A stretch of DNA of 64,000 nt from Eudromia elegans. Its lineage: Eukaryota > Chordata > Aves > Tinamiformes > Tinamidae. A model generated the notes under the pieces. The model worked only from the letters and a program-made list of their open reading frames with translations, did no database searches and was not told the DNA's origin. The DNA is taken from assembly GCA_003342815.1 (NCBI GenBank), contig PTEX01000472.1, positions 126,989 to 190,988 of the forward strand, in the 5' to 3' direction. The translations under genes and the position numbers were made by a program. Every line of letters begins with the position of its first letter. The first letter of the stretch is position 1. Shown piece by piece: positions 1-64,000 of this stretch.

Positions 1-3000
1 GTATATTTTGTCACAAGCGCAGTGTGTGTGTGTCAGGGAGGGGCGGGGGGAGTCAGAGTTGCACGCTGTCCATATCATGCTCTGCTCCCCCCTCCTACAC
101 TAAGGTGTCACAGGTGGCATGCGCTGGGAGTAGCACAAGAGATCTGGCCACTCAGACACTCTGCTTCCACTCCTTACATGCTAGCAATTAATTAAAAGTG
201 ACATGCGGTCAGCTCTTCCCTCACTTTAATCTTTTCAAGAGGCAGCAACAACACGCACTAAAGGATGGCAAGATGCTGAACTGCACCTTGCAAGTAAAAC
301 ATGGACAGATGAGAGCATGTCTGCAGCAACATGCACATTCCCCTACAGCCACTAACGGTCATCTCCAGCACTCATTCTTCAGATCAACCCACTGTGCTTA
401 GAAGTGTGATTATTTATCTCGGACATCCCTTGAATGACCTCTGCCTACAAGGAAACACTTTGCATGTCCTTTTAAGATAATTAAGGATGGCAATATACCT
501 CCTGGGCACACCACATAGCACAGAATCAGCCTGTGAACATGAACTGCTGATGATTAAGGAGAGAAATAGAAATTCCTCATGCCCACAGATTTATTCCCCT
601 CATAATCAGTCTTTTGTGTCCTTCACCCCAGGAGGGTGAATTATCTACAATATGATACCCCAGGAGGGTGAATTATCTACAATATGATACATATAATTGG
701 CTATGTACTTTCATATTTAGTAGCTTTGTATGCCACGGTATGAAAAAAAGAAAAAGCTCCTGCAAAATAAGAAGAATAAAATAGTAAGTGATACTCATGA
801 ACACACACACATGTGTACATATATATCTTTTTCTACAAAGTCTCAAACACTAACTGCTTTGGCTGGATTTGCTTACATTCAGATGTTTTTCAGAGGAGTC
901 CTTAAAAATTATTCGATATGCTTCTCCCAGTGCAGAAAGCACAGTGCAGCACGGCTCTTTTCCACAGTCTGCACTCCCCTGTGAAAGGCCAGCAGATAGC
1001 AGAGTTAATGTTGCAGCAGGCAGTTTCTGCAGGACAGAAGTGCAGAGACCCTCCTGCTGGTTCTCGTTCACAGTATGTGATATGAAACAGAACTTGCATT
1101 TCAGATAATAATTATTTGTCAACATCTTAGCTTAGTAGGTGCATCCTATCATTATTTACTGAAATGCAGAGCACAAAAACAGGTTAAACCCTCTTACCAG
1201 CTCAAAAGAAGCTTCACTTTTCACATCTCTTCTGTCCCTGGTTAGTTCAGACTGTGTGACTTGAAGATCAGGCAACAGCAGCAGGGGTGTAATAAAGCTG
1301 AGTTTGCTATGCTTGATTTTATAGATAATCTCAAGAGCCAATGAAAACCCATTCAGAGATTATCAGATCAAGTTAAAGTAGCCACAACTGCAATTTCTAA
1401 TTAGTGATAGAGAAGTGAGGAATTTCTTTTAAAGGGTTAACATTTACTGACTCTATAATTATTTCTCAGAACTCTTATGTGTAAATGGCTTTTATGCTGG
1501 CACTTTAATGAGGAGAAAACAGAAAAGCCTAAAACCATTTCCTCACTCTGCCTGGATATAAGCAGAGATTCAAGGCCTGGACCCAGTAGCGCTTACATAG
1601 CAAAAACATCCCTGCCTCATCTTCCCTCTATCCTCTGCTGCACCTCAAGCAACTTGTGCAAGGACAGATCTTCCCATGGCTAGACGCAGTGTTTTGGCAG
1701 TGGCAGTACAGGTGGGCTATTGATTTGCCTGTTCACACAATTCTAACACAAGACAAGAGGAAGGGGGAAGTGGGTGCAGCATAGATTGAACAGCAGTCTA
1801 TTAGTGCTGTTACAGGGGGCCAGGGACTGCATAAGATGGAGACAGATGTTTCCAGAGTGGTGCTGCCGAGTGAGTGGCGATGCTTCTCCACAAACTGCTG
1901 CCAGGCCATCCCCATCTAGCAAGACCCCCCGTGACTCAGACTATCCCTTCATGTTAATATTCCGGAACAGAGTACTATTTCTGACAAAAGCATCACAACT
2001 TGCTGTAAATTACTTTTTCTTCCATACTTCCTGAATTCCTCCAGGCCCTTCCTATCCGAAGAATTAAAAATAGGATCCCTGCTCTCTACTGTGAGATTCC
2101 TTTTATACTTTCTAGCACCCTTTTCCACCTGAGTCTCCCACAATTAACCTCATCAGTCAAGCAGCATGTCTCAACAAATGATTTGTTCTAAGGCATGTCT
2201 TATCCCGAGACTCACATTTTCCATCCAAAGTATTCCCATTTGCACAGATAAGGGTTGTCCACCCCCACCAGCCCAGCACAACTGTCCTTGGAGAACTCCA
2301 GTGCTTTTGGCATGCTACAGAAGCACTGGCAGCAGACAGGAGAAGCAGGGAGAGCTGCTGGGGCATGTGGCAGGTGCTCTTTCCTTGGCTTGTACAGGGT
2401 TTCACGTTTCTGAGTCTGAGATAGACTCAAACAGCCTCATCTAGAGCAGGATTTCTGCACTTAACTGCACCTGTGCTTGGATAGCAAACAGTGCTGATCT
2501 AACAGAGCACACAGTCAGTACTATAGTCTAGAACTGGTTCTGCACCGCAACTATGCTGTGACTCAGGAGCATGCAGGACTCAACTCCCTCTTTTCTGCTG
2601 CCCCTTTAGTCCTTCTCAGCTATGGAGGGGCAGAGCACTGCCCATCCAGACCAGGCATGCAAGCCAGCAAGGTCTCAAAGTTCTCAAAGCCATAATCCTG
2701 TCTCTGGTCATTGCGAACATGGCACAAAGCACAGCAGTCCCTGGCAATTGAAGGATTTTGTCTACATGACTGGTCTGCAGCTTCTTGCTACCTCACACCT
2801 CTTGCTCACCTCACAGGTTCAGCATGCAGTTAACCCTCCCTCTGCTAGACAGGCTCAGGTGAGAGCACTTGGTTCACTGTGCATGGCAGAAGCAGCTAAG
2901 TGGATTCCCCTGAAATTAACAGGTTGGAAGGCTTTGCAATTTCTGGTTCTCTGAGGCCTGCTTTGCCAAGCCTTTAAATATCAAATGCCTTTATCATAGG

Positions 3001-4169
3001 TCCTTCCTCTGCCTTCTGCTGCTGTGAGAACCTGTTGCTCAAGGTCCCTGAAAGGTGGGCTGAAACTTTCTATAGACATCAGATTAGAGAGTGAGGTGGC
3101 CTCCAAACCCAACAAAACATTTGCTTTCAACACCACCAATAGCCCTAGCATTCTTGAGGAAATCTATTTTTTTTCCTAAATTAGATATTGGTAGGTTAGG
3201 TACATTTTTAGAGACACAGGCCGCAAGCTACCAGGAGATACGGGGAAGATAGAAAAACAACCTCACAAATAGGAGCAAAAATCATCCAAAACTTCAACTG
3301 TGATAGATTGCTTCAAAGGGAACAGTTGCCTTTATTTTCACATCCTTGTGCCACATACAAAGCAAGCTGTTCTCTGCCCACAAAATCTGCCTCTAGAGTG
3401 ACCAGAGGCTGCTCCCTGGCCCACAAAGCAGCAAATTTCTGTTAGATGTGCAGCTTCAGATGGCAGAGCTGAAACAGAAACAGCTCCTTCAGCAGTTCTG
3501 GGGCTAATGGTACTGATAGAAGCAAGTGTCAAAACATCCCAGAAAGATCATCAAGATCCTGCTCTTCCCTGAAGCAGCCTGAGGGCACTTATTGCAGTGA
3601 ATCTAGTGTCCAAAACACACAGTCATGAGATTCACCTGCAGAAAGTGGTGTTACAGCCCATCAGCAGTGCTCCTGCCAGTACGTGTTTGCATGGACACAA
3701 GCACAGGCAAGACAGCACAGGGTAGCATCTACTCATTAAGGTCACTCCTCTGCTGCCTCATGGGTACAACTGCCTGAAGCACAGCATGGAGAATGCATAA
3801 ACATATGAAAACAATACCTCTGACAGCTTACTACAGAACAAGACAAGGAAAAGAGAAATGAAAACAAATGGAACAAGGAACCAGAAGAGTGACATCCTGG
3901 GAAAGAAGTAAGTCCCCTGAGCTAGGGATATGCTTAAGGAAAGCTAGTGTCTGTAGATTCAAAAGCGACATGGTAGAGAATGTGGCTACTCTAGATAATC
4001 AAACCAAGAACATGGATGAATAGGGAAATTCTAACAGTACTGAATCCCTGACTGCTTCAACATTCACCTGTGAATTAAACATCTTCTCTTCATTGATATG
4101 CCCCCTCCTGTCTGAGGACCTGTGAAATGGTAAAGTTTTTGAGTAAGAGATGGTAGAGAAAGAAGAAAG
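1..4169. other. Unassigned flank beyond the IL21R 3' end
   Basis: No exon I can defend lies here on either strand. Open frames are short, lack recognisable domains and are not linked by consistent splice sites. In the human map GTF3C1 would be the next gene on this side, on the plus strand, but I recognise none of its exons. The stretch holds a 32-bp tandem duplication at 626-689 and otherwise looks like ordinary unique DNA. Part of it, near 3330-4170, could still be distal IL21R 3' UTR. Confidence 0.5.
626..689. repeat. 32-bp perfect tandem duplication
   Basis: The unit starting CCCCAGGAGGGTGAATTATC at 626-657 is repeated without a mismatch at 658-689. The identity suggests a recent duplication or a variable-number locus. 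Confidence 0.9.
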
Positions 4170-4175
4170 TTTATT
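4170..4175 (-). terminator. Candidate poly(A) signal for IL21R
   Basis: TTTATT on the plus strand reads AATAAA on the minus strand, about 1.2 kb downstream of the IL21R stop. No closer canonical hexamer was found. An ATTAAA variant lies at 4925-4930 and another AATAAA near 3331, so the true end is open. Confidence 0.3.
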
Positions 4176-5365
4176 AGCATCACAACAAGAACACATTACT
4201 ACTGAGCTGGAAGCTCACACTGTTCACCAGAAAAGTTCTCTCAGCTCTTCTCCAGTAGCCAAGCATCCCTTGGATTAGCAGCGCTGAGTCCACATGAAGA
4301 GTAGGCCTTCACATTGAATATTACTACTGTAATATTTTTAACTTTTAAATACAATTATCCAAAATAAAACAGACTTACAGAAACATCAGAAAGAAACATT
4401 TTCACAGTTACAGTACAAATGACTGATTCATAGTTAGCTTTACTTGCCAACAGAAGTTGCCCAGGCTTTACGCTACTGACCTTTTAACTGTAGCAGACAC
4501 AACTCCAACACAGAAGATAGAGCTACAGGCACAGTCTGGTAAGACAGCATTTCTTAAATTTCTGCTTAGCTCTAAAAGTCACCAGGTGTTACAGTTAACA
4601 CACTCAGAATTTGTAGAAGAGATACTAATTCAACAGGAAGTCCTGGTAGAAAGCATTTCTCTGGAAACAATATATTTTGAAGAATTTTCATTTGTAGACC
4701 CTGATGGCAAAATCCTTCTGGAACCAGATTTCTGTTTGGTTTCTTGAATGCTCAATTCTTTAAGGAGAGTGACAGCAGTGATAACTGTTTTCATATGCTC
4801 ATTGCCACAGACAGGGATGAGACCCTTCACAGTTAACCTAAGTGCTTACTGCTGGGTTTAAAGAGCCTATGATTGTGGCAGAAAAAGTAACACCACCTGT
4901 GCCGTTAGGACACAGTAGAGGAACTTTAATGAATACGATCATTGCAGATTATGCTTCAAAGGTTCCATACACCAGCAAATTCTCAAGCCATATAAGAATG
5001 GCAGGGAAAATAATTTTTAAAATTTTGTACTCTTTATAAGCTTACTTTCAAAAAAAAAAGGCATGTTTGTCTAAGCTAAAGGGCAGATTTTGAGGTACAG
5101 TTGTTTTTCTGCTTGAAAGAAATTAAATTTTACAGTTCACTATGAAGGGATTTGACAGGCAATGTTGAAAAAAAAAAATGGTCACGCCAGCAAGAACAGG
5201 ATAAGGCATACAGAAATAGGCATATATTTCTATGGACCTAAGAGTTTCCAGCTGCATACAATACAGCTTATATGAAGTAAACTTTGTTTTCTTTCTGAAT
5301 TTTGCTGGCACTTTGCTACTGGCACAGTACGGACATTGTCTTGTCTGCAAGGCAACACCAAACCC

Positions 5366-6274
5366 TTAGTTAGTCTGTGTCCCATTGGCAGGACTGTCCA
5401 AGCGGCAGGAAACCCACTGCTTGACATAGCTCCGTGGGAAGTCCTCTCCTTCCTGTTCAAGAGGGATAGAGCCACAGTTGGTCTGTCTGTTTTGGTCAAA
5501 TTCACGCTCCACTGGACTCCCACAGTCTGAGTCCATAAAGCCACTGTCAATGGTGTCCAAGTCCAGGCAGATCGTAGGGTAACCGTCACCAGCCTTTGCA
5601 CTTTGAGGGAAAAAGTCACAGGAGCCTTCACTGTAAGAAACACTTTCACCATCAGAAGAAGACAGAGAAGCTGGATTTCCCAAATCCCATTGATTAGGAT
5701 GCAAGCAAAGGGCTTCTAGGATATTCCCCATACCTCTTTCCAGAGCCCTTTCTACATGCTGGTGGGTTGGAGCACTTGTGCTCCTCATGTGATCTGTGGA
5801 CACAGAGCCTGAGGCAAGTATTTTGTCCTGTGTGCTCAGTTCAGTCAGAAGCAAGTCGCAGGATATCTCCCTCTCATCATCATCAATGTTAACCTTGGGA
5901 TAACCAGTCTCTCCAGCACTACCATCTTCATCGCTGGTATACATCGCATGTCCCCTGCGTACATGCTTACAGTTGCACTGGGAGTTACAAGGTGTAAATT
6001 CATCAGCCACCGTCACAGTATCAATGGACAAATGCCCATATGACTGGTCCTGAGTCCCACTGCTACTGTTTACACCGGAAAGAGGGGCTTGGCTCTCCTG
6101 CCCTGGGGCAGTCATGCAGGGCTTGCAAGGTGGATCCTTTTTCAGCTCACTCAACTCCTCTTGTGAGGTGCTATTGGGATGATGCATGCTGTAAACTTCC
6201 AAGACTTCCGGAAGAATAATTCCCCATTCAAAGAAATCGAGGGTCATTTTGGTATGGGATGCACCAACCCACTT
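5366..6274 (-). CDS. IL21R: IL21R last coding exon: cytoplasmic tail
   Basis: The acceptor lies at the end of a long pyrimidine tract ending TCTGTGCAG. The exon opens with KWVGASHTKM and runs 302 residues to TAA at 5366-5368. Tyrosines occur in EVYSM, SYGHLSIDTVTV, GYPKV, GYPTI and SYVKQW; the last is a YxxQ STAT3 docking site. The open frame continues back to 6343, but those extra bases are intron. Confidence 0.93.
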   Translation of the reverse strand, partial: KWVGASHTKMTLDFFEWGIILPEVLEVYSMHHPNSTSQEELSELKKDPPCKPCMTAPGQESQAPLSGVNSSSGTQDQSYGHLSIDTVTVADEFTPCNSQCNCKHVRRGHAMYTSDEDGSAGETGYPKVNIDDDEREISCDLLLTELSTQDKILASGSVSTDHMRSTSAPTHQHVERALERGMGNILEALCLHPNQWDLGNPASLSSSDGESVSYSEGSCDFFPQSAKAGDGYPTICLDLDTIDSGFMDSDCGSPVEREFDQNRQTNCGSIPLEQEGEDFPRSYVKQWVSCRLDSPANGTQTN

Positions 6275-9200
6275 CTGCACAGAAGGACATACAGGGAGAG
6301 AGAAGTTAGTATTATTCTTTGGAGGCTCAATAGAAATGTCCAAGGAGCTTGTCAGACTCTAAAATCACTGAGGGTCTCAAAGTGGCATAGGATGTGATGT
6401 TGTTACTCTTGGGCATAGACAGCTGTAGATTTGGTTCAAATAATTGAAAATAATTAGCTCTAACACCTTTTACATTCACAGCTTTGCAGTTAGTCCTATC
6501 TAGATATGAGTGAAGCAGTCTGTGGTTTTTTGACCCAAATATAATATGCTCAGACCTCAGGAAACTTTCAATGGAGCAAAAGCCAGGGAGTCCTATTAGA
6601 GAGGCCATGCAGCCCAGAGGCTGGGCACAGCAGTGAGATGTGGGTCTTGTTCTTGTCCCACACTGTCTTGCTGTACCAAGGCTCTTGTTCTGTATGTGCG
6701 CCTCTTTCTGCTCCGTGTGAAACAGGTGACAGTGCTGACCCCCATGGATACTGTGAAGGCTTCTGGCCATGCACTGTTGAGAGCAGGTGCTGTTGCAGCT
6801 TTGGAGCTGAATGGTATAAACCCCTATGCCAAACTGCATGTAGTGTAGCTAGACTAAAAAGCATGTGAAAAGAGAGCCTTACTTAGCTTGTCACTCTCTG
6901 ACACTGAGCATAGAAAATCCTCATTACAGCAGAAAACATCAAGTATAATTTATTTTAAGCCTAAAATGCAACGAGTGTATTATTAAAGCTGAAGAGGACA
7001 GGAAAGTGCCTAGACTGCAAAAGGCCATTTAAAGAGATAAAGGGGAACTGCTTCCAGGACTGAGCAGGCAGAAGGTTACCAATGCTCTCTTGACAGTTCT
7101 TTGCAAATTGCAGCCCACAAGAACACATGTACACACAAAGAAGAAGAAAATGTGCACTGTTTTCTCTCCTCTTTTCATATCTTCAGTTTTCTCTAAAATT
7201 TCTCCTGCATCTTGACCAGTTCAAGACTCTCTTCAGGGCATTGTTATTGTCATTTGCTGATCATTATCCACAGATATTTCTTAGCTGCTTGCTTTGATGC
7301 AGGCAGGATGCAACTGAACGCATCCTAGATCACCTGGCTTTTTGCCTGCTGATAATGAGGACTTAGTTCACATATTAGTGAGGCCACCACATCCTCTTGA
7401 CATCTTCTGCCTATGCATCTTGTGCTATGCCTGTGTGGGTGACTGCTGCTTTAATTTGCAAATCTATTGAGTTTCCCAGAAGTACTTCAGCTTTAGCATT
7501 ATTGTAATTGAGGTGCATTCCGTCCCAACAGCCCTGAACAATCTTATTAGAGAGTAGCAAAACTATCATTCCAGCTAAGCAAGTTGAGGCCACGGACTTC
7601 CTTGAGAGGAGCATTAGAGAGTGGTTTCATTGTTACTACAAGTATCAGCCCATGATTCTCAGGAATTCCCACACTGATTGCATCTGATTTCGGCACCTTT
7701 CCCTCAGAACAGCTAGTGCCAGCTGCATCAGAGGAAGGTGTGAGAACCTTCAGGTGCAGATGTGGGAAGCTGTGATGGGCTCGAAAGGGGAAGACAAGCA
7801 GGAAGTGAGACAGGCTGCAGTCTGAATGGTGCCCATCCAGGACTTGCTGTTTAACTCATTTGCAAACTTCAGCCATGTAGCAGTGGGAAAGTACATGAAG
7901 ATCATGGCCCAGCTAGAATTCCTCTCCCAGAGTGTCTATGAAAAGGCAGAAAGAAAAAGGAGGCACTGAAATGTCTCTGATCAGAGATGCTGTAATGACA
8001 GGAACTTGTTCAGAAAGAAAAGACAGTGATGTTCATGCTCATGTGGCGAACTTTTCCAATTTGTTCATGTCATTGAGCATTGATATAAGTTTGATATGAA
8101 AAAGATGGATGGAGGCTTGAAGTTCTTTTGCTTTTGTATCTTAAGAACTCCAGTAAACCCTCTAGTCTTTGCAAGTATTTTGCCACATGAGCTGGTGTTA
8201 ATGGGGAAGCACATTTGGGAGGGATAGAGTTACTCGCTTCACAAAGACACTTCCCTAACAGGGCGGCAGCTTTACATACAGACCCACTGCAAGCTAATTA
8301 TTAGCCTCCAAAGCACTAACCATGTTTCTAGAATGACTCTATGAGGGACTTTCCAGAGAGGCCAACAGGGGTTAGTTCTGAGGTCGTGTCACTGCAGAAG
8401 CTTAGTGGAAGCTCAGCCCCTACACTACCTGCACCTGATGGCGCTATGGGACTGAAGTTTTGAAAAAAAAAAAATCTCAGATACTGTTTTAAAACCCCTT
8501 CATCTATTCCCTTGGGGATCCCAATGCTGCATGCATTACACATGAGGCTCACCTCACCCACCATGGCAGCACCTATGGAGGGATGAGCAGAACAGGTCTG
8601 GCCCGAAAGCCTTCTCCACACAGAGTAAACACTGGATGGTTCTGGTACACTGGCATTCCCCAGGAGAGATTCATCCTGCCACACTCTTAATGAGAATGCT
8701 ATGCCCAGGATAACATGTTGGGCCTTTTAGTTTAACTTTGTCCTGTGCTCTACAGACTTATGTAGCCCATTTATACCTTGAAATCTCCATTATGCACGAG
8801 GTAAAGGGGTTTGAAGAAGGCAGCAGGGTCTGGGATGCAAGCCATCTTCTTCCAAAAGCTGGAAGGAAAAAGAGATAAGCTTTGGAGTTAAACACACATC
8901 ACATGTCCAAACCTAGGCATCTCCAGGGAAAAGCAAGATGTTCTTGCCCATACAGGAACCAGAAGCCATGCTTTTCTGGCAGCTGTGCCTGGTTGCATGA
9001 AATGCGGACCACTGCATGTGAACACCCCCTCTTGATCAGGACAGAGCAGGAGCATTTGCTGTATCTCCCTTAAGGGCTCTTACCTCTGCTGCTTGGCCAG
9101 AAAGGCTGTGATTGAGACAGTGATCATTGCGGCAACACCAAACAGCAGCAGCCATCCTGTGTCTGCTCTCTGTGTCACTACTGGACAAAAAGACCTGGTC

Positions 9201-12200
9201 ATTCAGAATAACCCTGAGTTTCTATCCTAGTCAGTAAGAAAGAGATGGTAAGGAAAGATGATCAAGGTTTTCACCAGACTTTTCCCTAGGACATGGAGGC
9301 TTTCATCTGGAGCTCAGCCCTCCCCACACCTGATGGCAACACTAAACCCCAATGGCTGAACTACCTGTACCAGACCTTCCCCATCTCTCACAACTGTACC
9401 CTGCCTGACACTGCAAAAGGAAGCAGAAGGTGTGCTCCTGCTGTGGCAATCAAACATACAACCAGCCTCAAAAGCCTTTCTCTGTTGGGCCTTTCCATAA
9501 CATAGGCTATGCAGCACAGTGAGAAGAAATCCAGACATCACATATCAGCCCAAGCCAGGAATTCATGTATTCAGTAAGCAAGCCAAAGGACACACCTATC
9601 TTCATGAGGTTATTTAGCATTTGATCTAAGTAGTCAGTTTTGATTAGATTTCTGGAAGCATTCTCTGACTTTGGACCATGAGGGAGAAAGGGCATAATGT
9701 ACCATCAGGGCTAGTGGTCAGCATCAGTGGATGACTCCAGTCACTCCAAAATCCATGGTAGCCAGTGTCCTCTCGGGGTTTGGCTCGCACCTGGAACTCA
9801 TACTCAGTGTTTCCCTGGAGTTCCTGTGGCAGGATGACCAGTGTCCGCTTATCCTCATGGACAGCTTTAGTCTTCTGAGTCTGTGAACAATCAAACACCA
9901 AACAGGGCTGCAGCAATGATCCCACCTTGCCCTTGCTTACACTGCACAGTGAGGACCCTGCTAAGAAATCCCTGCTGCTTGCAAACCCTTCCTGTTGGCC
10001 ATGTTCCTGTGGGCCAATCTGCAGCCACACGTGGCCCCATGGGATATTTCTGTGCAGGATAGCATGGGAGCAAACAAGATATCAGTCTTCCCAACAAGAC
10101 TTAACACCACTCAAATAGCATCTGCTTCCCAGTATTCTCTTAGTTTTGTCTGCTTTCAGTTCAGACAAGCAAAGGGAAAACCTTTACAAATCTTGACAAT
10201 CCATCTTCCATGTCAGGAATCCTGCCCTCCTCTTTGCTGGTACATCCTTCTTAAAGGTAAACTGACATCTCACTTACCTCCCACGTGTCGCTGCTTTTCT
10301 TAAAACGCAGCTGATATTCCAGCTCCTCATTCAAAAAGTAGAAAGGAGAATTCTGGTAGATGGTTTTCCAAGAAATATTGTAACCCTCTGAGAACACAGC
10401 GGTGAGATTGAAAGGAGGCTGTGGTTTGACTGTGGGTAAAGACAGGGTGATTTATTCTTTGCAGTGTCATTGCACACACAGGAGGCAGCCTTGCATAGTA
10501 TCAGCAAGACACAGCAGGGTGCAGAGTTGCTGGGCAGAGGTGGCCCCTTCTGCAGGGGCTCCATCCCTGCCCCTGGATTGAGCAGTCCAGAGCACGGCAC
10601 AGAGCTGCACACATTGGGAGCACAGTGAAGTCAGGCCTGCATTTCCCTACATATGCCCAATGCCCGTCTCTGTACCCCCTTACCACCTAACAGAGCAGGA
10701 GAAGGTAGCAGGAGTGGCTGATATCACCTAACATCCTGCTCTGCTCATGCCACAAAAGGACTCCATGCAGTCAAGGTCACTCGTACCGTTAAGGAAATAC
10801 TCCTTAAAATACCAGAGGCATCAGGAAAAGCTGAAGCTAGAGGACTAGTGCCTAGAAAAGCAAACTTTTTATCTCCTGCAAGGTGTTTTCACAGGGTGCC
10901 TCTGTATGGCGACACCAGCATCCAGGAGAACACAAAGCACTACTACCAATCTGTGCACCAAACTACTCTTGACTCTGTCGGTGGAGATAAGGAACTTTTT
11001 TGAGCTATTCTGGCATTTGTCAAACAGGATAATGTTTCTCATATGAAATTTAATTTTCAGAATTTAGGGAGAAAAATAAATTTTCACATGCCTCTGTGGT
11101 GCCTGCTGACCTATCTGGCTTGGCTGCCTGCCTGGCTTATCTAGTGATTGAATACCTCTTTACCAAACCATCAGTATGATTGCACACATTCTCCCTGACA
11201 TGCAGACAAGATAGCTAAGAATTGCCTCAGAAAGGAGAAGTGTCTGTCTGGGACCCTTCATGGTCTCCTCATACAACAATATTGTATTTGTTCTGGTGTT
11301 CTATGCCTGGGACTCTTATGAGGACATAAGTGGTATTTCCATTTCCAAACATTTCCTCTTGTTCTTCTGGTTCTATCCAAGAACAAGCACTGTCACATTC
11401 TAGTCTAGATGTGAGACTGGCCTGAAGTAGAAATATATTACAGATAGCTCAATGTTGGAAGGGCCTCTGGAGACCATCTGGTCCAACCAGTGCTCCATGT
11501 GGGTCACTTGGAGCATGTTGCCCATGACCATGCCCAGATGCCTTTTGAGTATCTTCAAGAAAGGAGACTCCACAAACCCCTCGGACACTCTGCTCCAGTT
11601 TTCTGTTAACCTCACAGTAAAATGTTTTTTCATCATGTTCAGATGGACCTTCATTTCTTTCAGATTGTGCCCACTGTCTCTTGTTCTGTTTCTGGGCACC
11701 GCTTAGGAGAGTCTGGCTCCATCTCCTTATACCCTCCCTTAGACTCCTCTGAGCCTTCTCTTCACCTGTCTGAACAGTCTCAGCTCTCTCAGCTTTTCCA
11801 CTCCAGACACTTAGTCTTATTAGACCTTCACTGGCTAGCCCATATCACCAACTGCTTCATGAGGCATAAGGATTTTATCTAGTGGGCAAGCCAGTTTTAA
11901 ACTTAGCCTTGAGCATGAGCGTTTCTGTAGTTTGTAAGAGGAACAAGAAGACCAGTTCTCTCTACGGAAAGAACAAACAGTGAATCCATAGTCCCCATCC
12001 ATAGTTCCTGAACACTGAACATAGTGCCTGGACACTGAGTAAAGTCCCTGATGCTTTCTCCTTACCCAGTGTGTTGGATGGACATGAGTTCAGGCAGTAT
12101 TTCTCAAGCCCACCACTTTTGTACTTACTGTTCTCTCCCATATAAAAGCCTGTGGAAATCATGTGTTGCCTGTCAGCCGTCTCTGTAACATCCACCTGGA

Positions 12201-13067
12201 CTTTGATATCTGCCAGGAGCTCTGTCATGTCAACAGTGCACACATACTGTGTATGGCTGGTGTTCCTCATTGACTGCAGGAGACTGCAGGCAGCCACAGC
12301 ATTTTCTGGATCTTCTTCAGGAATCCTAAAACAAACAAACAAACTAGTTCACATCCACCACATGCTGCAGTTGGGCTAATATATTGCCGAACAAACTGGA
12401 AAAAAATCTATAAAGGAAAAGGATTAATGTATTCAAATAAAAAAGAATTAACCCATTCAGAGAGATCTTTTTCTTTCCATTTACCCAGCTTGCCATCTTT
12501 CTGAAAGTAATGGGAGATTGGAATGGAGGTGGTTGTCAAAAGGAAAGCTTCAAAAAACAGGTGCTCACCAGGGCTGCCATGCCAGGACTACACCCACCTC
12601 CTGGCTGGAGTGGAGCAGCTGCCCTATGGAGCTTGGATAAATCGTGTGAGCCCTGCCAATACGTGGGAGTAACAGTGCATGGTTAATAGCAGCAAAAAAC
12701 AAGGCGCTCTGTGACACGAGAGGAAACAGTGCAGAGGAGTCAGAGCCAGTGCAGCAACCAGGGTGAGCAGTGCTGCTGGCACAATCAAGCACCTTCTGTG
12801 AATGGGAAGGTCAATTGGCAACTGGAGCAAGAAGAACAAAGGAAAACCAGCACAGCAGCAAGCACAAGAACTCTGTCTAACAAAGAAGCAGGACATCAGT
12901 ATGCTAGGGCCACGTTAAGAATTTCTGCTGACTATACCTCACTCTTCCTACTGAGACATACCATGTTGCGGTGAGGTTGTATGAACCAGCACCCACATCA
13001 TTCTTCAGGATGCAGGACAGGGTCTGTACATAGTCCACAAAGCAAGTGAGATTTTCGCAATGTGTAG
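5366..13067 (-). CDS. IL21R: Interleukin-21 receptor, seven exons after the signal peptide
   Basis: Class I cytokine receptor for IL-21. It works with the common gamma chain and signals through JAK1/JAK3 to STAT3 and STAT1 in lymphoid cells. Coding exons in transcript order are 13067-12962, 12325-12129, 10429-10278, 9880-9703, 9180-9084, 8858-8777 and 6274-5366. All borders are AG/GT and the phases join exactly (2, 1, 2, 0, 2, 1, 0 leading bases), giving 572 residues after the leader; the human precursor is 538. Visible parts are two fibronectin-type domains with paired cysteines, a WSDWS box, one transmembrane helix, a Box1 (IPDPAAFF) and a tail. The tail keeps the family block IDSGFMDSDC and the STAT3 site YVKQ close to the C terminus. 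Identity rests on domain order plus matches such as NGDFK/KWVGA and IKPQPPFNLT. The signal-peptide exon was not found. The adjacent IL4R fits the conserved receptor pair. Confidence 0.93.
6275..8776 (-). other. IL21R last intron
   Basis: Intron of about 2.5 kb. Several frames of 70-170 codons cross it, such as 6327-6839 minus and 8328-8684 minus, but they show no domain or splice support. I see no repeat or RNA gene in it. Confidence 0.6.
8777..8858 (-). CDS. IL21R: IL21R exon: Box1 JAK-binding segment
   Basis: It encodes FWKKMACIPDPAAFFKPLY and ends NGDFK. The proline-rich IPDP is the Box1 motif used for JAK1 binding. The acceptor tract is CTTTTTCCTTCCAG. Confidence 0.93.
9084..9180 (-). 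CDS. IL21R: IL21R exon: transmembrane segment
   Basis: After VTQRADT it encodes a roughly 20-residue hydrophobic run (GWLLLFGVAAMITVSITAFL) and stops at AKQQ. The donor is GAG/GTAAGA. The phase joins both neighbours exactly. Confidence 0.92.
9703..9880 (-). CDS. IL21R: IL21R exon: second half of domain 2 with WSXWS
   Basis: It encodes TQKTKAVHEDKRTLVILP, YEFQVRAKP and GFWSDWSHP. The WSDWS signature of class I cytokine receptors lies at 9734-9748. The exon is phase 0 at its start and leaves one base at its end. Confidence 0.95.
10278..10429 (-). CDS. IL21R: IL21R exon: first half of domain 2
   Basis: It encodes KPQPPFNLTAVF, YNISWKTIY and LEYQLRFKK, the hinge and first strands of the membrane-proximal fibronectin domain. 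The acceptor is CCCACAG and the donor GAG/GTAAGT. The hinge wording is close to mammalian IL21R. Confidence 0.93.
10430..12128 (-). other. IL21R intron between domains 1 and 2
   Basis: About 1.7 kb of intron. Its only recognisable content is the CR1 fragment listed separately. Confidence 0.7.
11440..11860 (-). mobile_element. CR1 LINE 3' fragment
   Basis: Read on the plus strand it carries the antisense CR1 wording TTGGAAGGGCCTCTGGAGAC, followed by segments matching the CR1 reverse transcriptase end. The frame 11400-11699 minus reads HWLDQMVSRGP, a decayed CR1 tail. The element is 5' truncated and inactive, inside an IL21R intron. Confidence 0.8.
12129..12325 (-). CDS. IL21R: IL21R exon: second half of domain 1
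   Basis: It encodes IPEEDPENAVAACSLLQS through FYMGENI, with N-x-S/T sites and the second cysteine pair. Borders are TTTTAG before and ACA/GTAAGT after. At 197 bp it has one leading and one trailing base. Confidence 0.9.
12962..13067 (-). CDS. IL21R: IL21R exon: start of extracellular domain 1
   Basis: Acceptor CTACAG, donor ATG/GTATGT. It encodes HCENLTCFVDYVQTLSC and onward to LTATW, the first cysteine pair region of the mature receptor. It begins with two bases of a split codon, so a leader exon ending in a single-base overhang must exist upstream. The length of 106 bp fits the phases. Confidence 0.9.
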
Positions 13068-15884
13068 CTGTAGGTTTGAAAAGACATAGCAAATACTAAC
13101 TTCCATGCATCACACTTGTAAACATTTTAATTACAGTATTTCTTAAATTTATACTGCTCTTTGCTCATTTAACATTCATTTTATATCTGTTTGCAGTTTT
13201 CTGCAGGTTGATATCTGAAGCACCAATGCACACATCAGCACCTGAAATGCACTGTACAAACATTCCATATAGAAATGACACTGAGGATATTTCCCTGGAT
13301 TTCAAGGCAAGGAAGATTGCAATGCAGAGATAAACCCTGCATTGGAGAGTCCTCTTCTGATAGGGTCCTGAGCTGAGAAACACCTCTAGTACTACACTAG
13401 GACTAACTAATATCAAGTGTGGAAAGACTACCAGGAAACACAGGCTGCCACGATAGAGCAAGCCATGCCTACCACGATGACATTGTAATGTCTCACAGGT
13501 ATGATATCACCACTGTTTGATGGCAGCAAAATCACTGTTGCCAAGAGAAGATTTCAAGGTTGTGACATCCAGAGCTTATAGGTGATAGGGTCCTTCCCTG
13601 TCACCATAGAGCCCATATCCATGGCTCTGCCTGCTGGGAACACATGACTTGGCAACTGTTGGGTGCTCATGGTTGATATGCTCATCAACCACAATACTTG
13701 GTTTTATGGCTGCAAGTATGAGAGTGTTGTATGTTGCGTACAGGCTGTGTGTCACTGTGCCCATTTCTTTGATGGACAAGAAGCATTGTTCCACTTACAC
13801 ATCTGAGGACAGTCCTTACAAACAAAAGCACTTAAGTCACTGTGCACAGATGACAAGTCCAGAGGAGGGAGCAGTCATTTCCAGATCAGAGTAAGTCCAA
13901 AGGAAAAAGTCAGAAATTTCTCACTCACTCTGCTCATCATGAGGTCCTCTGCTACCCCTGCTACAGCAAAGCACATGCTGCTTTCTGTATATGAGTTTTG
14001 TGCAGTATTCCGCATTGTCTACCTAACCCCAAAGAGTCGCCATGGTCACAGAAAAGGAAGAAATTTGGGGATACTTGTAACAGACTCTGGTCCCACAGGT
14101 GTACATAGGCTTTTTAAAACTGGGATTCAAATGATGTGGTTATTATTTTGTTTCATTTTAACTTTTCATCTCACTATGACTACAGATTTTTTTTTTTTTG
14201 AAATTGTAATTAATTTCATTTTTGCTTCATTTCAGCTTTAACTTTTCTTTCTGAGCCCTCATCAGGCTCCCATGAGGTCCCTGGCACAGACACTGCTTGT
14301 CCAGGGTCCTGAACAAGATATCTTTTCTCCCTTAGCCTGACTATTTATAAGTGTTGATAAGCTAGAAACATCACTGGTTAGTTGCTGCCTTGTGCCCTAT
14401 TTTGATACTAACCAAAGGCAACTGCTGAATTTCTGTTGGTATAAGGATCTGCTATTGAAATTCAGAAGAGGTTGGATTTTTACCAGTAAGGGAATAACTA
14501 AATGTTAGCACAACAGGTCTATCCTATTCTCCATCCTTGACAATTTCAAAAACAAGGGTTGAATATTTTAGAAAATAAGATCTAGTCTAGTCCAAACTGA
14601 AACTGGTAGAGGGGATTTCCCTGGACTGTGTCACATAGAATTAAGATTAAGCAATTGCAGAAGACCTTTACGGCAGGAAGGGGCAACTCTGAATTCATCT
14701 TTCAGTTCAGGTTCGGAGCAGGTCCCAGGTTTTGACTAGGAGCAGCATGTGAAATGGCAACATCCCTCCTGCTCCCTGCACACAGCATCATTGATGCTGG
14801 CCTGCACAGAAGGTCAGCTCTGTCTTGGCTACCCTGGGTGGCAGGTAGGAGCCAGCACAAAAGGGATGGTGGCCCTTGGTACTGACGGCCCTGCTGGCTG
14901 CAGTCCTAGGACATCCTCTTGGGCCACCTGGACTTTTACTACGACCCCACTCTGGTGTCCCAGGGCAAGCTAACTTCCGCCATCGCTATCTCTGTGTGTT
15001 CTCAGAACTCGATGCATCTGGCTGAACTCTGCCTGCTGTGTGCCCAATCCTTGTCTCTTCCTTCCTGGTGCTTCCCTGTGCATCTGTGTCCCCATGACAC
15101 CCTTGAGCCATGTGTATCTCCACAGAACTGACATTGGCAGCTGGTGAGATAAACCTTGTGGGTGCACAGCCTGGGAAAGACATGTAGCAACTTACTGTGC
15201 TGGAATAAAAGGAAGAATAAAAGACTCCAGGGCTGTTCCTTGCTCCTCATGTTGGTTCTGTCTGGATGTCCTGGGGAAAAAAAAAAAAAAAAAGAATTCA
15301 GCTCAGCCACCTGCATGCATTGGAGGTTGAGGCACAATTATTCCTGCCCTCATTTACATGCAGCCAGTCCCAGTATCTGATTCGGGAGGTACCTCAGCAA
15401 TCCTGTGCACATCTTCCTTAGGGGCTAGAGAGGTGGCCTGAGGACACTGCTAAAGGGCCAGAACTAGGCCAGAAGAATCGCTGTTCCTTTGCAATGGTGT
15501 GCGTACAGCAAAATGATGGCAGCCCCGTACTGCTCATGTAACAGGAAGACACTTGCATTAAGTACTAACCCTTTTAGTTTCTATAGGTTTCCTGCAACTA
15601 GAAATGACTTGCAGCAAGAAGTGATGTTGCTGTGGCTTTAAACAGTGAATTGGTCAAATGAGTCTGGATGTCATTGTGCACGCACAAGTAGTGTTTGCGG
15701 GAGCTGATTGAGCTAACCTCTCTGAGGATAAATAACCCAGGCTTCCTAATAAGGATGCTCCAGAAAGGCAGAAATAGCAATCTCCCCTGTGATATTGGAG
15801 GGAACAGTGTGTGGCACCATTTTGGGGAACAGACTGGTTTGTTTCAGGGAACTTGTAGGAGCATCTTCTGAGCAAGGGTGCAGC

Positions 15885-15913
15885 AGGATGTTCTCAAAAT
15901 TTGAGAACATCCT
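15885..15913. repeat. 29-bp perfect inverted repeat (14-bp arms, 1-base centre)
   Basis: AGGATGTTCTCAAA at 15885-15898 is followed by its exact complement at 15900-15913. A direct repeat of GTCACCTACAGAC, 19 bp apart, follows immediately at about 15917-15948. Confidence 0.9.
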
Positions 15914-16661
15914 AATGTCACCTACAGACCTAATTGTCACCTACAGACACTGCTCATCCCTTGCTCCCTAAACAATCACATAGTCTGTTAACCTCGTGCT
16001 TTCACAGTTTTCGTATTTATGGAGACGGGTAGATAAGCAGGGAGGACAGAAATAGCTCTCTGAGAGCAATGGCTGTTGATGACCAACATGGACTTCAAGC
16101 CCCTTTGCTTGAGCACTCAGAAATGGCCTGGGCAGCTTGGGCATGCCAGGCTTTGTCGACTGGCACTGAGTTATTCATGGAGCTTGGCAATGTCGTAGCA
16201 CAGACAGCAAGGTGGTCCTGCTGGCAAGGAGCAAGCACCAGAGTGCTACACACCCCTGCACCGTGCTGCACTGAAACATTGCGAGAAGGAGCTGGGCAAT
16301 GACTGGGCCAACAGCCTGGCAGCAGCACTGGGGCATTACCCAGATCTGTCCCAGGTCCTTGTCAGCAAACACCCCCATGGTGGCGCAGCAGAGCACATGT
16401 CAGCAAGGCACTCCTGCCCTGGGAGTATTTGTAGTGTTAAAAAAATTCCAGGTTTACTCAAATAATGAAAGCAAAATAAATTTAGCAGCCACCAGAAAAC
16501 CCCTTCAGGACCTTCTCTTGGTCTGCTTGCAGGCGCTGGGGTAAGGGTGAGATCAGCAAGACTCTGCAGGAGGCATCAGAAGCAGCTACGTGTTCCCGCA
16601 CTGCTGCCCCTTTCCTGCTGGACACTCCCCATGGAGTGTGTACTACATCTTGCCCAGCAAG

Positions 16662-16703
16662 GAGCCTCAGGCACCACGGCCCTCGCAGTGGTGCCTGAGG
16701 CTC
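16662..16703. repeat. Inverted repeat, 16-bp arms with 10-base loop
   Basis: GAGCCTCAGGCACCAC at 16662-16677 pairs perfectly with GTGGTGCCTGAGGCTC at 16688-16703 around the loop GGCCCTCGCA. It is GC-rich and would form a stable hairpin in either strand's RNA. It is too short for a typical pre-miRNA unless flanking bases also pair. Confidence 0.88.
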
Positions 16704-17602
16704 TTTCCTCACTCCATCCCCATCTCCTGCACTGAACATTTGCTTGCAAAACACTTTTCCTCACCCCTAGTCCCAGCTCTCCAATTTTCACCTGTGCCAT
16801 AAATGCTGTAGTGACACTGCTTCTGTCAGGGCAGGCCTTGTGCTACCTGCCAAGCCTGCGCTCACCCTTCAGCCCATCTCCAATCCCTGTTCCTCTAAGA
16901 GTGGCCACAGGAAGCTCACTACACTGCAAATCCTCCTTCTCCATGACCCCTCAGCAGTGTCATGTCCAAGCTCGGGACTGCTCAGGGGCCACTGCTATCC
17001 TTTGCCGCTGTTAGTGGGACTACAGCACTGTCCCCTGCAGGCCTTTGCTGTCCTACACCAGGCTCCCACTAGGGCTCCCATGGGAGCACCCAGCAGCTTG
17101 TGGGGCAGCAGGGAGCACTGGCCCATCACGGAGCCACATGAGCAGCCCCTGCGTTTTGTGTCCCTGCTCCCTCACTCTCAGGAAGGGTAGCGCAGGGCCA
17201 GGTTGACTGCTCTTAGCTCTCAGGCCTGCTTCTGTAAGTTGCTGTCTGTATTTCCCTTTCCTGCTCTGAGCACTGTCAGCCTGGGGCATAATGAGGAATG
17301 ATACTGCCAGCAGGTCATCCAGAGAAAACTCATAGCAGCAGCAGGGGCAGTCCTCGCACAGTGGTGAGAGCTAACATGGAAGGTGGCAATGCAGAAGAAA
17401 ACCTGGAGTGAGCCAATCATGCTGAAAATGAGTCCAAGCAGCAGGAGGACTTCAAATACCCTCAAACACAGGCCAGGCCACAAGTCCCCTCCCTGACACA
17501 CATCTCTCACACTTGCCACCCCTACAGTCTGGTCCCCATTTCGTTCCTGCCCGGCTCTCCTGTCCAGGGGCTGTTTTGCTTGGCTCACAGGAGCCAGAGG
17601 TC

Positions 17603-17660
17603 TGTGCCATGCCATGCTGTGCCACATGCCATGCCATGCTGTATCACATGCCCTGTGCCA
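17603..17660. repeat. Imperfect CCATGC-rich tandem repeat
   Basis: GTGCCATGCCATGCTGTGCC is echoed by CATGCCATGCCATGCTGTAT about 20-25 bp later. This short, degenerate repeat explains the odd His/Met/Ala-rich frames here. Confidence 0.55.
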
Positions 17661-20639
17661 AGGAGGTACAGACACCATGCAGAAGAGGAAAGATCCATCT
17701 CTGCAGCCATGCTACTTTGTCCTTACAAGCTAGAAGAGCTCACAGCTCACAGGAATATGAAGTGCTGAAACCTGCTCTGGTGAGGCCCTCTGCAGCCCTA
17801 TCCTTGCCCTCCTCTCCCCATGATGGATCTCTCCCACTTGGCACTGCCGTTTTCCAGCTCCTGGGGAACTGAGGAGAAAGGCAGTGGGCAGCCACCAGGG
17901 ATGGGAACTTTTTGCCTACCTAGCATTAGAAAAGTCCCTTCCACCATTTCGTTTCAACTTCATTGTCTGTAAAATGGAAAATCTGAGGCAGCTTCCAGAG
18001 TGCTTGAAACATCATTACTTAATGGCTGTAAAAGGTCCAGTGCTTTGTGGCTGCTCTCCAGCCCTACTGCAAGCTGTGGCGCCCAGGGAAGGATATGTGA
18101 GAGCATGGCAATAGCAAGATACTGCTGCAGTGTTTTAACATGCCAGAGGAAATAGATGCAACACAAAACTGGTATTTACAAAGATTATTCTTGCTAATGG
18201 GCCGCAAGTATGGTGATGCTGTAAACTGCCGAAGATTGAAATATCCAGCTAAATTTTGTGCTTTGAAATGCCTCCATGAACTGCATGCCCATATCAAATT
18301 CATACACATATATAAAAGTGAAGTACAAAAATAATAATTTGGATGTTTCCAAGCACGAGAAAGTTCACGTTGCAGTTTCAGTCAACTAAAAGAGTGGAAG
18401 GTCTACAGAGGTCTTGCTCCACTAGCTGTATGCAAAAGTCAGCTCTCTTCTTACGTGTCCTCTGAGGAGCTTCACTACAACATGCAGTACCATAGTTTTG
18501 CAAGACCAAGCAGTGGGGAGCTGGGGGAAGGCTCTGGCCATCTGGTGAAGGTCAACAAGAATGGCAGCTGGGACACAGGGCCATGTCTGCTGCAGAAACG
18601 CTTTGCAGTGAACTCACAGATATCAAGCAGAAACAGTTGCAGCAGAAAAAAGTGGTGGGAACATGGACATTACCTGGACCCATGCCTTCAGCTGTCCATG
18701 TCAGCCCTCCAGCACCTCCAGGCTGGCCTGGCTAGGTTGCTGCTGCAGGCAGCGCCATGAATACCTAGCCTACTCGTGTGGGCCGGACTCTTGGCTGTTG
18801 GAAAAGTGGTGAGGAACAGTGCCTGACGTCAGCTTGTATCAGTATTACTGTGCAGATAAAAGGATGTGGTGAGCAGAGAGGAGGCAGCAAGTTTGGCTTC
18901 CAACACCCACACAGCATTTGCTACTGTACTGTTCTGGTCTCAAACTCTGACGTGAGGAAAAGGTGGGAGAGCAGATGACAGCTCAGAGGCTGTAGTTCTG
19001 GAAGGTCCCCGAAGTGGCTCAGGGGACTGGTGATGCTAAACTTGCATCAGGGAGGCGTGAACAAGAGCATGTCCAGCCAGAGAGACCAGCTCTTGCTGGG
19101 ACCCTGCTCTACACAGATATCTGTGTAGGCTCAGCACCTCCCCATAGCAGGATGGGAACAAAATAAATTCCACGTACGACATGGTCAAAGAGGCAGCCAG
19201 CAGCTTCTATGCAGCAGCTTTGGGAGATACTAATAGGTCTAAAACAAAAGTGCTAAATTAGAAAAGCCATAGAATTTGGTTAATATATAACAAAGGGATA
19301 ACAGTATAGAGTAATTACACCCTTAACTGTTGAATGGAAATTATTTGGAAAAAAACAGAGTGATTTCTTGTGAGTTCAATCTATGAGAAACAAGCATTAG
19401 CACATGTAATATAAAATGCATATTGTAAAGTGTTTTAAAAGCAGTGTATTTTGTGCCTCCAGGACAGTCTGCAATGTCTCCTCTCCTAGGGATGGGCTTG
19501 GGCCATGGAGAGGACTTTCCTGCAGAAAGCAAGGAAACAGCCTAGGCTGAAGGTAACTAACTAGAACAGTTAATTAATTAACACTTCCAATTACCAAGTT
19601 CATGACATAGAAAAGCAATGCTATTTCTGTAAATGCTGCTTGTCATAAAGGAATGATAACAAACTCCTAAGCATCCTCAAAGACATAGCCCTGACATTAC
19701 GACTCAAGAGTCACAGACACCTTCACAGGCTGGTGACATTTAGCAAGGGGATAACCACACATTGCCATAAGTAATGAGTCAAAATTACAAGAGAACAGCT
19801 GAGACCAGAGAAACAGCCTTTACCGGGACAGAAAGCAATAGAAGAAACCGCCTCAAAGCTCAGGAAATGGAATAAAATATGACTAAAATGGGCAGAAAGC
19901 AGAGGCGTTAGTCAGCAATGCGGCAGGGTAAAAAACAACCAGATCTGGCGAGTAGTTTGTGGCTGGCACGGGATGCTGAAAGGAGGAGGAGAAAAAATTG
20001 TGTAGTCCTGGTTCAGGCAGCACATGGAGCACCAGCAGCACCCACTCTCCCTGCACACCTCACATGGGCACCACCACCTTCATTTTATTTCTGCCTAGAC
20101 ACATGGAGCCCGACTGATGCAGAAAGGCTGGGGAAGGGCTATGCACCGAGCTGTCACCAGAGGAGAGTTCTCTCCTGGGTCACTCTTATGCAGGGGCTCC
20201 GCTCTACCTGAAAATTGGGAGCAGGAACAACAGTGATGAGCTCTCGCTCAGCTCTCTGGGATAGGAACCTGCAGCCCTGCCAGGCATAGCTGCCAGACAC
20301 ACATGCCTAGACTTACCCCAAGCCCTTGAAAGGTCTGGGCCAGTAAATGTCCAGCCTGTGGGAATGCTGGAGCTCCTGACATGGCTGCTGCAGTACCCCC
20401 AGGCACAGGCCCCTTGGGCAGCCCCAGCAGGATGCCTCCGTTCTGTTGTGCAGCTGGGTACAAGCCGAGCTTCAGCTCCTCACTTAGTCAATCTGCATGG
20501 CCCCAGATGAGGCACCTCTCCCGCGGCCTCCAACTGCCACCCGCCACACACTGGCCTGTCTCAGGCCTCCTTTCTATGCTGCACTGGCCCCACGCATGGC
20601 CATCAGGCTCCTCACACATGCCATGGTATTAGCCCTGCA

Positions 20640-21110
20640 CGCTGTGCTCTTGAAAGTTGGTGCAGACTCATCTGCTTGGGGTCAGTCCCTGCCCATGGGG
20701 ATGCACCAGCATCAGGCCACGCTGCTGCATGCAGCATGTTCCGCGAGAGCCTCACGTTCCGCAAGAGCCTCACGTTCCGCGAGAGCCTCACCTGTGCCTG
20801 GCACCGCCACCCTGGCACGGCCGCCACACTCCCGCACTGCAGCCTGTGCGCCTGGTGCAGCTCCCTGGCCTCGCTCGCAGAAACCACACGAGCCACCTTC
20901 AGGGCTCTGACTGTGGAAGCGCTTTCAGAGCGAGCCTAGTGGCTCGCCCGCTGTGCTGCCTCCCTGTGGCAAGATGTAGAGGCGCTGACGCACTGCTCAC
21001 AAGCCCGCAGCGCCGGCACTGCTGCTGGCTCCTATGTCGCTCACAGAGACGTTCTGTGTCTCTGAGAAAAAAGGCGGCACGCAGATGCAGTACAGACACG
21101 GGTCACGAGA
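20640..21110. other. CpG-rich patch, possible cryptic promoter
   Basis: CpG dinucleotides are locally frequent compared with the surrounding DNA, and this patch contains the minisatellite. It could be a promoter-type island, perhaps for an upstream IL21R leader or a non-coding RNA. Overlapping open frames in several phases are the expected by-product of GC richness. I see no start or splice evidence. Confidence 0.3.
20737..20791. repeat. 18-bp minisatellite, three copies
   Basis: GTTCCGCGAGAGCCTCAC occurs three times in tandem. The middle copy differs by one base (GCAAGAG). The unit is a multiple of three, so every frame across it stays open, which produces repetitive peptides such as REPHVP. 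Confidence 0.88.
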
Positions 21111-24100
21111 GGCAAGCACTAATACATGTTGCAATATGTTGGTGTGTATTGGCAATACTGGATATGAAAAGGGTTTTCATGGAAACAGCTTGGTCCAAGC
21201 AGCAATCCTTATTGCTGGAAGCTGCATCTCAATACAAAAACTAGTGACAGTTCACTGCAAGGCAGTATAAGACAGGAACAATTTTATGAGGCTAAATAGA
21301 CCAAAACATGGGGTTGTTGGCTGCACCAGAGCACAGGGACCAAAGCATTGAAATGACATCACAGCAGCACCCTGCACCCCAGCCAGGGCTGCTGAACACT
21401 CAGAGCAGAAGGACATGGAGGCCATTTCTGTAAATGCTGTGCAGGGGGATTCCACACCCAGTAGTGGCTTTGGCTGGTGCAAGGCTCTAGCTTAGATGAG
21501 GAAGCTGCAAAATCCTCAGTCCTACTCTGTGAGTGGGGAAGAGCTGCTCTACACCTGCTCTCCTCAGCCTGCACTCTGCTGCCACGTGGTGCAGGGGCAG
21601 TGGGAAGCCACAGCAGATTGGTATCAGGCAAAACAGAGCCAATGTGCTCAGTGGTGCCCATGTTAGCCCTCCACACCTGGGAGGCACAGCTGCAGGCTTT
21701 ACAACAAGGCATGAGGATAACAGAGATAGGTACCAGAGCAGAGGTGGGGAGCAACCTTGATGTGCAGGAGGACAGTATCTGCTATGAGGGTCCAGCACAG
21801 CGCAGAGGGGGGCTACGGAGCGACTCTGCATAGGCTATGGATTGCAGGTCCTCATTGCAGAGGAACAACTTGCCTAACAGACACGCTGCTGCAGAGGTGC
21901 CTGCTAGGCGCCCTGGAGCCCCTGGGCTAGTGCAGTGCTGTAGTGATGTGCTGTGCAGATCACCCTGTGTGGCCCTCAAGGCCAGAGCACCATTGGAGGT
22001 GTGCACAAACTTGTGCTTGCAGCACAACACGAGCTGCCAGAGCCATCTCCTCAAGGCTTCTACTGGCTACTCACCAAGAGTCCACCATGTTAATGCCAGG
22101 GCCAGGCACACCCTGCTCCTCATGGCAGGACTGGGGCAATAGCTGGGGCCTTGCTACAGCCCTGCATCAGGGGCGGAAACTCCCTGCCCCCCAAAAGCAG
22201 CCCAGCACTTCCCTTGCCCTTGTGTAACTCCTGTTGCTGCGTGGGTGGTGTGATCGCTGCGAGTGAAACCAGCAGCAGCTGAGAAGCAGAGAAGCAGCCA
22301 ACCTCTGTCTCTTCAGCTCTTGGCAAATCTCCCCATGTCTAAAAGCTGGGGAAACAGCAGCAATTAGGAAAGTCCCAGTGATACATTAGTCACCTTTCAG
22401 CAGAGGCCAAATACTACACTACTTTGAATGCCATGTTGTCCTGTGAGGGAGTTCAGGTGAGACCCAGCAGAGCCAGCAAGCCCTGCAGAGCTGGGACTGG
22501 AGCTTCTAAGGAGAGCTGCCCACCTCCACGTTGGGGGCTGGTGTAACCCCCTCTGTCACACATAGGCTACAGATCATAGTTTGCTGCTACAACAACTCTT
22601 GGCATTACAGTTGCCTTTTTGCTCCCAGGGAGGAGATGTTTAGGGCTCCTCCACAAAGAGTCAAAGGTTTATTCGAAGTTTTCTGACTAACAGTGAAAAA
22701 GGGGAGAAAGCTGCTCCTTCCACCATCAGCTAAACCAGCAGCCAGTTCCTCCTGGTTTGGTCCTAGCCTGCAGACAGTTCTCTTTCATCCTTCAGTTCTA
22801 TTGGAGGGGAAAGCAGGCTGAGTGGAAATCACATGTTGTAGAAAGCCAGGGAAAGGCCAGGATGAAAGGATGGCACGTGGGCCAGACAGACCAAGGCAGA
22901 CAGAACCAAAAGGTCAGACTTGAAGTTCCTCTCAACACTGCTCTTTCTCAGCTTGTCAAAAGGAGACCTGTCTGTACTTAGCAAGCCAGGGTTGCTGTTG
23001 AGGACTGTTATTACAACTGGAAAAACATGCAGAGGGCCACCAATTATGTAAGCGTTGCTTTGGGGTGTTAGCAGAGTACCTGAGAAGTGCCCTCTTCTAC
23101 ACTTGTCTATTTTGTTTCCTATGTTTTGGAACAATCCGATTTGAGTATCCTGCACCTGAAAACCAGACTGCTTCACTGCTGCATTCCTTTGATTAAGTAT
23201 CAGCGTGCGCCCAAGGAGTTCCCGCCCAGCTTCCCACACTGTTGCCACAGCTCAGTCAGGGCTCCGCACAACTGCTCCAAGGTCTGATGCAATGCTGCTG
23301 GCACAACATGGCTGCCTCAGTCACAGCAGCATGTTAAAAAGATTAAAATACCACATAACATGTCATCATGTTAATGTTACCATGAGGCAGAATTTAGTAA
23401 TCTGTAAAGGCAGGGAAACATGTGCATAGCTCCCCTGAGAATCTGTCAAAAACAACATGAGTCAAAAGGTATCTGCATACAAAAGTACACATTTTGGAAA
23501 CATCTCTGTCAGAGCTGGAGTAAAACTCCAAAAATCATGTTCTCTAAGGAGTTTTTATGTAGAAAAGACATGGAAACATTTCACGGAAAAAACAAACACA
23601 GTTTTCTCAGTCTGTTTTCACTGACAACTTCAGTTACATCACTCCACAATTAGAGATAAACACAATCCAGCAGGTAGCAGAAGCCACAAACCCATTTGAT
23701 TCTCTCATCTCCTTTGTCTTTTGGATATTTCTCTGCTAGAAAGTGACATGTAAAAGGCACTTGTTTTTTTAGACCAAGCTTGCAGCTCATGGTAGATGAG
23801 CACTAGGACATTGCCAAAGTCTGCCTGGAGAGCACAGGGTCTCAAGGAAAGATGCAGGGCAAGTTAGAAGATCCTTACTCCCCTGCTCCAACTAACTTGT
23901 CCCTTCCCTCAGAAAATTGCTCCACCATCTGTTTAATCTCTCCAGCTCCAGACCCCTACTATATTCACTCCCACCCTCTTCTTTTAGTAATTTTCAGCTT
24001 TCAAAGGGCAATGCCAAAACCTGTGATTGATGGGAATTTTCCAACAGCTCCTCAGCACAGGTGTGTAGGCTTACTGAGCTAACATTGCTCATGTAGAAGG

Positions 24101-24121
24101 GTGGGACTGACAGTAGGGGGG

Positions 24122-24144
24122 AAAAAAAAAAAAAAAAAAAAAAG
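24122..24144. repeat. Poly(A) run of 23
   Basis: An uninterrupted run of 23 A preceded by a G run. It may be the tail of an old retroinsertion, but no recognisable element body precedes it. Confidence 0.85.
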
Positions 24145-26549
24145 CAAGGACATGGCCTTTTCTGCAAAGGAAAAGCATTTTATCAGAACTAGCCCCTCCT
24201 GTAGGGAGAACTGACCTGCTTTTCTCAAGAAGGCATTTCAATCATATATTAGAATAACAAATACTTGGGAGGTGACCCGAAAAGGAAGACACAGAGGTGG
24301 AACGACTGTAACTAGCAGCTTTAAAACATACAAACAGACTGAAATTACACTAAAATTACCTTTATCAAAACGAGTAGTTCTCTGAGCAGATAGGAACCCT
24401 CCACAAGGTAAGAAGGCCAGGCAGGGATGGTGCCAATGTTTGGACTGCAGTGCCTCACTTGGTGAGGAGCAGCTGATTTGCAGCTTGCCTAGTCCCTGGC
24501 AGGTATAGTTCAGGCCAAGGCAGTGCACCCAAACTCCTAGAAGGCCACACACTGCCACTGATCATCACCTTACACCAGAAATATATCATTCAAGGCACAC
24601 CTGTGTTTTATAACCTGGCTATAATTCTGAGTCCCAAGAGCAGAGGAGGAAGCATTAACTTGCATAAAACTTCAATCACATAGTGTGCCTACTAGAGAAG
24701 GAAAAGGTGAGCAGGCCAGCAAAGCCCAGCTGTTTAACATTGGTTCTGAGTTCAGCAAAAGTATAAGGATTCACTTCCCAAAGACAGGCAGTTTGATTTG
24801 ATCCAAGAAAGAGAGGAAAATGGGAGGGCCCAAATTAGAGAAAGCTATGCAATGAAAGTGAAGGGGTAGGAGGACACAGCTATGTAGAAAGCAAAGGTGA
24901 GGAAAAGTGCGAATGAAGCTGCACAGCACCACAGCAAGGAACTGCTGGAACCACCAGTTTTCCAACCCTCACCTGAGCAGAGCTCTCCTGGCTGCTGTAA
25001 CCAGATGCATGTGTCCAGGAGGATACTCCCAAAGGGGCAGCAGAAGAAAGCACCATTTGTGTCATTATGCCTCCCTTACAGCCCAGTAAACTACAGTAAA
25101 GCTGCAGCAACTAGCTGCGGGTTTATGCTTATACTTGATTTTGCACGACTTCAGTAAAGTTAGTAGACTCATGAGGCTGACCGTGTCCTCTTTGCATGTT
25201 CCTGTTCCACCATTTCAGTGAAGGTTTGTTTTGATAGTCCTGAAAAGGTGTGTTATCTGTCAGTGCCTCACAGCTGTCCCACATCACAGTACATGCGTGG
25301 ATTTAACTCTAGCTGACCACAGTCATGAAGAGGCGGAGTGTTTCTGATGGAATTAAACCTGATCTGAAAGACAATAAAATTTAACCTGATATTTTCAATG
25401 GCTATTTTTAATATCCTCATCAGAAACTAACTATGCATAGTGAGATATATTACTTTCTCCCACATTAATGAAAATGAGCTAGATACTAGCGTCTGTGCAA
25501 ATGCTATTACTTCTGAATACAGGCACTTCACTGTGTTCCTCCAGGGCTTACATACCTTTTTTTAAATGCTGCAAAACCCATGTGTGAACCTTTACCAGCT
25601 GGTCAATCTGAACTTTGAAGAAGGAGTCACAATAAAAATTCCTACTTACAAACACATCAAACATGTTGCAGTGCAGCAATTACAGATTTGCTCATAGAGT
25701 TGCTCTGATCTCTTCTGCTTATGAGGTATGGAAATAGGGTTTTCTGCATAATAAGAACTGGCTTGAGATATAAAACGACTGCAGCAGTCCTTAACTGTTT
25801 TGCAATACTGCCCACACACTAGGGTGGAACACAATGCCTAAAATGTTTGTTAATGCCCTAGAAAAGTTCAGAACTATGAGTAAAACTTTTCGAATAATCA
25901 CCCAGCAAGAAAAGGACTACTTTCAAGCTTGGAGCATAATGCTCCACTCTGTCTGGGCAGAGCTAGACACAGAATAATACTCTATCAATTCAGAGGAGTT
26001 TAACCATACACTGGGTGGGTTTTCTGGGAAAACAAAGAGTTTAGAAATATCTAATTAAATTTACAGCAGTGGAAGTGTGAAGTAATTCTGTTTACATAGC
26101 AACTGCAGCTGTGTACCCTGTAGCTTATACAGGAAACTAATTCTGAAAAATGGCCAGTCACACATGACATCTTTCCCCTTTCCATTAATTTATAGATGTA
26201 TGATGCTGTCACAGCAACTCCCTTTGCCTTGCAATACTTCCAACTTCTAGGTGTATTAGCACCTTCCACAACACCTTTGTGTGCTTTCCAATCATATATA
26301 CAGCCAAAGCAATTATCACAGGAGCTGTACTGAGTAAGAACTTTTTTATGCAGCTGATGATCACCTTTTGAGGTGAGATCAGATCCAGGGAGACCTTAGC
26401 TTTGGTTCTACTTTCTTGAGAAAGTACACTTGTTGCCAGCCCCGTGGCACACAAATGTTCAACTCGGTGAATCAATGCCTGAACTGAGGGCAGTGGCCCT
26501 CATTTAAGCAAGCCTGGAAAAACAAGCCACATTTCAATTTGCCATAGAG

Positions 26550-26555
26550 TTTATT
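26550..26555 (-). terminator. Candidate poly(A) signal for IL4R
   Basis: TTTATT on plus is AATAAA on minus, 36 bases after the IL4R stop. A GU-rich stretch (TGTGGCTTGTTTTT) follows it in the transcript direction, as expected downstream of cleavage. A 3' UTR this short is unusual, so a distal site may also be used. Confidence 0.35.
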
Positions 26556-26591
26556 CCAAAGGCTGGTTTGGTTCAGCCTTGGTGAGAGTGG

Positions 26592-28716
26592 TTATGTTAC
26601 CTTCATGTAATTATTCTCCTGAGCAAAGACTTGTAAAAGTTTCATGTTTTTCTCATTCTTTTTGTTTTTTTTCTTCAATAGTTCTGCTGCGTTTTTTTTA
26701 ATTAGAGGAGTCAGTTTGGATCCCTCATTGGGAACGGTACAAGAATAAAAAGCACAGGAACTACCCACAGAAAGAGGTGGTAAAACCTTGTCTATGACTA
26801 GCAGTTCCAGGGAATCTGCAGTTTTTCTTTTTAAGCTTTGCACTCTGCTGTCCAGTGACTCTTCTTTTAAGTTAGCAGCTGAGCCCCATCTTCTGATTGC
26901 CACATGCTGTATCACCTCTTTATTTTCCCCTGGACTTCCAGGTTTCTTCAAAAGGGTATGTGTGTGGCACTGGAAGTCAGCATTTAGGCTGTTACTGTTG
27001 CTCTCTTGCATTCCTTTACCAGTGCAGTCAAAACTGTCAGGTCTTGCCCCCTTTATAGTTTTTTCTCTTCTTTTAAAATCTTGAGACTTCAGCTCTAAGA
27101 AATGCAAAAGTTCTAAGACTCTGACGGTATTTTCATCTTTGTTGTCATTGGACACCTCATTAGAGTTGATAATCCAAATCCTATTATCATTGTTCTGCGA
27201 CACTTTCTCACTAGTGGCTAAACTTCGGACAACGCTACTATCAAAGTCCTGTAAAATCAAATACACATGATTGTCTGTCTTCTGGTCAGGTTCACAGATA
27301 CTGATATCTGGAGGTGCTTCTCTGAGGTTGTTGTACAGAATATTAAAAAAAGGTTCATATTGTGACTTACAGGTAACCTCACTGTCATTGTCAAAGTATG
27401 TACCACTGTATGCAACTGCAGTATCAAAAGACTGATAACTAGATCGTTGATGTCCAATAGGGCAAGAAGTTATATCTGCTTTATTCTGAGCATTTTGGTA
27501 TGTTATCTGTTTATGTATTTCCTCCTCTGGTAGCAAAGCTGAAACTCTGTCAATTGCATGTGTGGAGAGAAATGGAAAATCAGTATGATGTGAATAGGTG
27601 TTTTGAAAATCAAGCTCCATGCAGGGAGATCTGTAGCTGGCACAATATCTCTGATCACTACAGGGTTGATAAATTTCATCTCTGCAGCAAATTTTTTGAT
27701 TCTCTGAAAACTGTGTCAAAGGCAGCAAAGAACACACACTTTCAGAACACGGAGTAAGATTACTGCTAGCCATAGACTGAGACAGAAGAGTATCAAAGCT
27801 TTTGTATGCAGAATTATCAGTGCTCACGGATGGAGACATGAGGGTGTCAAAGCTCTTGTATACAGTGCTACTAGGTTCTGTGGATGCAGACACAAGGGTG
27901 TCAAAGCTCTTGTATGCAGAGCTGCAGGGCCCCATGGACACAGGTACAAGGATGTCAAAGCTCTTGTGTGTGGAGCTGATTATCCTATCTTTCATGATAT
28001 CAAAGGCTGGTCTATCTGGTGATTCCTGAATGAGGACAGACAAGTCATGCTGCATTTCAGAACTGCATGAAAAAAGACTTTTGTCAAGCATATCTAGAGA
28101 ATCTCTTGCCTCCACAGTAGCAGAATTGGTGTTGGAGCTTTGATAGCCAGATTCAAAGGATTCTTCTGATTGTGACCACTTCTTGCTGGCTGTACTGCAA
28201 CTGTAGTCACTTTGTGAGGCTTCAGAGAAAAGAGAGTCTGTGTGAAAAATACCACATAGTTGCTGATGCAGGTCTGCATTTGCTTTTGAATTTTGCTGTA
28301 ATGGGTTTTCTGACTCAAGTCTCTCAAAGATTTTATTCTCATCTGTGATGACGTCTGCATCTTTGTCTTGCATATTGTTTTCATCTGCCAGGAGCTTAAT
28401 GAACATATTAGCTAGTGTATCGTTATGTTCGATGTGTTCCCCGAAAGGACTTGCACTGCCCTCACAAGGCTCAAGCATAGTGACCTGGTTACAAGTTTCT
28501 TCCTGACTCTCTGCCTCAACACCTGATGAACATTCACATATTTCAAGACACTTTTCAACCAGAATTGTTTCAGGGGTTAAAACTGAACCACAACCTTTTG
28601 GGAACCAGTCACCAGACTTGCTGTGGCAACTGCAAGGTTTCTCAATGTTTGTTATGTTATCTTCTTCCTTGAAGCTTTGGCCTGACAAGCTTTGAGCCAG
28701 ACAGTTACTGCAACTT
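26592..28716 (-). CDS. IL4R: IL4R last coding exon: long cytoplasmic tail
   Basis: The exon begins SCSNCLAQSLSG after the acceptor CCCAAAACAG and ends NYMKVT with TAA at 26592-26594, giving about 707 residues. It holds the four-unit YKSFD array, then SYQSFDT and QYEPFFNIL, then FYSCTV in the region where the mammalian protein carries an ITIM-like tyrosine. A lysine-rich stretch (LLKKKNKKNEKNMK) comes just before the end. Bases 28717-28757 of the open frame are intron. Confidence 0.95.
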
Positions 28717-31700
28717 CTGTTTTGGGGAATAAAAATAAAAGTACAGTTAATGTTCATGTAGTAAAAAAGTATCTTGTGCTATTAAGCAGAGGTTTTTTTC
28801 CCCTCTTTATCTTACTTACATATGATTTTCCATATGACTCTGCTTTAAGTCGTGGAAAGGGAACTTAATTTCATCAATGTGGCAAAAAACTGAAAACTGT
28901 TAAAGACAGAGAGAAGATTTAGGCATTTTATTTAGTATCCCCTACAATAGCCAGTCAATAGCCGTTTCTATATATTCATTTTTTAACAAAGAAAAGCCAT
29001 CTTTTGCAAAAGCCTTAAATTACCTTGATATTTTTTACAACCAAATGGCTCTTGGCTGGATTTGGAATTTGATCCCACCATTCCTTCTTCACTCTGTAAG
29101 GCAAGAAAGAAAACTGTTTGCTTTGACTGCTTTTTCACTTGATCTCTATATATTTCCTTCCTCTCCTCTGTTTCTCCTAGCTGTCTGCATTTCAGGAGGT
29201 ACTTCTTCTGTGCATCTCCAAATGTTACTTTCATTAAACTAGTATAAATATGTTTATATATTTGGTGGTAGCTATGCTCTGCAATCACAGGCACATGTTC
29301 TTCTAATCTTGTATGAAAAGATGAGTGAAATAGATAGGATCACACTTTCATATACTAGCACTGAAAAAATGAAAAGAAATACAGGCATTTAACCATCATT
29401 TACTTAGATTCCTGCAATGATTGGGCTACTCAAGTGACAGATAACAGTAACTGTAGTTTGGTTTGGATGCCATTACAAGCCCATTTTAATAAAATTGACA
29501 GAGAATATTCAATTATTGTTTCAGAAAAAGGCTGAGTGCAACTGATTCGTGTTTATAAAAATATTGCTTGTAAAGTCTGAGATAAAGGTGCTAAAGAGAA
29601 ACAAACTATTAGGTTTCTATACTACATTCAACCAGTCTACATCAATACTGGCATCTGTATGAACTGCTACTCTGTAAAATTTTGAACAGTGTAATACATA
29701 CTTGGTAAAACTGAAATAACAAATCACAGCTACTGCCATTATCAGTACGCAGGATACAGGAACAACCATCTGCAGGACGTCTTCAGTTGTTACTTGGTAA
29801 TCTATTAAATAAACATATACATTTGTAGGTATATGTGTACCATGAATACTATATCTGTTTTTTTTCTTTTCACCTTAAGGCTAGACATAAAATAAAGACA
29901 AACATCAAAATACACATCTGTCAGTGGCAATGATGTGCAGTGTGTCTAAAAGACCAGTACGAGGACTACACTTGATTACTGTGCATGAATTAGGAGCTGG
30001 GAGGACCTAGCTGTGTCCTGAAGCCATTTGCCAGCTATCAGACACACAGCCATGCTCCTCATCCTCACTGTTAGTCTTCAGAGACTTTTCTAAAGCCTCA
30101 GCTCTTTCACAAATATAGGTATTGCTCAACTTCAAGATTAAATCTTATAGGCATTTTATACTCATTTGCAATTACGTCAACATTGCCCATAGTTAAACTA
30201 GCTCTTCTCCTTTCCAGGTGTCTACTTCCTGAAATACTTATAGAGAACAAATACATCCTCATTCAGTCTTTTCTTTTTTTTAATATCTCCACAATGCTTA
30301 ACCATCCAAGGTCCCTTCCTCAGTTTTTCCAGGAACTGTATTTTTGCATTTAGTCTCCTTTACAGACGGGTTCAGAATAGATTCAATGTGATGATGATAC
30401 GGATTATATCCTCCAAATTACAGATTCCATTACTCTCTTCTGGGAAACAAGAGGTAGCGGGGCATGCAAAATGTGGCTTATAAAAGTTTACTATCCTTTT
30501 ACCAAGCCATTATTTGTAACAACACTTACCATAATGAAATTCAATTGCCTCACTCCAGTCACTCCAGTAGGCTGGGTAGTCTGTATAGTTACACCGTATG
30601 CTTACAATGTAATCATAACCTTTCCTCAAAGAGCTTGCAATAATTTCAAAACTTTTTGTCCGATAATTAATTGATTTTCTAGAAACCTGAAAAGAAAGTG
30701 AAAAAGTTCATTCTGATAATTTTAGGAGATGAAGGGTTGATGGCAGCAACTAGATACTAGTACCCTTATGTGCTTTAATAGCCTTTCTCAAATGAGCAGA
30801 TGAATGACTGTATATACGATCTGCTGTGATAAGGTGTTTTGCTGTCATTAGTGGGTAACATTTGTGATACACCATTACGCACATTCTTCCCCTTTCAACA
30901 GAGCCTGGCCTTAAAGTGCTGTAGCACTCTGGATGGTGCCTAAAATGTCTCAAGGCACCACATCATGGGGTGTTTCAAGCTCCCTCACGTCCAGCCAAAG
31001 TCCACTGACAGAAATGTTGTATTTTGAATCTTTGCCCAGCCTACTGAGAGCTGCAGGCCAGTCAAGAGAGTAAAGTGACTCGTGGCAAGGATGTGCTCAG
31101 TTAGAACTGCCCTTGTTGGCCCTAACACTATTAATAACAAAATTATTACAAAGTTCTTCAAGATTTTTCATAGCATTTTTAATACCTGAAAGCTACAGAG
31201 ATGGAGAATAAAGAGACTATCTCTTACCTCTGTGGGGTCCTGCTTGCTCCAATATTTTACTTCATAGATCACTGGCTGTCCAGAGAGCATGGATGAAAGG
31301 GAATAGCTCTCTTCCCAGCTCAGATTGTAATTACCATTTTCAGCTTTCTCAATGGCAAGATTTTTGGGGGCCCTTGGCTTAACTGTATATTAAAAAATAC
31401 AATTAAGAGCATTGAAGTGGGAAAGTACTGATGAAGAGAAGCGGAGGGACAAATGTTCACCAGAGACCAGGGTCTTATCACAGTCAATGCACTTAGCCCT
31501 TTTTACTATGCTGTAGTACAAGGATATAAAGGACAAAATAGAGCAACTACAAGATGTTCATTAACAAACATTGGGTCTTCCAGATAGCTGAAAAATTTCA
31601 TGTTCTACTTTATAGTATACTGAATGCAGCTTCCAAAGTGGAAAAATGGGGTAATTCTGTGCCCTCAGAGTAGCATGTTGTGCCTTGGGGTAGACATGGA

Positions 31701-33474
31701 GCTTCTGACAACTTCTCAGATAGATTATTCCAGATAACTGTCTCTTCAACATTGATGCAGATTCCTGCTTATTCTGCTGATGATCAGAAGCAACCTCAAG
31801 TGTTCTGAAATGAACCAGATCACTGGTTCAGATGAATGCCTGCCTAAGACACTTGAATTATTTTTCTCAAGTGTTTGAGGTGACACGTTGCTCTAAACAA
31901 GCTAAGAGCTTGTAAAGACAAATACAAACTAAATCTATGCTTTGTTCTGAGAAAGTAAAGATTCCTAAACTTTTTATCATTGGTTGTTATAATCCAGTAC
32001 TACTTATCACGAAAATCATCAGAGGGATGCTTCAACTAGCATAAAAAATGTGACGATGATAAAGATAGCAGTAAATTGCAGCAGGGGTAGTCTAATTTCT
32101 TCCCAGAGACTAGAAGAGGAGTAACACCTTCCTTGGGTACCTCGACATCTCCTACAGCCACAAGCAAAATGCACTAAAGATATGGCTAAGCCCTCAAACT
32201 TGTGATTACTGGAAGCTGAGAGGGTATAGCTAGAGGAAGAATCACTCTTCTTGCCCTATTTCTTATTCTTTCCTTAAGAATCTGCTCCAGAATCATCAGG
32301 TTGCTAAGCCAAATTAACCTTTGGTTTGAGCTAGCAGAGCATTTTATTTTTTTAAAATTTCCAGTACGGAAAAATTCTTCAGATATCATTAATAAGTCAT
32401 CTAGGACTGAAAGACTGTAAGCAGAAGATATCCTGGTGACAAAGTAAATAGTTTCTTACCAACCAAGGCTGGTGTAACGCTGTAATTTCCTGTATTAGTC
32501 CCATTGAACTGCAGAGTTAGAATGTAGGTGAGGCCCAATACAAAAAAAGCAGGATATATTGTGCAAGTGCATGTGGAACTCTCTTTCCCATTCTCGGGGA
32601 TGCAAACATTACTTCTGAAAAACAGACAAAATGTGTCATATTTATATACTGTTACACATTCTGTTCTTCTAAACGTGCAATCAAGGTTCCCAGTGTGTAG
32701 AGCTAATACAACCCGAAATAAAAATACTTAGTTCCTAGAAATACTTAGCCAAATCTACACAGAACAGAATTACCATCTAAACCCTTAATTATCCCATCCA
32801 TTCCCAAAGACTCCTCAGCTATCTGTATTAGCTACTAGGGAAAAAACTAATGGAAAAACTAAGGATTTATCCCAAGAAGAAGAAGAGTTAACACCAAAAG
32901 CATCTTTTGTCATACTTCAGCCTCTGAAAGAGCAGATTAATATCTTTTTAGTATGGAAATAGTTTTACTACCTTGTACAAAGACAAAAAAACAAGGTTAC
33001 TTGGACGTCTCTGTGAAGAAATCATAGAGAAAGAAAGGGAGGAGACCAGATGCATCTTTTACACAAGCTACATACAGGTAAATCAGGTAAGTTTCTCCTG
33101 AAGAAAGTAAAAATTCTCCTGAAATGAAGGTTAGGTAAGCTTGTATGAGATCTAGCACTCCTACAAGTAATACTTGATTGCTCCTTTGTACTAAGAGTGT
33201 AAAAAGAGGCCTCCAGAAGAGTTCCTCTTTGCCTCAAGCTCCTGTGGCAGTGGGAGGAAATGAAAGCTGCTAATGACTATGGCATATTTCGATGTCCAAC
33301 AAGGATAACTGAATGTTTTACTAAACACTTACTGCTGAGATAAAATTCCAACCCTGTAACAGAGCAGGAATTCTTTGGAGCAGTTTGTCTGTGCAGGTAC
33401 CTTCCAGTGACAAACCAGTTTTTCAGCATAGTCAGTGAAGCATGCAAAGTCCTGCACATTTCCTGTAGCCATAA
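26592..33474 (-). CDS. IL4R: Interleukin-4 receptor alpha chain, eight exons after the signal peptide
   Basis: Receptor subunit for IL-4 and, paired with IL13RA1, for IL-13. It binds JAK1 and activates STAT6 at the plasma membrane. Coding exons in order are 33474-33333, 32614-32460, 31382-31228, 30686-30530, 29801-29702, 29093-29024, 28896-28820 and 28716-26592. All splice borders are AG/GT and phases join. The product is 992 residues plus a leader, longer than the 825-residue human protein, mainly because of a tail of about 755 residues. Seen in order: domain 1 with TNCSKEFLLCYRV, hinge VKPRAPKNLA, WSDWS box, transmembrane helix, Box1 WWDQIPNPAK, an acidic and serine-rich tail, four YKSFD-type units plus two related motifs, and the C terminus NYMKVT, close to the mammalian YMRVS end. 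The WWDQIPNPA and PRAP blocks identify IL4R rather than a paralogue. The leader exon was not located. Confidence 0.95.
27785..27975 (-). repeat. IL4R: Four 54-bp tandem units encoding YKSFD motifs in the IL4R tail
   Basis: Codons for the tyrosine position fall at 27966-27968 (CAC, His), 27912-27914, 27858-27860 and 27804-27806, each exactly 54 bp apart. The peptide units read HKSFDILV, YKSFDTLV, YKSFDTLM and YKSFDTLL, with serine-rich spacers between. These resemble the GYKxF STAT6-docking sites of mammalian IL4R. Nucleotide similarity between units shows they arose by in-frame tandem duplication. Confidence 0.93.
28820..28896 (-). CDS. IL4R: IL4R exon: short juxtamembrane exon
   Basis: It encodes FSVFCHIDEIKFPFHDLKQS and HMENH between Box1 and the long tail. 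The 77-bp length leaves two bases that join the single leading base of the last exon. Acceptor TTAACAG, donor TAT/GTAAGT. Confidence 0.88.
29024..29093 (-). CDS. IL4R: IL4R exon: Box1
   Basis: It encodes VKKEWWDQIPNPAKSHLVVK. WWDQIPNPA is essentially identical to the mammalian Box1 that binds JAK1, the strongest single identifier of this gene. Confidence 0.97.
29702..29801 (-). CDS. IL4R: IL4R exon: transmembrane segment
   Basis: After DYQVTTEDVLQ it encodes the helix MVVPVSCVLIMAVAVICYF and ends SFTK at the membrane. The donor is CAA/GTATGT. Confidence 0.92.
30530..30686 (-). CDS. IL4R: IL4R exon: second half of domain 2 with WSXWS
   Basis: It encodes VSRKSINYRTKSFEIIASSL, YIVSIRCNYTDYPAYWSDWS and EAIEFHY. 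The WSDWS codons lie at 30552-30566. The exon starts in phase 0 and leaves one base at the end. Confidence 0.95.
31228..31382 (-). CDS. IL4R: IL4R exon: hinge and first half of domain 2
   Basis: It encodes VKPRAPKNLAIEKAENGNYN, LSWEESY and VIYEVKYWSKQDPTE. VKPRAP is the characteristic IL4R hinge. Two leading bases complete the previous codon. Confidence 0.95.
32460..32614 (-). CDS. IL4R: IL4R exon: second half of domain 1
   Basis: It encodes SNVCIPENGKESSTCTC, YILTLQFNGTNTGNYSV and PALV. CIPEN matches the mammalian receptor. N-glycosylation sites are NGT and NYS. Confidence 0.92.
33333..33474 (-). CDS. IL4R: IL4R exon: first half of domain 1
   Basis: It encodes NVQDFACFTDYAEKLVCHW, then VPAQTNCSKEFLLCYRVG, the IL-4-binding domain. 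I take the acceptor CTCTCTCCCCAG at 33475; a second AG 12 bp downstream (exon start 33462) keeps the same phase. Upstream in frame there is a hydrophobic stretch but no ATG before a TGA, so the true start lies in an earlier exon. Confidence 0.85.
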
Positions 33475-34249
33475 CTGGGGAGAGAGAGCACACAGTAAGA
33501 ACCAGGAGAATCAAAAGATTTTGGTAGACAAAATGAAGCACTCAATTTCTTTCTGAATGATAGCATCATATTTAGTTCCCTCTTGTCCTGTACTGTCCAT
33601 TTTTGAAAAACAACCAAAACAAGAAAAAAAAACAAAAATAAAAACCCAAGAAAACCCAGAAAAGCAAGTTAAAGATTCTTTAAAACTTCTGCAATATTAT
33701 AACAGTCACATGGCTCACTTTTTTTTTTATAAGAACTATTTGTTACTGTTGCTTATATTTGTATTGCTATTTATATTTTTACTGTTCATTTTTATTTTTT
33801 CACCTGAAAATGCACTTTTTAAAAGAACTACTAAATATTAAGCCCTTTAAAGATGGACTTCACCATTTTTTCAGTGTGTTAATGATCTTATGCTTTCAAG
33901 ACCTCTTGAAATATATGAAGCTCTTCCTGCTGTGCTGTTATGATAACTTGCAACTTTATCTTGCCTTTTACTGTCCTTATGTCTTTCCTGAATTGTAAGC
34001 TATTCCTTGTATTCTTTTCTTGTGATTTTTTTTTTCCTTTTCTATCTCTGGAATGATATTTTTTGAAATCTCAGATATTTACAAATTTCCTTTTGAAAAC
34101 ACACGTGGTATAAAGTTTGCTTTCAGTTCATGTAGTTTAAAAAGAGAACTGAAATAATAGACTTTTTTCATCCTCAGCAAGAATAACGTGATGAAGAAAC
34201 TTGAAGTGTGGTAACATGTGAAAGTAAGACTTGATAAGATAATTCACAG

Positions 34250-34826
34250 AAAATCTGGAACCATCTCCAGCAGGTTGAGGGAGGTGATTCTGCCCCTCTA
34301 CTCAGCCCTGGTGAGGCCACACCTCGAGTACTGTGCACAGTTCTGGGCTCCACAGTGCAGGAGGGACGTGGAGCTGCTAGAGAGAGTCCAGCGCAGGGCC
34401 ACAAAGATGATTAGGGGCCTGGAACATCCGCCCTATGAGCAAAGGCTGAGAGAGCTGGGCCTCTTCAGCCTGCAGAAGAGAAGACTGAGAGGGGACCTGA
34501 TTAATGTATATAAATATCTCAGGAAAGGGAGTGAGGAGGAGGGGGCTGGCCTCTTCTCAGGGGTGGTCAGTGACAGAGGCCACAAATTGAGGCACCAAAA
34601 GTTCCACAGGAACTTGAGAAAGAATTTCTTAACAGTGAGGGTGACAGAGCACTGGAACAGGCTGCCCAGAGAGGTGGTAGAGTCTCCTTCTCTGGAGATC
34701 TTCCAAACCTGCCTGGACATTACCCTGTGCCACATGCTCTAGGAGACCCTGCGTGTGCAGGGGGGTTGGACTAGATGACCTCTACAGGTCCCTTCCAACC
34801 CTAGCCATTCTATGATTCTATGATCT
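34250..34826 (+). mobile_element. CR1 LINE 3' end with reverse transcriptase C-terminus
   Basis: The frame 34218-34742 encodes [50 protein letters not shown] and [14 protein letters not shown], the conserved end of CR1 ORF2. The 3' end has GGTTGGACTAGATGACCTCT, CCCTTCCAACCCTAGCCATT and the tandem octamer ATTCTATG. The element is 5' truncated, as usual, but its open frame is intact over 170 codons, so it is fairly young. Confidence 0.95.
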
Positions 34827-37542
34827 AGATGAAATGAATCAGTCAAAGTGCACTTATAATATTTGATCATTCTCATTAATTTAAATTGCAAAATTCCCTC
34901 CAATATCACCAGCAGATTGTTCTGAACTCAAGAGCAATTAAGGAAATAGCTATTAAACTTTTTTCCTTCCCCTCTTTCAGGCATTTTTTTAACCACTTTT
35001 TTTTTTAAACTTTTCTTAAAAATAAAGCAGGCTTATGTACCTACTTAAAACCCATGCAAAGCAAAATACAAACTGCTTTTCCAGAGAATAAAGGCATGTA
35101 TCTGGAAGATATAAAATTTTATAAATCTAGCTTCTTTCTATAATGAAATATCAGAAAAGATAAGGAAAAAGACATCATATTCAGCTTTCAGTGACCTTCA
35201 GAAAACAACCATTAAGTATCTAGCATTAACATTTACATTAACTTAACATAAATATACATCCTGCCAGACAGAAAGATGTGGTTTCCTGTGCGTTCATCAC
35301 TGCATATCAGCCGTCTGCCCTTGTGCAAGCAACAGCCACCATATGAAACACCTTATGGTGAGTGCTTGCAACATTTGTTCCAATCTAGTCAACTAAATTT
35401 TCTAGATTAGTAACTCCACACACCTGGGAGAACGCATGCTGACAGCAGCCTTTTGACTATAGGTTTGTAAAGCCACTCTTCTTTTTATGAGCACAGCTCC
35501 TGGTCTACTGCTTATGATTCCTTTCTGCCTCTCACAGCAAACAGCAGCAATTATGAAAATAAGCAAATGAGAGACAAGTGGGCTTTCCACCTTACAGAAT
35601 GCTTACAGAGATGTCTCTGAATCATTGCAGAGACTTCTGTTTGCAGCAAAGTATCCAAAATAGATAGATCATGGAGATGCTTCTTACTAATTCCTACTTC
35701 TTACTGCAATATGGAAAAGGTCAGTAAAAAGAGAAGATCTGAGATTTTATTCTAATATATGCACATCTCTGACACATGGTTACACAGTTTGTTCAAGACA
35801 ATTAATTTTAGTAGCAATGTTGTGTACTAGTTATTCCTAATCATAGTAAAATACTGTAGATAATTTCAGTATAATAACATAAAACATTAACAAATGTACT
35901 TTCATTTGTTGCATATTGAAAGAAAAGGATCCACAGAGTATGCAGTGCAGAACTCGAGATTCTTGTCATCGCTGACTCTGGTCAGGTTCAGCAGGACAAA
36001 CTGTGCTGCAATTCTGCCAACAGAAAACATTGCACACTAACATCAGTGTTCCAGCTGAAGGATGGCTGTAGCTGTTCATAGCACAGTGCTAGATGTCAGG
36101 ATTAAGATCCCTTGTAGTGCCTGATCCTCCTAAAGTTTGCTTAAAGAGCAGTGTCAACTGTAGAAGAATAAGGGTAATACACTAGTAGGAAGATAAGAAA
36201 TTAACTGACAACATGTCACCAAGGTCATATGGCTCAACTGAGATAACTGAAAGAATGTAAGAATGAGGTGCCTGAGCTGATGTCTAAAGTTTTTCCACAG
36301 TCCTATGACCATTACCCTAGATACTGAGAATTAACAATCTCCTATAAGAGTTGAGCTATGCAAAGAATACAAACAAAATGCAAATTTATTAAAACAATAA
36401 TTAAAATAGAAGTTGTAAAATATGTAGTTATGAAACCATCCAGCAGAATTTTAAAAAGTTATGCAGCTTTTATATATTACAATTATTGAAGCATAGTGAA
36501 GTTCAGTAAGGAAACTGAGGCCAGATGAAATTATCCATTTAAGACTTAAACACTTCTTTTTCTCTAGGATTTTACTGAAGACACAAAGCAGTCGAGTGCT
36601 AGAAGATGCTATTTGGGATTAGATGTAGCTACCAGCTTGCACATCACTAGAGATGAATGTGTCACAGCTAGGTAAATTTGTATGTAATGTCATACTCACT
36701 AACATAGGATGTCTGTGACTTGCAATCAGCATAAAGAGGGCTAAACCTTGTTTTGAAACACATAATCTGTCAGCAGAATGCTTTTATCCCTTCCTATATT
36801 TTCTAGTCTCCAGGTCTGGATGTGGTGCTCATGCTTGCTACCTGTGTGCTGATTCAAGAACAGTTCCACAATATTTGCTGTCAATTAACATAAGCACATT
36901 GTAGACAAGAGAAACGACCCTTTCCAGATGAGTAAGGTACAGGCAGAGAAGTAACGTTTTTATGAAGAAGTCCATGCCATTTTTTGATGAACTTATCTAT
37001 ATAAATCATAGCAAAGTATAGGGACAGAGTCTTAATTTCCAACACATTTAAAATAACTAGCACTTCTTTTACAGTGCATCTTGACTCCAGTGGTAACCTC
37101 AGCCCAAAGCCTCAGTATCCAAGCTGCTGCCTTTTATGATGCTGCATTTCTTCCATTCTCACATACCTTGATTTGTCATTCTTTAAAATAAGCTTCTACA
37201 GATTAAATACCAAAAATTTCAACCTTAGAAGTTAAGTGATAACAATAACATGAGCACAAATAAACTAGAACAGAAACTGTTTTGTGACCTTACTGGAAGC
37301 AGTTACTGATCATGTAGCATATTGATCATAAAGGCCCTATTTTAACTACAAGTTTCTCATGAACATTCAGGAAAACTGTTACTAGACAGTTGAGTTTTTT
37401 GCGTTTGGAAGTCGATGAAATGTAATTAAGCATACTAATCAAATTTTTGCAAAGAAAAATACAAATGCCTTTCTGTAGTTCAGAAAACAAAAGAAAGAAA
37501 AACAAAGGGTAAACTGCTCCGGCAAACAAAATCTTTCTTCTT

Positions 37543-37543
37543 N
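37543..37543. other. Ambiguous base (N)
   Basis: A single N lies in otherwise normal sequence between the IL4R domain 1 exon and the CpG island. It marks an unresolved position in the assembly. Confidence 0.95.
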
Positions 37544-39149
37544 ATCTGGCATTTACCGGCACTCTTTAGAGGAAATGTTTGCTTTTCCAGTCCGTTGCTG
37601 AGTAATAGAGTCCCATGACTGCAGTTCCAAGAAACTGTGAAAACTATTATTCTGCCAAATAATCCTGTATCCCATAAGCACATATGAATCAGCAGACTTC
37701 AGAGCAAATATCTCTCTTCTTTCCAGGCAGAAAGAAGTTTTGGGCACTTGGACAAAAGTGAATTTAATCTACAGTTCTAATGAAAAGTGAGATTTTGTTT
37801 TTGTTTTTTGAATAAGAGTGGTGGATTACAAAACTAATAGCAAGTTAGGGAGAAAATTTAGAAATGACAAAAGCTTTCCTATCTATAGGCTCTTAAATTT
37901 TTCTTAATACTGAATAATGAAATACTAATTTTTTAAACTTAATCTAACTATATATACAGTATGTAGTTAATAATATGTATGTTTAATAAGGCACATAAGT
38001 GTGTACATTCATATGAAACTTAGTAAAGTATAAAAGATAATATTCTATGTATCTTTTATACTATATAAATCTTCAGCAAGCCAAATACTCCAAATAATCC
38101 CAAATACTATTCATATAACACTGTGACTTTGAGGAACAATAAGATCTAAAACATCTAAATGACTTTCCCAAAACTGTAGAGGTAATTCATATAAAACTGG
38201 AAGTAATTCCTTATAATTGGCCCAAGGTATAGGCATATATTATCAGAATATTCCTATCTTTTGAAATAATAATTAAAAAAAAACCCCAAGAAATCTGAAA
38301 ATATTTCATTTAATCTTGGAAAAAAAAATGTTTTCTAGCCTGGGCTTTTAAACAAATTTGGGTCACAGTTAATCTACAGGAAAAACCTGCAAGATTATGC
38401 TCAAAGGGTAGCTCACACACAAGATAGAAATAACTATAATTTACATCTAAATTTCCTCAAATTTCTATTTACTGCAATTGTATAACTAACAGGCCACTTC
38501 CCATTTAAAATTGCAATTTTAAAGGACAACTTACTCTTTCAATTAAAATCAATCTGCTATAATGGCAAAATAAAACCAGATAAGCAGTAAAAAGCAAAGC
38601 ATAATTATGTTATCAGCCAACTGATTTTCTAACAGCATTTAAAAAGAGAGATTGTAGTGACTGCCCAGCCAAGGCACCGCAGCAGCGGGACACTGGCATC
38701 CGCTCACGTGACTTATGAAGGGGCCGCAATGGGGTCTGGCCAGGGCTGCACTACTGCTGGGGAAGAAAGATGGCCACGCTGGTCAATGACAGACCAAGGG
38801 ATTAAGTCCAATGACTTCCACGAGGCACTACCTAAACTATCTAAACTGAAAGGAAGCCCCAGAGACTCATTGCGTCTGCTGTCCGATCGGCTGGGCGCGG
38901 GGTTGGTGCTCGGTAGCAGGAAGTCCAGCCAGGCAGATCCTTCGATGAGGTACTCTTGGCCAGCGGGCTCTGTCCATCTTTTCTCTCACACAGAGCAAAA
39001 TATACACATCACCACTTACCTAGTGGAGAATTTCCTGCTGCCCACGGAAAGGATTTCATTTCAAAATGGGGAATTTTGAAGGGAGGAGACATTTTTATCT
39101 TCTAAGAGAATAACTATGCCAATGTTTCAGAGCCCTCCCCATCGCACCA

Positions 39150-40230
39150 CATCCTCCATCAGGTCTGCGTCACTCATTGCTCAGACACCTTGGGTGCCAC
39201 ACACAGACGAGCCCTGTGCGCGGTCCCGCGCCCTCAGGCTGGCCCGCACCCCAGCAGGCGCCGCGAGCGCTCCCGGGACGTGCGGCACCTGGAACCCGAG
39301 GGCCCCACAGCAACCGAGGTTCTCGAACGTCTTGGGAAAAGGCCGGTTTTGCAGAGGCAACAGGCGGGGTCTCGGGAAGGCCGCCCCTAGGTCACAGCGA
39401 CACCACGGCGGCCCAGTACACCAGGAAGCACTTTCAAAGCACTTTCAAAGGCCGCAGCCCGAGCTCGGCGTCGCAGTAGCGCCCGCCTCCAGCCCGGCGG
39501 TTCCGCAACCCAGTGGGAAGCAGCGGCTGTCGCCCTCAGCGAGACGAGAGGCCTCCTGACATCGCGGCAGGAGCGACCGACCCGAAGCCCGCAACTGGGG
39601 ACACGCGCATCGAAGCGGCGAGAAACTCACCCGTGCCGAGGCAGCTCCCGACAAGGAGAGCGGGCCTGGGCAAGCCAGACAGCCGCGGTACCAGCCGCGG
39701 TACCAGCCCCGTCCCGGCGCGCGGCCGGCGGCTGCGGAGAAGCAGCGGTCGCGGCTCGGCCAGCCACGCCCCGCCAGCGCTGACTGGGCAGCGAGGGCGG
39801 CAGCGGCTTGTGCAGCCGGCGGTGGAAGGGGAGGGGACACAGCCTCACTATCACGGGCACCCTCAGCGCGCTTGCGTCGCTTTGGCCAGGCGGACGGGCA
39901 CTACTGGATGCTGGCCGAGCTGATCGCTGGCAGGCAGCTGCGAAGATCCCCGAATTATTGAACGTGGGCGGGGCTTGTGTCGCGGGGTGAGGTGAGATGG
40001 AGGTGGCCAGGGCGAGGCGCGGCGGGCATGATGGGATGGGCGGGTCAAGGCTGGGCACGGGCTATGCGCGGGATGGAGTGGTTGAAGAGAGCCCTTTGGG
40101 GAGGGAGGCACTGGGGTGACGGGGACTTTTAGGGCGGGGGCCGGGCCAGCGGCAGCTCCGTGCGGGCTGGAGCGGCTCCTCTTCCAGGAGGAAGGGCCCG
40201 CAGCTGAGGCCTGGCGATCTGGTGCTGAGT
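39150..40230. promoter_or_regulatory. NSMCE1: CpG island; NSMCE1 promoter and first exon region
   Basis: GC content and CpG frequency rise sharply here between AT-rich flanks. GC boxes such as GTGGGCGGGGCT (near 39965) are present. Good plus-strand donors lie at 39987 (GGG/GTGAGG) and 39992 (GAG/GTGAGA), either of which could end a non-coding first exon that splices to the acceptor at 40999. The 60-147 codon frames on both strands are a by-product of GC richness. IL4R lies divergently on the left and may share the island, but this is not shown. A duplicated GCCGCGGTACCA lies at about 39683-39706. Confidence 0.65.
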
Positions 40231-40999
40231 GGAGGCCCAGGCTGGAGCTGTCTGCCAGTCAAGTTAAACCTAGGGGGATCTTCCTCATGTTCCTTTCCTG
40301 GTTGCTTGCCTGTGTACTTTATTTGGTGTTGCCTGCACAGAGTAGCCCACTGGGGCTGGGGTGTGTTTGGTGGCTGTATCTGGAGAGATAGGAGTGCCTG
40401 GCACAGCTGTGAGTCCCATCCTGGGTCTCCTCCACTGGCTTCCTGGGCTTGTTAGAAACCCTGACCTGCCTCCAGGGCATAGGGAAGCTTTCTATCTCTT
40501 CTGGATTTATTTAGAGTTATTTGGCTGGAGTGTCTCAAAAAGCTTTTACTTAGTTTTGACATTCTCTTCAACACCTAGAGGAGGATTTTCTGTTCAGATT
40601 AAGTTACAGTCTAATTAGATAAGTTGTTTGGATATGTACTAAACAGAAGTATTTAACACAAAACTCTGCAAAATGTTCTGTTGAATGTAATAGATGCCAA
40701 GAGCATTGTTTTGTTTTGGTGAGGGAGAATGATGCCACAACATCTACATTATTTTATTCTGTAGCTAAAAGTGTTAGGTAAAATCAGTCAGATTTTGTCT
40801 TTTGCCATGTTCTCATAGAGTCTTAAAGTTCATCCACATCCGTATTTGGAGATCAAGCTGGGTAATTTTGGGTTTTTTTTTGCTGTGATTTGGGTTTTTT
40901 TTTATTAGAAATTTAATTGAAATATTACATATATTTTTGGAATTTATATTTTTAATTTTTGTGAACATCTATGTTAATTCCATTTTACTCTCTTTTCAG

Positions 41000-41143
41000 C
41001 ATTTGAAGCCTGGTGGAATACAGCAATGGCAGCTCAGATAACCGATAGTCATCGACGGTTCCTGCAAGTCCTGATGTCTCATGGGATAATGGAAGGATCA
41101 GAGGCTAGGAAATTACACAGGCATTGCTGTGAAATCCATAAAG
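41000..41143 (+). CDS. NSMCE1: NSMCE1 first coding exon
   Basis: Acceptor CTCTCTTTTCAG; 26 bases of 5' UTR; ATG at 41026 in the context CAGCAATGG. It encodes [20 protein letters not shown] through EIHK, with donor AAAG/GTTTGT leaving one base. Confidence 0.92.
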
Positions 41144-44100
41144 GTTTGTCTCACTTTCTGAGAAAAACTGTTGAGAATAAGATGGGAGAACATTTTTTTT
41201 TTTCTCATACAGTTTACAAGTAGTTAGTTTTTTTAAGTTATATATTTAAAATTCTTGCCAAGAATAATGTTTAAGTCTCCAGAATGTTTTCCTTTTTACT
41301 TCTTTGGAAGGATTTCCCTTGGAATATATTATGAAGTGTGTGTTGTAATATAATGCATCTATCGAGAGTAAACCTGTCTACAGATAATATAGAGTAACCT
41401 ATTCAGGTTGCATTTCATCTGAATGGCAAGTTTTATTGAACACCAATATTCTAAAATTCAGTATAAAATATATCTCTGTCTATTGACTTATGTCAGTATT
41501 TGTTCTATCACACTTTCATGTATTTTACTTGTGAAGAGAAGTTTGAACAAATGAATGGATTAGAGAAAACTTCTTGTTTGCATTTTGAGAAGTAATGTAT
41601 TTGTTTAACCATGCATTCGTAGGGATTATAATACCTTGGCTTTTGTCTGACTAACTAGATTGTGAATTTTATTTAACTGGCTAGGTAGTTGAACTCTGAA
41701 GAAGATACCTGTGGTAGCTTTAGTCTGAAGTCCTACCCAATTTTTTAGGCATAATACATTTCATGCTTGAATGTTGTAAGACCCACTATATAAACTATCT
41801 GCAAGAAAGAAATGATTCATACATGGAAAAGAGTTTTTGTTTTACATATGATGAACCTTTTTTTAGTATTTATTATTCTAGGAGAAAGCCTCAGTAGCTC
41901 TTTCAATGTGTGAGCTAGCGTGCTAGTTATGCTAATATCTCGTCTGCAAAGTTCAGCTAGAGCTTTGGAGATTTTTTATTATACGTGGTGGAGCTTACAG
42001 ATAATCATCTGCTTGAAGACTGTTTTAAGTTATCAGAGAAGGGTTTGCACTGAAAACCATCAGAAAAATGTACTGAGTTTTGTTTTGGTATTTTGCTTTA
42101 TAGTGCATCAGATATCTTAAAACCTGAAAAAGAAAATGTGGCTGTTGAGTGCTCAAAATAGGAATTTTAAGCAATGAAGAATATAAAACAAGCATAGAAA
42201 AATGACTAAAATTCCCACCCCCCTCCACCATTCCTCAGCAGTAACTTTTCTATAGTATACTTGAGTTGTTTCTACTAGTTCCTGTTAAAAGATGGATACT
42301 GAAGAAATCTTTTGACGAGGACAAGGAGAGGTCTGCTGAGTAGTTGTACTTTTTTTTTTTTTTTCCCATCTCATATGCATCATATTACTCATTATTAGTT
42401 TTGGAAGCTGTGCTCTGTCCAGACTTATAACTATACTTGTGGCTTATCTCTGCGGCACTCTACAAGGATTCCTCTATTTTCATTGTGGATTTGTATCTAC
42501 CTATACTTACAATTTAAGGCCAGAAAGAAGTAATGCAACAATCTAACACACCAACATGCAACCACCTAAACTAGGGCATATTTTTTATCCTCTGCACTCC
42601 CCCACCCCCCCCCAAAAAAAGGGGTTTTTTTTGGGTTTTTTTTTTTTTTTTGTTTTTTGATTGGATTGAATCCTATAATGTAGAAAAGCTTATCAGGTAG
42701 TTGTTGAGATGATGTGGTAATGAAGCCTGGCTTATATCCTCTGTGTATTCTCTATGTTAAAAAACAGTAACAGAAGATTGGGTACTTGAGTCTGTAGTGA
42801 ACCAATATGCTAGCTTAGTGTGTTAGCTATCACCCAGGAAGTGGCTACACTTTTAAAGTCTTTGCTATGAGTGATTACTGAAGTTTTTAGAGAAATTTTC
42901 AAGAGTATCTGCATTGATGTATGGGTGGAAATCCAGCCACTCAGTTAGAGAAACTGGATATTTTCCCTCCCTAAGCACCGTGGCAGTTTGATTCCTTCTA
43001 GAGAGTTACATTGCAAAAATACCCTTAGAAGTAGCAACTTCTGCCTCTCTGTGATTCTGTTTTCATGGGAGGCATGAAACATATATTGTAGGTGAGTGTG
43101 TATAACAAAGTTCAATGTGAATGGTTCTATATGAGAATAAAATACTATATTTTTACATATAAAAATATTATAAATATCTATATATTATATTTATATATAC
43201 AATAATATATTTAAATAATTATATTTAAAATAATAAGCAAGACATACATAAAAAGTAACCATGAATGATGAAGTCTAGTCCATAAGAAGATGTCATTCAT
43301 CTCTAAGAGGCAAGAATTGCCTTTTTTATGTCTTTGTACAATATCTTCTGCTCTTAGAAGGGAATATTCCTAGTTATTCCCTGAATTGTATGATAAAACA
43401 AAAATTTTGCACAAAAAACCTATTATGCAACTAACACTGTTTTGATTTTAAAGGACTTCAGACAAGCTCCTGGATTCCCTTACAAATAATGGTCCTATCT
43501 CATTTTTTCGTAGCTATAAAAAAGTTACCAGGCAGAATATTCAAATCTCAATAGGGAGCTTTTTATATAAATCTTATTTACTACTAAAGGGAATAACTAA
43601 AGGAAATGAAGAATTTTTTTTCCCAAAAAAAGCACTTTTCTGAATGTCTTCAAAACTGACCAGGAATGATTTAAAATCCAAAATAATTGTCACACAAATT
43701 TGTGTCACAAAATAATTTGGGTATACTTGTAGTTTAATGCTAAAGTTCCTAAACTGATGAATTGATTGTCAGAAGTTGTATAGAAGGAGATCAAGCTATT
43801 TTTGTAATACAGCTTTGCAGACTAGAACTGCACTTAATCTTCTGCATAATCTGTTTACAGGGAACATGGAAACGTAAGTGCATAGATGTGATAAATTTAT
43901 GTTTGGGTATTATATGAATAAAAGTTCCTGTCACTCGTCTTTTAATGCCTTTATTCAGCTTATTTGTAGTCTTTTGCCTTAAATGTGGGAGCCGTAATCT
44001 TATAGCAGTTAATGTATTTTTGCAGTTTATCATGAAACTGTGACTTCTCTGACTGACCTTAGTAACAAGATTCCTGATGTTTGCTTATCTTTAAGACAGT

Positions 44101-47100
44101 TTAAAACAGTGCCAGTTTAAAAAGCAATAATTAACCAACATGCAAAGTGAGAGTTAGTATGCTCTGGTACCTGTTCTATATAGTTTGCGTAAAGATGTGT
44201 TCAGAAAATATTCTGGTTTCTTCTATTCACTTCTACATTTTATCAGAGTTAGGGACCTTTTCTCTGGAAGATATTTGAGTTACAGAGTTTGTCTAAGTTA
44301 AAAAACAAAACAAACAAAAAATGAAAACCAAGTATGATTTTCTATTTCTCTGTCCTTGAACTAATTTGTTTTGAGGAAAATGTTCCCAAGCAGTGTCCTA
44401 TACTAATGAATAATAAGCTCTTTTTCTAATGCTACCATATGCTATCTTTGTGGAGTGTTCAGGTCTAAAGATAGTTTATTGACAGAAAGGATAAAGAATG
44501 ATAGCTGGTTCCATGATATACTTGATTTGCAATGTTGTGCACAGATTAGTTCTGTGTATAATTGGAACTGAAAACTGGAATAGCTATTTGCTTTAGTTTT
44601 ATTTGACTGAAAGCAGATTACAATAAGTAGATCTGTTATATGGTATTAGTTGAGATTACACTTTTAGCCCTGGAGAAGGAAATATTTCATTTCTGTTGCA
44701 GAAATAGCATTTATAGCAACTGTTAGTTAGGTTTAGGCTATTATAGTTTTCCAACAAAATTCACTGCTTTAAACAATCAGAAATGAAGACTTTTGAAAAA
44801 GTTTAATATTCTGGAAGTAGAGTAGTCCCAGCTTTAACAGGCATCTAACTCACTCATATCAGAGATAGGACTTTTAAACTCCAGTTGTTTGAAGCAGATT
44901 TAACACTCTGAGCTTTCTGATATCTTGACAAAAGAAAATGGGCAGATAGATTCCTCTAGATGCGGTGCCAGAGTGTGAACACTGTTGATACTTAGGGCAT
45001 TAATATCCACCTTTTAGTAACATCAAATTAGTTTGTCCTATTTCTCATCAAATCTCTTAGAGTATATTGCTGGGTTTTAGTCCTAATATGTTTGAATAAA
45101 CAGTTTCTCTCCAGTTAGTTAGATTGGAGGTTATTAATAACATAGCTTCATGTACAAGAGTTGTTTTATAGAGGAATCATACAAAAGTTGATCTGGGAAG
45201 GGTCTCTGTAGACCACAATCTGGTTCAAGCCCCATCAGGGTCACCTAGAGCATTCTACCCATGATCATGTCCAGGTACCTTTTGAGTGTCTCTAAGGAAA
45301 GAGACTCCACAACCGCTCTGGACACCCTGCTGCAGTCCTCTTATACCCTCACAGGAAAGCAGTTTTTCCTCATGTTCAGATGGACCTTCCGGTGTTTTAT
45401 GTTGTGCCCGTTGCCTCTTGTTCTGTTACTGGGCACCACTGAGAAGAGTCTGGCTCCATCTTTACGTCCCCCAGGTGTGAAGGGAAAAATCAAGAAAAGG
45501 AAAGGTCAGGAAAAAGTTTTTTAGGAGATGAAACATAAGAAGGTCTGCTTAAGGTTTTTTTGTTTTTGTTTTCCCTTGCCCAGTCTACTATGCACATGAT
45601 AAATTGGATGATTTCATCAATACTATTAACGTCCATCTCCAGCCTTTGTTCATGCAGATCCGGAAAGGAATGTCTGAAGATGACGGGAGAGTGCGTTATG
45701 CCCTGGTAAGTACGTGACCTGCTGCCATCTTATGGTGTTGGGTTCTCATGATGAGTGGATGAACAGCTGTGTAGAGCAGGGAGGAAAGGTCACCTGTGTC
45801 ACTGAAGTAGGTAACCTTTGTGAATGACGTGCCAATGAAAGATACAGATGGCTTCTAATTTTCAACTGCATAAAAATCTTCTCTCTATCTGTGCATAATG
45901 AAAACAAGGTTGCTGTAAGTGCTAGGGGATGTTATGAAGTGTGAGTTAACTGTGATCCTTTGTTTATTTATAAATACCATTTACAGAAAACATGTAAGTG
46001 AAGGGTGCTTCTTACTCTTAGCAGTTGTCTCTGCTGGGTTTTTCCCCCTGTTAGGCTGATGGCTGCTGTATAAGCTACACGTAAAATAGGAAAGTGGGAA
46101 GGTAACTTGTGAACATCACAGGTGTGTGGGAATGGAATGGCAGTAAGGACCACTGTAGTGTCTGCTTTATATAGTGTAAACATTGCTTAAGTTGAGAACT
46201 GAAGTAAGATTTTTTTTTTTCACAACTTTTCTCTCTTAGGAGGAATATTTCAGCTAGAAGACAGTGAGAGCTTTCTAATATTAGTTTTCTTTTTTTTGCT
46301 TAACCAACAAGGTACCTAACAAAGGTTTGCTAAGCAATAACTTTTATATAATTTCTCTGGATGTTCTGAAATCTAGATTTCAAAGAGGGAAGGGTTATTC
46401 ACTAATGTAAAAAGACCATACTGGAAGTCTTCTAATGTTAACTCCCACTTTTAACCTTTATGTTGCCAGTTCATTTGCATTAATATTGAAGAGCAGTAGC
46501 AAGAGCAATACAAGTATGAAGTATCAATAACTATTTTCATAACAGAATAAAAATATGCATTATAAAATATTTACCAATATTATCTAAAACAGTCTTAGTG
46601 GACTATATTATTTCTGCTGCATGACTTTGTATCTCGTCTCAAAATTTGGCATTTTTTTCTGTTAGCTTAATACAAACTTAAGGCACAATTCTTCTCTGCT
46701 TCTCTGTTTCCATTTGTCCCAGGTTATTGGGAGTGGGGTGTTCAAGAGAGAGCTTGGCCTGGGCAGAGCCACTGGGGAGAATACAGACTCACCAGGGTCT
46801 GTAAAAAGAAGGCTTCAGTACTGGTTTTAAGGAAAAGCCTCCTTCAGGCTACTTCAAAAAATGAAATTCCTGTTAATTTTAAGATGATGTATTCTTTTCA
46901 CAGGAGTAACTTCTATAATTTAGCCTGTAGAAATACAAAGGCATTTTGATCTCAATATTATTTTTATAGGTGAATCTGGCAGAGACTGAAATTACTAAAA
47001 TGGCCTCTGACTATGCAGAAAATGAATTGGAATTGTTCAGAAAAACAGTAAGTGCTCTATTTATTAGTTAGCAAATTGTATTATTTGTGAGGGTATCCTC

Positions 47101-50100
47101 TTAAAAATAAATGGAAAATTGAAATGCTTTTAAGGAAGTAGTTGCCATTTCACATAAATTTATAATTCCTAATTTTTTACCAAATCACATAGAGAAAGAA
47201 AAAAAGTATACAGAAGCAGTAATTCCCTACTGAAAATCAGTTGTTATTAAACTGAAATCAGTAACAGGGGAGTGCTCCTTGGAGCGTATGACTTGGTATA
47301 TCTGCTTGTAGTTAAGCAGACATCCTTCATCAACTTTATGCTGGAATTTTAGCTAGAATTGCTGAATATTATTTAAAAGAGAGACACATTCTCACAGATT
47401 TCAGCACTCCATTAATACACATTGATTTTAATGGTAATAATGTAGAAATTGAATTCAGCAATTCTGTGTAGTATTGTCATGGTAGCCAATTCATTCTGGT
47501 TTTAATTACTAGTCAGAGTAATTTTTAATTAATTTATTTGATCTGGATACCAAGAAATGCTGTCTCCAATTTCATACCAGCACCAATATTTTGAGTTATG
47601 GTAGCTATGTATCTTTCATGTTTTGATAGGTTGTTCTCATAATGCTTTGAACTTTGAGGACATAATTTATCCAGCCATTAGATTTTCTTGGTTTTGCATT
47701 ATACTCCCTAAAATACTATTTTTCTATATAAACTGGAAATACTAGTATATCCATAGCTGCTGGAGCCTCATTTAAACTGACAGTATCTGGAGATTTTTTA
47801 CTACTGTTGTAACACCACGTACATATTACTACTACCATATAAACTGCATGTTGCTCTGTGATAATGAGCAGCAGGAATGTTCCAATTGAGGGAATCTCTG
47901 AAAATTGCTAAGAGTGCTGCAACCTACATGTGCTAGATAGGTTTAGTAGTACCACTGAATCCGGAGGGGACAAATTTGCTCTAGTACCTAAAGATCTTAC
48001 TTCAAAAGAGAGAGATGCATCAGACTTGAATAGGCTCAAGGGTCATTGCGTGCAGCTTCATTTAGGCAACACTGTACGTGATCTTGGCAAAGATTAAAAT
48101 CGACTATGGTTATTCTAGCTTTTGACATGAGTTTTACATAATTTTAGTTCAAGCCATATACTGTAGTATATACTAGTATATATGTATGCAGGAAAAGTGG
48201 TGCATTACTGTAAGGTGTGATTAGCTAATTGCATGCTTTCTTAATAGCTGAAAATATTTCTTCCTATAGATGGACCTAATCATTTTATCAGAAAATGGCT
48301 TTGCCTCTTCCACAGAGATTTTAAACTTTGCAGACCAACTGAAGACAAAAAAAATGAAGAAAAAGGAAGCAGAGCAAGTATTGAAACTTTTTGTGGAGGC
48401 TAAGTGGCTCTCTGAGGTAACAAATGTTTTTTACATGTTTCTACTTTAATAGGTTGAGATTTTTTTTTTTCATGGATGTGATGGCTTGAATTGGACCTTT
48501 TCCTCAATGAACATTAGCAAAATCATTTTGTGGGGCCTGTCCTTATTGTCACCTCAGTCAAAAATTTTTGAAGGTAGTACATTTACAAGCAGGAAGTCCT
48601 TGAACAGAACGTACTTAAAGCTTGGATCAAGAGAGAAGCTCTTCAAGGTCATCAATGCTGTCAGTAACATTTATGGTTCCTTGTAAAATGAAGTGACGTC
48701 AATTGAAAACTCTTGTACCAGCAGTCCCTCCACTACTGTGCACATCTGGAATTTTTTTTTTTCATTTCAGGAGCCAGAAACTGACTTGATGTTGCAGCTG
48801 TTTTTTAGGACTAGTGAGACCTCAATTCTCTCTCTGCTGGATGGATCCCATCCTACATCTCTAGCATGCCGCCACGTTTCCTTACGTTGCAGTGCTTTAG
48901 CTGACATGCTCTAGGATGCAGCAAGCAGCAAGATTTTGTTGAAAGACAGTAGAAGTTTCCATAATGTGTAAATGAAGGGCCCCCAAAATATCTCTGTTTA
49001 AGGAGGGCATGCTTGCATACCTTTGATAGACTACATGTCTTTTAAGGGTGTAGGATTATTCTTTTGATCCTCTAAGCAAATAAGGTTGTGCCACTTCATA
49101 AGTATTTTGTCTTTGCTTTTTCAGTGTTGGCATGTTTGTTTCTCTATAGCAAAAAAGTGGACATCATTTGTTTGCTGAAGGGTGGTGAACAAGGTCAAAG
49201 GGGGCAAAAGAAACTAAAATAAGTTGTCTCACAAGCTTTTTTTTTTCCATAGAAAAATGGGGAATATACGCTGCATACTCGCTGCATAATGGAGATGGAA
49301 CAATATATTCTCAGCAACTACCAAGGTGTAGCAAGGAAGTGCAACATCTGTCACAGCCTTGCCATTCAGGTAACACAGTAGTCTGGATGAATATAGCTGG
49401 CATCTGCTGATGGACTGTCATGGTCATAGCTGGAATGTGTGATACTTTCCTTTCAGTGTTGGTCAGGTCATAAATCTCTAAGTCTTGTAATTTGGTAAAA
49501 GCGTTCATGTATATTAAAAAATAAAATATGCTGACAAACGATTTTATTTTCTGCCTTCAGAAAAAAAAAAAAAAAGTATAAACTTGGAGAAAGTGAACAA
49601 ATCACACTGCCTAGCTTTTGAAGCTCAGCAGGCCAGAAGTGAATCCTTATCCTTATGCAGGTATAATAGTAAGGGTTAGTTAGCTTGAGTTTTGAACTTT
49701 GCAAAAGGCAGTTTTTAATGTGATACACATCCATCTTTGGTCCTGGGATTTTGGTTCAGAAATTACTTGAAGCTTGGATTTTAGAATGAGTGAGTGTGTG
49801 TGTGTGTGTGTGTGAGTGTGACCCTATATCTCTTCTTCCCAACTACCAGCTTCCCTAATGTTCTGTCTTCCATCCCAATCACTTTCCTTTGTTGCAGACG
49901 AATAACTCTGTTGAGGTTTCAAGTTAAATTTTGCCCATATAAAGAAATTGTATTTCAGAGTTTCCAGGAAATGGTTTCCTTTTATTGACTGTCTTCCAAC
50001 TGTAATGTGTGAAGCATTCTTTGGGATAAAGCCCTGTATAATAGTGGTAGCCCTTCTGAGAATTTTATATGGAAATGAAGCAGAGAATAGAAAAGTTTTT

Positions 50101-50794
50101 ACTTGCACTTCTGATTTTAGAGCCAAGTCTGTGAAACCTGTGGAATTGGAATGCATTTACCTTGTGTTGGAAAGTACTTCAAAGCTCAGACTGAACCACA
50201 CTGTCCTCACTGTAATGATTTCTGGCCTCATGAGATTCCAGGTAAAAAGCAACTTTAAAAAAGATGTATGTAGTAATACTAAGGAATAGATGGTTATGTT
50301 AAATAACATTGCTTATGACATGCATAATTATGGTTGAATATACCTTATTTCTTACATTAATCAATAGTAAATTGCCCTTGGGCAATATGGAGCACCAGAA
50401 CTGCTAAAAATGTGTCTTGGAGTCACTAGTAGATCTTGTGAATAGTGTTCCGGATAGTATTAAAGTTAAAACCCCCAAACCCCTCAAAATTCCCACAGAA
50501 ACTAAAACTCCTCCAAAACCTAAAAGCAAAATAAAAATTATAACCAAAAACCTTTGGAAATACTGATTTTCTACAAAGAGCACAGACTCCTCAGATCTCA
50601 TTTAGCCCATGAAATCAGATTTTGTCATGAACAGAAGCACAAGAATATATAATGCATTCTGAGAAATGGCAGATCATGCCCTATCCCTTTTGTCATTCAG
50701 TAACCTTATTCTTTTTGTTTTCTTGACAGAAGTGAGTCGGATAGACTCCCAATTGTCATCAAAAAGAGAGAGAGGAAAAGAGCTTCATTCTTAG
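41026..50794 (+). CDS. NSMCE1: NSE1 homologue, SMC5-SMC6 complex component, seven coding exons
   Basis: Subunit of the nuclear SMC5/6 complex used in recombination repair and replication-fork stability. It pairs with the MAGE-type NSMCE3 and has a RING-like domain linked to ubiquitin ligase activity. Coding exons are 41026-41143, 45584-45705, 46970-47047, 48270-48416, 49253-49369, 50121-50241 and 50730-50794; phases join and give 255 residues (human 266). The N-terminal half is the winged-helix region ([44 protein letters not shown]). The zinc-binding end has C185-x2-C188, C198-x2-C201, H206, C209 and C222-x2-C225. The start [12 protein letters not shown] is chosen because it opens the exon-2 frame and precedes the conserved HRRFLQ. 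The C terminus [11 protein letters not shown] is basic and shorter than in mammals. It lies head-to-head with IL4R and tail-to-tail with KDM8. Confidence 0.95.
42597..42658. repeat. Homopolymer series
   Basis: Runs of C, A, G and T follow one another, including long T runs. Such runs are prone to sequencing and alignment error. Confidence 0.85.
45190..45480 (-). mobile_element. CR1 LINE fragment
   Basis: On the plus strand it reads like the antisense of the CR1 3' part: GGGAAGGGTCTCTGTAGACC, then CTTTTGAGTGTCTCTAAGGA and GTTGTGCCCGTTGCCTCTTG. The same order of segments occurs in the copy at 11440-11860. It is degenerate and truncated. Confidence 0.82.
45584..45705 (+). CDS. NSMCE1: NSMCE1 exon 3
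   Basis: It encodes [36 protein letters not shown] and VRYAL. DDFIN and EDDGR match mammalian NSE1. The donor is CTG/GTAAGT. Confidence 0.93.
46970..47047 (+). CDS. NSMCE1: NSMCE1 exon 4
   Basis: It encodes [20 protein letters not shown] and ELFRKT. Exactly 26 codons with phase 0 at both borders. Confidence 0.93.
48270..48416 (+). CDS. NSMCE1: NSMCE1 exon 5
   Basis: It encodes [39 protein letters not shown] and [10 protein letters not shown], part of the winged-helix region. Exactly 49 codons, phase 0. Confidence 0.94.
49253..49369 (+). CDS. NSMCE1: NSMCE1 exon 6: start of RING-like domain
   Basis: It encodes [20 protein letters not shown] and [14 protein letters not shown] supplies the first zinc-ligand pair. 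Exactly 39 codons, phase 0. Confidence 0.94.
49786..49820. repeat. (GT)n microsatellite
   Basis: GT dinucleotides interrupted by two GA steps, inside the NSMCE1 intron between exons 6 and 7. Likely polymorphic in length. Confidence 0.9.
50121..50241 (+). CDS. NSMCE1: NSMCE1 exon 7: rest of RING-like domain
   Basis: It encodes [20 protein letters not shown] and [16 protein letters not shown], completing the Cys/His ligands. One base is left at the donor CAG/GTAAAA. Confidence 0.94.
50730..50794 (+). CDS. NSMCE1: NSMCE1 last coding exon
   Basis: It encodes [20 protein letters not shown] and S, then TAG at 50792-50794. The IPEV junction resembles the mammalian one, and a poly(A) signal follows within 140 bases, which favours this as the main terminal exon. 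Another candidate lies at 51193. Confidence 0.82.
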
Positions 50795-50933
50795 CACTAG
50801 ATAGTGTTAAGAATGCTTTCGGTGATTTTTTTTTTTTTTTTTTTAACCGTTTCTCTTGCAGAATAAGCAGACTGTAGTTATTCACAGTGTAATTTTAACT
50901 GTTTACTGTTTTCCAAAGTTTTTAAAAATTTGC

Positions 50934-50939
50934 AATAAA
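50934..50939 (+). terminator. NSMCE1: NSMCE1 poly(A) signal
   Basis: AATAAA lies 140 bases past the stop codon, followed by a U/GU-rich stretch (TTGTCATTGTCATT). Cleavage is expected near 50955-50960. Confidence 0.8.
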
Positions 50940-50984
50940 CTTGTCATTGTCATTACTGCTCTCCTAAACGGTTATGTCTGCACA

Positions 50985-51140
50985 GCTTTTCCAGAGACAG
51001 AAAATGGGTGAGGTTGGAGGGATCTCCAGAGATGACCCAGTCTGAGCTGCCTGCTCAAGCAGAGTCACCTACTGCAGGTTGCCCAGCAGGTCTGCTCTGT
51101 TTTCTGAAAGGATGTTTTTTCATTGCAAGAGTGGCCTGAT
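50985..51140 (-). mobile_element. Short CR1 relic between NSMCE1 and KDM8
   Basis: GGTTGGAGGGATCTCCAGAG, then CTGCTCAAGCAGAGTCACCT and GGTTGCCCAG match the antisense 3' portion of CR1. It sits just past the NSMCE1 cleavage site. Confidence 0.72.
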
Positions 51141-51192
51141 AAAGATGCTCAAATGCTAGAGCATTGAATGACGATATATCTTCTGTTGGTAG

Positions 51193-51260
51193 AAATGAAA
51201 AGAATTCAAGACTTTCTCAAGAGAGAACGGAGGAGACTCGGCAGTTCAACTGATCATTAA
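51193..51260 (+). other. Possible alternative NSMCE1 terminal exon
   Basis: An acceptor-like TTCTGTTGGTAG is followed by AA, then ATG and 20 further codons to TAA (MKRIQDFLKRERRRLGSSTD, then H). Spliced from the one-base overhang of exon 7 it would stay in frame as IPEMKRIQDF, giving a basic tail of the expected length. A frame this short arises by chance, so this is speculative. Confidence 0.2.
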
Positions 51261-51620
51261 CCAAAGTACGATTAAGTTTCAATTTATTTAATTGAACTAT
51301 GGATTAACTACACTTATTTGTAGCCCTAATTCTTATTACCATTATTTTCCACATCAGAGACTGGTATCATACTTCATGTTAACATTTTAATGTATTTAAT
51401 TAGTGGGCAGCATTCTTCCTCACTGTTTATATAACTGTGAGGGAGTCAAAATTTTTACTGTTACTAAATGCAAACAGAAGGAAACACTAGTTTGGATGTA
51501 TACATCTTCTGAAAATTTTTTGTTTATTTTTGCCATGGTGTCTCATTAGTGCCCATATATAGCACTGCTTTGGATGTACACACACATACAAGACAGCCGG
51601 AAAGTGTTCTTTACAAAGAG

Positions 51621-51626
51621 TTTATT
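51621..51626 (-). terminator. KDM8: KDM8 poly(A) signal
   Basis: TTTATT on plus is AATAAA on minus, about 235 bases past the KDM8 stop. The transcript therefore ends near 51605, roughly 650 bases from the convergent NSMCE1 end. Confidence 0.7.
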
Positions 51627-51857
51627 TTAGAAACATTCACAAGAATAAAGTGTCTGTAGCAACATACTTCCATTTAGTTGTCCAGATTCTTTCATTCTGA
51701 AGCAGAATTTTTTTTTTAAATCCAGCCCTGAAATCTGGACTGGACTCTGGATGGAGATTTCTCATGTTTAAAAATAATTGTCTTCTGTAGAGTGTCAAAA
51801 GTTACCTTCTTTCTAAGTGCTATTAAAGTTCTAACAAGCTTTATGCATGCTTCTGAG

Positions 51858-57165
<5,308 letters not shown>

Positions 57166-58818
57166 GACAGCACGCGCCGCCGCAGGAAACGGCACGGCGA
57201 CCCGCGTAAGCGGGGGCGGAGCGTGTTCAGGAGGCGGGACCAGGGGCAGGGGCTGAGCAGAGGCGGGTCGGGGCGGAGCTTACGCGGAGGTGGGGCCTGG
57301 GGCGTGCCAGGCGTGGCGCGAGGCGGGAGTGTGGCGCGAGTGTGGCGCGAGGTGAGCAGCTGGTGCTGGCGCGGCTGTTGCTCGCCAGCTCGGCGGACGA
57401 AGCCGTCTGAGGCGGCGGAGCTCGGAGTGGGTGAGACGAGCCCTGTCGGGGTGGTCTAGGTGCTGGTTGGTCCCTAGAGCAGCAGGGGAGGCGCGGAGGG
57501 GCTGATGCGTCAGCCACGCTACGCGGAGCCTGTGCGAGCCGCCCGTGCAAATTGAGGAGCGCTTGGCACCGCTGCCTTTGGGGTCTGCGGGGCTTCTGTC
57601 CTGAGGAGCCAGATGGGGCTAAGGAGAGAGGAGAGGGTGCGGCCGACTCCTGTCCTGGGGGTGCCATAGGGAGAGGAGGTTGCAGAGGGGAGGCTCTGGG
57701 CCCGAGGGCCATCAGGGTGGCCTGTCTGGAGGGGAGCTGGGGGCTCTGAGGGGCGTCCTGGCCAGGGGAGGTGGTGGCACCTGGAGATGTGAGTCTGTCC
57801 ACAGCTGCATGATCAGCTGGAGTGCAGAAGAAGTGTAAGTCAAAATGTGTCATTTTTACCGGCTTTGCTTTAGCCTCATCTCTCTTGAGGCTGAGTTGTG
57901 AGCCCTTCTGTGTGTGCTTGCAGAGATGTGGAGAAGGGGCCACAGGCGGCAGACGCAGGGTCCTCCTGCCCTCTGTGTGGTGAGGGCCAGCCCGGCCACT
58001 CCCCTTGAGGGTGCGTTAATTGTGCTGCAGAGCAGCTCTTGCCTTTATAGAAGTGCTTGCAAGTCAGAGCAGTTTTCCTTCTGCAGTATATATGTTACCT
58101 GTGTATAGGTATATGTATAGGTATACATACATGTGTGCATGTATGTCTATATATATATGTGCATCTGTATAAGTATAGCTTACCTGTTACCTGTGCAGTG
58201 GTGATGCATGGAAAGATCACTGTTTTCCTTTTGGAAATCTGACAGATCCTAAGCTGGGCCACCAAGGAAGACCTGGAGAAACAGTGACCAGATCTCAAGC
58301 ATGAGGAAGGAGGGACACCGGGACTGTGTCTGCAGGTCTGGTTAACATGAGAGGAGCTTGGCGGTGCTGGTGGTGGTACTGCTGCTGTGCAGTGTCTTTT
58401 TGGTAGTTTATGGAGCTTTTTTCTCTGCTTGAATCCAATGCGTTTGGGTATTGCAACTCTCTCTCCTAAAACATTTGAGTAATTGCAGGGTGTCTTTCTG
58501 CTCCGGCTTTACTTGATAATGTGCCCCAATGCATTATGAACACTTAAGCAAAATAATATTTTCTTTGTAGTATTAAAATTTAGCAAGTCTGAGGAATGTG
58601 TTAATATCACAAATCCAAATCTAAAGTCAAATAATAAAAGTAAGGAATTTCTACCTCATGAAATAGCCTAAAGATATCTTTTGTGTGATATTCAAATTTC
58701 TGGGCTTGATGCAAAGTCTTAATTTTACTGAAAAAGTCAAAATCGTAAACCTTAATATTGACAGCACAACCATTCTCCTTCATTTGAAGCTTAGTTATAA
58801 ATACTTTCATAAAAGTTA

Positions 58819-58830
58819 GGGGGGGGGGGG
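58819..58830. repeat. Poly(G) run of 12
   Basis: Uninterrupted run of 12 G in AT-rich surroundings. Confidence 0.9.
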
Positions 58831-60045
58831 TCCTTTGTCACTGAATCTCTCTCACCTTTTGCCGTTTGAATGATGTCCTGTTCTTCCAACTTGCTGTGTG
58901 CGCTCGTTGTCCTGGCCCAGTCTTGTCTGTCTGCTGTCTTCTAGCAGCGCCACTGTTGGCCCCTGAAATCTGTTCTGAGGCTGCAGTGTATGACTTATTT
59001 ATCTAGAAGGTCCACCTTAATAATCACTACATGTTAATATATGCTACCATATGGGAGGGTTCTAATTAGACTATGGTTCAATATTTGGTATTTACAATAT
59101 TAGAAAATGTTAGTCTTGTGTTCATGGACAGTCTGATTTGGGCTGCCATTTTAATGAAAATTTACTACTTTTAAAGTTAGTTAAAATGACTTGCTAAATC
59201 ATAGTTTCTCTAGTTTAAATGTTCAAAATCTTTTAATGAACTACATTTTGAATATTGGAATTTTTTTTGAATATTTTTTCTTGTTTTTCATGTAACACCT
59301 TGTTCCAAACATATCCTTTCTAGGGGAACCGTGAGGTGTGAAAACCTTGGTGATCTTGATTGGTTTTGCTGCAGGTGAAGAAGCAGCTGGGAGTTTGTTT
59401 TAGTTTTTCTGTGGGTATTTACATGATAGTACTGGGAGAGGTTTGGTGCCTCTCTTCGGGCATGCGCTATAAGGGGATTGTTTCTTAGTCATTGTGTTTT
59501 AGCACAGTGGTTTGAATGCTGATATAGCATCAACAGTCTTGAAATTGCTGAAGTGTATGTTTGTTAAGCAAACAAAGACAGAGTTTTAGGTGTGTATTAA
59601 GTTTTGTTGTAGTGCATTTGACCTTTGGTCTTCAAATAATATCCACTAACAGCTTGTAATAGTCATAGATGCATTTTAATCATTTGGTTGAAAATGTCTT
59701 TATTTGAAGGCAAATGGATTTGGAAACGCTGAACTTGGAGGTTTTGCTCTCTGACAAATATTTCAAAGATGTGTTGTGAGCTTCCTGGCTCAGGAAGTGG
59801 CTGAATTCGGTGCTGGTCATTCCCACTTTGAGTTACTGAACTCACATGTGCTACCAGCGAACAAGATCGTCTTTTCTGTAACTCCAAGAAACTGATGTGG
59901 AAGAGTGTTCCAGTTTCTGGCACATTATGCCATTGTTTCAGGGACCTGAACTGTTCTTATTAACAGCTGATTTTTTAATGATTGTGGAAGCCAAACTGCC
60001 TAACTCTGAGAGGAAAAATAATCTTTTTGAATAAATTCAGAATTT

Positions 60046-60084
60046 CTTCATTACTGTATAAAACAGTATAAAACAGTAATGAAG
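60046..60084. repeat. Inverted repeat, 12-bp arms with 15-base loop
   Basis: CTTCATTACTGT at 60046-60057 pairs with ACAGTAATGAAG at 60073-60084. The loop carries a further ACAGT copy from a local ATAAAACAGT duplication. Confidence 0.85.
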
Positions 60085-60320
60085 TGTTTGTGTTTTATGT
60101 TGTTCATACCCTGGTGTGTGTACCAGTCAGTTCATTTCCTCCTAGCAAAGACAATCGAAAAAGAAACTATGTATTACAAAAACAAGACCAACTTTAAGGG
60201 AGAAGGTAAGGTCTGATAAACCATCTACGTTGTCTTCTTTTAATGGTTGTAGATTCAGGACCCACAGTTACTTGATGTTACTTTGACTGCCACTGATGGA
60301 AAGTGATCAGTTGCACTAGT

Positions 60321-60353
60321 TATCAAATAATTATCAAATAATTATCAAATAAT
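60321..60353. repeat. 11-bp tandem repeat, three copies
   Basis: TATCAAATAAT is repeated three times without mismatch. Confidence 0.92.
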
Positions 60354-63300
60354 GCTCTATCTCACACTGTCTTTGTCCTTACTAGAAAGAGCAGGTGTTT
60401 GGCTTGTTCAGAATTTAAGTATTTATTTGAAGTATTATTCTCTTTTATATCACACTTCCCTCATTTGCTAATTTGAATTAATCATCAGAGTCCTGCCATT
60501 GTTTTTGATTTTATTAAAATGACATCGGGACACATGCTGACTGATTCATCACTTGAGTCCTAAGTGGGGCATTTCTGCTAGATGGATCAGTTTTTAAAAT
60601 GACAGCATCTGTTTGCTTGTACACCATTATTTATGATTCTTCCCCAGGCGAATGTAGCAAGAGTCTGGTGAGTAATAACCAGCTGTTTGAATTAGCAAGC
60701 AGAGAAAGCAGTTATTTGATCTGTGAAGGAGTGTGGGAGCCAAGGCCGGAAGTAATAAAAGCTAAACAGATGCCCCAAATATATAAACCCTACAAGAGAC
60801 TTGTAAATTACTTGAACTGTTCATTGGCAAAACAACATCAGATGGATTGACTTTATCTGGAATGTGTGTAAAAGAGGAGACTCTGCACAGCCACGTCACA
60901 CAGCAGTGTCCTGGGTCTAACTGTAGCACTTCCACGAGAAGCGCTGCAAGCCCTGCAGAGAGCCCTTTGGGTGGCTGTTGGCCGCTGTCCTGCAGAACTG
61001 CTAGAAGGGGCATGCGGGACGAGTTTGAACAGGACACTTCTGAAAGAGGCCTGGTGTGGGGAAAATGATGCTTAGACCATCTTGTCTCCAATGCTGTTTG
61101 CTTTGTGGGCTTGCCCTTGTATTGCTTTTGTGAGGAGTGTCCTCATCGCAAGCAGTTTGTCGGGACGCTGGCGCAGGACTCAGCAGCAGAGTTGGTGCTG
61201 CTGCTTCTCTAGTGCTTGGGTCTGCCGCACAGTTCTGCAGGACTCCGTGCCCTTTGGGGCAGCCTCACACTCTGGCACTACCAGAAGTGATTTGTCTCTT
61301 GATTACCTGTGCTTTACAAGGGAGCTGTTGGAAAATGTTTTTTGGGAGACTTCTGGCATTATTGTGACAGTGCATGAGGGCAGTCTTGAAGGAGCTTAGT
61401 GGGAAAATCCCATCCTGAGAATTTGAGTTTCTTCCCACTGTGATTCTGAGGTCAGAGCTAGGGGTTAGACAGCAATTTACATTGTGCTTAACAGTGATTG
61501 CAGTTACTCCTAAATGAAAACAAATTTGTGACAACAGAGGCAAAAGTTAATTCTTGGTGTAGGTCCTTCCCATATTATTAAGAAGATGCATAATACAGAA
61601 CTGTGGAAGTTACACTGAACAATAGGCTCCTTTTCATCCACCCCATTCATGTGCAGGGAGAGGTGCACATCCTTGTCCTCCTACCTTGCTTAGCTCTTGG
61701 AAACTTTCAGGAGGAACTTGCTTTTCCTTTGCTCCTTTGGCTATCTCCTGCCGTTCTCCAGACTTGGCTTTGTGGCTCCTCATGCCGTTCAGTGTTGGTA
61801 CTTTCCTCCTCCTTGGGATCTGAGCTCACAGTCCTAGTGTATTCCTTACTCATGGTGATTCTTTTAAACTAAATTTCTAGTTCCAAACATTTTGAAGGTT
61901 GTCATAGTATTTTATGAATCCTGCTATCTTAAGAAATATTCATTTAATATATATCTTATTAAGTTTAATAAGATTTATACCACTATGGCATTACTTATCT
62001 CTGTATGGTAGATAAAGATGAGACTTTGAAACACATTAACCTCTAGGTGGTATTATTTTGCCAATTTGTACAAAGAAAAGAGGTCTACTGGTAGCTGTAG
62101 TGAGGTTATTAAAGGAAAGAGTCTGTCGTCAGGATGGGTAATCGCTAGATCCAGAACTACATGAGGCCTTTGCAGGTGGAAAACTTGCAAATACAAAAAC
62201 AACCTGTGGGATGGAGTGTATCCTGTTCAAGGCATGGGGAGAAAGGTGCAGCTTGTCGGGATCCAAGATACCTAACCACATTTTTAACAGCTAGTATTTT
62301 CATGCTGACTAATATTTGCAGTTATGAATTCAAATTAAGAGTGATCAGGCTTCTGATATTAATTAACTTACCCACTTCTCAAATTATCATAGAATTAATT
62401 TCCTTCACATATTAGTAGAGCGAATTGCATTAAAGACCAGTGTTGCCAGCTTGCCTTGGGAGTGCCAGATTTTGGCTGCTGCAGGAGGAGCAGGACCGGA
62501 CAGCTGAATAATATTTTTGAATGAATTGTACCTTGTAACAGGCTCTCAAGTTTCCTCCTTTAGGCAGCTCACACCTCTTTGCTAGGCTTTTATGCCAGTT
62601 AATAAAACTCTGTAATAGTTAAATGCTCATCTTTTTGATTATTTATTTCCTAAACGTTTAACTGAGTTTTCTGAAATATAATGTATGCTTGCACAGTAAA
62701 GGCCACAAGATTTATATTTATATCTAATCTTTTATAAGAATTTCAACTAAAATACCTTAACAAGTTATTATGAGGTTTACCATCTTAGTTTTAGTAAAAT
62801 AAAATAACACATATGAGAAATTTCTTCCAAAAAACTAGCCCCTCTAGCTTTTTCTCTGTGCAAAACCTTAAAACCTTTTATTTCTAACCTGTCTAAATTA
62901 CATATGCACTTAGCTATATCTATTAGTTGTGTATTATCCATATTTTACTGTGTTATTTTACACATATTTTACTGTGTTACTTACCCTTATGCTAGTAGAG
63001 TGCTAGTTCCAGCACCCATGGAACTTTTCTGCCAGCATCACCTTCTCCATGCTGGCCCTGGCGATCTTGCAGTTGCGGAGGCTCTGAGAAGATGCATCTC
63101 TGTGTCCCCAGCAGTCCCCACTGGGACGTTGCTGTCGCATGGGCTGGGTGGCTGTGCCTCTCTTGGCCCGCGCCCGCCAGGCAAAGCTGCGCGCCTGGGC
63201 CCCAGGGCGAAGCAGAGGAGATGCTGGTGCTGCTGCAGCTGCCGTGCCAGGTACTCAAATGATTAGATTTAGGTTAAAGTGATTGTTTCTCTACTCGGGA

Positions 63301-64000
63301 CTGCTCGCCAAAACTCTCTGTGAGCTTTATATTTATTAATGAAACCCAAAGCATGAAAATGTGAGATTGGACAATGTGAAGCACGCTCCGGTCCTTAGGT
63401 AGAAGTGAGAAGAGGTAATTGCTACAAAAATGTCTGTAGTCATGACTGATCCTGACCATTCACTGAAGAGGGTGAATGGTCATTGAGCGCTCGGCAAGAA
63501 CAGAAGAATGAGCACATCAGACTTTAAAGATTCCCAATGTCTTTGCTGGCTGCCTGTGGAAAGTAGATGCCTTCCTGCTCCTGTGAACAGGAGATGAATG
63601 ATAGGAATTAATAATATATACAGAATTAATTGCTCCACAAGAGTGATTTTCTTCAGATAAGCAAGTTCCTGCTGCTCGAGAGTGACAGAGCCACACATTT
63701 CGATTGTATCTCACAGCCGAGCGTAATTGTAAAGTGCGAGTGTAATGATGGGTATGTCTTTATCAACCTGTTCTCTACATTGTGTTTTTTATCACTGCCA
63801 TCTGCTCTGACGAGAGCGGCAGCTGCCAGGTCTCACAAATAGCACTGTCATGTACTTTAGTGTAGAACAACATATTGTTGTAATTTCTCTGATATTACTA
63901 GATGGAATAACTTTAACTGAGGTAAGGTAGCATTGTGACTGGTGCTTTGGAATGTATTTCATTGCAGCGTGTGTTGGACACACGATGCTCCTTCTGGAGC

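Follow-up and report, generated by a model that had tools for sequence, protein, structure and literature searches.

A variable tandem array of candidate tyrosine-docking units in the IL4R tail of a tinamou and other sauropsids

IL4R and its tail array in the tinamou window

The DNA analyzed here, referred to as the window, is a 64,000-nucleotide stretch of contig PTEX01000472.1 from the tinamou Eudromia elegans, and its minus strand carries the IL4R gene. Using tblastn, ectodomain, membrane and tail exons were recovered in order, and the tail was found to match annotated avian IL4R. This exon-by-exon match confirms the gene assignment made in a preliminary description of the sequence. The Eudromia elegans IL4R record (P0004) matched the window at 99.8% over its residues 244-687 by tblastn, and in a protein search the tail open reading frame was 100% identical to the same record with 61% of the query covered. 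The Pfam domain PF09238 is present in the P0004 row. The tail reading frame and two shorter reading frames returned nothing over the Pfam cut-offs, and a comparison with solved structures gave no sequence match to the tail, which is expected to be disordered. The parts of the gene are as follows.

26598..35969, minus strand: IL4R coding region (tblastn with the Dromaius P0001, Struthio P0003 and Eudromia P0004 proteins)
Near 35969-35895, 33475-33338, 32625-32455, 31491-31180, 30689-30531, 29802-29701, 29107-29021, 28899-28819 and 28715-26598, minus strand: IL4R exon matches (tblastn)
26598..28715, minus strand: last coding exon, with most of the cytoplasmic tail (tblastn with Struthio P0003 and Dromaius P0001)
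26592-28778, minus strand: open reading frame of the tail

Downstream of IL4R and on the same strand, IL21R-like exon matches were obtained at 8765-13056 with an Apus IL21R model (P0109), whose alignment takes in the IL4R exons of the window as well as the IL21R-like ones. Two Apus apus models named interleukin-21 receptor, P0031 and P0109, contain IL4R sequence and are perhaps fused or read-through models of neighboring genes. Other repeats in the window include an 18-bp GC-rich repeat at 20738-20791 (three copies, 94% matches) and a perfect 32-bp tandem repeat at 625-690 (2.1 copies).

Within the last IL4R exon, four tandem units of 18 residues (54 bp) read through the open frame at 27771-27986 on the minus strand. 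They are listed here together with other tyrosines of the tail.

28143-28145, minus strand: tyrosine of ESGYQSSNT, in the block ESFESGYQSSNT upstream of the array, a conserved sauropsid motif
27933..27986, minus strand: array unit 1, RIISSTHKSFDILVPVSM, with His at the tyrosine position (CAC, 27966-27968), reading STHKSFD
27879..27932, minus strand: array unit 2, GPCSSAYKSFDTLVSAST, Tyr at 27912-27914
27825..27878, minus strand: array unit 3, EPSSTVYKSFDTLMSPSV, Tyr at 27858-27860
27771..27824, minus strand: array unit 4, STDNSAYKSFDTLLSQSM, Tyr at 27804-27806
27435-27437, minus strand: tyrosine of SSYQSFDTAV, 123 residues past the last unit's tyrosine, at the place of GYQPF in other sauropsids
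27357-27359, minus strand: tyrosine of SQYEPFFNIL, a second downstream YxPF site, 149 residues past the last unit's tyrosine

Tandem Repeats Finder called the array at 27779-27967 (period 54, 3.5 copies, 75% matches). The lagged self-identity of the exon peaked at lag 54 with a value of 0.741 over 135 bp, far above the maximum of 0.459 in 40 codon-shuffled exons, which rules out a chance repeat. DNA identity between the tinamou units ranges from 32 to 41 of 54 positions. The preliminary description had therefore been right to see an in-frame array of four 18-residue units, which is slightly wider than the 27785-27975 it reported. Its statement that the tyrosines lie exactly 54 bp apart holds for units 2-4 and has to be dropped for unit 1. 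Units 2, 3 and 4 also have Lys at +1 and Phe at +3 after the tyrosine, a pattern from which unit 1 departs through its His. The Gly at -1 of the GYKxF motif is replaced by Ala, Val and Ala in units 2-4, respectively.

Of 110 sauropsid rows, 97 have ESGY[QR][SR] upstream of the array, E[SP]GY[QR]S was found in 0 of the 119 mammal rows listed, and the ESFESGYQSSNT block could possibly be a further sauropsid docking tyrosine or a phosphodegron. A widely conserved tyrosine near the C-terminus (26607-26609) lies in NYMKVT in the tinamou; NCYMKVA is present in 41 of 110 sauropsid rows.

Copy number and turnover of the array across amniotes

Three protein searches yielded 228 distinct rows, 109 from sauropsids and 119 from mammals, with the best 120 of 199 matches taken from the last search. 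The mammal rows include isoforms of one species, and totals of 92, 107, 110, 112 and 119 refer throughout to rows rather than species. Units were counted by chaining a unit profile at 18-residue steps, using one row for each named bird species. The profile was trained on sauropsid units, including those of the window and some from isoform or same-species duplicate rows.

The 80 named bird species were found to have 3 to 12 units (3 units in 1 species, 4 in 28, 5 in 14, 6 in 17, 7 in 9, 8 in 6, 9 in 1, 10 in 2, 11 in 1 and 12 in 1), counts that are approximate in that gene models or assemblies may drop or collapse repeats. The 7 turtles have 2 to 4 units, and the crocodilians have 11 (Crocodylus), 16 (Alligator) and 17 (Gavialis), with the Crocodylus model exiting the array after its 11 units and joining an odd end. 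The tuatara Sphenodon has 15 units in a model that ends soon after the last of them. One step of a length other than 18 residues occurs in each of two rows, Carettochelys (13) and Alligator (15). The likely first unit of the ostrich, QISHSAHESVDSRMFSSM, has His and fell below the cut-off; when it is counted the ostrich has 6 units, the value used in the tree described below. No unit was found in the short bird rows P0104 and P0105 or in the Apus IL21R model P0109. Among the mammal matches listed, two units were found in 0 of 119 rows, one in 13, and none above the cut-off in 106. The array is thus real and widespread in the sauropsids sampled. A feature restricted to the tinamou is ruled out by the arrays of the 80 birds, the turtles, the crocodilians and the tuatara. 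The named rows among the matches listed are without marsupials, monotremes, squamates and amphibians, so a gain in sauropsids and a loss in mammals would look alike.

A gene tree of 90 species, from which the array had been left out, requires a minimum of 48 changes in unit number; the figure is rough, since it comes from a single, quickly built tree that leaves 25 of 87 inner branches open and carries a long-branch warning. All 17 oscine passerines in the tree have four units. The suggestion in the preliminary description that copy number may vary between species is therefore well founded: sauropsids range from 2 to 17 units and the mammals listed show no array, rather than all amniotes sharing one number. 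Among the open-access papers listed, no title or abstract opening describes an array in bird or reptile IL4R; subscription journals lie mostly outside this scope. Resequencing of chicken IL4R has revealed many fast-changing sites, according to the accessible part of that study (PMC3224688), and the words "repeat" and "tyrosine" are absent from its main text to the same extent.

Homogenization was measured on the proteins of the 37 birds with at least six units. Mean identity between middle units was 0.835 within species and 0.743 between species, and the maximum of 1000 label shuffles, which leave species relatedness in place, was 0.766. End units were compared with units at the same place in other species (first 0.678, penultimate 0.755, last 0.814), "first" units being taken as equivalent across species from flanking sequence, and proved less like the middle units within the same species (0.482, 0.693 and 0.695, respectively). 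The second unit behaved in the opposite way, with 0.751 to the same place elsewhere and 0.813 to its own middle units. In 20 of 80 birds, two or more of the 18-residue units are identical, and the number of identical units reaches 7 in Tyto, 7 in Apus and 6 in Gavialis. For example, Tyto (P0007), Apus (P0031) and Chaetura (P0051) have seven, seven and four identical AYKSC units, respectively, with Cys at +3, and these variant units have spread inside the owl and swift arrays. Taken together, the comparisons give the picture of an array that is renewed from its middle, and the greater likeness of middle units within species is what unequal exchange or gene conversion would predict.

Fast turnover of copy number and homogenized units are also what would be expected of a neutral minisatellite in a disordered tail, in which unequal exchange alters copy number and signaling is unaffected. 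The first unit fits this reading as well, since it is without a tyrosine in 56 of 80 birds; a tyrosine was scored in the other 24 (23 when the ostrich QISHSAHESVDSRMFSSM is counted), and the replacing residues are His (26), Asp (15), Gln (5), Arg (3), Cys (3), Asn (2), Leu (1) and Pro (1). Later units, however, tell against it. Among birds the tyrosine is retained in 364 of 370 of them (365 of 371 with the ostrich QISHSAHESVDSRMFSSM counted), although homogenization and shared ancestry partly inflate this conservation, and in the other sauropsids it is retained in 69 of 70 later units and in 11 of 11 first units. Furthermore, the last unit has Phe at +3 in 91 of 92 bird rows, and dN is below dS in the five tinamou unit pairs with a computable dS (the sixth pair gave no dS), a weak indication given how short the units are. 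Neutrality is therefore regarded as improbable. Bird arrays contain 2 to 11 tyrosines. The tree implies 21 or more changes of the first-unit residue, and 8 or more between tyrosine and another residue, counts as rough as those for unit number.

The mammalian counterpart of the unit and the fate of NPxY

In human IL4R alpha, Y497 is described as the residue that contacts IRS2 and Shc, with STAT6 docking at Y575, Y603 and Y631 (PMC8442009). Y497, the mammalian relative of the unit according to the scans below, is missing from these listed STAT6 sites. The I4R consensus contains NPXYXSXSD (PMC5962649), and the Tyr631 site was the template for a STAT6 inhibitor (PMC4659681).

When the sauropsid unit profile was run along mammal tails, its top window coincided with the I4R site around human Y497 in 96 of the 112 listed rows with a recognized membrane-proximal motif, with a GYxxF site in 14 and with another place in 2 (7 further rows are without the motif). 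Top scores averaged 13.4 bits, and none of 200 shuffled tails derived from the first 40 mammal rows scored above 4.4. In the reverse direction, 72 distinct I4R sites of mammals were combined into a profile, and this peaked within the array for 107 of 107 sauropsid rows. The best unit scored 7.7 on average and the best non-unit window -8.9 (maximum 1.4), with the reservation that the scan takes the best window of each tail and that tails with many units get more chances. The mean over a row's units exceeded the best non-unit window in 100 of the 107 rows; in only 73 did the best unit rise above 4.9, the highest score among 321 shuffled tails, and best-unit scores went down to -3.2. The top match of the window to the I4R profile is unit 4, at 26.5 bits. 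An alignment of whole mammal and turtle/bird profiles covered the ectodomain and proximal tail and stopped short of the array, so that homology of the units rests on the profile scans. These scans point to the I4R element around human Y497 as the best counterpart of the array, rather than to the mammalian STAT6 sites.

The preliminary description had taken the units to be duplicates of the GYKxF sites that dock STAT6 in mammals, a derivation that does not agree with the reciprocal scans. In a fuller form of this idea, expanded GYKxF sites would act as a STAT6 dose amplifier in all sauropsids. AYKSF does share Y, K and F with GYKxF, and the Y603 profile has its top match in array units in 62 of 107 sauropsid rows. 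However, the profile scans in both directions favor I4R, the top match of the Y575 profile lies beyond the array on its downstream side in 102 of 107 rows, and one account describes the STAT6 docking motifs of mammals as independent from I4R (PMC5962649). The +3 position adds a further difficulty. The 370 later bird units have Phe there in 269 and Cys in 85, the latter mostly in mid-array (96 of 232 middle units in 92 bird rows), and these Cys units, like the seven AYKSC units of Tyto and of Apus, would be a poor fit for STAT6. Should STAT6 require Phe at +3, as the GYKxF pattern suggests, a good many middle units would be weak docking sites or would have other partners. Residue -1 of the later bird units is Ala in 336 and Gly in 20. 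An amplifier built from GYKxF sites is thus considered unlikely, and a mixed origin could still apply, in that the Y603 and Y631 profiles often match array units too (62 and 38 of 107 rows, the rest peaking elsewhere). As for the downstream tyrosines, that of SSYQSFDTAV (27435-27437) is likely the tinamou counterpart of mammalian Y575; the Y575 profile scores only -8.0 there. In other sauropsids, most downstream matches of this profile fall at what is taken to be the GYQPF site. At least one STAT6 site of the mammalian type thus seems to persist in sauropsids outside the array.

The I4R ancestry suggested by the profile scans raises the alternative that the array amplifies PTB docking of IRS and Shc in all sauropsids. 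Crocodilian tails are in keeping with this, since NPxY occurs 6 times in Alligator, 8 times in Crocodylus and 13 times in Gavialis; it occurs twice in Sphenodon. On the other hand, 75 of 80 bird tails, chicken among them, and 7 of 7 turtle tails have no NPxY, nor does the tail in the window, which has the sequence counterpart of the Y497 region and lacks the NPxY core. PTB docking throughout sauropsids is consequently very doubtful, and in birds the same absence makes a PTB route unlikely and lends some weight to STAT6. Only Sarcoramphus, Oxyura, Anas, Cairina and Aix have one NPxY among the birds, whereas mammals have it once in 106 of the 119 rows listed and lack it in 13. An NP pair was found in the first unit of 30 of 80 bird arrays and in 0 of 370 later units, and the tyrosine is gone from 25 of the 30 first units with NP. 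Comparison across species thus indicates that birds have mostly lost the NPxY core of the site that the array seems to match. This makes the array more interesting than first described: it matches another docking site, and most birds have lost the core of that site.

Proposed function and relation to known systems

The explanation that we favor, and hold to be probable, is that the array is a tandem expansion of an I4R phosphotyrosine-docking element, present in all four sauropsid groups sampled, which would serve as a multivalent docking strip. After binding of IL-4 or IL-13, JAKs bound to the receptor would phosphorylate several units together, and the phosphorylated units would form a docking strip for SH2 or PTB proteins, with a strength that scales with how many units are live. 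Crocodilian units, and some of those in the tuatara, keep NPxY and could still hold the PTB domains of IRS or Shc, a reading that this retention makes plausible for crocodilians. Birds would have shed the PTB core and would now present (A/G/V)-pY-(K/R)-S-F/C, a sequence similar to the GYKxF site for STAT6. The present partner in birds is most likely STAT6 or another SH2 protein; this reading, with STAT6 first, is the more plausible one because NPxY is mostly gone while K/R and S, and in most units F, are still there. Judging from its resemblance to that site, AYKSFD might dock STAT6. For the tinamou, the model predicts three live units and a dead unit 1.

More tentatively, and with somewhat less than even confidence, the observations can be read as a two-step history. 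Sauropsids would have turned a single insulin-pathway site into a fast-evolving multivalent strip, and birds would then have switched partner, with NPxY shed, the only NP-bearing unit mostly deprived of its tyrosine, and 2-11 SH2-type tyrosines left.

IL4R alpha is the shared signaling chain of type 2 immunity. A number of candidate docking tyrosines that varies between species, with at least 48 changes by gene-model counts, would provide a natural dose series for relating site number to response. The missing NPxY core in 75 of 80 bird tails, including that of chicken, predicts that the mammalian-type IRS arm is absent or rerouted in most birds. If the partner switch is true, the balance of STAT6 versus IRS/PI3K signaling after IL-4 or IL-13 would differ in kind between birds, crocodilians and mammals, with copy number tuning it.

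Among known systems, the mammalian I4R motif, which docks the PTB domains of IRS1/2 and Shc, is like the sauropsid unit in its position upstream of a Y575-type site, in the reciprocal best profile match and in a shared (P)AY(K/R)SF core. It differs in being single in the mammal rows listed, whereas the sauropsid unit is tandemly repeated, and in having NPxY in 106 of those 119 rows, compared with none in 75 of 80 bird tails. With the GYKxF STAT6 sites (Y575, Y603 and Y631) the array shares the pY-K-x-F pattern and the presence of several copies per receptor. The mammalian sites, however, are spaced by 24 to 28 residues (12 rows, one with only two sites) rather than 18, and the Y575 profile points downstream of the sauropsid array. 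Coding minisatellites under concerted evolution have an in-frame unit, a homogenized middle, distinct ends and quick changes in copy number. The array has all four of these features; unlike a typical coding minisatellite, its unit is a putative phosphotyrosine-docking element in which the tyrosine is kept in the later units.
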